From: Amycolatopsis sp. WQ 127309
GTDB taxonomy: Bacteria; Actinomycetota; Actinomycetes; Mycobacteriales; Pseudonocardiaceae
Assembly (NCBI RefSeq): GCF_023023025.1
Contig: NZ_CP095481.1
Span: 8,879,001-8,943,000, forward strand
Direction of reading: 5' to 3'
Length of the DNA: 64,000 nucleotides
Made by a program: the position numbers and the translations under genes. Under the pieces are notes generated by a model that searched no databases, was not told where the DNA came from, and saw only the letters and a program-made list of their open reading frames with translations. Shown in pieces: positions 1 through 64,000 of the stretch (its first letter is position 1; each line of letters opens with the position of its first letter).

Positions 1-126
1 CGGCAGCCCGGCGGCGAGCAGCGCGGGGTAGGACACGAGCGACGCCAGCCCGGCGGTGGCCCCGGTCAGCCCGGCACCGACCCCGGCGAGAACGAGCAGG
101 AGCAGCACCCCGGGGTCCGTGATCAC
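1..126 (-). CDS. TauE/SafE-family permease, N-terminal fragment
   Basis: The gene runs off the left edge of the window, so only its first 42 codons are present. Reading from a GTG start, the peptide begins VITDPGVLLLLVLAG and continues into a Gly/Ala-rich hydrophobic helix (GVGAGLTGATAGLASLVSYP), the usual look of the first membrane segment of TauE/SafE (DUF81) sulfite or organosulfonate exporters. The ATG ten bases upstream is followed at once by an in-frame stop, which is why GTG is chosen. It is divergent from the Tat-exported protein gene at 404. The substrate cannot be told from this fragment. Confidence 0.6.
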   Translation of the reverse strand, partial: MITDPGVLLLLVLAGVGAGLTGATAGLASLVSYPALLAAGLP

Positions 127-185
127 GTTGTCATCTCAACACGCCCCGGCCCGCGCCCGGCGGTGAGCTTGCTCCCACCGTTCAC

Positions 186-238
186 GTCCGTGAATGCCCC
201 CTTCACGGACACTTGGTCCCTCGATGGGGCATTCACGG
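186..238. repeat. Dispersed GTCCGTGAA palindromic repeat, copy 1
   Basis: Two 13-base arms, CCGTGAATGCCCC (188-200) and GGGGCATTCACGG (226-238), are perfect reverse complements around a 25-base loop. A competing shorter pairing exists inside: GTCCGTGAA (186-194) with TTCACGGAC (202-210). The same sequence family recurs at 15046-15110. It lies in the 277-base divergent gap between the permease and the gene at 404, so it is not a simple terminator here. Confidence 0.7.
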
Positions 239-271
239 CTTTCCCTGGTCACCTGCGACCGGGCGGCGCGG

Positions 272-287
272 GTATAGGCCGTTATAC
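272..287. promoter_or_regulatory. Candidate operator, GTATA-N6-TATAC
   Basis: A small inverted repeat with arms GTATA and TATAC stands out as AT-rich in a GC-rich divergent promoter region, about 120 bases before the start of the discoidin-domain gene. It could be an operator or a -10 region; nothing ties it to a particular regulator. Confidence 0.3.
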
Positions 288-403
288 GAATTACCCAGGC
301 CTTGTCCGAAACCGGACGAGATCCGCCGCCGGGGTTGCCGCGACGGCCGGGTCGTCCCAGAATCGCCGCGATGACAAGGTTGTCAGAGAGCGGAGGCCGG
401 ACC

Positions 404-3400
404 ATGGGCGAGCTGAACCGGCGACGGGCCCTCGGCCTGCTGGGTGCGGGCAGTGCGGCGGCGATGCTGGCCTCCGGGCTGCTGCCGGGTGTCGCCGAGG
501 CGGGCCCGGCGGGCGGGGCACCGAAGAGCGGCCCGCCGGACGCCGTGGCGGCGACCTACCTGCGGGTCCTGCTCCGGCACACGCGCTGGGCCGAGGCCCA
601 GTTCGACAAGACGGCCGGGATCTACCCGGCCACGGACTTCACCTTCGCCGTCGTCCTCGGCAACGCCCTGCTGCTGACCCGCGACGGCTACGACGCGGCC
701 GTCGCCGGGGTTGACCAGGCCACGCTGAAGACGCACACCCTCGACACGATCAAGCACTTCGCCGCGTCGAACCTGCTCACCGGCGGGACCGAGTGGGGCC
801 GTCGGCTGTTCTTCGACACCACCTTCCAGTCGTACTTCCTGCTCGCCTCGCGTCTGCTGTGGACGGACCTGGACGCGGCCACGCGGGCGAACGTCGAGCG
901 CATCACCACCGAACAGGCCGCCTACACCACGGCGCTGGGCACCAAGGACGACCCGGCGTCCGGCGGCTGGACGCCCGACGGCCTGCTCGGCGGGCACGTC
1001 GGCGACACCAAGCTGGAAGAGATGGGCGTCTACGCCCAGTCCCTCGCCCCCGCCCTCGCCTGGGCCCCCGGCGACGCCCGCGCCGCCGCTTGGCGGGACG
1101 CCTTCGGGTCGTGGAGCCGCAACGAGGGCGGGTTGCCGGCCGCCGACCTGGCCAACCCGCGGCTCATCGACGGTCACCCGATCAACGCGAACACCGCGAC
1201 CAACCTTTACGACACGTTCCTCGTCGAGAACCACGGCTCCTTCGGCCCGCACTACCAGGAGGAGCTGTGGCGCACGTCCGGCCGCAACTCGATGCACTTC
1301 CTGCTCGCCGGGAAGCCGCTGCCCGAGGTGCTCACCGCGCAGCCGAACGGCGAGCTGCTCTGGCGCACCATGCTGCTGATGACCAGCGACGCCGGCGAGC
1401 CGCTGATGCCGATGGTCGCCGACCGCGAGCACCTCTACGGCCGCGACGTCATCCCGCTGGCCTTCCGCGCGCAGGTGCTCGGCGACCGGTACGCCGCCCG
1501 CGCCGAGGCCGACCTGGCCACCCGGCTCGAGCCGTACCAGGCCTACGCGCCCGCCGACCGGATCACGAAGTTCTCCGGCGAACCGAAGTACGAGCCGGAG
1601 GCGCGGGCCGAGGTCGCCATCAGCTACCTGCTGCACGAGTGGCGCGCCGCGCACGGCGGCCCGGTCGTCCCGGTGAGCGGGACGGAGTTCGACGCGCACG
1701 CCGCCGGCGTCGCCGACTTCGGCGCCGGGCCGGGGCTGCTCGCCCACCGCTCCCCCGCCGCCTGGGCCGCGACGGTCAGCAAAGCGGGCTTCGTCAAGTT
1801 CGCCTGGCAGCCCCACCACGACGACTGGCTGTTCGCGCTCGGCGGTGCGACGCCGATGCTGCTGCCCGCGTCGAACCTCGCTGTCCGCGAGCGCCACGCC
1901 ACGACGTGGACGCGGGTCCGGGACGGCTTCGACGGCACGTTCGGCGTGCTGCGCTTCGACACCGGCTACGCCGCGTTCGCCACCCTGCCGACCGGCGCCG
2001 CGGTGTACGCGAGCACCGGCTTCGGGGGCGGCGAAGGCGCGTTCACCGTCTACAACCTCGCCATGCCCGGCGTTCCCGGGCTCGACGGCGACCGCACCTA
2101 CACCGCGGCCGAGGGCAAGGTGACGGTGTCAGCCCAGGACGCGCCGGCCGGCGGCCCCCGGACCGACGACGTGAGCTTCGCGCCCGCCACCGCCCGGTTC
2201 GTCCGGATGCTCGGCGTCCGCCCGGATCCGGCGTACGGCTATTCGCTGTACGCCTTCGAGGTCCACGACGGCACCGGCCCGGACCTCGCGCTCGCCGGCA
2301 CCGCGTCAGCGTCTTCGGCCACCGCGGGCAAAGAGGCGAAATACGCCATCGACGGCAACGCGACCACGCGCTGGGCGGTGTCCACATCGGACCGGCCACG
2401 CGCGGACAGCTGGCTCGCGGTCGACCTCGGCGCGGCGAAGGCGTTCGACCGCGTCGTCCTGAGCTGGGAAGCCGCCGCCGGACGCGGCTACCGGATCGAG
2501 ACGTCCGCCGACGGCTCGGCCTGGACGCCGGTGGCGAGCTACCCGAAGCCCGCGCTGAGCAGCACCCGCGGCTGGCTCGACGTCGACGGCCGGGCCGGGC
2601 TGGTCGTGTCCGGGCCGAACCCGCTCACCGTCGTCGGCACCAGCGTGACGCTCTCGGACGGCCCGGCCGCGCCGCTGCTGGCCGAGCTGTACCCCCGCAC
2701 CGCGGGCTTGGCGAAGCTGGCCGGACGCGCCCGCGCGAGCACCACCGCGGCCGCCGTCCGCGCGAGCGTCACCGACGGATTCCTCGTGCTGGCCAACCTT
2801 TCCGCCGCCGCGGCGACCGGGACGGCGAACCTCCCGCAGGACCGTTCGGCGCTCGGGCTGTACCGCGGCGAGCAGGTCGTCACCGCGGCGGGCACCGCGG
2901 TCACCTTCACGCTCGCGGCCGCCGAAGGCCGGATCGAACCGCCGCGGTTCACCCTGCGCGGCACGTTCGGCCGGGCGATCCCGACGGGCTTGAAGGCGGT
3001 GGTGCGCGACGCCGGGCGCGTCGACCTCACGGCGGCACCCGGCCTCCCGGTCATGATCACGGTCGAACCGGACGGCGGCCTCCCGCGGCCCGTCCTGCTG
3101 ATCCCGGGCCGGACCGTGCCCGTCCTCGTCCCGGAGGTCCGGCCGTACCCGCTGGGCGACCTCGCGCTCGGCGCCGTCACGTTCCCGGCGGAACCCCTGC
3201 CCCCGGGCATGTCGAGCCCCGCCGCGGCGGTCGACGACGACCCGGCCACGGCGTGGCGGCCGGGCCCGGACGGCCGGCTGGTCGTGGATCTCGGTGCGGT
3301 ACGGCCGGTTTCCGCGGCCGACCTCGCCTGGACGTCCGGTCGCGTCCCGGCCTGCGCCGTCGAAACCAGCACCGACGGCGTCACCTACACGACCGCCGCG

Positions 3401-3523
3401 AAGCCGGCCCGGAACCGCACGACGACCGTCGCCGTCACCGGTCAGGTGCGCTACCTCGCGGTACGCACGCTCGACTGGCGAAGCGGCGACGCGAGCCTCA
3501 CGCGGTTGTCCGTCCGGACCTGA
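404..3523 (+). CDS. Tat-exported discoidin-domain protein, possible polysaccharide-degrading enzyme
   Basis: A 1039-residue secreted protein. The start at 404 is preceded by GGAGG at 392-396. Residues 6-8 are RRR followed by a hydrophobic stretch, a twin-arginine-like signal. Residues about 40-420 are rich in helix and aromatic residues and include the segment NLYDTFLVENHGSFGPHYQ, which recalls the alpha/alpha-toroid part of polysaccharide lyases, but I cannot place it in a named family. Two F5/8 type C (discoidin) modules follow, at about 610-720 and 930-1039, which would bind sugar polymers. It sits beside a LacI regulator and GH3/GH16 genes, so a role in extracellular glycan breakdown is likely. 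The catalytic activity is unknown. Confidence 0.7.
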   Translation: MGELNRRRALGLLGAGSAAAMLASGLLPGVAEAGPAGGAPKSGPPDAVAATYLRVLLRHTRWAEAQFDKTAGIYPATDFTFAVVLGNALLLTRDGYDAAVAGVDQATLKTHTLDTIKHFAASNLLTGGTEWGRRLFFDTTFQSYFLLASRLLWTDLDAATRANVERITTEQAAYTTALGTKDDPASGGWTPDGLLGGHVGDTKLEEMGVYAQSLAPALAWAPGDARAAAWRDAFGSWSRNEGGLPAADLANPRLIDGHPINANTATNLYDTFLVENHGSFGPHYQEELWRTSGRNSMHFLLAGKPLPEVLTAQPNGELLWRTMLLMTSDAGEPLMPMVADREHLYGRDVIPLAFRAQVLGDRYAARAEADLATRLEPYQAYAPADRITKFSGEPKYEPEARAEVAISYLLHEWRAAHGGPVVPVSGTEFDAHAAGVADFGAGPGLLAHRSPAAWAATVSKAGFVKFAWQPHHDDWLFALGGATPMLLPASNLAVRERHATTWTRVRDGFDGTFGVLRFDTGYAAFATLPTGAAVYASTGFGGGEGAFTVYNLAMPGVPGLDGDRTYTAAEGKVTVSAQDAPAGGPRTDDVSFAPATARFVRMLGVRPDPAYGYSLYAFEVHDGTGPDLALAGTASASSATAGKEAKYAIDGNATTRWAVSTSDRPRADSWLAVDLGAAKAFDRVVLSWEAAAGRGYRIETSADGSAWTPVASYPKPALSSTRGWLDVDGRAGLVVSGPNPLTVVGTSVTLSDGPAAPLLAELYPRTAGLAKLAGRARASTTAAAVRASVTDGFLVLANLSAAAATGTANLPQDRSALGLYRGEQVVTAAGTAVTFTLAAAEGRIEPPRFTLRGTFGRAIPTGLKAVVRDAGRVDLTAAPGLPVMITVEPDGGLPRPVLLIPGRTVPVLVPEVRPYPLGDLALGAVTFPAEPLPPGMSSPAAAVDDDPATAWRPGPDGRLVVDLGAVRPVSAADLAWTSGRVPACAVETSTDGVTYTTAAKPARNRTTTVAVTGQVRYLAVRTLDWRSGDASLTRLSVRT

Positions 3524-3587
3524 TCGATTTCCTACGGTGGCCGGGGCGAGTACCTTGGCACCACACGAGGCACCGCCGGGAGGTCGC

Positions 3588-4595
3588 ATGCGCGTCACGA
3601 TCGCCGAGGTCGCCCGCCGCGCGCGGGTGAGCAAGACGACCGTGTCGAGGGTGCTCAACAACAAGGCCGACGTGGACGCCGCGACCGCGATCCGGGTGCG
3701 CGAGGTGATCGCCGCGACCGGCTACATCCCCAGTGCCGGCGCGGTCGGGCTGGCGCGCGGGGTGACCCGCACGGTCGGGATGCTGGTGCCCGGGCTGACC
3801 TGGCCGTGGATGGGCGAGGTGCTCCAAGGCGTCGCCGACGTCGTGGAGTCGAAGGGCTACGGCCTGCTGCTGTCGACCGCGAACCGCGGCGCGGACTCCC
3901 TGGAGGAGTTCTCGCGGCAGGTGTCGGCGAAGGCGTTCGACGGGCTGCTCCTGGTCGAACCCCCGGACGCGGTGCGGCACCTGCGGGTGCTGCACGACTC
4001 CGGGCTGCCGGTCGTGGTGATCGACGACCGCGGCCGGCGTCCCGCGTTCCCGTCGGTGGGCACGAGCAACCGCCAGGGCAGCGTGGACGCGGCCCGCCAC
4101 CTCCTCGAAACCGGCCGCACCCGGCTCGCCACCGTGACCGGGCCCCGCGACTTCGGCTGCACCAGCGACCGGCTCAACGGCTTCCGCGACGCGATCCTCG
4201 AAACCGGCCGGAACCTCGACCCGCGGTTGATCATCGAAGGCGACTTCACGAGCGAAAGCGGCGAGGCCGCGATCCTGCAACTGCTCGAGACCGGGCCGGA
4301 GTTCGACGCGGTGTTCGCGCACAACGACCTCACCGCCGCCGGCGTGCTGTCCGGGCTGCGCAAAGCCGGGAAGACGGTCCCGGCCGACGTCGCGGTGATC
4401 GGGTTCGACGACATCCCCCTCGCCGCGCACACCCAGCCCCCGCTGACGACGGTCCGCCAGCCATTGCGGCAGATGGGCGAGACGGCGGCCCGGCAGCTGC
4501 TCGCGCAGCTCGCCGGGGCGCCGTCTCCGAGTGCCCCTTTGGTCGTGCCGACGACCCTGGTGATCCGGGAGTCGACGGCCGTCGTGAGTGTTTAG
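3588..4595 (+). CDS. LacI-family transcriptional regulator
   Basis: A 335-residue regulator. The N-terminal helix-turn-helix reads TIAEVARRARVSKTTVSRVL, followed by the hinge helix region and a periplasmic-binding-protein-like sugar-sensing domain with the usual VIGFDDIPLAAHTQPPLTTV ending. The ATG at 3588 has GGGAGG four bases upstream. The gene's stop overlaps the stop of the convergent GH3 gene by four bases. By position it should control the neighbouring glycosidase genes, and a perfect 14-base palindrome with the central CG typical of LacI operators lies at 9500-9513. The inducer is probably a beta-gluco-oligosaccharide, an inference from the gene set only. Confidence 0.9.
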   Translation: MRVTIAEVARRARVSKTTVSRVLNNKADVDAATAIRVREVIAATGYIPSAGAVGLARGVTRTVGMLVPGLTWPWMGEVLQGVADVVESKGYGLLLSTANRGADSLEEFSRQVSAKAFDGLLLVEPPDAVRHLRVLHDSGLPVVVIDDRGRRPAFPSVGTSNRQGSVDAARHLLETGRTRLATVTGPRDFGCTSDRLNGFRDAILETGRNLDPRLIIEGDFTSESGEAAILQLLETGPEFDAVFAHNDLTAAGVLSGLRKAGKTVPADVAVIGFDDIPLAAHTQPPLTTVRQPLRQMGETAARQLLAQLAGAPSPSAPLVVPTTLVIRESTAVVSV

Positions 4596-7534
4596 GACAC
4601 GTTGACCACGCCGGACAGCGGCACGTTGCGCGACGAGTCCCCGACCGACACGCGGTACTGGCCCGCGTTGGTCGTCCAGGAGCCCGTCCAGTGGGCGAGG
4701 TCCCGCGGGGTGAGCGGGAACGACACCTGCTGGCTCTGGCCGGCGTTGAGCTGCACCTTCTTGAACCCCTTCAGCTGCTTGGGCGGCTCGCCGTTGGCGG
4801 CGGGCTGCCCGACGTAGAGCTGGACGACGTCGGCACCCGCGCGGGTGCCGGTGTTGGTGACCGTCGCCGTCACGGTCGCCGTGCCGTTGGTGCCCTGCGG
4901 GGTGACGACCAGGTTCGAGAACCCGAACGTCGTGTACGACAGGCCGAAACCGAACGGGAACAGCGGCTCGATGTTCCGCGCGTCGTACCAGCGGTACCCG
5001 ACGTTCAGGCTCTCCGAGTACTCGATCCGGTCGTTCGCGCCCGGGAACTGCTGGACGTTCGCCGTCGGCAGGTCGGCGATCTGCTTCGGGAAGCTGACCG
5101 GCAGCTTGCCCGACGGGTTGACGTCGCCGTAGAGCAGCGACGCGATCGCGTTGCCGTTCTCCTGCCCCGGGTACCAGCCCTCGATGACCGCCGCCGCCTT
5201 CGACAGCCACGGCATCGTCACCGCCGACCCCGTGTTCAGCACGACGATCGTGCGCGGGTTGGCCGTGGCGACCGCGTCGATCAGGTCGTTCTGCTGGTTC
5301 TGCAGGTCGATCGTGTCGAGGTCTTGCGTCTCGGACTCGCCGTAGCTGGCGAACACGACCGCAACGTCCGCGGCCTTCGCCGCCGTCACCGCGCCCGCGA
5401 TGTTCGGCGTCTGCACGTGCTCGCCCGCGCCGTCCACATAGGACACCGTGACGCCGGACCCGGCCCGCGCCTTGATCCCGTTGATCGGGTTCACCGACGC
5501 CGGGGACGGGTTGACCTTGGCGCTGCCGCCGCCGATGTTCTGCGGGTCGATCCCGTCGCCGCCGGACAGCGCGATCGACTTGGTCGCCGCCGTCAGTGGC
5601 AGGACGCCGTTGTTCTTCAGCAGCACCGACCCGGCCGCCGCGACGTCCCGGGCGGTCGTCACGTTCGCCGCGTTGGTGACCACGGAAGCAGGTGTGCCGC
5701 GCCGGGCCCGGTCGAAGACGCCGAACTTGACCATCTGGGTCAGCACGCGCCGGACCATGTCGTCGACCCGCGCCTGCGTGACCTCGCCGCGGGAGACGGC
5801 GTCGAGCAGGCCCTGGCCGAAGAACGCGCCGCCGGGCATCTCCATGTCGAGCCCGCCGTTGGCCAGCTGCCGCGGGCCGCCGGTCGCCGAGCCCCAGTCG
5901 GAGCCGACGAAGCCGCCCCAGCCGGCGTCCTGCTTGATCGCGGTGGTGAGCACACCGCTGCTCTGGCACGCCGGGACGCCGTTGATCTGGTTGTAGGCGC
6001 ACATCATCGACGCGACCTGGCCCTGGCTCGCGACCTGCTGGAACGCCGGCAGGTACAGCTCGTGCAGGGTGCGATCGTCGACGATGACGTTGTCCGACGG
6101 CGTCCCGCGCGACGCCCCGGCCTCGACGTTGTAGGCCGCCGCGTGCTTGGCCTGCGCCATCACCCCCTGGCTCTGGATGCCCTGGATCGTGGCGGTCCCG
6201 GCCGCCCCGGCGAGGTAGGGGTCCTCGGCGTAGGTCTCGAAGTTGCGGCCCCAGCGGGGGTCGCGGACCAGGTTGATCGTCGGGCCGAGGGCGATGTCGA
6301 CGCCCTTCCCGGCGAACTCCGCGCCCATCGCGGAGCCGTACCGGTTGATCAGCCCGGTGTCCCAGGTCGCGGCGGCCGTCACCGGCGCCGGGAACTGGGT
6401 GACACCGTCGAGGCCGTCGCCGACCCCGGCCGGGCCGTCCTGCAGGCCGAGCGCCGGGATGCACAGCTCGGGCACGGCGTCGGTGTTGCCGATGTAGGGC
6501 CCGGTCGCGCCGTTGCCGTGCAGCACCTTGATCTTCTGCTGCGCCGTCATGGCCGCCATCAGCTGGTTCACGCGGTCGGCGACCGGCGCGGTCGACCCGA
6601 CCCACGGGCAGCCACCGGGGTTGGTCGGCGTGGTCGTCGGCGGTGCGCTGTCACTGGTGCGCACCGCGAACTCCCACAGCGAGATGCCCCACTGCGTCGC
6701 CCTCGCCGTCGCGTTGAGCCGGACGTACCTCGCCGTGCCGCTCACCGCGGGGTGCTCGGTGCCACCCGCGCCGGTCACGGTGGCCGCCGTCGTCCAGGAC
6801 GTCCCGTTGGCAGACAGCTGGATCGTGTACGCGCTCGCGTACGCGGCCTCCCACGTCAGGTCGACGCCGCAGACCGGGCGCGAGCTGCCGAGGTCGACCT
6901 GGATCCACTGCGGGTCCGCGGCCAGGCTGGACCAGCGGGTGCCGGGGTCGCCGTCGAAGGCCGCGCTGACCGGGAACGCGTCGGACTGGACGCTGGAGGC
7001 CGACGACGGCTGCCGCAGGCCTGCGTTCGCACTCCCGCACGCCTGCGCCGTGCCGTCGCCGAACACCTGGAACTCCCACAGCGACACACCCCACTGGGTC
7101 GCGCGCTGGGTCGTGGTCAGGCGGACGTACCGGCCGCTGCCGGACACCGGCAGCGTCTGGGTGCCGCCGGTGCCCGTCGTCGTCGAATAGAGCGTGGCCC
7201 ACTGGCTGCCGTCGGCCGACGCCTGGATGGTGAACGCCTTCGCGTAGGCCGCCTCCCACTGGACGACGACCTGGTTGAGCGTGTGCGAGCCGCCGAGGTC
7301 GACCTGCAGCGTCTGCGGGTCGGCGGCCAGGCTGGACCACCGGGTGCCGGGGTCGCCGTCCACCGCGGCACCGGCCGGGAAGGCGGCGTTCTCGGTGGAC
7401 GACGCGGTCACCGCGTGGCCCTGCGAGAGCAGGGCCGGTGCCGCCTGGGCGGTGAACAAGGGCGCGGTCAGCAGCCCGGCGGCGACCGCGGCCCCGGCGA
7501 CGAGCGCCAGCCGCCGCCGGGACCCGGCTCTCAC
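4592..7534 (-). CDS. Secreted GH3 beta-glucosidase with two F5/8 type C modules
   Basis: A 980-residue exported protein: signal peptide (residues 1-31), two discoidin modules (about 33-155 and 165-290), then a complete glycoside hydrolase family 3 enzyme. The nucleophile is Asp546 in the motif GSDWG, and the substrate-binding KH pair is present in QAKHAAAYN. The C-terminal GH3 sandwich and a final fibronectin-III-like domain (about 895-975) are complete. GH3 enzymes release glucose from beta-gluco-oligosaccharides. The GTG start overlaps the TGA of the upstream GH16 gene (GTGA), so the two are translationally coupled. With GH16 and the probable GH55 it would complete beta-1,3-glucan hydrolysis. 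Confidence 0.92.
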   Translation of the reverse strand: MRAGSRRRLALVAGAAVAAGLLTAPLFTAQAAPALLSQGHAVTASSTENAAFPAGAAVDGDPGTRWSSLAADPQTLQVDLGGSHTLNQVVVQWEAAYAKAFTIQASADGSQWATLYSTTTGTGGTQTLPVSGSGRYVRLTTTQRATQWGVSLWEFQVFGDGTAQACGSANAGLRQPSSASSVQSDAFPVSAAFDGDPGTRWSSLAADPQWIQVDLGSSRPVCGVDLTWEAAYASAYTIQLSANGTSWTTAATVTGAGGTEHPAVSGTARYVRLNATARATQWGISLWEFAVRTSDSAPPTTTPTNPGGCPWVGSTAPVADRVNQLMAAMTAQQKIKVLHGNGATGPYIGNTDAVPELCIPALGLQDGPAGVGDGLDGVTQFPAPVTAAATWDTGLINRYGSAMGAEFAGKGVDIALGPTINLVRDPRWGRNFETYAEDPYLAGAAGTATIQGIQSQGVMAQAKHAAAYNVEAGASRGTPSDNVIVDDRTLHELYLPAFQQVASQGQVASMMCAYNQINGVPACQSSGVLTTAIKQDAGWGGFVGSDWGSATGGPRQLANGGLDMEMPGGAFFGQGLLDAVSRGEVTQARVDDMVRRVLTQMVKFGVFDRARRGTPASVVTNAANVTTARDVAAAGSVLLKNNGVLPLTAATKSIALSGGDGIDPQNIGGGSAKVNPSPASVNPINGIKARAGSGVTVSYVDGAGEHVQTPNIAGAVTAAKAADVAVVFASYGESETQDLDTIDLQNQQNDLIDAVATANPRTIVVLNTGSAVTMPWLSKAAAVIEGWYPGQENGNAIASLLYGDVNPSGKLPVSFPKQIADLPTANVQQFPGANDRIEYSESLNVGYRWYDARNIEPLFPFGFGLSYTTFGFSNLVVTPQGTNGTATVTATVTNTGTRAGADVVQLYVGQPAANGEPPKQLKGFKKVQLNAGQSQQVSFPLTPRDLAHWTGSWTTNAGQYRVSVGDSSRNVPLSGVVNVS

Positions 7535-9249
7535 TGGTAGACCCGCACGTAGTCGATCACCATGTCCTGCGGCAGCACGGTGCCCGCTCCCGGCGGGCCG
7601 GGGAAGTCACCGCCGATGGCGTTGTTGAGGATCAGGAAGAACGGGTGGTCGTAGACCCACGGCCCGCGCGTGCTCTCCACGGTGTCGCGGTTGATCGTCT
7701 CGAACGCGGTGCCGTCGACGTAGAACGTCATGTGCGAGGCGTCCCAGTCGAGGCCGAACCTGTGGAACCCGGCGGCGACGTCCTGACCGAGGTCCAGCGG
7801 TGCGCCGATGCCGCCGGCGCCGTTGTAGGCCGGGGCGTGGATGGTCGAGTAGGCCAGGTTCGGCGACTTCCCGACGTGCTCCATGATGTCGATCTCACCG
7901 CAGTTGGGCCACGGCGTGCCGCTGAAGAAGTTGGCGCCCAGCAGCCAGAACGCGGGCCACAAGCCCTGCGTGCCGGACACCTTGATGTTCGCCTCGACGT
8001 GGCCGTAGGTGAAGCTGAACTTGCCCGCGGTGTTGATCCGGCCCGAGGTGTACTGGCAGGTGCCGCTGCCGCTGATCGGGTCGACCGGGCACGCCGACCC
8101 CGGCGTCGCCTCGCGGCGGACCTGGATGACCAGGTTGCCCCGGCCGTCCTGCTTGGCGTTGTTGTTGTTCGTGTAGTACTCGAGCTCGTTGTTGACGCCG
8201 GCGCCCGTCTCGGCCGTCCACTTGCTCGCGTCCGGGCCGGCGCCCGAAGCGCCGTTGAACTCGTCGCTCCAGACGAGCGTGCCCGGGAAGTGCGGGGCCG
8301 GCGGCGCGGGCGGCACGGTGGTCGGGTTGCCGCCGGTGCCGTAGACGTCGAAGCCCCACAGCGAGTAGCCGTAGCCGTTGGACCGCGCGGTGCCGTACAT
8401 CCGGACGTACCGGCCGCTGCCGTTGACGGTCAGGGTCTCCTTGAAGCCCTTGCCCGTGGTCGTCGAGTAGAGCGACGTCCAGTTCGCGTTGTCGTTCGAC
8501 ACCTGGATCTGGTACGCGACCGCGAAGGCCGGGTCCCACTGCAGGACGACCTGGTGCACGTTCGCGGTGGCGCCGAGGTCGACGGTGATCCAGCCGGGGT
8601 CGACCCAGCCGGTGGTCGCGCTGGTCGCCCAGCGGGTCGCCGGGTCGTGGTCGAACGCCTTGGCCGGGAGGCAGCCGGGGCACGCGCCGTCGTCCTGGAA
8701 CGACGAGGCCGAGCCGGACTTGCCGTACGACAGCAGGACGTCGCCCGGCTGCGTGGTGCCGCCCCCGCCGAAGACCTGGAACTCCCACAGCGAGTAGCCG
8801 TACTGGGTGGCCCGCTGGGTGCCGGTGAGCCGGACGTACCGGCCGCTGCCGGTGACACTCAGCGTCTGGTTCCCGCCCGTGGCGGTGGTCGTCGAGTACA
8901 GCGACGTCCAGGTGGCGCCGTCGGTGGACGCCTGGATCGTGAACGCCTTGGCGTAGGCGGCTTCCCAGTTCACCACGACCTGGGACAGCTGCTGGGTGGA
9001 GCCGAGGTCGACCTGCAGCCACTGCGGATCGCTGAACGCGCTCGACCAGCGGGTGCCGCCGTCGCCGTCGACCGCGTTCGACGCCGGAGTGCCGACGTTT
9101 TCGGTGGACGACGCCGTCACGGGACGGCCTTGGGAGAGCAGGACGGGCGCGGCCTGGGCGGCGGGCGCGCTGAGCAGCGCGGCCAGGACCAGGGTGAGGA
9201 CGGCGAGCACACCCGAGCGGGCTCGGGGTCGCTTCATGCGTCGGTGCAT
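7531..9249 (-). CDS. Secreted GH16 beta-glucanase with two F5/8 type C modules
   Basis: A 572-residue exported enzyme. After a signal peptide (residues 1-34) come two discoidin modules (about 35-160 and 168-310), a short proline linker and a GH16 domain (325-572). The catalytic motif EIDIME is intact (Glu452, Asp454, Glu457), the form found in laminarinase-type endo-beta-1,3-glucanases. The ATG at 9249 has GGAGG five bases upstream; a GTG 12 bases earlier would overlap that site and is less likely. It is the first gene of the GH16-GH3 operon, reading away from the divergent gene at 9732. Confidence 0.92.
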   Translation of the reverse strand: MHRRMKRPRARSGVLAVLTLVLAALLSAPAAQAAPVLLSQGRPVTASSTENVGTPASNAVDGDGGTRWSSAFSDPQWLQVDLGSTQQLSQVVVNWEAAYAKAFTIQASTDGATWTSLYSTTTATGGNQTLSVTGSGRYVRLTGTQRATQYGYSLWEFQVFGGGGTTQPGDVLLSYGKSGSASSFQDDGACPGCLPAKAFDHDPATRWATSATTGWVDPGWITVDLGATANVHQVVLQWDPAFAVAYQIQVSNDNANWTSLYSTTTGKGFKETLTVNGSGRYVRMYGTARSNGYGYSLWGFDVYGTGGNPTTVPPAPPAPHFPGTLVWSDEFNGASGAGPDASKWTAETGAGVNNELEYYTNNNNAKQDGRGNLVIQVRREATPGSACPVDPISGSGTCQYTSGRINTAGKFSFTYGHVEANIKVSGTQGLWPAFWLLGANFFSGTPWPNCGEIDIMEHVGKSPNLAYSTIHAPAYNGAGGIGAPLDLGQDVAAGFHRFGLDWDASHMTFYVDGTAFETINRDTVESTRGPWVYDHPFFLILNNAIGGDFPGPPGAGTVLPQDMVIDYVRVYQ

Positions 9250-9342
9250 GGGAACCTCCACGGGGACCGGCGCCGGGACGTCCTTGCCCCGGCGCGGATC
9301 GGCTCACGTGGCCTCGGCGCGGGTGTGGGGCCGCTCTTCGGT

Positions 9343-9375
9343 ACGCTCTTAGTTCAAGATATAAATAAAGAGCGT
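9343..9375. promoter_or_regulatory. AT-rich inverted repeat, candidate promoter or operator
   Basis: Perfect 8-base arms ACGCTCTT (9343-9350) and AAGAGCGT (9368-9375) flank a 17-base AT-rich core, TTCAAGATATAAATA and neighbours, striking in this GC background. CGCTCTT also occurs as a direct repeat at 9332-9338. It lies about 95 bases upstream of the GH16 start, so it may carry that operon's -10 region or an operator. Confidence 0.45.
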
Positions 9376-9499
9376 GAAAATGTCAACGGCGGTGCGCCGG
9401 GTGGTCCCGGAACGGCCGGAACACTGGGCCGGGAGAAGGAATCCCGCCCGGAACCTTGACGCTTGCCCGGCGCGGGATGTTAACTGCTCCTCGCTTCGA

Positions 9500-9513
9500 C
9501 GGAACCGGTTCCG
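9500..9513. promoter_or_regulatory. Perfect palindrome, candidate LacI-family operator
   Basis: CGGAACCGGTTCCG is an exact palindrome with a central CG, the symmetry expected for LacI-family operators. It sits in the divergent region between the GH16 operon and the probable GH55 gene, where the LacI protein encoded at 3588 would be expected to bind. Confidence 0.5.
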
Positions 9514-9731
9514 CGGCCGCCACCTGGATCGATTCCACCCCTTCGGGCTGACTGGTTCGCCGTCTCGCCGCCCGCTTCGCCCCGCTCCCCGGCTCACGGG
9601 GCCTGGCGGACGCCCCGGCCGCGGACCCGTCGCACCACCCGGACGCCGGCGCGGGCAGTGGGGCCCGCCCGGCACGCCGCCGCGCCCCGGGCGCGGCCCG
9701 CCGGAGTTTCTCCGACCGATCAGGCAGGCAG

Positions 9732-11945
9732 ATGAGATCAACGACGTTCTCCCGGGGACGGCGGTTCCTCGCCGTCTCCACCACCCTCCTCACCGCGTTC
9801 GCCACGGCGACCGTCCTCGGTTCCACGCCGGCGCAGGCCGCCGCGTGCGGGACCACGAACCTCGCCCAGGGCCGCGCCGCGACCGCGTCGTCCACCGAAA
9901 ACGGCGGCACCCCCGCGTCGAACGCGGTCGACGGGAACACGGGCACCCGCTGGTCCAGCGCGTTCAGCGACCCGCAGTGGCTCCAGGTCGACCTGGGCTC
10001 GTCGCAGCAGCTCTGTGACGTGGTGCTGACGTGGGAAGCCGCGTACGCCAAGGCGTTCACCGTCCAGCTCTCGAGCAACGGCACGAGCTGGACCGACGCC
10101 TACTCGACCACCACCGGCACCGGCGGCACGCAGACCGTGCCCGTCACCGGCACGGCCCGCTACCTGCGGGTCAACGGCACCCAGCGGGCCACCGGGTACG
10201 GGTATTCACTGTGGGAGGTCGCGGCCCACGGCACCGGCGGCGGCACCACGATCCCGCCGACCGACCCGCGCAACCCGGACCTCGGGCCGAACGTGTCGGT
10301 GTTCGACCCGTCGACCCCGGCGTCGACGATCCAGGACCGGCTGACGCAGATCGCGAACCAGCAGCACACCAACCAGTTCGGCGACCAGCGCTACGCCGTG
10401 CTGTTCAAGCCGGGCAGCTACAACGCCGACGTCAACCTCGGGTTCTACGAGCAGGTCGCCGGGCTCGGCCTCTCCCCCGACGACGTCAACCTCAACGGGC
10501 ACGTCCGCGTCGAGGCGGACTGGCTGCAGCAGGGCGACAACCCGGCCAACAAGGGCAACGCGACGCAGAACTTCTGGCGCTCCGCGGAGAACCTGTCGGT
10601 GACGCTGCCGGCCGGGCAGGTCGAGCGGTGGGCGGTCGCGCAGGCCGCGCCGTACCGCCGGATGCACCTGAAGGGCAGCCAGATCCAGCTGTGGAACGGC
10701 GGTGACGGCTGGGCCAGTGGCGGCCTGATCGCCGACAGCAAGATCGACGGGCAGGCCGTCTCCGGGTCGCAGCAGCAGTTCCTGACCCGCAACAGCGAGC
10801 TCGGCAGCTGGGCGGGCGGCGTCTGGAACATGGTGTTCGTGGGCTCGACCGGCACGCCGGCGGCGTCGTTCCCGAACCCGCCGGAGACCGTCGTCAACCA
10901 GACGCCGGTCAGCCGCGAGAAGCCGTTCCTCTACGTCGACGGCTCGGGCAGCTACAACGTGTTCGTGCCCGCGCTGCGGCAGAACTCCGTCGGCACCAGC
11001 TGGGGCCACGGTGCTCCCGCCGGCTCGTCGATCTCGCTCAGCGAGTTCTACGTGGCCAAGCCGTCCGACTCGGCCGCGACGATCAACGCGGCGCTGGCGG
11101 CGGGCAAGAACCTGCTCGTCACCCCGGGCGTGTACCACCTCGACCAGGCGCTGAACGTCACGCGCCCGGACACCGTGGTGCTCGGCCTCGGCCTGGCGAC
11201 CCTGCAGCCCACCAACGGCACCGCAGCCATCACGGTGTCCGATGTGGACGGTGTGAAGATCGGCGGCCTGCTGATCGACGCCGGCGCGGTCAACTCGCCG
11301 GTGCTCATGCAGATCGGGCAGCCGGGCTCGGCCGCGAACCACGCGGCCGACCCGACGTCGCTGCACGACGTGTTCTTCCGGATCGGCGGCGCCGCCGTCG
11401 GCCGGGCGACGCAGACGCTGGTGATCAACTCGAACAACGTCATCGGCGACCACATGTGGCTGTGGCGCGGTGATCACTCGAACGGCGTCGGCTGGAACGT
11501 CAACACCGCGGCGAACGGCCTGGTCGTCAACGGCGCGAACGTCACGATGTACGGCCTGTTCGTCGAGCACTACCAGCAGTACGAGGTGCTCTGGAACGGC
11601 AACGGCGGGCGCACGTACTTCTTCCAGAACGAGATGCCGTACGACCCGCCGGACCAGGCGTCCTGGTCCAGCGGTGGCGGCAGGCAGGGCTGGGCGGCGT
11701 ACAAGGTGGCCGACTCGGTGACCAGCCACGAGGCCTGGGGGGTGGGCAGCTACTGCTTCTTCCAGACCAACCCGTCCATTGTGGCCAGTCATTCGTTCGA
11801 GGTGCCGAACAACGCCGGGGTCCGGTTCCACAACCTGGTCTCGGTCTCGCTCGGCGGCGTGGGCACGATCGCCCACGTCATCAACGACACGGGCGCGGCG
11901 GCGAACCAGGCCAACCAGGTGAGCCCGCTGAACAACTACCCGTGA
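9732..11945 (+). CDS. Secreted F5/8 type C and beta-helix protein, probable GH55 exo-beta-1,3-glucanase
   Basis: A 737-residue exported protein: signal peptide ending near TPAQAAA (about residue 36), one discoidin module (about 36-160), then about 550 residues with repeats typical of right-handed parallel beta-helices. The segment FFQNEMPYDPP, with Glu634, resembles the catalytic-region motif I recall for GH55 exo-beta-1,3-glucanases (laminarinases). Relatives in databases often carry the misleading name adenylyl cyclase; nothing cyclase-like is visible. The discoidin module is very close to the first module of the divergent GH16 enzyme. GH55 with GH16 and GH3 makes a full beta-1,3-glucan set. 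GH87 (alpha-1,3-glucanase) is the main alternative. Confidence 0.7.
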   Translation: MRSTTFSRGRRFLAVSTTLLTAFATATVLGSTPAQAAACGTTNLAQGRAATASSTENGGTPASNAVDGNTGTRWSSAFSDPQWLQVDLGSSQQLCDVVLTWEAAYAKAFTVQLSSNGTSWTDAYSTTTGTGGTQTVPVTGTARYLRVNGTQRATGYGYSLWEVAAHGTGGGTTIPPTDPRNPDLGPNVSVFDPSTPASTIQDRLTQIANQQHTNQFGDQRYAVLFKPGSYNADVNLGFYEQVAGLGLSPDDVNLNGHVRVEADWLQQGDNPANKGNATQNFWRSAENLSVTLPAGQVERWAVAQAAPYRRMHLKGSQIQLWNGGDGWASGGLIADSKIDGQAVSGSQQQFLTRNSELGSWAGGVWNMVFVGSTGTPAASFPNPPETVVNQTPVSREKPFLYVDGSGSYNVFVPALRQNSVGTSWGHGAPAGSSISLSEFYVAKPSDSAATINAALAAGKNLLVTPGVYHLDQALNVTRPDTVVLGLGLATLQPTNGTAAITVSDVDGVKIGGLLIDAGAVNSPVLMQIGQPGSAANHAADPTSLHDVFFRIGGAAVGRATQTLVINSNNVIGDHMWLWRGDHSNGVGWNVNTAANGLVVNGANVTMYGLFVEHYQQYEVLWNGNGGRTYFFQNEMPYDPPDQASWSSGGGRQGWAAYKVADSVTSHEAWGVGSYCFFQTNPSIVASHSFEVPNNAGVRFHNLVSVSLGGVGTIAHVINDTGAAANQANQVSPLNNYP

Positions 11946-11952
11946 CCCGGAC

Positions 11953-11976
11953 CGGCACTTTCACGTGAAAGTGCCG
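11953..11976. terminator. Bidirectional palindromic terminator overlapping a stop codon
   Basis: CGGCACTTTCAC (11953-11964) and GTGAAAGTGCCG (11965-11976) form a perfect 24-base palindrome between two convergent genes. The TGA of the FAD monooxygenase (11961-11963) lies inside it. There is no T-tract, which is common for actinobacterial terminators. Confidence 0.6.
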
Positions 11977-13451
11977 CCTGAGCCGCGCCGGAGGGCAATG
12001 GCGACCTCCGGCGCGGTCGGGTCGGGCAGCACCGCGGCGACGTAGGCGTCCGGGCGGACCAGCCAGGCCTCGCCCGGGCGCGCACCCAGCGCTCCGCCGA
12101 CGGGGATCTCCACCGACCGCAGTCCCGCGGGGTCGACGCCCGGTGTTGTCAGCAGCAGGAACCCTTGCCGCGCCAGGTCTCTGACCCGGCCGGCGGGGAC
12201 CTCGATGTCCGGCAGCAACACCCCGGGCCCGGGTGGCGGCAGCGTGCCGCGCGGCGGGCGTCCGGCGAACGGACGTCGCGGATCCGGCGTCGTCAACGGC
12301 GAGTCCGGGTACCAGAACGGTTCGGCGAGCCGTCCCGAGTCGACGTCGGCGTGGACACCCCCGGCCAGGACCCGGGCGCGGTGTTCGCGCCGGGCTTCGT
12401 CCTGGGGCACCAGGAAGTCCATCGTCGCCGTCGTCACCTCGGCGTTCTCCACGGCGGCCGCGTGCCGCTCGGTGTGGTAGCTCTCCAGCAGCTCCTCCCC
12501 CGCGTGCCCGCGCAGGACCCAGGCCAGCTTCCACGCGGCGTTCTCCGCGTCCGCGACCCCCGAGTTGAGCCCGCGGGCGCCGAAGGGCGCGACCAGGTGC
12601 GCGCAGTCCCCCGCCAGCAGGACGCGCCCGACGCGCATCCGCTCGACCAGCCGCGTGTGGAACCGGTAGACCGAGCGCCACACCACTTCGTACGGCCGGT
12701 CGCCGAGGATCGCCCGGATCCGCTTGTCCAGGGCGCCACCGGTTTCCTCAGTGGCGAGGTCGTAGTCGGCGGGGACCTGCCAGTCGATGCGGAACCGCGA
12801 GCCGGGGCACGGGTGGATCAGCACCTGGCGGCCCGGGTTCCACGGCGGGTCGAAGTAGAACCGCCGTTCCGCCGCCCAGCCGGGCAGGTCGGCCCGGATG
12901 TCGCAGATCAGGAACAGGTCCCGGAAGGACACGCCGTCGAGGCGCTGCCCGAGGGCTCGCCGCACCGCGTCGCCACGAGCGCCGGTGCACGCGATCGCGT
13001 AGTCGGCCTCGATCGTGCGTGGCCCGTCGGCCGTCTCGCAGCGGACTTCCACGCCGGTCCCCTGGGTCAGGCCGGTGACGCGGTGGCCGCGGCGGACGTC
13101 GATCAGCGGCTGCTCGGCGATCAGCCCGTCGAGGACCTCCTCGACGCGGGCCTGCGAGAGGTTGACGAACGGCGGCAGCGCGGACCCGCCGTCCGGCAGC
13201 TTCAGCGCGAACAGTTCGCTCTCGCGGTGGAACGTCCGCGCGGTCGTCCAGGTCAGGCCTTCCTCGACGAGACAGCCGGCGCCGAGCGACGCCCAGACGT
13301 CGAGGGTGTCCCGTTGCTGGCAGATCGCCTTGGACCCGGCGGGATCGCGCACCGGGTGCTCGTCGAGGAGCACGACCGGCACGCCCCAGCGCGCGAGCAG
13401 CAGCGCGGCCGTCTGCCCGACCGGGCCGCTGCCGAGGACGGCGACGGTCAT
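11961..13451 (-). CDS. FAD-dependent aromatic-type monooxygenase
   Basis: A 496-residue flavoprotein of the p-hydroxybenzoate hydroxylase/MhpA class. The dinucleotide fold GSGPVGQ is at residues 8-14, and the second FAD motif, LLAGDCAHLVAPFGARGLNS, is intact; a C-terminal thioredoxin-like extension follows, as in polyketide and phenolic hydroxylases. Such enzymes add oxygen to aromatic rings using NAD(P)H. The ATG at 13451 lies two bases after the stop of the metallo-beta-lactamase gene upstream, so the two are coupled, and a divergent MarR gene probably controls both. The substrate is not known; a phenolic compound is likely. Confidence 0.88.
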   Translation of the reverse strand: MTVAVLGSGPVGQTAALLLARWGVPVVLLDEHPVRDPAGSKAICQQRDTLDVWASLGAGCLVEEGLTWTTARTFHRESELFALKLPDGGSALPPFVNLSQARVEEVLDGLIAEQPLIDVRRGHRVTGLTQGTGVEVRCETADGPRTIEADYAIACTGARGDAVRRALGQRLDGVSFRDLFLICDIRADLPGWAAERRFYFDPPWNPGRQVLIHPCPGSRFRIDWQVPADYDLATEETGGALDKRIRAILGDRPYEVVWRSVYRFHTRLVERMRVGRVLLAGDCAHLVAPFGARGLNSGVADAENAAWKLAWVLRGHAGEELLESYHTERHAAAVENAEVTTATMDFLVPQDEARREHRARVLAGGVHADVDSGRLAEPFWYPDSPLTTPDPRRPFAGRPPRGTLPPPGPGVLLPDIEVPAGRVRDLARQGFLLLTTPGVDPAGLRSVEIPVGGALGARPGEAWLVRPDAYVAAVLPDPTAPEVAIALRRGSGGTFT

Positions 13452-13453
13452 CG

Positions 13454-14416
13454 TCAGTCCTGCAGCTGGTCCCAGACTTCGCGGTCGCGTTCGGCGGTCC
13501 ACACCACCGGCCGCTCGATCCCGCCCAGCTCGTCCCACAGGCGGGAGACGTCGAAGGGCAGGCAGTGCTCGAAGATCGGCCAGTGGCCGTACTGGTCCAC
13601 GAGCGCCGCGTGGGTGCGCTCGAAGGCCTGCTTGAGCGTGCCGCCGGCGTCGCGGACCGCGCCGACCTCGCGCAGCATCGTCGTCAGGAAGTGCCGGGTC
13701 TGCGCGATCGCGGCGTCGACGGCGTCCGCGCCGCGGCTCACCCCGCCGCGGCCGCCGATCAGCGTCTCGGCCCCGAACTCGGCGACGCGGTCCAAAGTGG
13801 ACGACGACCAGTCGCGGTGGAACGCGTCCCCGGTGTACAGCGCGGCTTCGGCCTCGACCAGGTCGCCGGCGTAGAGGATCTTCTGCCGCGGCAGCCAGGC
13901 CACGAGGTCGCCCTCGGTGTGGCCGCGGCCGCAGTACTGGAGCACGAGGTCGCCGCGATCGCCGCCGAGGTCGATGGTGAGGCGGTCAGAGAAGGTGAGG
14001 GTCGGCCAGGTCAGCCCGGGCACCGATTCCGCGTTCTTCGCCAGCCGCGGCATCCGGCCGAACTCGCTCGCCCAGTCCTCCTTGCCGCGCTCGGCGACCA
14101 GGGCGCGGGTGTTCTCGTGCGCGACGATCACCTCGGCGTCGAACGCGGACGCGCCGAGCACGCGGACGGCGTGGTAGTGGCTCAACACCAGGTACCGCAC
14201 GGGTTTGCCGGTGTGCTCACGCAGTTTCGCGAGCCATTCGCGTGCCGCGACGGGCGTCGCCAGCGCCTCGAAGCAGACGAGGAAGTCCTCGCCCTCGATC
14301 GCGCCGATGTTCGGGTCGCCCTCCGCGGTCAGCGCGTAGACGCCGTCCGCGAGGACCTCCAGGGTCTGCGCTTTCTCGGCCAGGTCCGCCGAGGAGGCAA
14401 AGGCTTTCTTCGTCAC
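13454..14416 (-). CDS. Metallo-beta-lactamase-fold hydrolase with altered metal motif
   Basis: A 320-residue MBL-fold protein. The chosen GTG start has AGGAGC at 14423-14428; an ATG 33 bases upstream lacks a ribosome site. The first metal motif reads H80-Y-H82-A-V84-R85 instead of the usual HxHxDH, so the Asp and second His of zinc site 2 are missing. The later HTEGD and AGDLVEAEAAL motifs remain. It is the first gene of a pair with the FAD monooxygenase and is divergent from a MarR regulator, so it may open or clear the product of the oxygenase, for example a lactone or ester. That role is inference. Confidence 0.82.
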   Translation of the reverse strand: MTKKAFASSADLAEKAQTLEVLADGVYALTAEGDPNIGAIEGEDFLVCFEALATPVAAREWLAKLREHTGKPVRYLVLSHYHAVRVLGASAFDAEVIVAHENTRALVAERGKEDWASEFGRMPRLAKNAESVPGLTWPTLTFSDRLTIDLGGDRGDLVLQYCGRGHTEGDLVAWLPRQKILYAGDLVEAEAALYTGDAFHRDWSSSTLDRVAEFGAETLIGGRGGVSRGADAVDAAIAQTRHFLTTMLREVGAVRDAGGTLKQAFERTHAALVDQYGHWPIFEHCLPFDVSRLWDELGGIERPVVWTAERDREVWDQLQD

Positions 14417-14514
14417 GACGAGCGCTCCTGTGATCAAAGGTTTGACCATCGGCCGCGGCCAGGCTAACCCGGCGGACGCCCGCGCGGAACCCCTCGTCGC
14501 CTAACCTGACCCGC

Positions 14515-15045
14515 ATGACCGACCAGCCCGCCGACCTCGACTACCTCTCGTTCGTCGACTACGCGATCGGCAGGACGCAGGCCGAGCTGCCCTCGACGGA
14601 CCCGGTCGCGATGCGCCTTGGCCTGACCCTGCACCGCCTGACGGGCGCGCTGGTCTACGACTGGGAGTCGACGGTCCACCGCCCCCGCGGCTTCAGCTGG
14701 GCGGGGTTCCGGGTGCTGTTCGTGCTCTGGCTGGCCGGCCCGCTGGAGTCACGCCACGTCGCCCGATTGGCCGGGATGAGCCGCGCGGCGGTGTCGGCGC
14801 TGGTCAAGACCCTGGAGCGGGACGGCCTGGTGACGCGCACCCAGGTCCCGCACGACCGCCGCGCGGTCAGCGTGGCGATCACGGCGAAGGGCCACGCGGC
14901 CGTCACCGACGCCTACCAGGCCCACAACGAACGCGAGCAGGCCTGGGCCGCCTCGCTGACGGCGGAGGAACGCACCGTCCTCATCGGACTCCTGGAGAAG
15001 CTCACCACCGGCCCCGCCGCGGCCAACGCCCCCCGCCTGACCTAG
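14515..15045 (+). CDS. MarR-family regulator
   Basis: A 176-residue winged-helix protein. The DNA-binding region reads LESRHVARLAGMSRAAVSAL, followed by the wing with the conserved DRRAVSVAITAKG motif of MarR proteins that bind aromatic ligands. It is divergent from the MBL hydrolase/FAD monooxygenase pair across a 98-base gap, the classic layout for a ligand-released repressor of a detoxification or catabolic operon. The inducer is probably a phenolic compound handled by those enzymes. Confidence 0.88.
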   Translation: MTDQPADLDYLSFVDYAIGRTQAELPSTDPVAMRLGLTLHRLTGALVYDWESTVHRPRGFSWAGFRVLFVLWLAGPLESRHVARLAGMSRAAVSALVKTLERDGLVTRTQVPHDRRAVSVAITAKGHAAVTDAYQAHNEREQAWAASLTAEERTVLIGLLEKLTTGPAAANAPRLT

Positions 15046-15110
15046 CCGAAGTCCGTGAATGCCACATCGAGGGACATAGTGTCCGTGAATGTGGCATTCA
15101 CGGACTTCGG
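15046..15110. repeat. Dispersed GTCCGTGAA palindromic repeat, copy 2, likely bidirectional terminator
   Basis: Arms CCGAAGTCCGTGAATGCCAC (15046-15065) and its exact reverse complement (15091-15110) make a perfect 20-base stem. A third copy of the core, GTCCGTGAATG (15081-15091), pairs alternatively with CATTCACGGAC (15095-15105), giving two mutually exclusive hairpins. It lies between the stops of two convergent genes, the MarR gene and ribA. A related copy is at 186-238. Confidence 0.8.
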
Positions 15111-15127
15111 CAACCGGATGCGCCGGG

Positions 15128-15739
15128 TCAGCTGGCGATGCCGGGGAGGCTGAGCGTGTGGCCGGTCTGCTCGGCTTTCGCGCGCAGGTACCGGACGTTG
15201 CTCTCCGTCGCGTACACCCCGGTCGCAACCTGGTCGCGTACCGCGATGCCGGCCGCGCGCAGCTGGGCGGCCTTGTCCGGGTTGTTCGACAGCAGGTCCA
15301 CCCGGTCCACGCCCAGCGCGCCCAGCATCTGGGCGGCGACGGTGTAGTCACGGGCGTCCTCGGGCAGGCCCAGCGCGGCGTTCGCGGCGTAGGTGTCGAG
15401 GCCGCCGTCCTGCAGCGCGTACGCGTCGAGCTTGTTGTACAGCCCGATCCCCCGGCCCTCCTGACGCAGGTACAGCAGGTACCCGCCGGCCTCGGCGATC
15501 CGCGCGACGGCTTCGGCCAGCTGCGGCCCGCAGTCGCAGCGCGCCGACCCGAAGACGTCGCCGGTGAGGCACTCGGAATGCGGCCGCACCAGCGGGACCT
15601 CGCCCGGCGTGCCCAGGACGAACGCCAGGTGCTCGCCGTCGTCGGCCAGGCCGCGGAACGTGACGGCCTCGGCGTCCACCGTGACGTCGCCGACCAGCCG
15701 GAGCGGGATCCGCACCCGCGTCCGCACCTCAGCCGTCAT
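15128..15739 (-). CDS. ribA: GTP cyclohydrolase II
   Basis: A 203-residue enzyme that opens GTP to the pyrimidine precursor of riboflavin, releasing formate. The zinc-binding and catalytic stretch [20 protein letters not shown] has all three cysteines, and the RQEGRGIGL motif follows. It is a stand-alone RibA without the DHBP synthase domain found in many bifunctional RibBA proteins. The ATG at 15739 is placed by GGGGAGA just upstream; an in-frame upstream start overlaps that site. It is divergent from a MarR gene and converges on another, so it appears separated from other riboflavin genes. Confidence 0.95.
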
Positions 15740-15782
15740 GCTGTCTCCCCTGGAGTCGCCCACAAGATCGACCCTACACGAA

Positions 15783-15796
15783 GTTCAAATTCGAAC
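15783..15796. promoter_or_regulatory. Candidate MarR operator, near-palindrome
   Basis: GTTCAAATTCGAAC is palindromic except for one mirrored pair and is the only AT-rich patch in the short gap between ribA and the MarR gene at 15817. Its size and symmetry fit a MarR dimer, so autoregulation and control of ribA are both possible. A -10-like TTGATACCAT follows at 15801. Confidence 0.45.
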
Positions 15797-15816
15797 AATC
15801 TTGATACCATGGACGC

Positions 15817-16293
15817 ATGGGCGATCCCCGGTGGCTGACCGAGCGCGAGCTGAAGACGTGGCAGGGATTCCTGATGGCGGGCACGCTGCTGACCCGCAAG
15901 GTCGAGCAGCAGCTGCGTGACGACGCCGGGCTGTCACACCCGCAGTACGAGGTCCTCGCCCGCCTGTCCGCCGCGGACGGCGAGCTGCGCATGACCGAAC
16001 TGGCCGGCGCCGCGCTGACGTCGAAGAGCGGCCTGAGCTACCAGGTGGCCCAGCTGGAGAAGGCCGGCCTGGTGGGCCGCCGCTCCTGCCCCTCGGACGA
16101 CCGCGGCGTCATCGCCTACCTCACCGACGAGGGCCACGCCCGCCTCCGCGCGGCCGCCGAGGGCCACGCGGAGCTGGTCCGATCACTGTTCGTCGACGGC
16201 TTGGCCCCGGAGCAGTTCACGGCACTGGCCGACGGCGTCGACGCCCTGTGCGGCCACCTCTGCACCGGGGAACCCTGCGTCGAAGCCAGCTGA
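15817..16293 (+). CDS. MarR-family regulator
   Basis: A 158-residue MarR protein with the recognition region LRMTELAGAALTSKSGLSYQ and a DDRGVIAYLTDEG wing. The C-terminus contains two cysteines (CGHLC and GEPC), unusual for the family and possibly redox-sensitive. It is divergent from ribA across 77 bases that contain a near-palindromic candidate operator. Whether it regulates ribA or only itself cannot be told from sequence. Confidence 0.87.
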   Translation: MGDPRWLTERELKTWQGFLMAGTLLTRKVEQQLRDDAGLSHPQYEVLARLSAADGELRMTELAGAALTSKSGLSYQVAQLEKAGLVGRRSCPSDDRGVIAYLTDEGHARLRAAAEGHAELVRSLFVDGLAPEQFTALADGVDALCGHLCTGEPCVEAS

Positions 16294-16333
16294 TCACGAT
16301 CCGAGGACGCCGGCGACACCGGTCTCCCTCTAG

Positions 16334-16365
16334 CCGTACGCCCGCCAGGTCGTGCGGGCGCACGG
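16334..16365. terminator. Stem-loop between convergent genes
   Basis: CGCCCGC (16339-16345) pairs with GCGGGCG (16354-16360), extended by CCGT/ACGG outside one-base bulges. It lies between the MarR stop and the helicase gene stop, so it probably ends both transcripts. There is no T-tract. Confidence 0.5.
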
Positions 16366-16374
16366 CACCACCGA

Positions 16375-19300
16375 TCACGAATCTGTCGAAAGGACCCGCG
16401 CCTTACTGTCGAGGGTCCGTGCCAAGCGGAGAACGGCCGAAAGCACGTCTCGCACGTGCTTGGTCGGCTTCTTGAGTCCCAGTCGTGCCAGGACCGCCCG
16501 GAAAAGCGCCTCTTCATCATCCCAGCCCTGCCGGCCAGCGAGTTCGGCCATGATCGTGGCGAGTTCGCGGGGCGGCACGTCGTCCAGATCGCGAGGCCCG
16601 AGATCGCGCACCCGAACCAAGGGCTGGTCCGGGAGCCGGTACGTACGGGGCCGAACGCCGGACCGCTGGAGCGGGTCGTCGGCCAGGAGGACACCACGCC
16701 GAATCGCGAGACTCACCGCGGAGTTGAGGGCCCGGGCCAGCTGAGGACCCACCCGGATGCCGCCCGACGACTGCACGTAGAGACGGTGGATGCGCTCGCC
16801 CAGCACCGGCCCCTCGACAGCCACGATCTCTCGGATGCCCTCGATCAACTGATCGCGTGAGGCTTCGGCGACCGCCGTCAATCGGCCCGAGAACGCGGAG
16901 TAGACCCCTGACACCGACTGCTGAGCGACGGCCGCAGGCGGCTCGTCCAAGCCCTGTTCGGTCGACCGAACAGGAAGATGCTCCTCGACCGGTACGACCG
17001 TCTCGACGTCGACCACGATGCCATCGGGGGCTTCCTCGGCGGGCCACTCCCAGGCTTGCGCAGAAACGACATCTGGTTCAACCGCCTCCGGCGGCGCGGG
17101 CTCGGCCTCCACGAAGGTCCCGGCCCCTTCGACGAGCGGCACCCACCCCGATGGGTGAATCTCTTCGTCACGCAGCATCTCCCACAGCCCGGAGAGCGCG
17201 TGGGCCCGGTCCACGTCGAACGCGGAGCCGGGGATGCGGAAGAAGCGCCAACCGCATCGCTCGAGGTCACGCTGACGTGCGAGATCCCGCTCGTACGCGT
17301 CGGGCCCATGCCACTGGTCGCCGTCGCACTCGACTGCCAGTCGTCCATGCGCGCCCAGCACGACAAGGTCGATCCGATACCCCAGCGCCTCGTACTGCGG
17401 GAAAACAGTGTAGCCGCGATCCACGATCCGGTTGTACACACGCTGTTCGAACAATGAGTCGAAGGGCTCGACCCGCCGATCCTCCGGCACCACTTCGCTT
17501 GATGTCCCGGTGCCCGCGTTCTGCCGCCTGCCGGTCACGCCATAGCTGTAGTCGAGCAACTGGAATCGCATGCACTCCTGATTCGGCAACTCGTCCTGCC
17601 GCACCGAGTGAAAGACCCAGACCTGGTCCTTCGCACGTGAAACGGCGACGTTGAACCGCTGAACGTACTGCTCCTGCGTCAGCGCCATCATGCGCTTGCC
17701 CGGAGCAGGCGCGGCCACCATCGACAGGAAGATCACATCCCGTTCCGAACCCTGGAAGTCCGCGGCGTCTCCGCAACGGAGATCGCGGCTCTGCCATTCC
17801 TCCTTCGGAATGCGGCCCAGCAGCTTGTTCTGGATCTCCTTCGCCTGCGTCGGACCGAGAAGCGACACCACACCGAATGTCTTCCCGTCGTAGGCGGGGT
17901 CGGCGAAGCACTTCTCGATCTGCTCGACGATCGCGTCCACCTCGACCGGGTTGCTCTTGTTCGTCACTCCTCGCTCGTAGCCGTCTTCGAGGTAGACGGC
18001 TTTCACCGGTTCGAGACGATCGGCGCCGTACTGGCGGACCGGGATGAGCCGGATGCCGTCGGGCTCGTACGCGATGCGGTTGGAGAAGCCGATGATCTCG
18101 GGTACGCATCGGCGGTGCTCGATCAGGGTGATCAGCTTGCCGTAGCGCATCTTGGCCTCGTCGAAGAGACTGCGCCGGGGATCGTGCCAGGAGTCGCGGT
18201 ACCGATCAGCGGCGAGGTACTGCCGGGCGAGATCCCGCAACTGCTGCTGGTCGACGCCGACCGCCGATGGGGAGACCTGCTTGTCGTCTCCGATGACCAC
18301 GATCTTGCGTGCCAGGTACTGCAAGAAGACGGCCTCGGTACCGGCCTGCGACGCCTCGTCGACCACGACCACGTCGAACATGTCCGGTCGCACGCGAAGT
18401 TGCTCGGCGATCCGGTAGATCGGCATGATCCACACGGGCACGGACGGGCGGCAACGGTCCATCGCCTTCCGGATCTCGGCACGGCGCTGATTGCGATAGA
18501 GACCGGTGTTCTTACCGGCCCTCTGGACCAGCTGCGCGTACTGGGTCAGGTCCGCGCGGGCGGTGCCGCTGAGCCGTTCCGGAGAGGCTGCGTAGTCCCA
18601 GGCGCGACGGGCGGCGACCGACTCGACCTCGTCCCGGATCCGCTGTTCGATGGCCGAGATCTCCAGCTGGACCGAGTTGACGTCGATCGCTTCCTGCTGG
18701 GCTACCCATGCGCGAGTGGCGCTCCAGTTCCAAGCCTCCCGAAAGCTCGCCAGCTTTTCCGGCCAGGCCGCGTCGTGAGGATCGGCCTCGATGGCCTGGT
18801 ACAGCTCAGGAGCGGCAGTCTGCAGCTTGGCAGCGAGTTGCTCGCGGCGGTTGACCTGCTCCCGTACCTGCCCCAGGCGCGTCAGCGTCCGGAGCGCACC
18901 GGAATAGCCCTCGCGATCGCGGCTCTTGGCGGCGTCGAACAAGTCCAAGACGCAGTGGGCAGCGTCTGACCACTGCGCTGACTCACCGACGAGCCGCTCG
19001 AGTGCGACCAACGGCTTGTTCGCCGAAACCAAAGCCTCCTCGGTGGTCGCGGCGCCGGCCAAGCTCGCGTACCGCCGGACGTCGTTGAGATCGTTCCAGT
19101 CAGGAGAAGGAAGCTTCAGCCACCTCAGCCGCTGTTCCTCCGCGGCAAGGTCGTCCGCGAGTACGAGAACCCGCCTCAGCTGCGTGAGCTCCATGACATG
19201 CCACTGCAGCCGCTCCTGCAGAGTGTCCTCGGCCGGAATCACGACGTTCTCCGGCCACGCCCGGTCGAGTGCGGTCAGCACCCTGCTCCCCTCAGCCCAA

Positions 19301-21603
19301 GCAATGAACGTCTCGAGCTGGGGCACGGAAGCAGGCGGCAAGCCGTCGACACGCACGCTGTCGAACAGCGGTTGAGCCTGCTTGATCGTCTTGTGGGCGA
19401 ACGCACCGATCTTCGGGCTTCCGTCCGCCGACGTCTTGATGCTCCCGCCGGCGGCGAGGAATTTGCCGAGTTCGCGAGCAAGGGCGACGAGCGCACCCGC
19501 GTCGCCGCCCCGAAGCGCAACATCGGCCAGCGGGCCGACCCGCGCGACCCAGCCGGTACAGGTCTCGATCAACATCGCAATCGTGCTGCCCCTGGCACGC
19601 CATTGCTCGGATCTTCCGGAGCGGATGTCACGCAACGCGTCGTCGAGCCACTGTTCACGACGGCTCAGAAGGTAGTCAGCCTCGCCGGCCAGCTTGTGCA
19701 AGCGGCCCTGGAGTTCGCCGCGCTGCTCGGGTGCCAGTTGCCGGACAGCTGCGAACGCGGCGTGTTCTTTGAGCGTGGCGTTGTGCTGGTCCGCGGCCGC
19801 AGCACCGTGCTCGACGGCGATCAACCGAGCGAATTCAGCAGCGTCGGGCACCGCTCCCACCGCGAGCAAACGCGACCGGGACTGGGGTTCGTCGGCCCGT
19901 AGACGCTCGTCGAGCAGGTATCCGTGCCATTCCTGGGCTTCACGGCTGGTCACCGGCGCCGGATCCTGTGGACCGACGGTGGTCAGGTCGAGCAACCAGC
20001 TCAGTTTCTCCCGCTCGGCGTCGAGCCGTTGAGCGATGGCCGACAGGGTGCCGCGGTAGCCGCCGTGCTCCCATGCGCGAACTTCGCGTTCGCGAGCCTG
20101 GAGCAGCCGGCTGTGCGCGCCGGCGCGATCACGGCTGAGCCGGTCCACCACCTCGAGATGCTGACGCACAGCTCGAGCGTTCTCGTCGCCGTCGTGATCA
20201 CTCGCCGCGGCCGCGATCTCCTGGACAGCGAGTTTCAGGTCGGCCATGTCCTCTCGAGAGGTACCGACGACCGCGACCGAAAGTGGCTTGATCTCGTCCG
20301 GGAGCTTGTCCCGGACCTCTCGCAGCGCCCGGTCGGTGTGCGCGGTGACAAGAACTCGTTTGCCTTGTGCGAGCAGGTGGGAGATCAGTGCGGCGGCCGT
20401 GTGCGTCTTTCCGGTGCCGGGCGGCCCCTGGACCAGGGTCTGTGCGGAGGTGTCGACCCGTCGGATCACCTCCAGCTGGCGGTCGTTGACGGGCAGTGGC
20501 AGGAACGGCTCGTCGTCCACGGTCAGGATGGCCCCGTCACCCGCGAGTTCCGGCGCGGTCGGGACGTGATCCGGATCCAGCAGGGGAATCAGCCCGTCCG
20601 GCACCTCGCCTGCCTCGTCGAGCTGACCGAGAATGGTGTCGAAGATTTCGATCAGGCCCTGATGACTACGCCTTCGCAGGATCAGGGCGGGTGCGAACGC
20701 CACGACCCCGTGTTTGCCCGGAGCCGGGGATTCGTCCTGCTCCCGGTATTCACCGTCCGGGTCCAAGCTGTGCACGAGCCGGCGCGCGAAGTCCTCTGTG
20801 GCTGCCGGGTCCAGTGCGAGGCCGTCATACGCCTTGATGTCCGCACGCACTTCGTTGACCTTGTCCGGCGTCGTGACCAGCCCGGGATCGACCATGTCCA
20901 GTTCCAGCCGGAGCGGCTCGGCGGACTCGACCGGCCGGACCTGCAGCAGACCGGTCCGGTCGTCGAAGTCGATCGAGACGGCGCTGGTCAGCAGATGCCG
21001 TTTGATCCTCAGACCGTCGACGGGCTGCCAGCTCAGGCATCCGGTACCCGCGACCAGTTCGAGCTCCTCGGGACTTTCGGTGGCGGAGACGTAGATCGAG
21101 TACAGCCTGGCGTAGAGGTTCCGTGCCGGGCGGTCGACCCGTTCTTGTCCGGCCCACCGGTGCCAGCCGGGTAGCCAAGCGGAGAATCGCTTCCGTACTT
21201 CGGGGAACGCCTCCAGCTCCAGGTACGCCGGCTCTTCGACGGAGTCTCGGTCCGCGTCTCGATCGTCTTCTGCCTCGGGCTTCACTTCGACGATGCGTGT
21301 CCGGAGTGACGGCGGCTGCTCCGGGTCGTCCAGCGGCTCCGTCAACCACCGGCCGAGCTCGGCCTCCGGCTCGGGTGGCTCGACCACCAGCACTCGCTCG
21401 ACCGAAAGCATCGGCGTGTCCACTCCCGCCGCGTCCCTCCGGAACGTCCTGACCGCCGGATGTACCGGTACGTCGGCGACCCAGACCACGTCGCCTTCGC
21501 GCTGGTAGACGTCGACCGAACGGACCGGGCTGGCCTTGAGCTGCTGCGCTCCGCGAAGAAATTCGAACAATCGACGCGCACGGTCCACCAACGACGTACT
21601 CAT
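16375..21603 (-). CDS. SF1 helicase with Vsr-like nuclease and DUF3320-like C-terminus, candidate antiphage protein
   Basis: A 1742-residue protein. An N-terminal region of about 380 residues is of unknown type. It is followed by a split SF1 helicase core: Walker A VQGPPGTGKTH with Lys399, a long coiled insert (about 470-1030), Walker B VVVDEASQAG with Asp1082-Glu1083, and the closing motifs GSERDVIFLSMV and FNVAVSRAKDQVWVF. Residues about 1370-1460 form a Vsr/EDxHD-type nuclease domain with AVECDGDQWHG (Glu1425). Residues about 1560-1730 resemble DUF3320. This order recalls helicase-Vsr defence proteins such as Hhe, but I do not see DUF4011 at the N-terminus. The start at 21603 follows AGGTGGA. 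The gene stands alone and looks less GC-rich than its neighbours, which suggests transfer. Confidence 0.85.
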   Translation of the reverse strand: MSTSLVDRARRLFEFLRGAQQLKASPVRSVDVYQREGDVVWVADVPVHPAVRTFRRDAAGVDTPMLSVERVLVVEPPEPEAELGRWLTEPLDDPEQPPSLRTRIVEVKPEAEDDRDADRDSVEEPAYLELEAFPEVRKRFSAWLPGWHRWAGQERVDRPARNLYARLYSIYVSATESPEELELVAGTGCLSWQPVDGLRIKRHLLTSAVSIDFDDRTGLLQVRPVESAEPLRLELDMVDPGLVTTPDKVNEVRADIKAYDGLALDPAATEDFARRLVHSLDPDGEYREQDESPAPGKHGVVAFAPALILRRRSHQGLIEIFDTILGQLDEAGEVPDGLIPLLDPDHVPTAPELAGDGAILTVDDEPFLPLPVNDRQLEVIRRVDTSAQTLVQGPPGTGKTHTAAALISHLLAQGKRVLVTAHTDRALREVRDKLPDEIKPLSVAVVGTSREDMADLKLAVQEIAAAASDHDGDENARAVRQHLEVVDRLSRDRAGAHSRLLQAREREVRAWEHGGYRGTLSAIAQRLDAEREKLSWLLDLTTVGPQDPAPVTSREAQEWHGYLLDERLRADEPQSRSRLLAVGAVPDAAEFARLIAVEHGAAAADQHNATLKEHAAFAAVRQLAPEQRGELQGRLHKLAGEADYLLSRREQWLDDALRDIRSGRSEQWRARGSTIAMLIETCTGWVARVGPLADVALRGGDAGALVALARELGKFLAAGGSIKTSADGSPKIGAFAHKTIKQAQPLFDSVRVDGLPPASVPQLETFIAWAEGSRVLTALDRAWPENVVIPAEDTLQERLQWHVMELTQLRRVLVLADDLAAEEQRLRWLKLPSPDWNDLNDVRRYASLAGAATTEEALVSANKPLVALERLVGESAQWSDAAHCVLDLFDAAKSRDREGYSGALRTLTRLGQVREQVNRREQLAAKLQTAAPELYQAIEADPHDAAWPEKLASFREAWNWSATRAWVAQQEAIDVNSVQLEISAIEQRIRDEVESVAARRAWDYAASPERLSGTARADLTQYAQLVQRAGKNTGLYRNQRRAEIRKAMDRCRPSVPVWIMPIYRIAEQLRVRPDMFDVVVVDEASQAGTEAVFLQYLARKIVVIGDDKQVSPSAVGVDQQQLRDLARQYLAADRYRDSWHDPRRSLFDEAKMRYGKLITLIEHRRCVPEIIGFSNRIAYEPDGIRLIPVRQYGADRLEPVKAVYLEDGYERGVTNKSNPVEVDAIVEQIEKCFADPAYDGKTFGVVSLLGPTQAKEIQNKLLGRIPKEEWQSRDLRCGDAADFQGSERDVIFLSMVAAPAPGKRMMALTQEQYVQRFNVAVSRAKDQVWVFHSVRQDELPNQECMRFQLLDYSYGVTGRRQNAGTGTSSEVVPEDRRVEPFDSLFEQRVYNRIVDRGYTVFPQYEALGYRIDLVVLGAHGRLAVECDGDQWHGPDAYERDLARQRDLERCGWRFFRIPGSAFDVDRAHALSGLWEMLRDEEIHPSGWVPLVEGAGTFVEAEPAPPEAVEPDVVSAQAWEWPAEEAPDGIVVDVETVVPVEEHLPVRSTEQGLDEPPAAVAQQSVSGVYSAFSGRLTAVAEASRDQLIEGIREIVAVEGPVLGERIHRLYVQSSGGIRVGPQLARALNSAVSLAIRRGVLLADDPLQRSGVRPRTYRLPDQPLVRVRDLGPRDLDDVPPRELATIMAELAGRQGWDDEEALFRAVLARLGLKKPTKHVRDVLSAVLRLARTLDSKARVLSTDS

Positions 21604-21830
21604 TCCACCTGCCCTGTTCCGAATCCGCCAGCCAACGAGCGCGGAGCCTCCACAGCTCCGACGCTTAAGCTCAGTCGCGGCCGCGGTCAGAATGTCACCG
21701 ACAGTTATCAAATTGTGAGCGCGAATTTGCCGGGACCCAGGCACGTTCGCTGCGAAACAAGCCGTCGAGCCGGTTCGGCTGCTTTCCGACCGGCTAAAAC
21801 CCGCTGGCGCCCGGTCCTATCCTCGGGTTC

Positions 21831-22463
21831 ATGATCCCCGGTGCCACCGCCGCTTCGTTCCTGCTCGTCGTGATCCTCGGGGCGATGTCGCCCGGGCCCG
21901 ACTTCGTCGTCGTCACGCGGTCTTCGCTCACCAGTGGGCGGCGGGCCGGGATCGCCGCCGGGGCCGGGATCGCGCTCGGGGTGTTCGCCTGGGTCGTCGC
22001 CATCGCGCTCGGCGTGGCGGCCGTACTCACCGCGTCCGCGGTGGCCTTCACCGTCGTCAAGCTGGTCGGGGCGGCCTATCTCATTTTCCTCGGGATCCGG
22101 GCGTGGCTGGCCGTGCGGCGCGGGGAGTACCGCGACCTCGGCGAGACGCCCGCCGTGAAGCCGAAGGGGGCCCGGGCGGCGTTCCGGCAGGGGCTGTTCA
22201 CCAACCTGCTCAACCCGAAGGTCGCCGTGTACTTCCTCGCGTTGCTCCCGCAGTTCCTGCCCGCGGACGGCTCCACCCTGCAGACGCTCGAACTGGCCGC
22301 GATCGCCACCGCCGGCACCGTTCTGTGGTTCGTCACCCTGGCCGTCGTGGTCGGCGCGCTGCGGCGGTTCTTCTCCTCCGGCCGGGTGCGCCGCGGGCTG
22401 GACGCCGTGATGGGCACCGTGCTCGTCGCGCTCGGGGTCCGGGTCGCCGCCGGCACCGCGTGA
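21831..22463 (+). CDS. LysE/RhtB-family exporter
   Basis: A 210-residue inner-membrane protein with about six hydrophobic segments. The N-terminal signature GAMSPGPDFVVVTRSSLTSG is the LysE/RhtB motif, and the mid-protein FRQGLFTNLLNPKVAVYFLA is equally diagnostic. The family exports amino acids or their derivatives; the substrate here is unknown. The gene is monocistronic, ending at a strong stem-loop and facing the convergent MetE-like gene. Confidence 0.92.
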   Translation: MIPGATAASFLLVVILGAMSPGPDFVVVTRSSLTSGRRAGIAAGAGIALGVFAWVVAIALGVAAVLTASAVAFTVVKLVGAAYLIFLGIRAWLAVRRGEYRDLGETPAVKPKGARAAFRQGLFTNLLNPKVAVYFLALLPQFLPADGSTLQTLELAAIATAGTVLWFVTLAVVVGALRRFFSSGRVRRGLDAVMGTVLVALGVRVAAGTA

Positions 22464-22465
22464 CG

Positions 22466-22494
22466 CCGGGGGCCGCCGGCACGGCAGCCCCCGG
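22466..22494. terminator. GC-rich stem-loop terminator between convergent genes
   Basis: CCGGGGGC (22466-22473) pairs perfectly with GCCCCCGG (22487-22494) around a 13-base loop. It starts three bases after the LysE stop and precedes the stop of the convergent MetE-like gene, so it can serve both. Confidence 0.6.
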
Positions 22495-22502
22495 CACCGC
22501 GG

Positions 22503-23564
22503 TCAGCCCAGCTTCTCGGCGGCCAGCTTCGTGCCTTCGACGCGGGCGGTGATCTTCGCGAACGCGATGTCGCGCGAAGTCGACGTGTCGTCGGCGAACG
22601 GCGAGAACCCGCAGTCGTCGCAGGTGCCGAGCCGGTCGGCCGGGATGTACTGCGCGGCGGCGAGCACCCGGTCGCGGACCTCTTCGGCCGTCTCGACCCG
22701 CGGGTCGATCGGGTCGATCACGCCGACGAACACCCGCTGCTCGGCCTTGCGGACGCCCTTGATCACCTCGAGCGCGTGCGACGGGTCGGCCTCGCTGGCG
22801 AGCTGGACGAAGAAGTTGCCCGCCTTGAGGTCGAACAGCGCCGGCAGCAGGCCCGCGTAGTCGACGTCGAGGCTGTGCACCGAGTCCTGGTCGCCACCCG
22901 GGCAGGTGTGGACGCCGATCTTCGCGCGCTCCTCGGCGGTGAACCGGTCGAGGACGGCGTTGTTCAGGTCGATGAACTGCCGCAGCAGCCCGCCGGACGG
23001 GTCGAGCTTCAGCGAGAGCCGCCCCTCGGTGAAGTCGATCTGGACGCTGGCCGCGCCCGCGTCGAAGCTGCGGCGGATGTCCGCCTCGGCCTCGTTCACC
23101 AGGTCCGCGACGAACTGCTCCTGCGAGTAGCCCTCGATGCCGTCGCCCGGGTAGACGAGCGAGACCGCGGACGCGGCGATCACGGCCTGCTTGATCGGCT
23201 TGTCCGTCAGCGCCTTGGCCCGCGTCAGGTACTCGTCCGCGTGGGTCGCGTAGCGGAACGGCCCGGCGGTCAGCCGCGGCAGCTGCCGGGTGTGCCCGTC
23301 GGCGAACGGGATGACGACGCCGTCCGGCGCCAGGTCGGTGAGGCCGGCCAGCGGGTACGTCGCGAAGCTCGGCTTGCCCTGTTCGCCGTCGGTCAGCACG
23401 GGCGAGCCGGTCTCCTCGAACCGGCTGATCGTGTCGGCCAGCGCGCGGCTCTCCAGGTCGGCGAGCGCGGCGGCGTCGATCCGGCCGGCGGCGAACTCCC
23501 CGAACCCCGCGATGAGGTAGTCGGGACGGGGAATGCTGCCGATCGGTTCGGTGGGCAGGGTCAT
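22503..23564 (-). CDS. MetE-core (cobalamin-independent methionine synthase-like) protein
   Basis: A 353-residue protein matching only the C-terminal catalytic barrel of MetE; the N-terminal folate-binding half of classical MetE (about 750 residues) is absent. Likely zinc ligands are the His and Cys in GVHTCPGG and the Cys in GTCDDCGFSP. Such core proteins transfer methyl groups to homocysteine or related thiols, sometimes from an unusual donor. The ATG at 23564 has GGAGG five bases upstream. The 276-base gap upstream to DUF3040 contains a six-base-stem hairpin at 23696-23715 but no riboswitch I can recognise. Confidence 0.85.
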   Translation of the reverse strand: MTLPTEPIGSIPRPDYLIAGFGEFAAGRIDAAALADLESRALADTISRFEETGSPVLTDGEQGKPSFATYPLAGLTDLAPDGVVIPFADGHTRQLPRLTAGPFRYATHADEYLTRAKALTDKPIKQAVIAASAVSLVYPGDGIEGYSQEQFVADLVNEAEADIRRSFDAGAASVQIDFTEGRLSLKLDPSGGLLRQFIDLNNAVLDRFTAEERAKIGVHTCPGGDQDSVHSLDVDYAGLLPALFDLKAGNFFVQLASEADPSHALEVIKGVRKAEQRVFVGVIDPIDPRVETAEEVRDRVLAAAQYIPADRLGTCDDCGFSPFADDTSTSRDIAFAKITARVEGTKLAAEKLG

Positions 23565-23840
23565 CAAGGCCTCCAGCTGCTTGAGATGCCGGCCGGTCCC
23601 GTCCGCACGACAGCACGCAGCGGTCACCGCCCGTTTGCCGGGCGCCCCCAGTCCGTCGTCCGGGCCGTGACCGGCCACGTTCGAAGGAAACCTAACGTGA
23701 CCATGAGCCGTCACGGATCGGAGATCACCCGGTCGGCGCAACCAAGAGCACGAAATAAGACGTCGTTCGGCGGTTCGCCCGGAGGACGATTGGGTATCTG
23801 CTCTCCGGAACGGCGGGTTCGGCGCCGAAGGAGTACCCCG

Positions 23841-24104
23841 ATGCTCAGTCACCACGAACGAACCGAGCTCGAGAAGATCGAGCGCAGCCTCGAGCTCAGT
23901 GACCCCGGCCTGGCCATCACGTTGCGCGAAGGCCGGCGCCGGAAACCGCGCGCGCTCAAGACCGCGCTGCTGCTCGCCCTCGACGTCGCCGCCGTGCTGC
24001 TCCTGGTCGTCGGGCTGGTGCTGCCCGACCCGGGGGTCACCCTCTGCGGGATCCTCGCCCTGACCGGCGCCGTCTGGACCCACGTGGCGCGCCACCGCGT
24101 CTGA
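23841..24104 (+). CDS. DUF3040 membrane protein
   Basis: An 87-residue protein. The N-terminus LSHHERTELEKIERSLELSDP is the conserved motif of the actinobacterial DUF3040 family, followed by two hydrophobic segments at about residues 39-56 and 60-80. The start is set by AAGGAG at 23828-23833, seven bases before ATG. Function is unknown; in other actinobacteria such genes lie near dinB, as here, where dinB begins 23 bases downstream. Confidence 0.85.
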   Translation: MLSHHERTELEKIERSLELSDPGLAITLREGRRRKPRALKTALLLALDVAAVLLLVVGLVLPDPGVTLCGILALTGAVWTHVARHRV

Positions 24105-24127
24105 CGTCCCTGAGGCAGACTGGGCCC

Positions 24128-25153
24128 GTGAAGTGGGTCCTGCACGTCGACCTCGACCAGTTCATCGCCGCGGTCGAGATCGCCCGGCGCCCGGAGCTGC
24201 GCGGGAAGCCGGTGGTCGTCGGCGGCTCCGGCGATCCGACCGAGCGCGCCGTGGTGGCGACCGCGTCCTACGAGGCCCGCGAGTTCGGCGTCCACTCCGG
24301 CATGCCGCTGCGGATCGCGGCGAAACGCTGCCCCGACGCGGTCTTCCTGCCCTCCGATCCCCCGGCCTACCTCGAGGTCTCCGAGCACGTGATGACCACG
24401 CTGCGAGAGTTCCCGGTGGTCGTCGAGGTGCTGGGCTGGGACGAGGCGTTCGTCGGCGCGACGGCCGACGACCCGGAGGCCCTGGCCGCGGACCTGCGCG
24501 CGGCGGTCCGGCGCGACACGGGGTTGTCGTGCGCCGTCGGGATCGGCGACAACAAGCTGCGCGCCAAGCTCGCCACCGGCTTCGGCAAGCCGGGCGGGAT
24601 CTTCCGGCTGACGCAGGAGAACTGGTGGGAGGTCATGGCTTCCCGGCCGACCGACGCGCTGTGGGGCATCGGCGGCAAGACGACCAGGAAGCTCGCCGAG
24701 CTGGGCGTCGAAACCGTCCTGGACCTGGCCGGCGCGGACGTCGCGGTGCTGGCGGCGCGGTTCGGCCCGAAGACGGGCCCGTGGCTGCGCCTGCTCGGTG
24801 GCGGCATCGGCGACGCCGAGGTGAGCGCGACACCGTACGTGGCGCGCTCCCGCAGCCGCGAGACGACGTTCCAGCACGACCTCACCGACCCCGCGGCGAT
24901 GGCGGCGGAGGTGTCGGCGCTCGCGAAACGCGTGGCCCAGGACGTCCTGGAGGAGGGCCGCCCGGCGGCGCGGGTCGCGGTGAAGGTCCGGTTCGTTCCG
25001 TTCACGACCCACACCCACAGCGTGACGCTGCCCGAGCCGACGTCCGACCCAGCGGAGCTGGACCGGGCGGCGCACGAGGTGCTGGGGATGTTCGAGCTGA
25101 CCCGGGCGGTGCGCCTGCTCGGCGTCCGCGCGGAGTTCCCGCGCGAGGACTAG
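24128..25153 (+). CDS. dinB: Y-family DNA polymerase IV, DinB2-like
   Basis: A 341-residue translesion polymerase. The catalytic acids are present: Asp8 in HVDLDQF, and Asp105-Glu106 in GWDEAF. By alignment with HVDMDCFF of E. coli DinB, the aromatic steric-gate residue that excludes ribonucleotides is replaced by Ile13. Mycobacterial DinB2, which has Leu there, readily uses ribonucleotides, so this enzyme may do so too. No QxxLF-type clamp-binding motif is visible at the C-terminus, another DinB2-like trait. It starts at GTG and its stop overlaps that of the convergent TetR gene by four bases. DUF3040 lies directly upstream. Confidence 0.92.
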   Translation: MKWVLHVDLDQFIAAVEIARRPELRGKPVVVGGSGDPTERAVVATASYEAREFGVHSGMPLRIAAKRCPDAVFLPSDPPAYLEVSEHVMTTLREFPVVVEVLGWDEAFVGATADDPEALAADLRAAVRRDTGLSCAVGIGDNKLRAKLATGFGKPGGIFRLTQENWWEVMASRPTDALWGIGGKTTRKLAELGVETVLDLAGADVAVLAARFGPKTGPWLRLLGGGIGDAEVSATPYVARSRSRETTFQHDLTDPAAMAAEVSALAKRVAQDVLEEGRPAARVAVKVRFVPFTTHTHSVTLPEPTSDPAELDRAAHEVLGMFELTRAVRLLGVRAEFPRED

Positions 25154-25812
25154 ATCCCGTCCGGCAGGGGCAGCGGGCTGTCCGCGTCCAGTTCCACTCC
25201 GCCCGCCCGGAGCGTGTGGTCCAGCATCGCCCAGATCGTGCCCGTCAGCTGGGCGGTCAGCTGCGGCAGGCTCAGCGAGCCCGGGTGGTCGAGCCAGCGG
25301 GTCGTCGCCGATTCGACGTAGCCGACCAGGCCGAACGCGATCGTGTCCGCCGGGGCCGGGTCCAGGCCGAACGCGGCCAGGTAGCCGGTGAACAGGCGGC
25401 TGAGGTGCCGGGCGATCGCGCCGCGGACGTCGGTGCGGCCCGCCTCCGGCAGGCTCGGCAGCGTGCGGACCAGGTAGCGGTGCAGCTGGGCGTGCTCGGT
25501 CAGCCAGTGCAGGTGCGTCGAAATGGCCGCGTCGATCATCTCGCGCGGTGACCCCGACGGGTGCCAGAGCGGCTGCAGGTCGGCGGTGACGAGCTCGGCC
25601 GCGCGCTGCGCGATCGCGCGCTGGAGGTCGGGGGCGCCGTCGAAGTGCCGGTACAGCCGGGTGCGCGCGACGCCGGCGCGTTCGGCGATCTGCTCGGTCG
25701 AGACGTCCGGGCCGTGCTCGGCGATGGCCTCCAGCGCGGCGTCGACGAACTCGGCGCGCCGCCGTTCCTGCTGGCCCGCCCAGCGCGCCGCCCGCCCGTC
25801 GACCTTGGTCAC
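25150..25812 (-). CDS. TetR-family regulator
   Basis: A 220-residue protein with a typical TetR N-terminal helix-turn-helix, VSTEQIAERAGVARTRLYRHF, and an all-helical ligand-binding C-terminus. It starts at GTG. It is divergent from the AurF-type oxygenase gene across an 87-base gap that includes the AT-rich stretch ATACCTAGTAC, a plausible operator region, so it probably represses that gene and itself. Confidence 0.9.
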   Translation of the reverse strand: MTKVDGRAARWAGQQERRRAEFVDAALEAIAEHGPDVSTEQIAERAGVARTRLYRHFDGAPDLQRAIAQRAAELVTADLQPLWHPSGSPREMIDAAISTHLHWLTEHAQLHRYLVRTLPSLPEAGRTDVRGAIARHLSRLFTGYLAAFGLDPAPADTIAFGLVGYVESATTRWLDHPGSLSLPQLTAQLTGTIWAMLDHTLRAGGVELDADSPLPLPDGI

Positions 25813-25899
25813 GGCGAAAGCCTACTCAGGACCCACCCGCCCGTGTACGCTGCCGAAATACCTAGTACATCGCGTACCCCCTACTTTCCGGAGGCCGCT

Positions 25900-26790
25900 A
25901 TGGGCGTCGAGGCCCAGAACCGGGACGTCACCGCGGCTCGCCTGCTCAAGAGCTCCGCGAAGAACTCCTACGACCCGTACGTGGACATCGACTGGGCCGC
26001 GCCGCTCGCCGAGGGCAAGGCGTACATGCCGCTCGAGCGCGTCTCCCTCTACGGCACCGACCTGTGGGCGAAGCTGACGCCGGAGCAGCGGATCGAGCTG
26101 TCCAAGCACGAGATCGCCAGCATCATGAGCGTCGGGCTGTGGTTCGAGATCGTGCTGATGCAGCTGCTCGCCCGCTACGTCTTCGACCTCGACGCGCGCA
26201 CCGAGCACGCGCAGTACGCGATGACCGAGATCGGCGACGAGACGCGGCACTCGGTGATGTTCGCCCGCACCGCCGAGCGGCTCGGCGTGCCGCGCTACGG
26301 CGTGCCGAAGGCCGTGCACCGGGCGGCGAAGATCTTCGGCGCGACCGCGGCCGGGCCGTCGATGTTCGCCAGCGTGCTCGTCGCCGAGGAGACCACCGAC
26401 CGGCTGCAGCGCTCGATGATGGACGACGACGGCATCCAGCCGCTGATCCGCTCGGTCAACCGGATCCACGTCGTCGAGGAGGCCCGGCACGTCCGCTTCG
26501 CCAAGGAGGAAGTGCTGCGGGAGACGCCGAACCTGTCGAAGGCGGGCCTGCAGCGCCACCGGCTGCGGACGGCGCTGGTGGCCTTCGGCGTCGTCGACAG
26601 CATGGTCGACCCGCGGATCTACCGCAGCGTCGGGATCGCCCCGCGCGAGGGGCGCGCCGCGGCGCTGGCGAACCCGCACTTCCACGAGACGCGCCGGTGG
26701 ATGGCGGAGAAGATCGTGCCGTTCCTGCGCGACGCGGGGCTGATCGGCGGCCGTTCCGAGGGCATCTGGCGGCGCGCGCATCTCATCTGA
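25900..26790 (+). CDS. AurF-type diiron oxygenase
   Basis: A 296-residue protein with ferritin-like diiron motifs: EIGDETRHSVMF (ExxxDExxH-like) and HVVEEARHVRFAKEE (EExxH), plus an earlier Glu in WFEIVLMQ and another in VAEETTD. These fit the AurF / p-aminobenzoate N-oxygenase group, which oxidises aryl amines to nitro compounds. Many actinobacterial members outside antibiotic clusters have unknown substrates, so N-oxygenation is not certain. The start at 25900 follows GGAG. A divergent TetR gene is the likely regulator. Confidence 0.82.
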   Translation: MGVEAQNRDVTAARLLKSSAKNSYDPYVDIDWAAPLAEGKAYMPLERVSLYGTDLWAKLTPEQRIELSKHEIASIMSVGLWFEIVLMQLLARYVFDLDARTEHAQYAMTEIGDETRHSVMFARTAERLGVPRYGVPKAVHRAAKIFGATAAGPSMFASVLVAEETTDRLQRSMMDDDGIQPLIRSVNRIHVVEEARHVRFAKEEVLRETPNLSKAGLQRHRLRTALVAFGVVDSMVDPRIYRSVGIAPREGRAAALANPHFHETRRWMAEKIVPFLRDAGLIGGRSEGIWRRAHLI

Positions 26791-26848
26791 GTCCCTGTCC
26801 GCGGAATTCCCTTCACGCCGGACGCCCGGTTCCGCCAGGATTCTCCGG

Positions 26849-27574
26849 GTGACCACAGAGTTCCCGCCCGGACCCGAGCCGCAGCCACCCGCGCCGCAGG
26901 AGCCGTGGCACCAGCCGATGCCGCCGGCCGCACCTCAGGCACCTCGGCGTCGTCCGCTGTTCGCGCGACCGGCCCTCACGGCCTTGGTCGGCTTCGTGGT
27001 GGGTGCCGTCGTGGTCGGCGTGCCGTGGCTGGTGATCGGCCTGCTCGGCGGGCCGAGCGCCCAGCCGCTGAAGCTGCCGGACACCCTCGGCGGGTTCACG
27101 ACCACACAGGCCGCGGTCACGAAGATCGCCGACGGCCGCGAAGCCGGGAAGTCGCAGATCGAGCGGTCCGACAAGGCCGAGAGCGAGAACGCCTCGCGGA
27201 TCTCGGCGGCCTACCACGGCGCGGCCGCCGTGTTCCGGTCCTACAGCGACGAGGGCCTGGAAAGCATGTTCCAGGTGGCCGCGGTCCGCGCGGACTCGCC
27301 CGAGCTGCTCGTCCAGTACGAGGACACGGCCGCGCTCGGCCTGGCGGTGCCCATGACCGAGCTGAAGCGGATCGGCGCCGTCCAGTGCCTGGTCCGCAAC
27401 GGCACCACCCCGCTGGGCCAGCCGGTCGACCCCGAGCAGTCCGTCGTCACGAACTGCCAGCGCACCGGCGGCGGCCTGACCGTCCAGCTGCAGAACACCA
27501 CCACCCACAACGCGCAGGACCCGGCGCGGTTCGCCGCGATCGTCCAAGAGGCGTGGACGGCGCTGAGCCGGTGA
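26849..27574 (+). CDS. Membrane-anchored protein with Pro-rich N-terminus
   Basis: A 241-residue protein of unknown function. The first 35 residues are proline-rich and cytoplasmic (FPPGPEPQPPAPQEP), followed by one membrane helix (about 43-67) and an extracytoplasmic domain of about 170 residues with two cysteines that could form a disulfide (QCLVRNG and TNCQRTG). It starts at GTG. The stop overlaps the GTG of the next gene (GTGA), so the acetyltransferase downstream is coupled to it. Confidence 0.75.
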   Translation: MTTEFPPGPEPQPPAPQEPWHQPMPPAAPQAPRRRPLFARPALTALVGFVVGAVVVGVPWLVIGLLGGPSAQPLKLPDTLGGFTTTQAAVTKIADGREAGKSQIERSDKAESENASRISAAYHGAAAVFRSYSDEGLESMFQVAAVRADSPELLVQYEDTAALGLAVPMTELKRIGAVQCLVRNGTTPLGQPVDPEQSVVTNCQRTGGGLTVQLQNTTTHNAQDPARFAAIVQEAWTALSR

Positions 27575-28053
27575 TCGAGACCCGCGCGGCCACCACCGCC
27601 GACGACGGCGCGCTGGCGAAGCTCGACGAGCGGACCTGGAGCCCGGAGACCTCCCCGGCGCCCGCTCCCCCGCCCGGCACGCCGTTCTTCGACGACGGCA
27701 CCCGGCCCGAAGACGTCCTGGTGGCCGAGCACGACGGCGTGGTCGCCGGGTACGTCCGGCTGGACGAGGGGTTCGGCATCGCCGCCCACCGGCACGTGCT
27801 GGTGATCGGCGGGCTCGCCGTCGACCCGGACCGCCGCCGCCTCGGCATCGGCCGGCTCCTGGTCGACGCCGCCGTCGCCGAGGCCCGCCGCCGCGGGGCG
27901 CGCAAGCTGAGCCTGCGCGTGCTCGGTCACAACACCGGCGCCCGGCGGCTCTACGCGAGCTGCGGGTTCGCGGTGGAAGGCGTGCTCCAGGACGAATTCC
28001 TGCTCGGCGGCGAGTACGTCGACGACCTTCTCATGGCCTGCGCGCTCGCTTGA
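27571..28053 (+). CDS. GNAT-family N-acetyltransferase
   Basis: A 160-residue acetyltransferase. The acetyl-CoA pocket is seen in VIGGLAVDPDRRRLGIGRLL (motif A) and the following motif B ends NTGARRLYASCGF. Motif order and length match GNAT enzymes that acetylate small amines or protein N-termini. The GTG start overlaps the upstream stop. Its own stop codon overlaps a consensus TTGACA box at 28050, the likely promoter of the ahcY leader. Confidence 0.88.
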   Translation: MIETRAATTADDGALAKLDERTWSPETSPAPAPPPGTPFFDDGTRPEDVLVAEHDGVVAGYVRLDEGFGIAAHRHVLVIGGLAVDPDRRRLGIGRLLVDAAVAEARRRGARKLSLRVLGHNTGARRLYASCGFAVEGVLQDEFLLGGEYVDDLLMACALA

Positions 28054-28079
28054 CAGGTTCCCGGCGCCTTTGCCATCCT
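28050..28079 (+). promoter_or_regulatory. Candidate promoter of the ahcY riboswitch leader
   Basis: A perfect -35 hexamer TTGACA (28050-28055) is followed after 18 bases by a weak -10, CATCCT (28074-28079). Initiation near 28086 would begin the leader just before the riboswitch. The box overlaps the acetyltransferase stop codon. Confidence 0.5.
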
Positions 28080-28120
28080 GGACGACGGAAACCGCGTGCG
28101 CCGGCCTTCGGCGCGTTTCC

Positions 28121-28193
28121 GGGCCGAGAGGCGCTGCGACGGATCTTCTTCCGCCACGCTCGGCCCGGGGATCACGGACCCAAGGGCGCCTCC
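28121..28193 (+). promoter_or_regulatory. S-adenosylhomocysteine riboswitch aptamer
   Basis: Stem P1 is perfect: GGGCCGAG (28121-28128) with CTCGGCCC (28159-28166). Inside it lie the conserved AGGCGCTGCGACGG element and a short second stem CGG/CCG with CCGCCACG, matching the SAH riboswitch core (GAGCGCUGCAA...GCCCAGG). A 3' strand GCGCCT (28187-28192) can pair with AGGCGC (28129-28134) to form the defining pseudoknot. It precedes ahcY, the SAH hydrolase gene, exactly where this riboswitch class is found. The pseudoknot strand is also the 5' side of the terminator, so bound SAH would block termination and turn ahcY on. A hairpin with arms GGAAAC/GTTTCC (28087-28120) directly precedes it. Confidence 0.82.
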
Positions 28194-28215
28194 CACTGTG
28201 GGAGGTGCCTTTTTT
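28186..28215 (+). terminator. Intrinsic terminator, riboswitch expression platform
   Basis: CCTCCCA (28189-28195) pairs with TGGGAGG (28199-28205) around loop CTG, extended by GGC/GCC, and is followed by TTTTTT (28210-28215). Its 5' arm shares bases with the aptamer's pseudoknot strand. A second weaker hairpin with arms CGGCAC/GTGCCG (28279-28295) plus TATTTT lies further down the leader. Confidence 0.85.
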
Positions 28216-28348
28216 GTATACCCGGCAAGCAAACCCGGCCCCGCGCGGCCGCGGCTAGCTCGACGCCACCCTGCCTCCCGGCACTCGCCGTGCCGTATTT
28301 TGTGCTGCCCTTTTGTCGAAACACACCGATTCCGGAGAGAACGCAAGA

Positions 28349-29809
<1,461 letters not shown>

Positions 29810-29935
29810 CCTTTCTCAGAGTTGCTCCATTTGCCGCAGTTTGGGACACCCGGAAACTGGCCATTCTCTCCTCGAGAGCGCATCCGCCCGGACGGCACGG
29901 AGCCGGGCCGGGTCTCGTGCGAAGGAGTGTGTCAA

Positions 29936-30091
29936 GTGATCGTCCTCGGTGTTATTTTGCTGGTCATCGGGTTCATTGTCGGTATTCCGGTGCTGTACAC
30001 GATCGGCATCGTGCTGGCCGTGGCCGGCGTGGCGCTGGCCATCCTCGGTGGCACGGGCCGCAAGATCGGCGGCCGCGCGCACTGGTACTGA
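29936..30091 (+). CDS. Small DUF6131-type membrane protein
   Basis: A 51-residue hydrophobic protein beginning VIVLGVILLVIGFIVG, with two membrane helices and the ending GGRAHWY, as in the small actinobacterial DUF6131 family. The GTG at 29936 has AGGAG at 29923-29927; an upstream extension to 29822 has no ribosome site. Function is unknown. It lies 126 bases after ahcY and appears separately translated. Confidence 0.75.
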   Translation: MIVLGVILLVIGFIVGIPVLYTIGIVLAVAGVALAILGGTGRKIGGRAHWY

Positions 30092-30411
30092 TCCCATGAC
30101 CCCCGCCAACGGCCTGGCGCGCGTCAGCAGCGATGCTGACCGCGCCGGGCCGTTCGGCCGTCCGGGGCCGCTACGCTGCGGCAACAGCTCTGCTTGCGCC
30201 GTGACGTAGCCGGCGTATCCACAACGGACTGCCACGGGAACGAAAAGGGTCCTCCGGCTCCGAGGGGGAGGGAGAGCCGAAGGACCTCGTTAGTGTTAGC
30301 ACATCGCCCCGGCCGTGTACACAGATGCATACACGATCGGGTTACCTCGCGGCGTGTCTCCGCACGCGGGAAGAATCCCGTTCGGACGGTCGGGCCAGCC
30401 TCTCCGTCGGG
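30092..30411. other. Intergenic region with inverted repeats and hairpin
   Basis: These 320 bases between the small membrane protein and ku contain no gene I can support. They hold a hairpin at 30248-30286 (listed) and an inverted repeat with arms GTGTA/TACAC at 30315-30334. The rest shows nothing I recognise. Confidence 0.55.
30248..30286 (-). terminator. Terminator-like hairpin with C-rich loop downstream of ku
   Basis: On the minus strand GGTCCTTCGGCTC (30286-30274) pairs with GAGCCGGAGGACC (30260-30248), with one mismatch, around the loop TCCCTCCCCCTCG and is followed by CTTTTCG. It lies about 125 bases after the ku stop in the ku direction and is the likely end of that transcript, or of a short RNA starting in the gap. 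Confidence 0.5.
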
Positions 30412-31323
30412 TCAGGCGGTCTTCTTCGGGGCACGTTTGCGCGCGGCCGGTTTCTTGGCCGGCTTCTCGTCCGCGGTGTCTTCTTCGGACACTGCCGCCT
30501 CGGACACCGCCGTCTTGGCCGCTTTCGCGGGCTTCGCGGGTTCGCGGGACTTCTTCGCCGCGTCCACACTGGCCTGCAGCGCCGCCATCAGGTCGACGAC
30601 GTCGGCCTTGGCGGTCACCGCCGCGGGCTTGGTCGTCTGCTCCCCCGCGACCTTGGCCTCGATCATCTCCTCGAGGGCCTCGCGGTAGTGGTCACGGTAC
30701 TTCTCCGGCTCGAACACCGGCTCGCCCAGCGAGTCGATCAGCGAGCCGGCCATGGACAGCTCCTGCGGCCGGATCTGCGGCGGGTCGTCGCGCAGGAACG
30801 GGAAGTCGGGCTCGCGGACCTCGTCGGGCCACAGCATCGTCGTCATCACCAGGACGTCGGCGTGCACCCGCAGCACCGCCATGCTCTCCCGCTGCCGCAC
30901 GGCGACCTTCGCGACGGCGACCTGGCTCGACTTGTGCAGCGCGTCACGCAGCACGATGTAGGGCTTCACCGCGTTCTTCTGCGGCTCCAGGTAGTACGTC
31001 CGGTCGTACTGGATCGGGTCGATCGACTCCAGCGGGACGAACTCGAGCACGTCGATCGTGCGCTGCGACGACAGCGGCAGCTCGGCCATCTCGGCGTCGG
31101 TGATCACGACCATCTCGCCGTCGGGCAATTCGTAGCCCTTGGCGATCTCGGCGTAGGGCACCTCCGCGCCGTCGACGGTGCAGAACCGCTTGTACTGGAT
31201 GCGGCCGCCGTCGGCCTCGTGCACCTGCCGGAGCGCGACGTTCTTGTTCTCCGTGGCCGCGTACATCTGGATCGGGATGGACACCAGCCCGAACGAGACC
31301 GAGCCCTTCCACATCGCCCGCAT
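30412..31323 (-). CDS. ku: Ku, DNA end-binding protein of non-homologous end joining
   Basis: A 303-residue bacterial Ku: N-terminal MRAMWKGSVSFGLVSIPIQMY and the ring-forming core, then a lysine/alanine-rich tail (KPAKKPAARKRAPKK) that helps DNA binding and ligase recruitment. Ku forms a homodimer clamp on broken ends and recruits LigD. The ATG at 31323 has GGGAGG eight bases upstream; an in-frame GTG nine bases earlier overlaps that site. LigD-type phosphoesterase and polymerase genes lie 9-11 kb away at 40308 and 41392, so the system is dispersed. Confidence 0.96.
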   Translation of the reverse strand: MRAMWKGSVSFGLVSIPIQMYAATENKNVALRQVHEADGGRIQYKRFCTVDGAEVPYAEIAKGYELPDGEMVVITDAEMAELPLSSQRTIDVLEFVPLESIDPIQYDRTYYLEPQKNAVKPYIVLRDALHKSSQVAVAKVAVRQRESMAVLRVHADVLVMTTMLWPDEVREPDFPFLRDDPPQIRPQELSMAGSLIDSLGEPVFEPEKYRDHYREALEEMIEAKVAGEQTTKPAAVTAKADVVDLMAALQASVDAAKKSREPAKPAKAAKTAVSEAAVSEEDTADEKPAKKPAARKRAPKKTA

Positions 31324-31407
31324 GCCACGCACCTCCCGATCGCACTCACGCTACGTAACAACCGTAGCCCGAAATGCCCGGCGGCGACAGCCCGGGGCGG
31401 CGACGAT

Positions 31408-32634
31408 CTAGACCTCTGCCAGGTATTTCTCCCAAAGTGCTGGGTCCATGAACCAGTGCCGGAAGTCCGTCGGATCGGTGAATCCGTTGGCGAACCGCCG
31501 GGCCACGGCCGGATTCTGCCCCGCGACGCCGAGGATCTGGAGCACGTGCGGGGGCGGCGGCTGGAGCAGCGCGTTGGTCCATTCGGTGACGTACCGGGCG
31601 TACTCCCAGTAGCGCTCGAACGTGGCGTCCATCCACGCCGCGTCGAACGCCCGGTCGCCGTGCGCCACGATCGCGTCCAGGTAGGTCGCCGCGCAGTGGC
31701 TCGCGTTGTTCGAACCCTGGCCGGTGATCGGGTCGTTCGCCACGACGACGTCGGCCATGCCCAGCACGGTCGCGCCACCGGGCAGCGTGCCGACCGGGTT
31801 GCGCACGACGGGCGTGTAGCCGCCGGCCAGCGTCGCCTTGGAGTCGGTCAGCTCGGCGTCCCGGCAGCGCTCGTACTCCCACGGCACGAACCGCTTCACC
31901 AGGTCGAGGATGCGCGCGAAGTGGGCGGCCGGGTCCGGCCGGTCGTCGAAGCAGTCCAGCGGGCCGCCGGGGACGCCCTCGAAGAAGAGGATGTCGCAGT
32001 TCCCGCTCAGCGTGTACGCCGGGATCATGAACAGCTCGCCGACGCCGGGGACGATGTTGAACCGCACCGCCGCCTTCTCCGGGTGCTCCGGGCGCCGGTG
32101 CACGCCGTGGGCGTAGGCCAGCGAGAGCGCGCGCTGCGGCTGGGTGTAGGGCGAGCGCTCGGGCACCCGGTCGAACAGCTGCACCAGCTCGCCCTTGCCG
32201 GCCGAGATGATGACCAGGTCGTAGAGCCGCGCCAGGGCGTCCAGCTCGGACGTCATCACGCCGTGGATGACGAGCTTGCCGCCGCGCTCCTCGAACAGCT
32301 CGAGCCAGCCGGCCATCTTCACCCGCTGGTCGACCGACTGGGCGACGTCGTCCAGCTCGGCGAACCAGTCGAGCGCGCGGTCGCCGTCCGGCGTGGCCAC
32401 CGAGACGCCGAGGCCCTCGACGTCCACCGCCTCGGCTTCCCAGAGGTTCACGCCGAGTTCGCGCTCGTGCCGCAGCGCGTCGTGGAACATGCACTGGGTC
32501 GACATCACGCGCCCGGACCGGATCTCGTCCGGGGTCCGCGCGGACATCACCGTGACGTCGTAGTCCTTGCCCAACAGGCCGAGGGCCAGCTGCAGCCCGG
32601 ACTGCCCGGCGCCCACGATCAGGACCTTGCGCAT
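31408..32634 (-). CDS. Styrene-monooxygenase-like (StyA-type) flavoprotein
   Basis: A 408-residue FAD protein: dinucleotide fold VLIVGAGQSGLQLALGL at residues 3-19, then MSARTPDEIRSGRVMSTQCMF, characteristic of StyA and indole/styrene epoxidases, and a GMADVVVANDPITGQGSNNA FAD-binding end. StyA enzymes need a separate flavin reductase; none is nearby. It follows the conservon ATP/GTP-binding gene after 29 bases on the same strand, with GGAGGAG before its ATG, so it seems to be the fifth gene of that operon. Conservons often end with a P450, and here a flavin oxygenase takes that place. Confidence 0.85.
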   Translation of the reverse strand: MRKVLIVGAGQSGLQLALGLLGKDYDVTVMSARTPDEIRSGRVMSTQCMFHDALRHERELGVNLWEAEAVDVEGLGVSVATPDGDRALDWFAELDDVAQSVDQRVKMAGWLELFEERGGKLVIHGVMTSELDALARLYDLVIISAGKGELVQLFDRVPERSPYTQPQRALSLAYAHGVHRRPEHPEKAAVRFNIVPGVGELFMIPAYTLSGNCDILFFEGVPGGPLDCFDDRPDPAAHFARILDLVKRFVPWEYERCRDAELTDSKATLAGGYTPVVRNPVGTLPGGATVLGMADVVVANDPITGQGSNNASHCAATYLDAIVAHGDRAFDAAWMDATFERYWEYARYVTEWTNALLQPPPPHVLQILGVAGQNPAVARRFANGFTDPTDFRHWFMDPALWEKYLAEV

Positions 32635-32663
32635 GCGGCTCTTCTCCTCCAGTCGGTCTCGGG

Positions 32664-33287
32664 TCAGGCGTGCGGGGTGCTGCCGGCCAGCTCGCGCGGG
32701 CCCGACAGGACGGCCAGCGACAGCGTGTGGCCGACCAGGTCGGTCAGGGCGGCGATCGTCGAGGCGCGGTCGCGGGCGTCGCAGGTGATCAGCGGGACGC
32801 TCGGGTCGAGGGCCAGCGCGTCGCGCACCTCGTCGAGGTCGTGCACCGGCATGCCCTCGAACTGGTTGACCGCGACGACGAACGGCAGCTCCGAGTCGTT
32901 CTCGAAGTAGTCGATCGCCGCGAACGACTCGTCGATCCGGCTGGTGTCGACCAGCACGACGGCGCCGAGCGCGCCGCGGCTGAGGTCGTCCCAGAGGAAC
33001 CAGAACCGCGCCTGCCCCGGCGTGCCGAACAGGTACAGCAGCAGGTCCGGGCGCAGCGTGATGCGGCCGAAGTCCATCGCGACGGTCGTGGTCGACTTGC
33101 CGCCGGGCGGGACGTCGTCGATCCCCTCGCCGGCCTCGGTCATCCACGCCTCGTTGCTCATCGGCGGGATCTCCGACACCGCGCCGACGAAGGTGGTCTT
33201 GCCGACACCGAAGCCCCCGGCGACGACGATCTTCGCGGAGATCGTCAGCAGTCCGCCCTCAGACGGGGAGCCGCTTGAGCCCATCAA
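32664..33287 (-). CDS. Conservon ATP/GTP-binding protein (CvnD-type)
   Basis: A 207-residue small GTPase-like protein with P-loop GGFGVGKTTFVGAVSE, switch region DFGRITL, DTPGQ-like GTPGQARFWF and specificity loop NQFEG. This is the fourth component of actinobacterial conservons, which behave like membrane-associated GTPase signalling sets controlling secondary metabolism or development. It overlaps the DUF742 gene by 29 bases, the usual conservon layout. Confidence 0.92.
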   Translation of the reverse strand: MMGSSGSPSEGGLLTISAKIVVAGGFGVGKTTFVGAVSEIPPMSNEAWMTEAGEGIDDVPPGGKSTTTVAMDFGRITLRPDLLLYLFGTPGQARFWFLWDDLSRGALGAVVLVDTSRIDESFAAIDYFENDSELPFVVAVNQFEGMPVHDLDEVRDALALDPSVPLITCDARDRASTIAALTDLVGHTLSLAVLSGPRELAGSTPHA

Positions 33288-33663
33288 GGATCCTCTCGAG
33301 CACGTTCGTGTCGTGGTGGTAGGCGTGCGCCGTGGGGTGGACGAAGACCGCGCCCTGCGACGCGAGGTCGCCGATCAGCACGCGCACCACGCCCAGCGGC
33401 AGGTCCAGCCCGACCGACAGCTCGGCGATCGAGCACCGCACCCGGGCGCGTTCGTAGAGCGCGCGCGACTCCGGCATGAGCGTGTCGCCGAGCGACGGGT
33501 CGTAGCGGGGCACCGAAACCAGCGTCTCGACCAGCAGCTGGTGGCGGGTGCTGGTCCGGCCGCCGGTGAGCGCGTACGCGCGGATCCGGCGGCTGCGGCG
33601 CGGTAGCGGGGCGTCGGCGGGACTGTCCCGTGTGGACACTGGCTTCACATCCTTGTGTGGCAC
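33259..33663 (-). CDS. Conservon DUF742 protein (CvnC-type)
   Basis: A 134-residue DUF742 protein, recognised by RRIRAYALTGGRTSTRHQLLVETLVS and the winged-helix-like centre RCSIAELSVGLDLPLGVVRVLIGDL. It is the third gene of the conservon. The GTG start at 33663 is the longest option; a GTG a few codons later is also possible, since no strong ribosome site decides. Confidence 0.9.
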   Translation of the reverse strand: MPHKDVKPVSTRDSPADAPLPRRSRRIRAYALTGGRTSTRHQLLVETLVSVPRYDPSLGDTLMPESRALYERARVRCSIAELSVGLDLPLGVVRVLIGDLASQGAVFVHPTAHAYHHDTNVLERILDGLKRLPV

Positions 33664-33670
33664 GACCGCA

Positions 33671-34108
33671 TCACACCCGAGGCCGGCGCGCGGACAGCAC
33701 CTGGCGCAGCTCGGCGCGCACCTCGGGGGTGAGCGCGTGGCCGGCGTTGGTGATGAACTGGGTCATCTCGTAGGCGACCACCTTCATGTCGGCCTCCCCC
33801 GCGGTCAGCACCGCCAGCCCGGCACCGGAACCGATGCCCATGAACAGGAAGTAGCCGTGGGTGAGCCGGATGATGATCTGCTCGCAGGCGCCCTTGCCGA
33901 ACAGCGCCGCGCTGTTGCCGGCCAGCGAGAGCAGCCCGCTGGCGATGGCCGCGAGCTGCTCGGCCTCGGCCTCGCCGACGGAGTCGGACGCGGTGAGCGG
34001 GAAGCCGTCGACGCTCATGATGAGCGCGTGGCTGACGCCGTGGACCTTGCGCACGAAGTCGTCGAGCAGCCAGGCGAAGTCCGCCGGGGCCGGGTGCGGT
34101 GCGCTCAC
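33671..34108 (-). CDS. Conservon roadblock/LC7 protein (CvnB-type)
   Basis: A 145-residue roadblock/LC7 protein (FAWLLDDFVRKVHGVSHALIMSVDG), a family that acts on small GTPases as activator or scaffold. It is the second conservon gene. The GTG start overlaps the TGA of the sensor kinase (GTGA) and has GGAGG nine bases upstream. Confidence 0.92.
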   Translation of the reverse strand: MSAPHPAPADFAWLLDDFVRKVHGVSHALIMSVDGFPLTASDSVGEAEAEQLAAIASGLLSLAGNSAALFGKGACEQIIIRLTHGYFLFMGIGSGAGLAVLTAGEADMKVVAYEMTQFITNAGHALTPEVRAELRQVLSARRPRV

Positions 34109-35367
34109 GAGGTGGATCCTCCGGGCGTTTCGTCGTGCGGGGTGCGATCGCGGTGGCGCTCGCTCAGCGCGGCCCGCTCGCCGTCGGCGAACGCGCCGAG
34201 GTCCGCGAGCAGCTTGTCGTGACCGGCGGACGCGGGCTCCGTGACCGGCGGCGGCGGTTCGGGCGCGGCGCCGCGGATGCTGCCGGGCACGCGACGCGGC
34301 AGGCCGTTGGTCGTGGTGCCGCCGTCGTGCTCGACCGGCCGGGGCCGGGGCGCGGGCTTGCGCGGCAGCGGCGCGGCGGGCTCCTCCCGCGGGAAGGCGC
34401 CCGGACGCCGGCGCGGCAGCCCGCCCGCGGCGACCGGCTCGCCGGTGCCCTCGGGCTCGACCGGCTCGGCGGTGACGGTGCGGGTGCCCGACCACGCGCG
34501 TTCGGCGAGCTCGGTGACGATGCCGGTGGGCAGCAGCACGGTGGCGACCGTGCCGTGCGGGCTGCGCCGGTCGAGGCGGACGGTGACGTCGTGGCGGGCC
34601 GAGAGCCGGGCCACGACGGCGAGGCCCATGTGCCGCGCGGCGCCGTCGTCGAGGTCGCCGCCCGCGGCCAGGCGGGTGTTGAGGCCCGAGACGCGCTCGG
34701 GCGGGATGCCGATGCCCTCGTCCTCGATCCGGACGAGCACGCTGCCCTGCTCGGTCAGGTGGGCGCTGACGTGCACCGGGGAGCTCGGCGACGACTGGTT
34801 GGCGGCGTTGTCGAACAATTCCGCGAACACCCGGCCCAGGTCCTCCGCGGCGAAGCCGACGACCCCGAGGTCGACGACCCGGCCGATGGTGATCCGGGCG
34901 TAGTGGTCGATCGAGGACATCGCCTCGCGCATGAGGTCGAGCAGCGACGTGGCGCGCGCGGCCTCGTCGCCGGTGTCGTTCCCGGACAGCACGCGCAGGT
35001 TCTCGGCGTTGCGGCGCAGCCGGGTGGCGAGGTGGTCGAGCTGGTAGAGCTCGGCGAGGCGGTGGTGGTCCTCCTCCCCCGCCTCCAGCTCCTCCAGCCG
35101 CGCGAGCAGCTGGTCGACCAGGTTCAGGTCACGCAGGGCGACGCTGGCGCAGATCTCGGCCAGCGCGGGCTGCCCCGTCCCGGACTGCGGCTCGGGCCGC
35201 GACAGCGCGGCGATCGCCGGACCGGCCGCGTACTCGTCCGGGACGTACCCGGGCGCGTCGGCCTGGGGGTGCTTCGGCGGCGCCGTGAGGTACTGCGCGG
35301 CGGCGACCCGCGAGCGGTCCAGCAGGACGCGTGATCGATCCAGGATTTCCCGGGCCCGGCTCGCCAT
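34105..35367 (-). CDS. Conservon sensor histidine-kinase-like protein (CvnA-type)
   Basis: A 420-residue first gene of the conservon. The N-terminal half is helical (ALRDLNLVDQLLARLEELEAG, LDHLATRLRRNAENLRVLSG) and is followed by an HATPase domain with ELFDNAANQSSP and EDEGIGIPP. Typical conservon kinases have an extracellular domain and membrane helices; this one shows no membrane segment, so it would act in the cytoplasm. The last 130 residues are Pro/Arg-rich and low in complexity. A 21-base inverted repeat lies upstream at 35551. Confidence 0.88.
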   Translation of the reverse strand: MASRAREILDRSRVLLDRSRVAAAQYLTAPPKHPQADAPGYVPDEYAAGPAIAALSRPEPQSGTGQPALAEICASVALRDLNLVDQLLARLEELEAGEEDHHRLAELYQLDHLATRLRRNAENLRVLSGNDTGDEAARATSLLDLMREAMSSIDHYARITIGRVVDLGVVGFAAEDLGRVFAELFDNAANQSSPSSPVHVSAHLTEQGSVLVRIEDEGIGIPPERVSGLNTRLAAGGDLDDGAARHMGLAVVARLSARHDVTVRLDRRSPHGTVATVLLPTGIVTELAERAWSGTRTVTAEPVEPEGTGEPVAAGGLPRRRPGAFPREEPAAPLPRKPAPRPRPVEHDGGTTTNGLPRRVPGSIRGAAPEPPPPVTEPASAGHDKLLADLGAFADGERAALSERHRDRTPHDETPGGSTS

Positions 35368-35550
35368 GTGGTCCCACTCTTCCTGCTCAGGTCTGGTCTC
35401 GGTGCGACGGTGGCCGACCCCCGGCGGCGACGACGGACATGCAAGCAGAAAGTCTCGTTATGTGTCCACAAGCCGTACCCGCGCGATCGCGTCCAGTGAG
35501 CACGGATCGGCGGCGTTGGTCCTGGTGAGGGCAGTGGACTAGGCCATTCG

Positions 35551-35571
35551 GTGCAATTTTGCAAGTTGCAC
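35551..35571. promoter_or_regulatory. Inverted repeat, candidate conservon operator
   Basis: GTGCAA and TTGCAC are perfect 6-base arms separated by nine AT-rich bases. It lies about 185 bases upstream of the conservon's first gene in an otherwise GC-rich gap. Confidence 0.4.
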
Positions 35572-35735
35572 GATGCGACACTCCGCACACGGCCGCTCAT
35601 AACGCGGACGTGAAGGGCTCACACAACGGATTCCGGAGCCCACCCCGGTCGTCGGCGCATTGGCCACCCCGGCGCTCCGGTCCGCGCGGTGACCGCCCGG
35701 CCGACGTCGAGGCGGCCGTCCGGTTCGTCCGGATT

Positions 35736-35769
35736 TTGCGTAGCCCGCACTTTTTTGCGGGGCACGCAA
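35736..35769. promoter_or_regulatory. Nested inverted repeat, candidate TetR operator
   Basis: Two concentric pairs, TTGCGT/ACGCAA (outer) and CCCGCA/TGCGGG (inner), are symmetric around CTTTTT with two-base spacers on each side. It ends 21 bases before the TetR start, an ideal place for autoregulation of the TetR-ABC exporter operon. Confidence 0.6.
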
Positions 35770-35790
35770 CTTTTTCGCTACACTCCGCCC

Positions 35791-36456
35791 ATGCCGTCGC
35801 ACGACCCACCCAAGCTGACCCTGCGGGAGCGCAAGAAGCGCGAAGCCCGCCGGGCCCTGGCCCAGGCCGCGCTGCGGCTCGCCCTGGATCGGGGACTGGA
35901 GAACGTCAAGGTGGAGGACATCGCGACCGAGGTCGGGGTGTCCCCGCGGACATTCAACAACTACTTCTCCAGCAAGGAGCAAGCGGTCTGCTCGATGGTC
36001 GTCGACCGCCACGAGGGGATGCACGAGGCGCTGCTCGGGCGGCCCGAGGGCGAGCCGCTGTGGGAGGCCGTCAAGCAGGCCGTGGTCGAGCAATATTCAC
36101 GTGAGGGCGAGCCGGATCGCGCGTATGTTGTGCGTCTCCGGGAGCTGATGGGGCAGCTGATGCTGCGCGGGGAGTTCCTCAACGCCCACGCGGCGGTCGA
36201 GCGCGTCCTCGCCGAGACCATCGCGAAGCGGGCGGGCGGCGCGGACCTCCTGTTGTGCCGGCTGATGGCCTCGTCGGTGGAAAGCGCGGTCCGGGTCGCC
36301 TTCGTCCACTGGTTCATGAGCGAGGGCGAACCGTTCCTGCCGACCCTGGAACGGCTGCTGGACGAGCTCGCCACCGGCATGCCGGCCCTGACCGGCGCCG
36401 GCACCGCACCGAATCCCGAACCGAACACCACCACACTGGGGGAACCGTTGTGCTAG
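35791..36456 (+). CDS. TetR-family repressor of the ABC exporter operon
   Basis: A 221-residue TetR protein with the recognition region VKVEDIATEVGVSPRTFNNYF. The gene starts just after a nested inverted repeat and overlaps the start of the downstream ABC gene by seven bases, so repressor and exporter are cotranscribed. The expected model is a drug or toxin that releases TetR and induces the exporter. Confidence 0.92.
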   Translation: MPSHDPPKLTLRERKKREARRALAQAALRLALDRGLENVKVEDIATEVGVSPRTFNNYFSSKEQAVCSMVVDRHEGMHEALLGRPEGEPLWEAVKQAVVEQYSREGEPDRAYVVRLRELMGQLMLRGEFLNAHAAVERVLAETIAKRAGGADLLLCRLMASSVESAVRVAFVHWFMSEGEPFLPTLERLLDELATGMPALTGAGTAPNPEPNTTTLGEPLC

Positions 36457-38183
36457 TCAAGCTCCTGCGCGCCTACCTGCGCCCGTACAAGAAGACGTTG
36501 TGGGTGATCGTCGTCCTCCAGCTGGTGCAGACGATCGCCATGCTCTACCTGCCCACGCTCAACGCCGACATCGTCGACAACGGGCTGATCAAGGGCGACG
36601 TGGACTACATCCTGGGCATCGGCGGCGTGATGCTCGCGGTGACCCTGGCCCAGATCGCCGGCTCGATCGGCGCGGTCTACTTCGGCGCCCGCACCGCGAT
36701 GGCGGTCGGCCGGGACATCCGCGGCGGGATCTTCCACCAGGTGCAGGACTTCTCGGCCCGTGAGGTCGGCCAGTTCGGCACGCCGTCGCTGATCACCCGC
36801 ACCACCAACGACGTCCAGCAGGTCCAGATGCTGGTGCTGATGACGCTGACGCTGATGGTGTCCGCGCCGATCATGTGCATCGGCGGCATCGTGCTGGCGC
36901 TCAACCTCGACGTGCCGCTCTCCTCGCTGCTGCTGGTCATCGTGCCGGTGCTGGCCGTCTCGGTCGGGCTGATCATCGCCCGGATGCGCCCGGCGTTCCG
37001 GCTGATGCAGGTCCGCCTCGACCGGATCAACAAGGTGCTGCGCGAGCAGATCATGGGCATCCGCGTCATCCGCGCGTTCGTCCGCGACTCCCACGAGCGC
37101 GCGCGGTTCGACGTCGCCAACGACGAGCTGCTGACCGTCTCGCTGCGGGTCGGCCGGCTGATGGCCCTGATGTTCCCGATCGTGATGCTGGTGATGAACG
37201 CCTCCAGCGTCGCGGTGCTGTGGTTCGGCGGGCAGCGCATCGACTCCGGCAGCATGCAGATCGGGGCCCTGACGGCGTTCCTGTCCTACCTGCTGCAGAT
37301 CCTGATGGCGGTCATGATGGCCACCTTCATGTTCATGATGGTGCCGCGCGCGGAGGTCAGCGCCGAGCGGATCAGCGAGGTGCTCGACACCGAGTCCAGC
37401 GTCCGCCCGCCGGTGACGCCGATCCGGCCCGGGAAGGTGCACGGGCACCTGGAGCTGTCCGGGGTCGAGTTCCGCTACCCCGGCGCGGAAAAGCCGGTGC
37501 TGTGCGACATTTCGCTGGTCGGGCGGCCGGGTGAGACCACAGCGGTGATCGGCTCCACGGGTACCGGCAAGACCACGCTGCTCAACCTGATCCCCCGGCT
37601 GATGGACGCCACCCAGGGCACGGTGAAGGTCGACGGCGTCGACGTCCGCGACCTCGACCCGGCCCTGCTCGCCCGCACGGTCGGGCTGGTGCCGCAGAAG
37701 CCGTACCTGTTCGCCGGCACGGTGGCGAGCAACCTGCGTTACGGCAACCCCGACGCCACCGACGAAGAGCTGTGGCACGCGCTGGAAGTGGCGCAGGGCA
37801 AGGACTTCGTCGCGGCGATGGCCGAGGGCCTCGACGCGCCGATCGCCCAGGGCGGCACGAACGTCTCGGGCGGGCAGCGGCAGCGGATCGCGATCGCCCG
37901 GATGCTGGTGCACAAGCCGGAGATCTACCTGTTCGACGACTCGTTCTCCGCGCTCGACTACGCGACCGACGCGGCCCTGCGTCGCGCGCTGGTCCCGGAG
38001 GTCGCCGAGGCCACCGTGGTCATCGTCGCCCAGCGGGTCAGCACGATCCGCGGCGCCGACCGGATCATCGTCCTCGACGAGGGCCGCGTCGTCGGCACCG
38101 GCACCCACCACGAACTCATGGACGGCAACGAGACCTACCGGGAGATCGTGCTGTCCCAGCTGACCGAACAGGAAGCGGCATGA
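36450..38183 (+). CDS. ABC exporter half-transporter A (degenerate ATP site)
   Basis: A 577-residue type IV ABC exporter: six membrane helices in residues 1-310, then an ATPase with Walker A GSTGTGKTT (Lys374) and signature NVSGGQRQR. After Walker B (IYLFDD) the catalytic Glu is replaced by Asp497. The GTG start overlaps the TetR gene end and has GGGGGAA upstream. With the next gene it makes a heterodimer of the TM287/288 or BmrCD kind, in which one ATP site is degenerate. The substrate is probably a hydrophobic drug or lipid. Confidence 0.94.
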   Translation: MLVKLLRAYLRPYKKTLWVIVVLQLVQTIAMLYLPTLNADIVDNGLIKGDVDYILGIGGVMLAVTLAQIAGSIGAVYFGARTAMAVGRDIRGGIFHQVQDFSAREVGQFGTPSLITRTTNDVQQVQMLVLMTLTLMVSAPIMCIGGIVLALNLDVPLSSLLLVIVPVLAVSVGLIIARMRPAFRLMQVRLDRINKVLREQIMGIRVIRAFVRDSHERARFDVANDELLTVSLRVGRLMALMFPIVMLVMNASSVAVLWFGGQRIDSGSMQIGALTAFLSYLLQILMAVMMATFMFMMVPRAEVSAERISEVLDTESSVRPPVTPIRPGKVHGHLELSGVEFRYPGAEKPVLCDISLVGRPGETTAVIGSTGTGKTTLLNLIPRLMDATQGTVKVDGVDVRDLDPALLARTVGLVPQKPYLFAGTVASNLRYGNPDATDEELWHALEVAQGKDFVAAMAEGLDAPIAQGGTNVSGGQRQRIAIARMLVHKPEIYLFDDSFSALDYATDAALRRALVPEVAEATVVIVAQRVSTIRGADRIIVLDEGRVVGTGTHHELMDGNETYREIVLSQLTEQEAA

Positions 38184-40192
38184 GTACCACGGAAGAGTCG
38201 GCCAAACCCGCCGTCACCGAGGCCGGGGAACGGCCCACCGCCGAGCGGCACCGCAACACCGGCGCCGCGACCGCGGGGCCGGGACGCATGATGGCCGGCG
38301 GCGCGCCGCCGGAGAAGGCCCTGGACTTCAAGGGGTCGCTGAAACGGCTGCTGCGCCTGCTGGCGCCGCAGCGGGCCGCCCTCATCGGCGTGCTCGTGCT
38401 GGGCGCGGCGAGCGTCGCGCTGACCGTGATCGGGCCGAAGATCCTCGGCCAGGCCACCGACGCGATCCTCGCCGGCGTGCTCGGCAAGGCGGTGCCCCCG
38501 GGCGTCACCAAGGAACAGGTCGTCGCCGGGCTGCGCGCTCAGGGCAACGGCACGCTCGCCGACATCTACGGCCGCGTCGACCTCGTGCCCGGGGTGGGGA
38601 TCGACTTCGACAAGGTCGGCCAGATCCTGCTGACCGTGCTGGCGCTGTTCGTCATCGCGTCGTTCTTCGGGCTGATCCAGGCCCGGCTGACCACGACGCT
38701 GGTGCAGCACGCGGTGTACCGCCTGCGCGAGCAGGTCGAGGAGAAGTTCGCGCGGCTGCCGCTGAAGTACTTCGACCGCCAGCCGCGCGGTGAGGTGCTG
38801 TCGCGGGTCACCAACGACATCGACAACCTGGCGCAGTCGCTGCAGCAGACGCTGTCCCAGATCGTCTCGTCGCTGCTGACCGTGATCGGCGTGCTGATCA
38901 TGATGTTCCTGATCTCGCCGCTGCTCGCGCTGATCGCGTTGATCACGGTGCCGCTGTCGGCGGTCGTGGCGGGCAAGGTCGGGAAGCGGGCCCAGCCCAA
39001 CTTCATCAAGCAGTGGGCGACCACCGGCAAGCTCAACGCGCACGTCGAGGAGATGTACACCGGCCACTCGCTGGTCAAGGTGTTCGGCAGGCGCGACGAG
39101 TCCGCGGCGATCTTCGACCAGCAGAACGAGACGCTGTACCAGGCGAGCTTCCGGGCGCAGTTCATCTCGGGGATGATCCAGCCGGCGATGATGTTCATCG
39201 GCAACCTGAGCTACGTGCTGGTCGCCGTGATCGGCGCGCTGCGCGTCGCGTCCGGCAGCCTGACGCTCGGCGAGGTGCAGGCGTTCATCCAGTACTCGCG
39301 CCAGTTCAGCCAGCCGGTGACGCAGATCGCCAGCATGGCGAACCTGCTGCAGTCCGGCGTCGCCTCGGCCGAGCGGGTGTTCGCGCTGCTCGACGCCGAG
39401 GAGCAGGGCCCGGAGCCGGCGAACCCGGAACGCCCGGACGTCGTGCGCGGCCGCGTCGAGTTCCAGGACGTCTCGTTCCGGTACCTGCCGGAGAAGCCGC
39501 TCATCGACGACCTGTCGCTGACGGTCGAACCCGGCCAGACGGTGGCGATCGTCGGCCCGACCGGCGCCGGCAAGACGACGCTGGTCAACCTGCTCATGCG
39601 GTTCTACGAGCTCGACAGCGGGCGGATCACGCTCGACGGCGTCGACATCGCGAAGATGAACCGCGAAGTGCTGCGCGACCAGACCGGCATGGTGCTGCAG
39701 GACGCCTGGCTCTTCGGCGGCACGATCGCGGAGAACATCGCCTACGGCGCGGACGACCCGACCCGCGAGGAGGTCATCGAGGCGGCGACGGCGACCTACG
39801 TCGACCGGTTCGTGCGCACCCTGCCGGACGGCTACGAGACGATCCTCGACGACGAGGGCGGCACGGTCAGCGCGGGCGAGAAGCAGCTGATCACGGTGGC
39901 GCGGGCGTTCCTGGCCAAGCCGGTCATCCTCATCCTCGACGAGGCGACCAGCTCGGTCGACACCCGCACCGAGGTGCTCATCCAGCGGGCGATGAACGAG
40001 CTGCGCTCCGGCCGCACCAGCTTCGTCATCGCGCACCGGCTCTCCACGATCCGCGACGCCGACGTCATCCTGGTGATGGAGCACGGGCAGATCGTCGAGC
40101 ACGGTGACCACGAAACGCTCCTGGGCAGCGGTGGCGCCTACGCCCGGCTGTACGCGGCGCAGTTCGCCGAGGCCATGGCCGAGACGGAGTGA
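38180..40192 (+). CDS. ABC exporter half-transporter B (canonical catalytic Glu)
   Basis: A 670-residue partner of the preceding gene, with a longer N-terminal cytoplasmic stretch (about 55 residues) and an extracellular insert between the first two helices. Walker A is GPTGAGKTT (Lys465), and Walker B is followed by the catalytic Glu588 (LILDEATSSVD). Its signature motif is altered to VSAGEKQ. Each partner therefore lacks one key feature, the mark of a heterodimer with one working ATP site. The ATG overlaps the upstream stop (ATGA). A strong stem-loop follows. Confidence 0.95.
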   Translation: MSTTEESAKPAVTEAGERPTAERHRNTGAATAGPGRMMAGGAPPEKALDFKGSLKRLLRLLAPQRAALIGVLVLGAASVALTVIGPKILGQATDAILAGVLGKAVPPGVTKEQVVAGLRAQGNGTLADIYGRVDLVPGVGIDFDKVGQILLTVLALFVIASFFGLIQARLTTTLVQHAVYRLREQVEEKFARLPLKYFDRQPRGEVLSRVTNDIDNLAQSLQQTLSQIVSSLLTVIGVLIMMFLISPLLALIALITVPLSAVVAGKVGKRAQPNFIKQWATTGKLNAHVEEMYTGHSLVKVFGRRDESAAIFDQQNETLYQASFRAQFISGMIQPAMMFIGNLSYVLVAVIGALRVASGSLTLGEVQAFIQYSRQFSQPVTQIASMANLLQSGVASAERVFALLDAEEQGPEPANPERPDVVRGRVEFQDVSFRYLPEKPLIDDLSLTVEPGQTVAIVGPTGAGKTTLVNLLMRFYELDSGRITLDGVDIAKMNREVLRDQTGMVLQDAWLFGGTIAENIAYGADDPTREEVIEAATATYVDRFVRTLPDGYETILDDEGGTVSAGEKQLITVARAFLAKPVILILDEATSSVDTRTEVLIQRAMNELRSGRTSFVIAHRLSTIRDADVILVMEHGQIVEHGDHETLLGSGGAYARLYAAQFAEAMAETE

Positions 40193-40197
40193 CGCGC

Positions 40198-40233
40198 GTG
40201 CCCTCCCGGAGCCGGCGCGCTCCGGGAGGGCAC
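40198..40233 (+). terminator. Perfect 15-base-pair stem-loop after the ABC operon
   Basis: GTGCCCTCCCGGAGC (40198-40212) pairs exactly with GCTCCGGGAGGGCAC (40219-40233) around a 6-base loop, five bases after the exporter stop. There is no T-tract, but strength and place fit a terminator. Confidence 0.75.
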
Positions 40234-40307
40234 GACCGGAGGCGGGACCCGGTGTGGCGGACGGTAACCTGGTGCCCTCCGAGCGAAGTGGGGGTGCCGG
40301 TCCCGCG

Positions 40308-41384
40308 ATGGCCGACCGACTCGACGAGTACCGGCGCAAGCGCGACCGTTCCCGGACGCCCGAGCCGTGGCCGGACGGCGCCCCGGAGCCGGGCGGCGAC
40401 GACCTGTTCGTGATCCAGGAGCACCACGCCAGCCGCCTGCACTGGGACTTCCGGCTGGAGCGCGACGGCGTGCTCGTGTCGTGGGCGGTGCCGAAGGGCC
40501 TGCCGCTCTCCCCCGGCGTCAACCGGCTCGCGGTGCACACCGAAGACCACCCGATGGACTACCTCTCCTTCGAGGGCGAGATCCCGGCGGGCGAGTACGG
40601 CGGCGGCTGGATGGCGATCTGGGACACCGGCCGCTACGAGACGCTGCACTGGAACAACCACAAGGTCGAGGTCGTCTTCCACGGCGCGCGGGCGAGCGGC
40701 AAGTACCTGTTCCAGAACCGCCACAACCCGGACGACGAGGGCGACTGGACCCTGCGCCGCCTCGACCCGGCCGAGGACGGCCACGAGGACGCCCCCGAGT
40801 TCCTGGAGCCGATGACGGCGGTCCCGGGCGAGCTGCCCGAGCCCGAAGACGACGCGGACTGGGCGTACGAGTTCGCCTGGGGCGGCGACCGCACGATGCT
40901 CTGCGTGTCGGGCGGGCGCATCACCGCGCACGACGGTTCCGGCGCCGACGTCACCGGCCGGTACCCGGAGCTGCACAAGCTGGGCGAGAGCCTGGGTTCG
41001 ACGGAAGTCCTGCTGGACGGCGAGATCGTGGTCGTCCGCGACGGCCGCCCGGACCCCGAAGGCTTGAAGGAACGCAGTCGCTTCGAAGGCTACGACGCGA
41101 AGCGGATCATGAAGCACAAGCCGGCGTTCTTCTTCGCCTACGACGTGCTGCACCACGACGGCCGGTCGACGCTCGACCTGCCCTACGTCGAGCGCCGGTC
41201 GCTGCTCTCGGACCTCGGGCTCTCGGGTGGCACGTGGCAGGTGCCCCAGTACTTCCAGGGCAACGGCGAGGCCGTCCTGGGCGCGGCGCGCGAGCACGGG
41301 CTGGGCGGCATCTACGCCAAGCGCGCGGACAGCGAGTACGCCCCCGGCGAGGCGGACGGGACCTGGCGCCACATCGGGACGTGA
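40308..41384 (+). CDS. LigD-type 3'-phosphoesterase fused to an inactive, truncated ligase domain
   Basis: A 358-residue protein. Residues 30-175 are the LigD phosphoesterase, which trims 3' ends, with the metal-binding stretch HHASRLHWDFRLERDG (His40, His45, Asp47) and later HTEDHP. Residues 180-358 follow the ATP-dependent ligase adenylation domain (LLDGEIVVV, FFAYDVLHHDG, YAKRADSEYAPGEADGTW), but motif I, normally ExKxDG, reads E188-F-A190-W-G-G: the adenylated Lys and the Asp are both gone. The protein ends where the OB-fold should begin. It cannot be a ligase by itself; the domain may bind DNA or partner proteins. The polymerase gene is convergent next door. Confidence 0.88.
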   Translation: MADRLDEYRRKRDRSRTPEPWPDGAPEPGGDDLFVIQEHHASRLHWDFRLERDGVLVSWAVPKGLPLSPGVNRLAVHTEDHPMDYLSFEGEIPAGEYGGGWMAIWDTGRYETLHWNNHKVEVVFHGARASGKYLFQNRHNPDDEGDWTLRRLDPAEDGHEDAPEFLEPMTAVPGELPEPEDDADWAYEFAWGGDRTMLCVSGGRITAHDGSGADVTGRYPELHKLGESLGSTEVLLDGEIVVVRDGRPDPEGLKERSRFEGYDAKRIMKHKPAFFFAYDVLHHDGRSTLDLPYVERRSLLSDLGLSGGTWQVPQYFQGNGEAVLGAAREHGLGGIYAKRADSEYAPGEADGTWRHIGT

Positions 41385-41391
41385 CCGCGAC

Positions 41392-42276
41392 CTACAGCTT
41401 TTCCAGCAGCTTCAACGCCTTGACCGGCGACGCCGCGTGGTCGGCCATCCCGGCCCAGGGATCCCCCTTGCGCGCCAAGCGGTCCTTGATGCGCTTGGGC
41501 GTCCAGCCGGCCGGCTCCGCCTTGCCCAGCTCGCGCCAGTCGATCGGGGTGGCGACGCCGGCCGAGGGCCGGGCCCGCAGGGAGTAGGGCGCCACGAACG
41601 TCGACGTGTAGCCGTTGCGCAGGATGTCGAGGTACACGCGGTCGCCGCGCTGGGCCTTCCGCACCGCCGTGGTCAGCCGGTCGGGGTCGAGCCGCACCAG
41701 CACCTCGGCGGCCGCCTTCGCCAGTTCGCGGACCTCGTCGTAGGTCCCGCTGGGCTCGATCGGCGCGACGACGTGGAACCCGCGCCCGCCGGTGGCCTGC
41801 AGGTACGCGGTGAGCCCGGCGGCCTCGTACACCTTCTTGACCAGCCGTGCGATGGCGCGCAGGTCGGCGACGGTGACGTCGCCGGGCGGGTCGATGTCGA
41901 TCAGCACCGTGTCCGGGTGCTCCAGATCGTCCACAGTGGACGACCAGACGTGGAACTCGATCGCGGCCTGGTTGGCCAGGTAGACCAGCGTCTCAGGGTC
42001 GTCGCAGATGACGTGCCGGACGTCGCTCGTCGCACGCTGCGGGATGGCCTCGACGCGGATCCAGGAGGGCAGCTTCGGGCTGGCTTCCTTCTGGTACCAG
42101 GTCTGGCCGGCGATGCCGTTCGGGTAGCGGCGCAGGGTGAGCGGCCGCCCGCGCAGGTGCGGCACCATCACCTCGGCGACGGTCCGGTAGTGCGCGACCA
42201 CGTCGCCCTTGGTCAGCCCGGCCTCGGGGTAGAAGATCTTGTCCGGGTTCGACGTGGTGATCTCGTCGGGGTCCAC
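41392..42276 (-). CDS. LigD-type polymerase/primase domain protein
   Basis: A 294-residue archaeo-eukaryotic-primase-type polymerase, the POL domain of LigD as a stand-alone protein. The metal-binding motif LIDIDPP and the GGRGFHVVAPI motif are intact. Such proteins fill gaps with ribonucleotides during end joining. The GTG start follows GGGAGG. It converges on the phosphoesterase gene across eight bases. Ku is encoded at 30412. Confidence 0.93.
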   Translation of the reverse strand: MDPDEITTSNPDKIFYPEAGLTKGDVVAHYRTVAEVMVPHLRGRPLTLRRYPNGIAGQTWYQKEASPKLPSWIRVEAIPQRATSDVRHVICDDPETLVYLANQAAIEFHVWSSTVDDLEHPDTVLIDIDPPGDVTVADLRAIARLVKKVYEAAGLTAYLQATGGRGFHVVAPIEPSGTYDEVRELAKAAAEVLVRLDPDRLTTAVRKAQRGDRVYLDILRNGYTSTFVAPYSLRARPSAGVATPIDWRELGKAEPAGWTPKRIKDRLARKGDPWAGMADHAASPVKALKLLEKL

Positions 42277-42372
42277 CGGGCCTCCCTCGGCCGGTCGGCG
42301 GCGGGCGGTCCACCCGCGCGTTCCGGCGTCGAGCCTGCCCTTCGGGGCCGGGACCGTCCACTCGGAGCATGC

Positions 42373-42726
42373 TCAGACCCGGGTCAGCGCCACTCCGGCC
42401 AGCACCGCGACCACGGCGGCGACGACGTTGCCGACGATCGCGGCCGCCGACGGCCAGGTCACCCACGTCGGCCGCAGCGCCACGAGCGAGATCCCGGCCC
42501 ACACGCCCAGCACCGGGACGACCCAGGTCAGCCGGCGCACCCGCGGCGTCGCCGTGCGGGCGATCGCCAGGGCCACCAGGACCAGCCCGGTGACGGTGTT
42601 GCTCAGGGCCAGCACCCCGGCCCCGCCGAAGTGGGCGAGCCACGGCGCCAGGACCAGGTACACCCCGGCCAGCAGCACGACTCCCGCGGCCACGCCCGGC
42701 GCGGGGGCGATGCGATGCGACGTCAT
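42373..42726 (-). CDS. Small SPW-repeat-like membrane protein
   Basis: A 117-residue protein with four hydrophobic segments arranged as two similar halves, the first containing LVLAPWLAHFGG and NTVTGLVLVALAI. This resembles the SPW-repeat family found in actinobacteria, whose function is unknown. It starts at ATG and stands alone between the polymerase gene and a secreted protein gene. Confidence 0.65.
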   Translation of the reverse strand: MTSHRIAPAPGVAAGVVLLAGVYLVLAPWLAHFGGAGVLALSNTVTGLVLVALAIARTATPRVRRLTWVVPVLGVWAGISLVALRPTWVTWPSAAAIVGNVVAAVVAVLAGVALTRV

Positions 42727-42831
42727 CAGGCACCTCCTTCCGGAGAGGTACCCGGGCGTCGCACCCGGTAACCGTGCCCGGCCGGGACCTGCCCGCAGCC
42801 CTCAGCACGGGCAGGCGCCGGCCGGGAAAGT

Positions 42832-43338
42832 TCAGCAGCCGCAGGTGTAGTACGTGATGTCCCAGTGGTTGCCTTCGTCGCAGTAGAGGTTGCCGGAGCC
42901 GGCTTTCCACTGCGGGTAGCCGTCGCCGCGGAGGCCGTCGTAGCTGAAGGTGTTCTTGATGTAGCTGTCGATGCAGCTGTTGTGCGCGATGTCCACCTTG
43001 TAGCCGTTGTAGTGGCTGTAGGTGCCCGACGCGTGCCCGACCTCGGTGCCGCCGGTGATGTTGACGGCGCAGCCGCTCGCCCGCTTCAGCGTGATCACGC
43101 CGGTGACCGTGGTCTGGTTGATCTGCTCGTAGGACGTGCAGGTCGAGTTCGACCTGGTGGTGCAGCCGCCGCTGGACGAGTGGGTCACCCCGGCCGCGGA
43201 CAGCTGTGACGCGGCCGCCGACTGGCTGAGCTTGGTGACCTCGACCGCCGCCGAAGCGGTCCCGATGGTGGCGAACACCACCGCGGCCGAAGCGGTCAGC
43301 CCCACCGCCGCCCGCACGAGCATCCGTTGTCCCGACAT
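42832..43338 (-). CDS. Small secreted protein with a peptidase-M15-like motif
   Basis: A 168-residue exported protein. The start at 43338 (MSGQRMLVRAAVG) is placed by AGGAGG; the signal peptide ends near GTASA (about residue 30). The mature part has several cysteines (possible disulfides) and the stretch SHYNGYKVDI, which matches the SxHxxGxxxD metal motif of M15/hedgehog-type peptidases, with a later EGNHWDI that could supply the third ligand. It is shorter than a normal M15 enzyme. The metal-enzyme reading is a suggestion; I do not recognise a named family. Confidence 0.65.
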   Translation of the reverse strand: MSGQRMLVRAAVGLTASAAVVFATIGTASAAVEVTKLSQSAAASQLSAAGVTHSSSGGCTTRSNSTCTSYEQINQTTVTGVITLKRASGCAVNITGGTEVGHASGTYSHYNGYKVDIAHNSCIDSYIKNTFSYDGLRGDGYPQWKAGSGNLYCDEGNHWDITYYTCGC

Positions 43339-43436
43339 GACTTGCCTCCTCGGTACGTCGTTCCGACGGCGGCAGCCAAAAGGTCCCGACCATAACTTCG
43401 CCAAACGCGGGCGGGCGCGCGGCGGGCGCGGGCGGG

Positions 43437-46382
43437 TCAGGTCCTGATCTTCGTCAAGACTTCACGAGTTCGCTCCCGCTCCGGTGACGTGCTGGTGACG
43501 GCGTTGAGCTCGTGCAGCGCGCGCAGCTCCCACAGCGGGAAACCGAGGTCGCGGAACACGTCGGCCGAGGTCCGCAGCAGCCGGACCGCCTGCGGCCCGG
43601 CGTCGTCGGCGGCCTGGGTCCGGCCGAGGCTGAGCAGGGCGTACCCGGCGCCGCGGCGGTCGCGCAGCTCGCGGAACACGCCCATCGCCAGCCGCAGGTG
43701 CCGCCGCGAGCCGGCGGCGTCACCGGCCCGGCGGCGGGCGTCGGCCAGGCTGCGGTGGGTGTAGGCGGCGGCGTGCCGGTGCCCGATCTGCTCGAACAGG
43801 TCCAGCGAGCGCGTCAGGCAGCGTTCGCCGTCGGCCAGCTCCCCCGCCTCGGCGTGCAGGTCGCCCAGGCTGCGCAGGACGTGCGCCTCCCAGTGCCGCT
43901 CGCGGGTGCGGACGGCGCCGCCGAGGGCCCCGGTGAGCAGGTCGGCCGCCTGGTCGCTGCCGCCGTGGCGGCGCAGGACGTCGGCGTAGCGCTTCGCGGC
44001 CTGGTCGTGCCAGCGCCCGTCGCCGCACTCGCGGGCGAGCAGCATGCTCACCTCGAAGCTCTCGACCGCGCCCCGGACGTCGCCGACGTCCTCGGCCAGC
44101 GAGCCCAGCTGCGCCGCCGCGGCCGCCTGACCGCGGCGGTCGCCGCAGTCGCGCAGCAGGCCGAGGGCCTCCCGCAGCTCCGTCTCCGCGGCCCGGGCGT
44201 TGCCGTTGTCGAGGTGGACGTCGGCGAGCGCGGCCAGCACCGCGGCGGTGCCGCTCGGGTCGTCGAGCACCCGGAAGCGGTTCTCGGCCATCACGAAGTA
44301 GGTGCGCGCCTGCCGCCACCGGCCCTGCTGCCAGTGCACGGAACCCAGGGTGAAGAGCTTTTCGGCCTCCGCGTGCGGGTCCTTGCGCCGTCGCGCCGCG
44401 GCCAGCCCGAGCACCGACACGGCGCGGGCGGAGTGGTCGAGCCACGGCGTGGCCGCCAGGTCGGTGCAGGCGTCGGCGAGCCCGCCGGTCAGCTCGTGCC
44501 AGCCGTGCGCGCCGGCCAGCCGGACGGCAGCGGCGATGTGGCCGGACTCCTCGCCCGCCCAGCCCGCCGGGTCGGCCGTGACGCGGCGCGCCGTCGCCGG
44601 ATCCGGCTTCGCCCCACCGGGTGCCGGCCGGCCGCGGGCCCGCTCGGCGAGCGTCAGCGTCACCTCGCACGCGCGGCGCAACGCGACCTGGTCGGTCTCC
44701 GGCGGGGTGCCCTCGGCCAGCACGAGCCGGACGAACGGCGCCACCGCCCAGCGGGCGCCGGCCGGGACCAGCAGGTGCCCGGCGGCCAGCGCGTCGAGCC
44801 GGTCGCGCGCCTCGCCGATCGGCTTGTCCAGCAACGCGGCCACGCACCAGTCCGGGACGGGACCGTCGAAGGCGTTCAGCAGCCGCAGGAGGTACCGGTC
44901 GGCCGCGGGCCGCTCCCGCAGGGCCGCCGTCACGGCCGTCCGGACACTCAGGTCCCCGACGGTCAGCTCGTCGAGGCGCCGGCGGTCGTCGGCCAGCCGC
45001 GCGGCGAGCTCCGCGACGCGCTGCCGCGGCCGGCCGGCGAGCTTGGCACCGGCGATCCGGACGGCGAGGGCCAGGCCCGCGCAGTGGCCGAGAAGCCGTT
45101 GGGTCGCTTCGGGTTCCCCGTGCAGCCGCGGCTCCCCTGCGATCGCCGCGAGCAGCGTCCGAGCGTCCAGTGTGGACAGTCCGGCGACCGGGACCGCGTG
45201 GGCCCCGCACAACCCGGGCAGCGCCCGGCGCGACGTCACGACGGTGGCGCAGCCCGGCCCGCTCGGCAACAGGGCCCGGACCTGGGCCTCCGACGCGGCG
45301 TCCTCGAGCAGCACCAGCAGCCGCCGGTCGGCGGTGTAGCACCGCCAGAGCCCGGGCAGCCCCGCCCGGTCGGCCAGCTCCGCCGGCGTCGCGCCGAGCA
45401 GGCGCAGGAACCCGGTCAGCACGGTCGCCGGGTCGGCCGGGCCGCCGAGCGAGGCGACCAGCTGCCCGTCGGGGAAGCGGCGGCGGGCCCGCCAGGCGGC
45501 CTGGACGGCGAGCGCGGACTTCCCGGCGCCGGCCGCGCCGTGCAGCACCACCGGGGCCGGCCCGCGCAGAGCCCGGGCGACGTCGGCGAGTTCGGCGGTC
45601 CGGCCGGTGAAGTCGGGCACGGCGGGCGGCAGCTGCGCGGGCGGCCCCGGCGTCGTCCACTCGGTGCCGGCGATCCGGCGGTAGACGTCGACGAGGTCCG
45701 CGCTCGGCCAGACACCGGCCTCTTCCCAGAGCGCGCGGCGCGTCCGCCGGAGCACCTCCAGGGCCGACTCGCGGCGGCCGACGGCGCCGAGCGCGTCCGC
45801 GAGCCGCCCGGCGAAGCGTTCGTCGGCGGGCCGGGCCGCGACGACCGGATCCAGGCGTTCGACCACGGCCCCGCCGTCGCCGTCGGCGAGTTCCAGCTCG
45901 ACCAGCTGCAGCAGGGCCGCCGAGCGCCGGTCCTCCAGCCACAGCTTGTGGGCCTCCAGCAGCGGGCCGCCGGCGACGTCGGCGAAGGCGTCACCCCGCC
46001 AGCACGCCAGCGCCCGTTCGAGCGCGCGGCGGCGCTGCGCCCGGTCGTCCGCGCCCGCGGCCAGCAGCGTCAGGAAGTCGTCGGCGTCCAGCTCGCCGGG
46101 CTCGACGACCAGCGCGTAGCCGCGCGGACCCGAGCGCAGGCGCTGCCCGGCCTCGGCGGCGCCGAGGCCGGGTGAGAGCGTCTTGCGCAGCTTGGACACG
46201 GTGACCTGGACGATCGCCGCGGCGCTCGACGGCGCGCCGTCCGGCCACAGCTCGTCGACCAGCGTGTCGCGGCCGACGTACTGGCCGGCCCGCGCGAGGA
46301 GCACGGCGAGCAGCCGCCGGGGCTGGGCCGCCGAAGGCAGCGGGACGGCGGCCGTCAGAGGGCCGAGGACCTGGAACCGCAC
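43437..46382 (-). CDS. AfsR/SARP-type regulator with NTPase and TPR repeats
   Basis: A 981-residue regulator. Order: an OmpR-like winged helix (residues 1-95, RRLLAVLLARAGQYVGRDTLVDELW and VQVTVSKLRKTL), a bacterial transcriptional activation domain (about 100-245), an NB-ARC/STAND NTPase with P-loop LHGAAGAGKSALAV (Lys288) and LLVLLEDAASEAQV, and about 300 residues of TPR repeats at the C-terminus. This is the AfsR architecture that controls secondary metabolism in actinomycetes. It starts at GTG. No biosynthetic cluster is next to it, so its targets lie elsewhere. Confidence 0.93.
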   Translation of the reverse strand: MRFQVLGPLTAAVPLPSAAQPRRLLAVLLARAGQYVGRDTLVDELWPDGAPSSAAAIVQVTVSKLRKTLSPGLGAAEAGQRLRSGPRGYALVVEPGELDADDFLTLLAAGADDRAQRRRALERALACWRGDAFADVAGGPLLEAHKLWLEDRRSAALLQLVELELADGDGGAVVERLDPVVAARPADERFAGRLADALGAVGRRESALEVLRRTRRALWEEAGVWPSADLVDVYRRIAGTEWTTPGPPAQLPPAVPDFTGRTAELADVARALRGPAPVVLHGAAGAGKSALAVQAAWRARRRFPDGQLVASLGGPADPATVLTGFLRLLGATPAELADRAGLPGLWRCYTADRRLLVLLEDAASEAQVRALLPSGPGCATVVTSRRALPGLCGAHAVPVAGLSTLDARTLLAAIAGEPRLHGEPEATQRLLGHCAGLALAVRIAGAKLAGRPRQRVAELAARLADDRRRLDELTVGDLSVRTAVTAALRERPAADRYLLRLLNAFDGPVPDWCVAALLDKPIGEARDRLDALAAGHLLVPAGARWAVAPFVRLVLAEGTPPETDQVALRRACEVTLTLAERARGRPAPGGAKPDPATARRVTADPAGWAGEESGHIAAAVRLAGAHGWHELTGGLADACTDLAATPWLDHSARAVSVLGLAAARRRKDPHAEAEKLFTLGSVHWQQGRWRQARTYFVMAENRFRVLDDPSGTAAVLAALADVHLDNGNARAAETELREALGLLRDCGDRRGQAAAAAQLGSLAEDVGDVRGAVESFEVSMLLARECGDGRWHDQAAKRYADVLRRHGGSDQAADLLTGALGGAVRTRERHWEAHVLRSLGDLHAEAGELADGERCLTRSLDLFEQIGHRHAAAYTHRSLADARRRAGDAAGSRRHLRLAMGVFRELRDRRGAGYALLSLGRTQAADDAGPQAVRLLRTSADVFRDLGFPLWELRALHELNAVTSTSPERERTREVLTKIRT

Positions 46383-46486
46383 GGCTTAACACCCCACCCG
46401 CGAGATCACCTGATCGAGCGAGCTGACCCTAGCCGTCCGGGGCCATCCGGGAAGACCACTCACCCGGATGGCCGACGCCGTTCGCC

Positions 46487-47191
46487 TCAGGCGTGCGCGA
46501 GCAGCCGTTCCAGGAGCCGCGGGTGCTCGGCGAGGCCTTCGCGCAGCGTGTGCTCGCGAAGCGGCTTCAGGTCGCCGTAGGGCGGGTTGTCCCAGTCCAG
46601 CGCCCCCTGCGGCGGCTCCGGGTCGTACTCGATGCCGAACTGGACGGTCTTCGCGACCTCGCGCCCGGCCAGCCGTTCCACCAGGTGCAGGGCGAGGTCG
46701 ATACCGGCCGACACACCCGCCGCGGTGATCACGTCGCCGTCTTCGACCCACCGCTGCGCGACCGGCGTCGCGCCCAGACCGGGCAGCAGGTCGCGGAACA
46801 TCCAGTGCGTCGTCGCCCGCTTCCCCTCCAGCAGCCCCGCCGCGCCGAGGACGAGCGAGCCGGTGCAGACCGACGTCATCAGCTCCGCTCCGGCGGCCGC
46901 GGTGCGCAACCAGGCCAGCAGCTGCTCGTCGGCCATCGCGTGAATCGTCGGCACGCCGCCGCCGGGCACCAGCACCGCGAACGGCGCCGGCACCTCGTCG
47001 AACGTGTGGCTGGGCGCGATCCGCAGCGGGGTGTCCGTGGCGACGGGCTCCGTGGTGGCGCCGACGGCCACCGTCCGGTAGGTGGGGTCGAGCTGGGCCA
47101 GCGCGCTCAGCACCTGCAGCGGGCCCACCAGGTCCAGCGGCGTCAGCCCCGGGTAGACGACGAAAGCGAGGGTCTTCTGCTCATCGGTCAT
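46487..47191 (-). CDS. DJ-1/PfpI-family protein, isonitrile-hydratase-like
   Basis: A 234-residue protein of the DJ-1/PfpI superfamily. The nucleophile Cys lies in SVCTGSLVLGAAGLLEGKRATTHW, the form found in isonitrile hydratase and related proteins, which turn isonitriles into N-formamides. A conserved acidic residue precedes it. It is divergent from an AraC-type regulator that carries the same kind of domain, a common enzyme-sensor pairing. Confidence 0.88.
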   Translation of the reverse strand: MTDEQKTLAFVVYPGLTPLDLVGPLQVLSALAQLDPTYRTVAVGATTEPVATDTPLRIAPSHTFDEVPAPFAVLVPGGGVPTIHAMADEQLLAWLRTAAAGAELMTSVCTGSLVLGAAGLLEGKRATTHWMFRDLLPGLGATPVAQRWVEDGDVITAAGVSAGIDLALHLVERLAGREVAKTVQFGIEYDPEPPQGALDWDNPPYGDLKPLREHTLREGLAEHPRLLERLLAHA

Positions 47192-47289
47192 GACCCCCAC
47201 CCTGGCGGGGACGCCGTCCTGCCGGAGTCGTGATGTCCGGAATCCTGCGAACCGCGTCCGAGCGCCAGCCGGGGTGCTAGCGTCCGACC

Positions 47290-48267
47290 ATGCCAGGGTC
47301 ACCCAGACGGGTCGTGATCGTCGGTTTTCCCGACGCCGAACTGCTGGACATCGCCTGCCCCGCCGATGTGTTCGACGCCGCCAACCGGCTCGGCGCCCGG
47401 CCACCGTACGAAATCCGCCTGGCCAACCTCGACGGCCAGGCCATCCACACCGCCTCCGGCCTGATCCTGCAGCCGCACCTGCGGCTCGACCAGGTCGCCG
47501 CGGACCTGGACACCCTCGTCGTCGCCGGCGGCTGGGGCAGCACGGCCGCCGCGGCCGACGAGCGCGTGCTAGCCCACATCCGGCGGCTCGCCCGGACGAG
47601 CCGCCGCGTCGCGTCGGTGTGCACCGGCGCCGAGGTGCTCGCCGCGGCCGGGCTGCTCAACGGCCGGCGCGCGACCACGCACTGGCGGTACGCCGCGAAG
47701 CTGGCCGCGGACTACCCGAGCGTGACGGTCGACCCGGTGCCGCTGTACGTCCGCCACGGCAACGTCTACACCGCGGCCGGCGTCACCAGCGGACTGGACC
47801 TGACGCTGTCGCTGGTGGAGGCCGACCACGGCCCGACGCTGGCCCGCGAAGCCGCCCGCGCGCTGGTGACGTACCTGCAGCGGCCGGGCAACCAGGCGCA
47901 GGTGAGCCTGTTCCTGGCCGGGCCGCCGCCGGAGCACCGCGAGGTCCGCGACCTCACGGCGTACATCGCCGAGCACCTCGACGACGACCTCGGCACCCCG
48001 GCCCTGGCCGCCCGCGCCGGGATCAGCACCCGCCAGCTGACCCGTCTCTTCGACGCCCACCTGGGCACCACCCCCGGCCGTTACGTCCGCACCATCCGCA
48101 CCGAGCACGCCGCGCGCCTGCTGTCGGGCACGGACCTCCCGCTGGCCACGATCGCCCGCCGCTGCGGCTTCGGCTCGACGGAAACCCTGCGGCAGGCCTT
48201 CCTGGACCACTTCGACACCCCACCGTCGGCGTACCGCCGGGTCCACGTCCGCCAGGCCTACAGCTAA
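47290..48267 (+). CDS. AraC-family regulator with N-terminal DJ-1-like sensor domain
   Basis: A 325-residue regulator. Residues 1-190 form a DJ-1/PfpI-like domain with the cysteine region SVCTGAEVLAAAGLLNGRRATTHW; residues 215-320 form an AraC DNA-binding domain (IAEHLDDDLGTPALAARAGI, FGSTETLRQAFLDHF). It belongs to the FtrA/GlxA-like group. It is divergent from the DJ-1 hydrolase gene across 98 bases and probably activates it in response to a small metabolite that both domains can bind. Confidence 0.92.
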   Translation: MPGSPRRVVIVGFPDAELLDIACPADVFDAANRLGARPPYEIRLANLDGQAIHTASGLILQPHLRLDQVAADLDTLVVAGGWGSTAAAADERVLAHIRRLARTSRRVASVCTGAEVLAAAGLLNGRRATTHWRYAAKLAADYPSVTVDPVPLYVRHGNVYTAAGVTSGLDLTLSLVEADHGPTLAREAARALVTYLQRPGNQAQVSLFLAGPPPEHREVRDLTAYIAEHLDDDLGTPALAARAGISTRQLTRLFDAHLGTTPGRYVRTIRTEHAARLLSGTDLPLATIARRCGFGSTETLRQAFLDHFDTPPSAYRRVHVRQAYS

Positions 48268-48312
48268 CGCCGGCGGACCCTCCAGACACGTGAGTTGTCC
48301 GCCTGTGTACGT

Positions 48313-48435
48313 GTGTCGACCCTTCAATCACGCGAGTCGGCTCCGGATCGCGCGGGCCGGGGCGGTCGGCGGCCGTGATCGAAGGGTCGGCACGCGTGAT
48401 CAGCAGGTCGACACGCGTGATTGAAGGGTCGACAC
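48313..48435. repeat. Cluster of four related half-sites forming a 22-base inverted repeat
   Basis: The outer elements, 48313-48334 and 48414-48435, are perfect 22-base reverse complements (core TGATTGAAGGGTCGACAC). Two degenerate copies lie between them, at 48373-48393 and 48394-48415, both in the same direction as the right arm. The block occupies most of the 235-base gap between the AraC gene and the YibE/F gene. It may be a terminator, a dispersed genomic repeat or a multi-site operator. Confidence 0.7.
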
Positions 48436-48502
48436 GGCGGATCCGGACGAACCGGGCCGTCGGCGGCCCGTTGCGTGGGCCGGCGGCTCCCGCTGTCAGG
48501 AT

Positions 48503-50314
48503 GTGCGAGTGGACCGCCCCGACCTCGACGACGAAACCGGCCCGATTCGCCGGGTCACCGACGAGGTGCCCGTTTCCCCGGCCCGCGGGACCTCCGGAAC
48601 GCCGGGTACGCCCCGGAAACCGGCCCGCCGGACGCCCCCGGAAGGAACGCCCGCGGCCCCGCGCCGACGCACCGACACCGGAGCGCAGCGGGTCCCCGGG
48701 AAGCCGACCGACACGGGAACCCAGCGGGTGCCACGAAAGCCTGCCGACACGGGATCCCAGCGGACCTCCGGGAACCTGACCGACACCGGCGCCCAGCGGA
48801 TTCCCGGGAAGCCGACGGACACCGGCGCCCAGCGAATCCCCCGCAGGCCGGCCGACACGGGAGCCCAGCGGATTCCGGCGACTCCGGCCGACGCCGACTC
48901 CCCGCGGGGAGCGGCGAAACGAGGCGACACGGGGCCCCAACGAGCGGCCCAGCGTGGCGACACCGGGCCACAGCGAGCGGCGAACCGGGGCGACACCGGG
49001 CCACAGCGGGTCGCCGATGGCCGCGTGCGTCCCGGGAGTCGGGCCGCGGCACCGAAACCCGAATCCGACGCCGGGCACGGCCACGGTCATGGGCACGGCC
49101 ACGGGCCCGCCGCCCCGGCGTCACGGCGGGTCCGGCTGCTGCTGATCTGGATGCTCGCTCCCCTGGCGCTCGCCACCGTGGTCGGGATGCTCGTGCTGTA
49201 CCCGTGGGGCAAGCCGTCGCCGACGAGTGTCGTTCCGCAGGGGACGCCGGTGAAAGCGTCCATCACCACCACCGCCACCGGGCCGTGCCTCGCTCAGGGC
49301 CAGGTCCAGGTCGGGGACCAGACCGATCCGAACGCGAAGCCGTGCCTGACCGTCGCGCTCACCATGACCGACGGGCCGGCCACCGGGAAACCGTTGCAGC
49401 TGACCGTGCCGATCGAGCCCAGCACCCCGCGGTTCGCCGCCGGTGACGCGGTCGTGCTCGCCTACAACGGCGGGAACGCGGCCGACCCGTCGAGCTTCCA
49501 GCTGGTCGACTTCCAGCGCGGCACCCCGCTGCTCGTGCTGGCCGCGCTGTTCGCCGTCGCCGTGCTGGTGCTCGGCCGCTGGCAGGGCCTCGCCGCGCTC
49601 GTCGCGCTCGGCCTGTCCTTCGCGGTGATCGCGCTGTTCATCCTGCCGGCCGTCCTTTCGGGTGAAAACCCGCTGCTGGTGGCGATCGTCGGCGCGGGCG
49701 CGATCATGTTCATCGCGTTGTACCTGACCCACGGGCTGACGGCGAGAACGTCCGCTGCCGTGCTCGGCACGCTCGTCAGCCTCGCGCTGATCGGCGTGCT
49801 CTCGGCGATCTTCTCGGCCGCGGCGTCGCTGACCGGGCTCGACGACAGCACCTCGACGCTCATCGGCTCGCTCGGCCACGGCATCGACGCGCGCGGGCTG
49901 CTGCTCGCCGGCGTCGTGATCGGCGCCCTCGGCGTGCTCGACGACGTCACCGTCACCCAGACCAGCGCCGTCTGGGAGCTGCGCCGCGCCAACCCCGGCC
50001 TGAGCTGGCGGGAGCTGTACAGCTCGGGCCTGCGGATCGGCCGCGACCACGTCGGCTCGGCGGTCAACACCCTGGTCATGGCCTACGCCGGCGCCGCGCT
50101 GCCGGTGCTGCTGTACTCGTCGATCTCCGGGGTCGGCCTGGGCGCGCTGCTCGGCAGCGAGGAGATCGCGCAGGAGATCATCCGCACCCTCGCGGGCAGC
50201 GTCGGCATCGTGGCGGCCGTCCCGGTGACGACGGTCCTGGCCGCGCTGATCGCCTCCCGCGAGCCCGCGACGTACCTCAGCAGCACCACGAAAACCGTTC
50301 CGTCCCACCCGTAA
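48503..50314 (+). CDS. YibE/F-type membrane protein with repetitive N-terminal tail
   Basis: A 603-residue protein. Residues 1-205 are a charged, disordered tail that includes ten TDTGxQR repeats (57-174) and a Gly-His run with five His (191-201). A first membrane helix (about 212-235) is followed by an extracytoplasmic domain and then about seven helices with YibE/F-family segments such as GHGIDARGLLLAGVVIGALG and DDVTVTQTSAVWELR. YibE/F function is unknown. It starts at GTG (48503); another GTG two codons later is possible. Confidence 0.85.
   Translation: MRVDRPDLDDETGPIRRVTDEVPVSPARGTSGTPGTPRKPARRTPPEGTPAAPRRRTDTGAQRVPGKPTDTGTQRVPRKPADTGSQRTSGNLTDTGAQRIPGKPTDTGAQRIPRRPADTGAQRIPATPADADSPRGAAKRGDTGPQRAAQRGDTGPQRAANRGDTGPQRVADGRVRPGSRAAAPKPESDAGHGHGHGHGHGPAAPASRRVRLLLIWMLAPLALATVVGMLVLYPWGKPSPTSVVPQGTPVKASITTTATGPCLAQGQVQVGDQTDPNAKPCLTVALTMTDGPATGKPLQLTVPIEPSTPRFAAGDAVVLAYNGGNAADPSSFQLVDFQRGTPLLVLAALFAVAVLVLGRWQGLAALVALGLSFAVIALFILPAVLSGENPLLVAIVGAGAIMFIALYLTHGLTARTSAAVLGTLVSLALIGVLSAIFSAAASLTGLDDSTSTLIGSLGHGIDARGLLLAGVVIGALGVLDDVTVTQTSAVWELRRANPGLSWRELYSSGLRIGRDHVGSAVNTLVMAYAGAALPVLLYSSISGVGLGALLGSEEIAQEIIRTLAGSVGIVAAVPVTTVLAALIASREPATYLSSTTKTVPSHP
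48671..49024 (+). repeat. In-frame tandem repeat encoding TDTGxQR units
   Basis: Ten tandem units inside the YibE/F gene: seven of 36 bases (12 residues, such as TDTGAQRIPGKP) and three of about 33 bases (GDTGPQRAAQR). Codons vary between units, so the repeat is not recent along its whole length, but units 1-6 are close. Confidence 0.85.
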
Positions 50315-50386
50315 CACCGGCGAGCCCCGGGCGCGACAGCGGCGCCCGCACGCGGTAGGAAGGCGGTACCCGACCCGGGAGCCGCC

Positions 50387-50632
50387 ATGTCCGTGCTCGC
50401 CTGCCCCCGCCAGCTCGTGCGCGGCGTGCTGCGGCTGGTCACGGCCACCGTCCAGGCCGTCGAGTCGATCCCGCGCATCGCCACCGCCCTCGACGACGTC
50501 CGGGCGACGCTGCACCAGGTCGAACGTCTCACCGCCTACATCGCGCAGGAGGTCCCGGAGCTCGTCTACCAGCTGGAACAGCTTCGTGAGCCGGACGGCG
50601 ACGTCAGTCGAGAGTCGCCACGAACCGGCTGA
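50387..50632 (+). CDS. Small helical protein of unknown function
   Basis: An 81-residue protein. After a short N-terminus it is predicted to be amphipathic helix (IATALDDVRATLHQVERLTAYIAQEV), suggestive of a membrane-surface or coiled-coil protein. The ATG has GGGAG six bases upstream. Its last 29 bases overlap the end of the convergent gene at 50604. I recognise no family. Confidence 0.6.
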   Translation: MSVLACPRQLVRGVLRLVTATVQAVESIPRIATALDDVRATLHQVERLTAYIAQEVPELVYQLEQLREPDGDVSRESPRTG

Positions 50633-51245
50633 CGGCCTCCATCGTGAACCGCTGCACGTACTTGCCCGACGGCGCCACCGACGCCAGCCGGTAGAGCGGG
50701 CGGTCCGCGACGCCGCCGCCGCGGGCCTCGGCCTTCAGCTCGGAGACCAGCAGCTCCCCGAAGACGAGACCGTTCGCCTCGGTGTTGTTCATCAGCGCGT
50801 TGGCCAGCTTCCGCAGCTGCAGGACGCCCAGCTCGCGCCCGCCCGTGCCGGAGAACACGGCGAGGTCGACCTTCGCCACCTGCCGCCGGTTGCCCGCGTT
50901 GACCAGCAGGCTGACCGTGCGGGTGCCGCGGACGTCGCCGATCACGAGGTCGAGGCGGGTCGCGGTGACGAGGTCGACGCGACGCAGCCCCCACGTGCGC
51001 ACGATCAGCGTCGAGCCCTCGAGCCAGACGCGGCGCCGGATGCTGACCGCCATCACGTAGGCCAGCGGCAGGGCGATCACGAGCGCGACGACCAGGCCGA
51101 TCACCGTGCCGCCGATCAGCCCCGCGACCCCGCCGAACGCGGCGGCGACGATCACCACGCCGATCAGCCCGGAAATCCCGCGGCGACGGCGTCCGCGCGC
51201 GTCCTCCTCGAACAGCGGCAGCCGTTCCGGCGTCTCTTCCGCCAT
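50604..51245 (-). CDS. Membrane protein of unknown function
   Basis: A 213-residue protein with an acidic N-terminus, two close membrane helices (about 24-68) and a beta-rich cytoplasmic part that recalls PH-like or DUF-type membrane proteins (RRVWLEGSTLIVRTWGLRRVDL). The start at 51245 lies just after the stop of the MBL hydrolase gene; a GTG six bases upstream would overlap that stop, and both are possible. It forms a pair with the MBL hydrolase. Confidence 0.7.
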   Translation of the reverse strand: MAEETPERLPLFEEDARGRRRRGISGLIGVVIVAAAFGGVAGLIGGTVIGLVVALVIALPLAYVMAVSIRRRVWLEGSTLIVRTWGLRRVDLVTATRLDLVIGDVRGTRTVSLLVNAGNRRQVAKVDLAVFSGTGGRELGVLQLRKLANALMNNTEANGLVFGELLVSELKAEARGGGVADRPLYRLASVAPSGKYVQRFTMEAVSRFVATLD

Positions 51246-51247
51246 GC

Positions 51248-51838
51248 TCACGCCCCCGTCCCGGCCAGGAACGGGTTGCCCGCGCGTTCCCGCCCGATCG
51301 TCGTCGCCGGGCCGTGGCCCGGCAGCACCACCGTGTCGTCCGGGAAGCCCGCCAGCAGGTCCCGCAGCGACGCCTCGACGTCCCCGCGGCCGACCGACCC
51401 GGCGAACAGGGTGTCGCCGGTCAGGGCGAGCCGACCGCCTTCTGCCGTCTCCAGGGCGAGAACGACCGAACCCGGCGTGTGCCCCGGCGCGGACCGGACG
51501 TCGACGTCGAGCCCGGCGAGGCGGTGGGTGCCCGCCTCCAGCGGCACGCTCTCGCCGTCGTAGAGCGGGGCGTCGGCGGGGTGCAGGTGCAGCGGGACGC
51601 CGTGGGCGGCCGAGAGCGACGCGGCCGAAGCCACGTGGTCGGGGTGGCCGTGGGTGGCGACGAGCGCCGCGGGGACCAGCCGGTGCCCGGCGAGCGCGGC
51701 GGCCAGCGGCGCGGCCACCTCCTGCCCCGGATCCACGACCAGACACGGCCCGCCGGCGGCCGCCGCCAGCAGGTAGCAGTTGGCCTGCAGCGGGCCGCTG
51801 CCGAAGCCGACGACGAGCACCGAACGCCTCCCGGACAT
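51248..51838 (-). CDS. Metallo-beta-lactamase-fold hydrolase, glyoxalase-II-like
   Basis: A 196-residue MBL-fold enzyme with a complete metal motif THGHPDH and the following GHTPGS and TGDTLFAGSVGRGD motifs, all typical of glyoxalase-II-like thioester hydrolases. Length (about 200) fits the short bacterial members. It is the first gene of a pair with a membrane protein, and its start is next to the divergent cyclophilin gene. Confidence 0.9.
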   Translation of the reverse strand: MSGRRSVLVVGFGSGPLQANCYLLAAAAGGPCLVVDPGQEVAAPLAAALAGHRLVPAALVATHGHPDHVASAASLSAAHGVPLHLHPADAPLYDGESVPLEAGTHRLAGLDVDVRSAPGHTPGSVVLALETAEGGRLALTGDTLFAGSVGRGDVEASLRDLLAGFPDDTVVLPGHGPATTIGRERAGNPFLAGTGA

Positions 51839-51968
51839 CCGCGCCGGATGGCGCCGATCACGATCAGGTTGAGACTAGCGGGCCCTGTACATGGTCCTCA
51901 CAGGCTGTGCCCATACACTGCCGCTACCTCAGACGTGTGACACGAGCGGAAACCTGGGAGGGTACGGG

Positions 51969-52844
51969 GTGGCGACCAACCAGCAGCGCCGCGAAGCTGC
52001 GAAGCGCAAGCTCGAGAGGCAACTCGAGCGCCGATTGGAGCAGCAGAAGCGACGCAGGAGAATCGGCGCTGGTGTCGTCGGCGTAGCTGTTCTCGTCGTC
52101 GCGGGCGTGGTGGTGTGGATCGTGAGCGCCAACGGCGGTGACAGCACCGCCGATCCGGCCGCGTCGTCCTCGGCCGCCCCGCCGCCGACCGAAGTCCAGA
52201 TCCCGACGCAGCGCGCGGCGACACCGAAGCGGACGACGGCGCTGCCGAACCCGACGACGTGCGACTTCAAAGCGGACACGACGGGCAAGACGCCGAAGAA
52301 GGTGAACCTGCCCGACGGCAAGAACGTCCCGTCGACCGGCACGGTGAACGTGACGCTGAAGAGCACCGCGGGCGACATCCCGCTGACGCTCGACCGGGCG
52401 CTCGCACCCTGCGCGGTGCAGAGCTTCATCAGCCTCGCGAAGCAGAACTTCTACAACGACACCATGTGCCACCGGCTCGGCACCGAGGGCCTGCAGATGC
52501 TGCAGTGCGGTGACCCCTCGGCCACCGGCGACCCGACGAACGACGGTCAGGGCGGCCCGGGCTACACGATGCCGGACGAGGCGTTCCCGGAGATCAAGTA
52601 CGGCCGCGGCATCCTCGCGATGGCGAAGACGCAGGCCCCGAACTCCGGCGGCAGCCAGTTCTTCATGGTCTACGGCGACGCCGAGGGCCTGCCGGCCGAC
52701 TACTCGGTGTTCGGCAGCATCAGCGACGACGGCCTGAAGGTGCTGGACGCGGTGGCCAAGGCCGGCATCGCGAACCCGAACCCGCAGGACGGCACGGGTG
52801 CGCCGACCAAGCAGGTGAAGTTCACGGGCGTCACCGTCCAGTAG
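51969..52844 (+). CDS. Membrane-anchored cyclophilin-type peptidyl-prolyl isomerase
   Basis: A 291-residue protein: a highly basic cytoplasmic N-terminus (RREAAKRKLERQLERRLEQQ), one membrane helix (about 37-58), a Ser/Ala/Pro linker and a cyclophilin domain (about 118-291) with CHRLGTEGLQMLQCGDP and NSGGSQFFMVYG, the isomerase core. It would assist folding outside the membrane. The GTG start follows GGGAGGG. It is directly coupled to the aminotransferase gene (TAGTG overlap). Confidence 0.93.
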   Translation: MATNQQRREAAKRKLERQLERRLEQQKRRRRIGAGVVGVAVLVVAGVVVWIVSANGGDSTADPAASSSAAPPPTEVQIPTQRAATPKRTTALPNPTTCDFKADTTGKTPKKVNLPDGKNVPSTGTVNVTLKSTAGDIPLTLDRALAPCAVQSFISLAKQNFYNDTMCHRLGTEGLQMLQCGDPSATGDPTNDGQGGPGYTMPDEAFPEIKYGRGILAMAKTQAPNSGGSQFFMVYGDAEGLPADYSVFGSISDDGLKVLDAVAKAGIANPNPQDGTGAPTKQVKFTGVTVQ

Positions 52845-53623
52845 TGCCGCACCGCATCGAGCTCAACGGGGACCCGCTCGGCCCGGGCGCCTTCGTCGCG
52901 GGGATGACCTCCTACGGTCATTTCACCGCGATGCAGGTCCGGGACGGGCGGGTCCGCGGTCTTTCCCACCACCTGGACCGGCTGACCTCGAGCACCCGCC
53001 TGCTGTTCGGCGCGGAGCTCGACACCGATCTGGTGCGCTCCTACGTCCGGCGGGCGATCGCGGACGAAGCCGCGCTGTCCGTGCGGGTGGTGGTCCTCAC
53101 GCGGTCCTTCGACGAGCCGCTGAAGCCGGAGATCCTGGTCCGGACGCTGCCGCCGCACCCGGTCGACCCGGCGCCGCTGCGCCTGGGGACGGTCCGGTAC
53201 GAGCGGGACCTGCCGCAGGTCAAGCACCTCGGCACCTTCGGCCTCATCCACCACGCCCGCCAGGCCGAGCTCGCGGGCTACGACGACGCGCTGTTCGTCG
53301 ACCACCAGGGCCGGATCAGCGAGGCGTCCATCTGGAACGCGGGTTTCCTGGCCGGCGACACGGTCGTCTGGCCGGACGCGGCCGTGCTGCCGGGGATCAC
53401 GATGCTCGTGCAGCGGGAAGCGCTGGCCCGGCTCGGCGTCCCGCAGGAGACGCGCGAGGTCCGGCCCGCCGACCTGCCCGGGTTCGACGCGATGTTCGTC
53501 ACCAACTCCGAGACCCCGGGCCGCCCGGTCACCGCCGTCGACGACTTCGTGCTGCCGCCTGCGGACCGCGCCGTGCGGCTCCTCGCCGAGGCCTACGAAA
53601 CCGTGCCCTGGGACGAAATCTGA
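52844..53623 (+). CDS. Class IV (branched-chain/ADC-lyase-like) PLP aminotransferase
   Basis: A 259-residue fold-type IV PLP protein. The PLP lysine is in PQVKHLGTFGLIHHARQ, and the conserved GRISEASIWNAGFL and PGITMLVQREAL segments follow. The length is a little short for branched-chain aminotransferases and fits 4-amino-4-deoxychorismate lyase or D-amino-acid aminotransferase-like proteins; the exact reaction is uncertain. The GTG start overlaps the stop of the cyclophilin gene. Confidence 0.88.
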   Translation: MPHRIELNGDPLGPGAFVAGMTSYGHFTAMQVRDGRVRGLSHHLDRLTSSTRLLFGAELDTDLVRSYVRRAIADEAALSVRVVVLTRSFDEPLKPEILVRTLPPHPVDPAPLRLGTVRYERDLPQVKHLGTFGLIHHARQAELAGYDDALFVDHQGRISEASIWNAGFLAGDTVVWPDAAVLPGITMLVQREALARLGVPQETREVRPADLPGFDAMFVTNSETPGRPVTAVDDFVLPPADRAVRLLAEAYETVPWDEI

Positions 53624-53697
53624 ACCACGCCACCACCCGCCCCGTGTAGAGGGGAACACCGGGGCCGGTTGTGCCACTGGGGAGAGGGTGGGCGACG

Positions 53698-54582
53698 ATG
53701 GCCGAAAACCGGGTTCCCGCGGTGCGCCGCGTCCTCGGGCGCACCGGCCAGGCCGCCTGCGCCGGTGCCCTGTTCGCGGTGCTGGCCGGCGGGCCCGCGC
53801 TGGCCCAGTCCGCGCCGCCGCCCCCGCCGTCGGTGAAGTACTTCGTCGTCCCCCATGCCGCAAACCCCGACGACATCACGCTGTTCAAGATCGCCGAACA
53901 GGCGCTGGGCGACGGCAACCGGTTCCAGGAGATCTTCACGCTCAACCGGGGCCGGCCACGCCCCGACGGCACGCCGTTCGACGACCCCACGGCGATCGAG
54001 CCGGGCCAGGTCCTCCAGCTGCCCGACGACGCCCGCGACCCCGCGGTGAAGTTCGGGCCGCTCCCGGCCACCCCGGTGGCCGCCCCGCCCGCCCGGGCAG
54101 CGGCACCCCAGCCGGCCGAACCGGGGCTGGGGGCCGGGCTCGCGTCCGCGGTCAGCGGCACCGGCGGCCTGCTCACCGGGCTGATCGCCGGGCTCTGGTG
54201 GCGACGGCGGCCGCGGGTCGTCCCGCCGGTGCCGTTCGAGCCGGCCGAGCCTCGCGAGTCGTTCGAACCGGTCGAGCGGTTCGAGCCGCGCTGGCCCGAG
54301 CCGGACGACCACGACCACGACGACGGGTCCGGCTCGGTCAGCGGCACGCTCCCGATCCCCGTGGTCGTCCCGCTGCCGCGGCCGGACCAGTCGTCCGACC
54401 GGCTGCCGGTGGTGCTGCGGCAGGAGCCGATCACCGCCGAGCACTCGATCATCTTCTTCGACACGGCCGACACCCAGGTGATCGCCGCGATCCGGCCCGG
54501 CTCGCAGTTCCGGTTCCGGATCGGCCCCGCCCGCGAGCCGGACGGCGCCACCGTGCTCGTCGTGGACGACGAAAGCGACTGA
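53698..54582 (+). CDS. Secreted LysM-like membrane-anchored protein
   Basis: A 294-residue protein. A signal peptide (about 1-38) ends before a Pro-rich linker; residues 48-115 form a LysM-like unit (DDITLFKIAEQALGDGNRFQ ending in PGQVLQLPDD), a peptidoglycan-binding fold. A second hydrophobic helix (about 153-170, GGLLTGLIAGLWWRRRP) would anchor it, followed by an acidic tail with a His/Asp patch. The ATG at 53698 has GGAGAGGG upstream; a GTG nine codons earlier is less likely. Such proteins are common near type VII secretion genes, but none is seen here. Confidence 0.75.
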   Translation: MAENRVPAVRRVLGRTGQAACAGALFAVLAGGPALAQSAPPPPPSVKYFVVPHAANPDDITLFKIAEQALGDGNRFQEIFTLNRGRPRPDGTPFDDPTAIEPGQVLQLPDDARDPAVKFGPLPATPVAAPPARAAAPQPAEPGLGAGLASAVSGTGGLLTGLIAGLWWRRRPRVVPPVPFEPAEPRESFEPVERFEPRWPEPDDHDHDDGSGSVSGTLPIPVVVPLPRPDQSSDRLPVVLRQEPITAEHSIIFFDTADTQVIAAIRPGSQFRFRIGPAREPDGATVLVVDDESD

Positions 54583-54681
54583 CGCCGGCGCGTGCGTGCG
54601 GGCCGCGTCACTCTGCGCTGAACGGATCAACCGGCGCCGGAACACTGGCCATCGGCCCGCCGCGCCCGCGATAGTCGTCTG

Positions 54682-55230
54682 ATGACCTGGGATCCCTTCG
54701 GCACGCTGCGGAAGGCGCTGTGGATCGGCGGCGCCCCGTGGACCGGGAAGTCCACCGTCGCCCGGCTGCTCGCCGAGCGGCACGGCCTGACGACCTACCA
54801 CCACGACCACCGGACCCGGCCCGCCCCGGGCGGCGACGTCTCCGCCGGCGAGCAGCTGATGACCGAGGTGCGGCACGGGTTCGACTGCGCGCTGGCCGAT
54901 CTGCGGGTGCTGACGTCGCCGCGGCCGATCGTCGCCGAGGGCTGGGGGCTGCGCCCGGAGCTGGTCGCGCCGCTGGTGGACTCGCCGGGCCGGATGGTGG
55001 TGCTCGTGCCGACCGAGCTGTTCCGCCAGCACCAGCTGCGGCACCGGCCGGAGGAGCCCGCGATCCCGGAGCAGCGCAGTGTGCTGACGCGGGACCGGAT
55101 GCTCGCCGCGCAGGCCGTGCGGTCCGCGCGGGAGCTGGGCATCCGGGTCATCGAGATCGACGGCCGGCTCGGTCCCGCCGGCGTCACCGACGTCGTCGCC
55201 GAGCATTTCCGCGGCTACCTGGACGCTTGA
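54682..55230 (+). CDS. P-loop nucleotide-kinase-like protein
   Basis: A 182-residue protein with Walker A GGAPWTGKSTVA near residue 17 and a compact fold like small kinases, including a likely base-binding loop RQHQLRHRPEEPA. The phosphorylated substrate is unknown. It sits alone between the LysM-like gene and the GH105 gene. Confidence 0.72.
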   Translation: MTWDPFGTLRKALWIGGAPWTGKSTVARLLAERHGLTTYHHDHRTRPAPGGDVSAGEQLMTEVRHGFDCALADLRVLTSPRPIVAEGWGLRPELVAPLVDSPGRMVVLVPTELFRQHQLRHRPEEPAIPEQRSVLTRDRMLAAQAVRSARELGIRVIEIDGRLGPAGVTDVVAEHFRGYLDA

Positions 55231-55359
55231 CGATATTATTAGTCCCGCGTTGTCCGGCCGTTTCCCCCCGCGGGCGGTTGACCGGCTCCGGAACGGTCGC
55301 GCAAGATCGATGACCGACACCGCCGCCGCTCTTTCCGCGCAGCAAAGGGGCTGGGTTCT

Positions 55360-56496
55360 TTGGCGTTCCGGAAAACACTTCGCGTCGTCCTCGCCGCCGT
55401 TCTCGGACTGACCCTGCTCGGGCACCCCGCCGAAGCCGCACCACCCGACTGGTCGCGCGCCGTCGCCGACTCCACGATCGCCGCGCACCCCGCCGCGTCG
55501 CTGGGGCTCGGCTACACCGACGCCCTGTTCCTGCTGGGCCTGTACCGCGTTTACCAGCGCACGCACGACGTCCGCTACCTGAACTACCTCGAAACCTGGG
55601 GTGCGGCGAAGGTGCAGCCGGACGGCGGCACCGGCAACCCGTACAACGACCTGGACAGCATGCTGGCGGGCAACGTCTTCCTCGTGCTGGCCACCAAAAC
55701 GGGCGACGCGCGCTACTCGCTGGCCGCGCGGCGGATCCACGACCGGCTGGCGACGTACCCGCGGACCACCGACGGCGGATTCATTCACAACACGGGATTG
55801 ACCGGCCAGCTGTGGGCCGACGGCGCATTCATGCTCGACCCGTTCCTGGCCCGGTACGGAAAGGCCGTCGGCGACGCCGCGAGCACCACCGAATCGGCCG
55901 AACAACTCGTCACCTATTTCACTCATCTGCGGCATCCGAGCGGATTGCTGTACCACGCGTACGACGAGCGCCGGAAGCAGAGCTGGGCCGATCCGGTGAC
56001 CGGGTTGTCCCCGGACGTGTGGTGCCGCGCGGTCGGCTGGTTCGGCGCGGCCACGGTCGACGTCCTCGACGCGCTGCCCGCGGCGGCCCCGCAGCGCGGC
56101 GCCCTCGTCGGCATCGTCCGGTACCTCGCCCAGGGTTTCCGCCGCTGGCAGGACCCGGCGACCGGCCGGTGGTTCCAGCTGACCGTCAAGCCCACCGCCG
56201 CCGACAACTGGACCGAGACGTCGTGCTCCAGCCTGTACACCTACACGCTGTCCCGCGCGGTGCAGCGCGGGTACGTCGGCCCGGAGTACCGGCCGGTGAT
56301 CGCCCGCGGGTACGCCGGTGTGCTCGCGAAGGTCTCCCAGGCCGCCGACGGGACCACCGCCATCACGGACATCAGCGTCGGCACCAACGTCGGCAACGGC
56401 CGCTACTACCTCGACCGGCCGCGGGCCACCAACGACTTCCACGGCCTCGGCGCGTTCCTCTACCTCAACGAGCAGCTGGCCGGGGCCGCGCGATGA
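55360..56496 (+). CDS. Secreted GH105/GH88-type unsaturated glucuronyl hydrolase
   Basis: A 378-residue exported enzyme. Signal peptide to about residue 26, then an (alpha/alpha)6 barrel with WADGAFMLDPFLARYGK and the diagnostic DVWCRAVGWFGAATVDVLDALP. GH105 enzymes cleave unsaturated sugar units from rhamnogalacturonan or similar fragments made by lyases. The start is taken as TTG at 55360 because AAGGGG lies upstream and the signal peptide begins there; this start is weak. Its stop overlaps the ATG of the GH97 gene. Confidence 0.85.
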   Translation: MAFRKTLRVVLAAVLGLTLLGHPAEAAPPDWSRAVADSTIAAHPAASLGLGYTDALFLLGLYRVYQRTHDVRYLNYLETWGAAKVQPDGGTGNPYNDLDSMLAGNVFLVLATKTGDARYSLAARRIHDRLATYPRTTDGGFIHNTGLTGQLWADGAFMLDPFLARYGKAVGDAASTTESAEQLVTYFTHLRHPSGLLYHAYDERRKQSWADPVTGLSPDVWCRAVGWFGAATVDVLDALPAAAPQRGALVGIVRYLAQGFRRWQDPATGRWFQLTVKPTAADNWTETSCSSLYTYTLSRAVQRGYVGPEYRPVIARGYAGVLAKVSQAADGTTAITDISVGTNVGNGRYYLDRPRATNDFHGLGAFLYLNEQLAGAAR

Positions 56497-59111
56497 GGCG
56501 CGCCGCCGCGGGCCTGGTCCTGGCCGTGACGGCTACCCTGGTCACCACGATGCCCGCCGACGCCGCCGACCGCTGGACGGTCAGCCTGACCGGTGCGGTG
56601 ACCGCCGCGGTCGCCCGCACCGGCGACGGCGGGCTGACCTTCGCGGCCACCCGGGGCGCCACCACGGTGCTGGCGCCCGCGCCGCTGGGCGTCCGGACGA
56701 AGACCGCCGACCTGACCCGCGACCTGCGGTTCGTGCGCCGCACCGACCGGATCGTCGACGAGCGCTACACGATGACGACCGGCAAGCAGCTGCGCCGGCA
56801 CGCACGGGCGGCGGAGACGACGTTGTCCTTCGCCGGCGCGGGCGAAACCCGGCTCGACGTCGTCGTGCGCGCGGCCGCCGACGGCGTCGCCTACCGGTAC
56901 GCGCTGCCCGGCGCCGGGCCGGTGACGATCACCGGTGAGGCGTCGGCGTTCACCCTGCCCGCGACCGCGCCCGCCTGGCTGCTGCCCTACTCCCCCAACT
57001 ACGAGAACGTCCGCGTCGAAACCACCGCGAGCGGCGCGAAGGCGGGCGACTACGGCTTCCCCTCGCTGTTCGACACCGGCGCCGGGAGCTACACGCTGCT
57101 CACGGAGTCCGATGTGGACGGTCGGTATTCCGGCGCCCGGCTGACGCACGCGGCGGGCACCGCGGACTACGCGATCAAGCTGGCCGACGCCTCGGTCACC
57201 GCCGCCGGGCCGTTCGCGACGCCGTGGCGGGTCGCGATCACCGGCGACCTCGCGACGGTGACCGCGTCCACGTTGGTCGACGACCTCGCGCCGCCGTCGA
57301 AGCTCACCGACACGTCGTGGATCCGGCCCGGCAAGGTGGCGTGGTCGTGGCTGTCCGAACACGACAGTCCGAGCGATCCCGCGCGGCAGAAGCAGTACGC
57401 GGACTTCGCCGCCCGCAACGGCTGGCCGTACCTGCTCATCGACGAGGGCTGGGACGCGTCCTGGGTCCCGGACGTCGTGCGGTACGCGCGGGCCCGCGGC
57501 GTCGAGGTGATCCTGTGGTTCCGCTGGACCACCCTCGACACGGCGGCCGAGCGCGCGAAGTGGCTCCCGCTGGTCAAGTCGTGGGGCGCGGCCGGGATCA
57601 AGGTCGACTTCATGGACTCCGACACCCAGGCGCGGTTCCGGTTCTACGACGACATCGCGGCGGCCACCGCGCAGCAGCGGCTGATGATCAACTTCCACGG
57701 CGCGACCATCCCCCGCGGCCTGCAGCGGACCTGGCCGCACGTGATGAGCTTCGAGGCTGTGCGCGGCGCGGAGCAGTTCAAGACGCGGGCGTCGACCAAC
57801 ACGATGTTCCCCTTCACCCGCAACGTGGTCGGCAGCATGGACTACACGCCGACGGCGTTCGTCGTGGCCGATCGGGACACCACGGACGCGCACGAGGTGG
57901 CGACGTTCTTCGTCTACGAGTCCGGCTGGCAGCACGGCGCGGACAAGCCGGAGAACTACGAGGCCCGCCCCGAAGCCCTGCACACGCTCGACCAGCTGCC
58001 GACGGTGTGGGACGAGACGCGGCTGCTGTCCGGCCGCCCCGGCCAGGAGGCGGTGTTCGCCAAGCGCTCCGGCGACCGCTGGTTCGTCGGCGGCATCGAG
58101 GCGGGCCCGGCGAAGACCGTCGACGCGCCACTGGACTTCCTCGGCCACGGGCGCTGGCTCGCCGACACCCTGCGCGACGGCCCGGCCGGCCTGCTGCGCG
58201 AGAAGTCGGCGGTCACCGCGGGCGGCCGGCTGAGCGTGCCGGTCGCGAAGAACGGCGGGTTCGTCACGGTCCTCTGCCCCGCGTGGCCGGGCCGCACGAC
58301 CTGCGACGAGGAGGTCCGGCAGGTGCCGGCGACCAGCCTCAGCGTCACCCCGGCGACGGCGGAGGCACACCCCGGCACGATCGTCGAGGTCAAGGCGACC
58401 TTCCGGCTACCCGCGGGAGCACCGCTGCTCGACGTCGAACTCGGGCCCGCCGCCCCGGCGGGCTGGACGGTGACCGGACGCCCGGTCTTCCGGCCGGTGC
58501 TGTTCGCCGGGCAGCCCGTGTCGGGCACCTGGCGGTTCACGGCGACCGCCGCGGCCGCCCCGGGCACGACCGACCTGCCGGTCGCGGCCACCTACCGCTT
58601 CCGCGGCCGGGCCGTCCACGTCGAGGGTGCGACCAGCGTGTTCGTCCCGCCGCCGGTACCGGCCGGGACCGCGCAGGTCAGCGCGCTGCCGTTCCTGGCG
58701 TCGTCGAACGGCTGGGGCCCGGTGGAGCGCGACCAGTCCAACGGCGACACCGCCGAGGGCGACGGCCACCCGCTGACCATCGGCGGCACGGTCTACGCGC
58801 ACGGCCTCGGCACGAACGCGCCCAGCTCCGTGACCGTGTGGCTCGGCGGCGCGTGCACGGCGTTCTCGGCGGTCACCGGCGTCGACGACGAGGTGAAGGC
58901 GCCCGCTTCGGTCGCGTTCCGCGTCCTCGGCGACGACGGCCGTGTCTTGGCGGAGACACCCGTACTGCGCCCGGCCGACGGCGCCCACCCGCTGACGGCC
59001 GACGTCACCGGCGTCCGGCGCCTGACCCTGCAGGTCACCGACGGCGGCGACGACAAGGACTCCGACCACGGCGACTGGGCGGACGCGAAGCTCACCTGCG
59101 CGGCACCGTGA
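56493..59111 (+). CDS. Secreted GH97 glycosidase with NPCBM domain
   Basis: An 872-residue exported enzyme of GH97, whose members include alpha-glucosidases and alpha-galactosidases. Family motifs present are LLIDEGWDASWVPDV, FMDSDTQARFRFYDD and FHGATIPRGLQRTWP. In GIKVDFMDSD, Asp372 occupies the place where retaining (alpha-galactosidase-like) members have their nucleophile. A C-terminal NPCBM domain (about 730-872, NGWGPVERDQSNGD) would bind polysaccharide. The start ATGA overlaps the GH105 stop. Together they suggest breakdown of a pectic or arabinogalactan-like polymer. Confidence 0.9.
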   Translation: MRRAAAGLVLAVTATLVTTMPADAADRWTVSLTGAVTAAVARTGDGGLTFAATRGATTVLAPAPLGVRTKTADLTRDLRFVRRTDRIVDERYTMTTGKQLRRHARAAETTLSFAGAGETRLDVVVRAAADGVAYRYALPGAGPVTITGEASAFTLPATAPAWLLPYSPNYENVRVETTASGAKAGDYGFPSLFDTGAGSYTLLTESDVDGRYSGARLTHAAGTADYAIKLADASVTAAGPFATPWRVAITGDLATVTASTLVDDLAPPSKLTDTSWIRPGKVAWSWLSEHDSPSDPARQKQYADFAARNGWPYLLIDEGWDASWVPDVVRYARARGVEVILWFRWTTLDTAAERAKWLPLVKSWGAAGIKVDFMDSDTQARFRFYDDIAAATAQQRLMINFHGATIPRGLQRTWPHVMSFEAVRGAEQFKTRASTNTMFPFTRNVVGSMDYTPTAFVVADRDTTDAHEVATFFVYESGWQHGADKPENYEARPEALHTLDQLPTVWDETRLLSGRPGQEAVFAKRSGDRWFVGGIEAGPAKTVDAPLDFLGHGRWLADTLRDGPAGLLREKSAVTAGGRLSVPVAKNGGFVTVLCPAWPGRTTCDEEVRQVPATSLSVTPATAEAHPGTIVEVKATFRLPAGAPLLDVELGPAAPAGWTVTGRPVFRPVLFAGQPVSGTWRFTATAAAAPGTTDLPVAATYRFRGRAVHVEGATSVFVPPPVPAGTAQVSALPFLASSNGWGPVERDQSNGDTAEGDGHPLTIGGTVYAHGLGTNAPSSVTVWLGGACTAFSAVTGVDDEVKAPASVAFRVLGDDGRVLAETPVLRPADGAHPLTADVTGVRRLTLQVTDGGDDKDSDHGDWADAKLTCAAP

Positions 59112-59380
59112 CGGTGGTCTTCGTGACCGGCATGTCCGGTATCGGGAAGTCGACAACCCTGGCCGAGCTGATCCGGCGCGGCCACCGGGCCGTCGACACC
59201 GACTACGGCGGCTGGATCGAGAACCCCGAGGGCGAACGGCGGTGGCGCGAAGACCGGATCGACGCGTTGCTCGCGAGCCACGAGCGCTCGGGCGAGCCGT
59301 TGTTCCTCTCGGGCACCGTGGTGAACCAGGGACGCTTCTACCCGCGGTTCGCCGAGGTCGTGCTGCTCAGCGGAAGGTGA
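59108..59380 (+). pseudogene. Truncated P-loop kinase-like protein
   Basis: A 90-residue reading frame that begins like a complete small kinase (VVFVTGMSGIGKSTTLAELI, then DTDYGGWIENPEG and FLSGTVVNQGRFYPRF) but stops at about half the usual length, at VVLLSGR. Full-length relatives of about 170-190 residues continue past this point with a lid and second substrate region. The frame ends inside the last bases of the convergent crotonase gene (59367), so the missing half was probably lost when these regions were joined. It may be non-functional. Its GTG overlaps the GH97 stop. Confidence 0.6.
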
Positions 59381-60146
59381 AGTTCGGCGGGCGCCGGTCC
59401 AGGAAGGCCGCGACGCCCTCCGCGTAGTCCTCGCCGTGCAGGGCCTCGGACCGCAGCTCCTCGACCTCCGCGTCCGGGCTCTCCTGGCCGGCGACGATCT
59501 TCTCGATGATCCGGTTCATCCCGCGAACCGACGCCTGCGAGCGCGAGCACAGCGTCCGCACGAACTCCAGCGTCGAGGCCTCCAGCTCGTCGGCCGGGAA
59601 GACGTCGTTGAGCAGGCCGATCTCGCGCGCCCGGGCCGCCGTGATCAGCTCGCCGGAGAGCAGGAAGTACTTCGCGTGCGCCGGCCCGACCAGCGACACG
59701 AGCTGGCGGGTCGAGTCGAAGTGGTAGACGATGCCGAGCTTCGCCGGCGTGATGCCGAAGCGCGACCCCTCGGCGGCGAAGCGGAAGTCGCAGGCGACCG
59801 ACACCTGGCAGCCGCCGCCGATGCAGTTGCCCTGGATCATCGCGACCGACGGCTTCCGCATCGACGTCAGCGCGGCCACCGCGCCTTCGACGGCCTTGTC
59901 GTAGCTCGCCGCGCCCTCGGCGGTGGTGCGCAGCTCGCCGAACTCGCTGATGTCCGCGCCCGCCGAGAAGTGCTTGCCGCCGCCCGCGAGCACGAGCACC
60001 TTGAGCGTGGCGTCGGCCTCGACGTCGGCGACGACGTCCGGGATCGCCGACCACATGCCGTAGGTGATCGCGTTCATCTTCGCCGGCCGGGCGAAGGTCA
60101 GCCGTGCCACCTCGCCGTCGCGCGTGAAGTCGAATCCGTCGGTCAT
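59367..60146 (-). CDS. Enoyl-CoA hydratase/isomerase-family protein
   Basis: A 259-residue crotonase-fold enzyme. Oxyanion-hole motifs are KHFSAGADISEFGELR and the following IQGNCIGGGCQVSVACDFRF. It probably acts in fatty-acid or amino-acid breakdown; the exact substrate is unknown. The ATG at 60146 is chosen over an in-frame start three codons upstream. It converges on the truncated kinase-like frame and overlaps it by 14 bases. Confidence 0.92.
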   Translation of the reverse strand: MTDGFDFTRDGEVARLTFARPAKMNAITYGMWSAIPDVVADVEADATLKVLVLAGGGKHFSAGADISEFGELRTTAEGAASYDKAVEGAVAALTSMRKPSVAMIQGNCIGGGCQVSVACDFRFAAEGSRFGITPAKLGIVYHFDSTRQLVSLVGPAHAKYFLLSGELITAARAREIGLLNDVFPADELEASTLEFVRTLCSRSQASVRGMNRIIEKIVAGQESPDAEVEELRSEALHGEDYAEGVAAFLDRRPPNFTFR

Positions 60147-60219
60147 GCTCGGCACCCTAGCTTCTCGCCCTGAGCGAAACCCCGGGTGTGTGACGCGGTC
60201 GCGGCGCTAGCTTGGGCCC

Positions 60220-61005
60220 ATGGCGACGATCGAGTTGAACGGGACCACGTTCGGGTACGACGAAGCGGGCGAGGGGCCCGCGGTCGTGCTGCTGCACGCG
60301 GCCATCGGCGACCGCCGGATGTGGGACGCCCAGTTCACCGCGCTCGCCGCCACGCACCGGGTGATCCGCTACGACCGCCGCGGCTTCGGCGAGTCCGCCG
60401 ACGGCCTCGGCGAGTTCGCCCACCACGAGGACCTGCTGGCCCTGCTCGATGCCCGGGGGATCGAGCAGGCCGCGCTGGTCGGGGCGTCGATGGGCGGCGC
60501 GGTCTCGCTGGACACCGCGCTCGCCGCGCCGGAGCGGGTCACCCGGCTGGTGCTGCTGGGCTCCGGGCTCAGCGGGCACACCTGGCCGGACCACATGCAG
60601 GCCGACATCGCCGAGCTGACCCGCGAAGTCGACCCGGCGGACGCGAAGGCCATGTCCGAGGCCAACGTCCGGTACCTGGTCGCCGGGCCCGCGCGCGAGG
60701 TGTCCGTCCTGCCGCCGGAGATGCTCGCGCGGGTCCGGGAGATGTGCGAGCAGGTGTACCACCGCCTGTCGACCGCTCCACAGTGGACGGAGCGGGTCCC
60801 GGACACCCGGCACCGGCTGGCCGGGATCACCACCCCGGCCCAGGTGGTGATCGGCCTGTCGGACGCGCTCGGGCTGATCGAGCTTTCCCGGCACATCGCG
60901 AAGTCCTTGCCCAACGCCGAGCTGGTGGAGATCCCCGACACCGGGCACCTCCCCATGCTCGAGCGCCCCGACGACGTCACCGCGTTGCTGCGGAAGGTGC
61001 TCTGA
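60220..61005 (+). CDS. Alpha/beta-hydrolase
   Basis: A 261-residue alpha/beta-hydrolase. The nucleophile elbow is GASMGG, the preceding motif is VLLHAAIGDRRMW, and the catalytic His lies in PDTGHLPMLERPD. This is the esterase, lactonase or dienelactone-hydrolase type; the substrate is unknown. It is divergent from the crotonase gene across 73 bases. Confidence 0.9.
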   Translation: MATIELNGTTFGYDEAGEGPAVVLLHAAIGDRRMWDAQFTALAATHRVIRYDRRGFGESADGLGEFAHHEDLLALLDARGIEQAALVGASMGGAVSLDTALAAPERVTRLVLLGSGLSGHTWPDHMQADIAELTREVDPADAKAMSEANVRYLVAGPAREVSVLPPEMLARVREMCEQVYHRLSTAPQWTERVPDTRHRLAGITTPAQVVIGLSDALGLIELSRHIAKSLPNAELVEIPDTGHLPMLERPDDVTALLRKVL

Positions 61006-61014
61006 CTCGGCGAC

Positions 61015-61356
61015 TCAGGTGAAGATCTTCTGCACCTGGTCGGAGATCTTCGCCACCAGCTCGGAGAACTGCACCACTCCGCCCAGCAGGCCCTTGACCT
61101 TCTCCCAGCGGCTGCGCACCACGGCCGGTTCCGCGGCGTCGCCCGCGCGCAGGTCGGCCGCCAGGTCGTCCAGCGTGTCCTCCAGGACCTCCTGCTTGGC
61201 CAGGTCCTGACCGCGCACGTCGGCGGCGAGCCGCTCGACCAGGCCGAGCAGCGCGGGCAGGGCGGTGTCCACGCCACCGCCGTCGATCCCGGTCTGGGTG
61301 ATCGGCCCGGAGTTGTCCCGGCCGATGCTGACCTTGTTCGTGATACGGGGTTCCAT
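61015..61356 (-). CDS. Small protein with a GRDNSGPITQTG motif, partner of the gene at 61356
   Basis: A 113-residue protein. The N-terminus has TNKVSIGRDNSGPITQTG, then a Gly-rich linker and a long helical region (LPALLGLVERLAADVRGQDL, then SELVAKISDQVQKIF) that may form a coiled coil. The same motif, with small changes (ITIGGDNRAPITQTG), ends the protein encoded just upstream, whose stop shares a base with this gene's ATG (TGATG). The pair is thus coupled and shares a signature. Similar GDN-type motifs are seen next to bacterial conflict-system domains, but I cannot name a function. Confidence 0.7.
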   Translation of the reverse strand: MEPRITNKVSIGRDNSGPITQTGIDGGGVDTALPALLGLVERLAADVRGQDLAKQEVLEDTLDDLAADLRAGDAAEPAVVRSRWEKVKGLLGGVVQFSELVAKISDQVQKIFT

Positions 61357-63032
61357 CAGGCCTCCGTCCGGGCCAGGCGGCCGGGTGCGCGGGGCGGGCG
61401 CGGCCGCGGGCCGCGCTGCCCGGTCTGGGTGATCGGGGCGCGGTTGTCGCCGCCGATGGTGATGTCGTTGTTGATCACGACGGCCGCCTGCTCCTCGAAC
61501 TTCGCCGTCGAGAACCCGGCGTCGCCGAGCAGGCCGCCGATCGCCGGCAGGAGCCGGCTTTCGATGATCTTCTCGTACCGTTCGATGTCGACGAGCTGGA
61601 AGTAGTCGGTGAACAGGTTGACCGACGCGAGCTCGCGCAGGGTGCTCGAGGCGCCGTAGCGGTCCGGGTCGAGGACGCCGGGCTCGCGCTTCGGCCGCCG
61701 GATCCAGGACGCGAGGTTCGCGATCCGGCCGGGCAGGCTCGCGGGCATCTCCAGCCACGCCAGGAAACCCTGCCCGAGCGGGCGCAGCGAGTCCGGCCGC
61801 ATCTTGTCCACCACGCGGTACTCGGCCCGGATCGGCGGCAGCATGAACGGCGTCCACTCGACGTACAACGTCGTCTCGTCCACCGCGACGTGCAGGAACG
61901 TCGTGAGCACGAGATCCCGGTCCCAGGTCTCGACCTGGAAGCACAGGTAGTAGCGCGCCCACTCCTTCGGCTCCATCCGGAGCCGGTCGACGTCGGCCTC
62001 GGTGAGCCGGGTGTGCGGCGGGTACTCGATGTCGGGCAGGTACGCCGCGGCCTCCGGCTCGGCCAGGTGGTCGACGAGCTCGGCGGCCGGGGTGAACACC
62101 GCCTCGGTCACGGTCAGCCCGCCCAGCCGCCGATCCGGCGACAGCGAGCCCGACCGGCGGAGGTTCCCGATCGCCTCGCGGATCCCTTCGTACAGCGTTT
62201 CGGTGGTGAGCTCCCGCCGCGTCGCCGGATCACTCTCGTCGTCCTCCAACCGCTCCAGCGGGATCGCCATCGACCAGGCGTCGCGCCGGAAACCGGCCCC
62301 CACGAACGGGTTGTAGCCCCGGTAGACCACCAGCGGCGCGCCGGGCACGCCGGCGAACTCGTCACCGCGCTGGTACCGGGCGAGCTGGTCGCGGAAGTCT
62401 TCGGTGAACAGCCCGGTGAGGCTGCCGCTGTCGGCCGCGGGGGCGGCGTGGCGCTTGAAGCGCGTCGTCAGCAGGTTCCACAGGGACCAGCGCTCGAGCG
62501 TGACGATCACCAGCACGACCAGGGCCAGCACGACACCGATGACGGTCCGGGCGGTGTCACCGCCCGTCGACGACGGCTCGTAGTCGTCGTAGTACCGGGA
62601 GGAGGACCGGCTCCCGGAATCGAAGAACTCGCCCGCGTAGGGCAGCAGCACCGCCACGGCCAGGACGGCGAGGCCGAAGCCGATCACGATCTTCGGGTTG
62701 ATCGACCGCTGCGGCGCGTACCCGGCTTTCCCCGAACGCGCGACCACCAGGACGACCGACAGCACGATCCAGCCGTAGAGCAGCGGGTTGTCCCACGACA
62801 GCCCGACGACGATGGCCATCAGCAGCACCAGCAGGCCGTCGTAGTTCTTCCGGCGGGCCCGCGCCCGCACCGCCTCCGTGAGCACGCGGCCCGCGTCGAG
62901 CCCCGTCGACGGCGGCACCGGACGGGTGGGCTCGACGAGGAACTCGGTGATCGCCCGTTTGCTGTAGCCGGGGTCGAGGTAGGACGCCGCGCACAGGTAG
63001 CGCGTGGTGTCGTCGGCCGTGCCTGAGGACAT
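61356..63032 (-). CDS. Membrane protein of unknown function with C-terminal GDNRAPITQTG motif
   Basis: A 558-residue protein. Residues 1-60 are cytoplasmic; about four membrane helices lie between 68 and 190 (YDGLLVLLMAIVVGLSW, NPKIVIGFGLAVLAVAVLLP, TVIGVVLALVVLVIVTLERW). A large soluble domain follows (about 200-520), and the last 30 residues hold the shared GDNRAPITQTG motif. The ATG at 63032 follows GAGGGAG; a start 14 codons upstream lacks a site. It forms a two-gene cassette with the small gene at 61015. I recognise no named family. Confidence 0.72.
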   Translation of the reverse strand: MSSGTADDTTRYLCAASYLDPGYSKRAITEFLVEPTRPVPPSTGLDAGRVLTEAVRARARRKNYDGLLVLLMAIVVGLSWDNPLLYGWIVLSVVLVVARSGKAGYAPQRSINPKIVIGFGLAVLAVAVLLPYAGEFFDSGSRSSSRYYDDYEPSSTGGDTARTVIGVVLALVVLVIVTLERWSLWNLLTTRFKRHAAPAADSGSLTGLFTEDFRDQLARYQRGDEFAGVPGAPLVVYRGYNPFVGAGFRRDAWSMAIPLERLEDDESDPATRRELTTETLYEGIREAIGNLRRSGSLSPDRRLGGLTVTEAVFTPAAELVDHLAEPEAAAYLPDIEYPPHTRLTEADVDRLRMEPKEWARYYLCFQVETWDRDLVLTTFLHVAVDETTLYVEWTPFMLPPIRAEYRVVDKMRPDSLRPLGQGFLAWLEMPASLPGRIANLASWIRRPKREPGVLDPDRYGASSTLRELASVNLFTDYFQLVDIERYEKIIESRLLPAIGGLLGDAGFSTAKFEEQAAVVINNDITIGGDNRAPITQTGQRGPRPRPPRAPGRLARTEA

Positions 63033-63317
63033 TGCTGCTCCCTCGCGTTTCCGGAGGGTCGAGGCCGGGCGCACCGCTTCCGGACGGCTCCCTCACCTGC
63101 AATTTGCCGACCGTAGCATGCACTCGAAGAACGCGGCACCGTATTTCCCGGGCCGGTTCCGGAAACCCGCCGGAAATGGGCGCGGTCGCGGATTCCGGGA
63201 ATGGGCCGGACCGGCATTCGACAATTTCTTCGCGCCCGGCCGAAAAGATCACGGTATGTCCATTGTGGACAGTCCAGGCGAGTCGGCGGCCCCTGCCGCT
63301 CCGGTCGTGAGCGCGCG

Positions 63318-64000
63318 CTAGGACGCCGACGTCACGCGGTAGACGTCGTAGACGCCTTCCACGCCGCGGACCACCTTGAGGACGTGGCCCAGGTGCTTCG
63401 GGTCGCCCATCTCGAACGAGAAGCGGCTGACCGCGACCCGGTCGCGGGACGTCGTCACCGAGGCCGACAGGATGTTGACCTTCTCGTCGGCCAGCACCTT
63501 CGTCACGTCCGAGAGCAGGCGGTGCCGGTCGAGGGCCTCGACCTGGATGGCCACCAGGAACACCGACGACGCCGACGGCGCCCACTCGACCTCGACCAGC
63601 CGCTCGGGCTGGGACTGCAGGTCGCCGGCGTTGGTGCAGTCGGTGCGGTGCACCGAAACGCCGCCGCCGCGGGTCACGAAGCCGAGGATCTCGTCGCCCG
63701 GCACCGGGGTGCAGCAGCGGGCCAGCTTCGCCCAGACGTCGCTCGCGCCCTTGACCACGACGCCGACGTCGTTGGAGCCGCGGCGCCGGGTGACGGTGGA
63801 CGGCGTCGCGCGCTCGGCGAGCTCCTCCTCCGCCGCGTCGACGCCGCCGATGAGCGCGACCAGGCGCTGCACGACGTGCTTGGCGCTGGTGTGGCCCTCC
63901 CCCACCGCCGCGTACAGCGACGAGATGTCGGCGTGGCGCAGCTCGGTGGCGATCGAGCCCATCGACTCCGCGGAGACCAGCCGCTGGATCGGCAGGCCGA
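63318..64000 (-). CDS. rel: Rel (p)ppGpp synthetase/hydrolase, C-terminal part
   Basis: The last 227 codons of rel; the gene continues past the right edge. What is visible is the C-terminal regulatory half: the helical segment before it, the zinc-finger/RIS domain ([28 protein letters not shown]) and the ACT domain ([20 protein letters not shown]). Rel makes and destroys the stringent-response alarmone. The stop is a TAG at 63318-63320. The 285 bases from 63033 to 63317 between this gene and the membrane protein show no other feature. Confidence 0.95.

Follow-up and report, generated by a model that had tools for sequence, protein, structure and literature searches.

A predicted SAH riboswitch with an overlapping terminator in the ahcY leader of Amycolatopsis sp. 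WQ 127309

SAH is a toxic by-product, and the product of ahcY, S-adenosylhomocysteine hydrolase, breaks it down. Within the 64,000-nt stretch of DNA analysed here (the window), which is from the soil actinobacterium Amycolatopsis sp. WQ 127309, a first-pass annotation made from the letters alone had proposed that an SAH riboswitch with a mutually exclusive terminator lies just before ahcY. The question raised by this locus is whether the leader contains such a riboswitch and, if so, how it would act on the gene. The features discussed below are as follows (window coordinates):

28050-28055, + strand: predicted leader promoter, -35-like TTGACA, read from the letters; motif conserved in Amycolatopsis ahcY leaders
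28074-28079, + strand: -10-like CATCCT, 18 nt after the -35 and with CANNNT in place of TANNNT
28118-28192, + strand: predicted SAH riboswitch aptamer (P1, P2, pseudoknot)
28118-28128, + strand: P1 5′ strand, pairing with 28159-28169; letters checked, pairs covary
28129-28134, + strand: pseudoknot 5′ strand AGGCGC
28140-28153, + strand: P2 hairpin, 28140-28143 with 28150-28153
28157, + strand: presumed position 30, C in place of the G of the Rfam consensus (mismatched when aligned to RF01057)
28159-28169, + strand: P1 3′ strand; letters checked
28182-28215, + strand: predicted intrinsic terminator, made up of a hairpin (28182-28212; core 28185-28195/28199-28209 rich in GC) and six T
28184, + strand: presumed position 46, G in place of the C of the Rfam consensus (mismatched when aligned to RF01057)
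28186-28191, + strand: pseudoknot 3′ strand GCGCCT, lying completely within the terminator 5′ arm
28334-28339, + strand: Shine-Dalgarno-like GGAGAG of ahcY, outside the switch
28349-29809, + strand: ahcY, S-adenosylhomocysteine hydrolase, 486 aa; TIGR00936 612 bits (cut-off 498), PF05221, PF00670

No match within the window was reported by Rfam at the curated cut-off. When the RF01057 search suggested in the first-pass annotation was run with an open threshold, positions 28120-28197 were matched full-length with 36.8 bits (E = 2.4e-5 in 451 bases; 1.4e-4 over the genome), which is a match, but one 0.2 bits short of the gathering cut-off of 37. SAM/SAH (RF01727) and SAM riboswitches have a related ligand and differ in folds and targets; none of them was among the six Rfam matches at the locus, and the other weak matches there (mir-2450, P17, Magnesium-II, BcKCsr2, and Six3os1_3) were far under their cut-offs and were rejected. 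In 14 control genomes, RF01057 gave matches at E ≤ 10 in 10 genomes and at E ≤ 1 in four, none of them above the cut-off, and no matches at E 0.05 and 0.01. A second aptamer in the genome of the window (G000:C1:8803024-8803098, minus strand), directly before metH, passed the RF01057 cut-off with 40.4 bits; the GTG start of metH is a few bases past the hairpin that follows the pseudoknot strand of this aptamer. Further RF01057 matches in the same genome had at most 21.1 bits and were rejected; the six of them that were fetched (L003-L008) were without the motif. As a model named R1 contains the window sequence and would be circular here, a second model (R2) was built from 69 aligned aptamers of relatives, with no Amycolatopsis among them. 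R2 matched the window with 74.3 bits (E = 5.5e-14; next match 13.3), and over the 11.1-Mb genome it gave 74.3 bits for the ahcY copy and 70.0 bits for the metH copy, followed by 24.6 bits.

The letters at the locus agreed with the parts described in the first-pass annotation. The eight perfect P1 pairs were present at 28121-28128/28159-28166, inside an 11-pair helix with one U-G pair (28118-28128/28159-28169), the conserved core AGGCGCTGCGACGG was found at 28129-28142, and the bases GCGCCT were confirmed to serve both as pseudoknot strand and in the 5′ arm of the terminator, the hairpin of which is followed by the six T claimed (28210-28215). For comparison with relatives, 166 loci were fetched from among the RF01057 matches listed, the weakest genus matches being left out; all except L003-L008 carried the full motif, and these 160 loci corresponded to 147 distinct sequences, of which 95 remained in the alignment after thinning at about 90% identity. 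Standard pairs were found in 94.8% of the cells compared to 23.9-42.3% with partners slid by 1-3 columns, a control that retains the relatedness by which the pair counts are inflated. The covariation score was reached by none of 500 shuffles. Changes on both sides were seen at 11 of the 21 pairs, a number reached by one of 500 shuffles; they included five of nine pairs in P1 and four of six in P2, and the pseudoknot was paired in 99.6% of the cells, with compensatory changes at two of its six pairs. The set without Amycolatopsis gave a similar picture, with 11 both-side pairs reached by seven of 500 shuffles. We conclude that the predicted stems and pseudoknot covary. Covariance models, covariation and conservation in relatives together back the riboswitch proposed: the observation is real, 28118-28192 (+ strand) is confirmed by comparative sequence analysis as an aptamer of the SAH riboswitch class, and it would presumably bind SAH.

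Compared to the RF01057 consensus, the window has CCACG in place of CCAGG, CAAGGG in place of CAACGG, and a changed pseudoknot (AGGCGC/GCGCCU instead of GAGCGC/GCGCUC). In 3NPQ crystal-structure numbering, we take 28157 and 28184 to be positions 30 and 46, and 28136, 28137, and 28156 to be G15, C16, and A29. By this mapping, the ligand-side residues G15, C16, and A29 are kept, and C46 is replaced by G jointly with the replacement of G30 by C. All 95 aligned aptamers contained C30 and G46; they were extracted with a pattern that demands C30 and disallows C46 and that alone cannot prove the two bases to be invariant, but it dropped only L003-L008 of the 166 loci, so that an aptamer of the other type among these loci would have appeared as a miss. 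G30 and C46 were found in the Rfam consensus, in an Acinetobacter leader (L310, 26.1 bits) and in a distant actinobacterial aptamer (L247, 57.5 bits). The two positions appear to exchange together, like a base pair, yet perhaps only once in evolution.

In the available part of a study of the known aptamer, C46 is named as the residue at the SAH tail and G15, C16, and A29 as further ligand contacts, and the affinity is given as 32 nM for SAH and as 1,000-fold weaker for SAM (PMC7057144). Since positions 30 and 46 differ from the consensus and position 46 is named as ligand-side, the affinity of the window aptamer for SAH is not certain. The C30/G46 shared by all aligned aptamers, with position 46 at the SAH tail, would fit an aptamer of the same architecture with a ligand that is not, or not only, SAH, e.g., SAM or another adenosine compound. 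However, the other named contacts are unchanged, and the targets ahcY and metH, as well as adenosine deaminase in three order-level loci, fit SAH clearance, and we regard such a change of ligand as unlikely.

SAH as the ligand is suggested by membership in the family. The terminator hairpin (28182-28212, 14 pairs) had a predicted energy of -24.3 kcal/mol, compared to -11.6 kcal/mol for the pseudoknot duplex alone (seven pairs, one of them U-G) and -3.9 kcal/mol for the stem remaining once the pseudoknot holds its strand. Both helices need 28186-28191 for pairing, which supports the proposal that they are mutually exclusive, and the energies fit a switch that stays off unless its ligand keeps it open. 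Three terminator-like sites including 28182-28215 were found on both strands of 27900-28500, vs. a mean of 0.3 in shuffles, and the fold of 28110-28220 had a z-score of -4.64, with equal stability in none of 200 shuffles.

We consider it highly probable that SAH induces ahcY through a transcription switch in the leader, in which the pseudoknot is held, the terminator is blocked and ahcY is turned on; the direction (on with SAH) is suggested by the overlap of pseudoknot and terminator, and the strength of termination is likewise a prediction. Transcription would start near 28086 from the leader's own promoter, and P1 and P2 would form first. With SAH bound, AGGCGC (28129-28134) would keep GCGCCT (28186-28191) in the pseudoknot, the terminator (28182-28215) would be deprived of the greater part of its 5′ arm, and RNA polymerase would continue into ahcY. 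In the absence of SAH, the more stable terminator hairpin would capture the six bases, and the RNA would end at about 130 nt. At the second aptamer, the same principle would act on translation, with the hairpin before metH hiding the ribosome site.

The -35-like TTGACA overlaps the stop codon (28051-28053) of an upstream GNAT gene (PF00583) and is followed by a weak -10 box, CATCCT, from which transcription is predicted to start near 28085-28088. A promoter pattern (TTGACN-16 to 19-NANNNT, at most 140 nt upstream) was found in 30 of the 33 Amycolatopsis ahcY leaders, always with a spacing of 18 nt, in none of the 33 metH leaders and in 0.15% of shuffles; this agreement is partly due to shared descent, as all genomes belong to one genus. 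The target of the leader is indeed ahcY (TIGR00936, PF05221), an SAH-recycling gene, but "just before" was a loose description, as the ATG start codon at 28349 is 133 nt 3′ of the T tract. The hairpin might instead be a mere terminator of the GNAT gene, the stop codon of which is 128 nt upstream of it, with an ahcY promoter downstream of the hairpin, where a -10-like TATTTT is present at 28296. Against this, the conserved promoter sits between the GNAT gene and the aptamer, the spacer holds no -35 partner for the TATTTT by the pattern used, and at least four pseudoknot bases were in the predicted downstream hairpin at 159 of the 160 loci, the targets of which differ widely, although this was also the case in 67-76% of shuffles. 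A GNAT terminator and nothing else is, in our view, hardly credible.

A small ORF (29822-30091, + strand) was observed 12 nt past ahcY, with weak DUF3040 and SCO2097-family matches below cut-off; it may be co-transcribed with ahcY.

Because the criterion of at least four bases was reached by so many shuffles, presence of all six pseudoknot bases in the hairpin and the hairpin energies were used instead for evaluation of the proposed SAH-induced switch. The 160 loci comprised 62 with ahcY (two of them with metK between), 91 with metH and seven others. All six bases were inside the predicted downstream hairpin in 54 of the 62 ahcY leaders vs. 16.5% of shuffles (ten shuffles per locus), and the mean hairpin energy was -23.0 kcal/mol vs. 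-15.2 kcal/mol in shuffles. The mark was weaker in the metH leaders (48/91 vs. 21% of shuffles), in which the ribosome-site motif was fully paired in the 3′ arm of the hairpin in 77 of the 90 leaders with an assigned start. Automatic start codons were wrong for some ahcY rows (L021, L075, and L096 at least), and distances across all loci are rough.

The genus was sampled by hand counting of RF01057 matches of at least 28 bits in 36 Amycolatopsis genomes including that of the window. Sixty-six aptamers were found, two in each of 32 genomes and one in each of two (G004 and G011), and none at this threshold in the remaining two of the 36 (G013 and G032). The motif was present in all 66, which preceded ahcY (33) or metH (33), both involved in SAH recycling. 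In this hand count, 27 of the 66 passed the public Rfam cut-off, and the other 39, the majority of the copies counted in the genus, were missed by it. Along 1.9 kb, the ahcY region of Amycolatopsis orientalis was 89.2-91.5% identical to four Amycolatopsis-group loci.

At least five T among the eight bases after the hairpin were found in 24 of the 33 Amycolatopsis ahcY leaders and in none of the 33 metH leaders; over all 160 loci, the numbers were 29/62 for ahcY, 0/91 for metH and 0/7 for the others. The terminator is therefore not universal among Amycolatopsis ahcY leaders. The nine without the T tract were L011, L019, L028, L036, L069, L074, L081, L082, and L085, among which L036 and L069 had four T after the hairpin, and L019, L074, L081, L082, and L085 had about 900 nt from hairpin to ahcY. 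Elsewhere in the family, the ahcY start of some genera is within a few nt of the hairpin, which also contains the ribosome site (e.g., L044, L049, and L107), an arrangement that would suit control exerted chiefly at the level of translation or RNA stability, like that proposed for metH, with the T tract mattering little. In the window, however, the hairpin is followed by six T, and ahcY starts well past them and has a GGAGAG of its own, which makes control of this kind highly improbable here. From these sequence features, one aptamer type appears to drive both a terminator switch (ahcY) and a ribosome-site switch (metH) in one genome, by which the two platforms become directly comparable.

In an A. 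orientalis locus (L167, 1030-2001), about 900 nt were observed between aptamer and ahcY, with a putative methyltransferase gene on the opposite strand between them, as judged by eye; read-through RNA would thus be antisense to that gene.

In the family to which the genome of the window belongs, RF01057 matches at E ≤ 0.05 were present in 128 of 200 genomes (58 above the cut-off), and across the phylum 12 of 396 genomes, including that of the window, had matches at E ≤ 0.01 (two above the cut-off). Five phylum matches (L251, L252, L254, L256, and L257) were taken as probable chance, judged by their scores (26.5-31.0 bits) and in four cases also by the printed alignment. Model R1, which includes the window, gave matches in 126 of 397 genomes of the order. 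Among named ahcY loci (best 80 of 593 relatives), six carried the aptamer at 58.6-77.3 bits, namely those of Amycolatopsis orientalis, Herbihabitans, Actinomycetospora, Dactylosporangium, Jidongwangia, and Actinoplanes; the next match had 17.2 bits, and no aptamer was found at the Streptomyces ahcY loci among these 80. A second Amycolatopsis ahcY locus (L205, AhcY 72% identical) contained no aptamer. In the samples searched, strong matches were thus almost wholly within one order, and patchy there.

Typing of 40 further order-level loci by tblastn with six queries gave ahcY in eight, metH in 21 (L298 doubtful, 36% identity), adenosine deaminase in three, MOSC in four (L295 weak), FMN_bind_2 in two and a methyltransferase in one (L294, by eye), with one untyped (L316). 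The adenosine deaminase loci belong to two related families (L293, 1537-2064, - strand; L301, 335-718, + strand; L318, about 1472-1993, - strand) and were assigned by PF00962 for L293 and L301 and by tblastn for L318. AhcY releases adenosine as its second product, which adenosine deaminase would clear, and such a target would therefore make metabolic sense. Aptamers before MOSC-domain proteins were observed in several families (L038, L042, L156, L157, L296, L302, and L317, with L295 weak), by Pfam for L156, L296, and L302 and by reading or tblastn for the others.

In Proteobacteria, SAH riboswitches are established with ahcY and metF, and with metH in Comamonadaceae (PMC4239095, available part), and the accessible text of PMC3766115 notes them in Mycobacteriaceae. 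The description of the class as mostly proteobacterial thus stands, but the actinobacterial members are not wholly new, and the window aptamer belongs to a known class. It shares P1, P2, pseudoknot, UGC(A/G)A core and the ahcY target with RF01057 and differs in having C30/G46 instead of G30/C46 and in its pseudoknot, and like its Amycolatopsis relatives it scores around or under the gathering cut-off. As in the proteobacterial regulon, as far as the available text of PMC4239095 describes it, there are one or two riboswitch operons per genome with ahcY as the core target, but in Amycolatopsis ahcY and metH each have a locus and a platform of their own. The aptamer is followed by metK in two related genomes (L155 and L162), whereas that text states that metK is not under SAH-riboswitch control in the Proteobacteria studied. 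The riboswitches of Mycobacteriaceae noted in PMC3766115 are of the same class as that of the window. Within family f8, presumably the Mycobacteriaceae and in that case of the window's order, all 10 typed loci precede metH and none ahcY, and four aptamers have the pseudoknot GGCGU/ACGCC, unlike the window; at another f8 locus (L095), the gene after the aptamer encodes a methyltransferase.

A search by title and abstract in one limited literature collection yielded no paper on SAH riboswitches of Amycolatopsis or of adenosine deaminase genes. Within the literature searched, which was available in part, the window member, the two platforms side by side, the concerted change at the otherwise conserved positions 30 and 46 and the extra targets would be new. 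Amycolatopsis is a genus of antibiotic producers, and the leader suggests that its methyl cycle is under SAH-induced control. More tentatively, and with slightly less than even confidence, we suggest that the order has its own SAH-aptamer sub-class, with the concerted 30/46 swap beside the ligand, a wider SAH-clearance regulon than Proteobacteria (ahcY, metH, some metK, adenosine deaminase, and MOSC), and transcription and translation platforms derived from one hairpin.

Some further arrangements were observed. One virus-labelled contig (L308) matched the Proteobacteria-type core pattern but was rejected, with no pseudoknot strand seen by eye, and the pattern of the window's lineage gave no matches in virus-labelled contigs. 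The aptamer of L247 (1501-1567) is of the Proteobacteria type, is located in a small-genome actinobacterium (G253) before an ahcY-like start identified by eye, and was perhaps acquired from elsewhere. In L155 and L162, ahcY follows about 1.3 kb on from the aptamer, after metK (by Pfam in L155 and by reading in L162), and SAH would with this arrangement induce SAM synthetase too. Finally, aptamers were seen before methyltransferases (L095, by Pfam; L294), before FMN_bind_2 proteins (L297, by Pfam; L320, by tblastn) and before a GNAT protein (L141, by Pfam).
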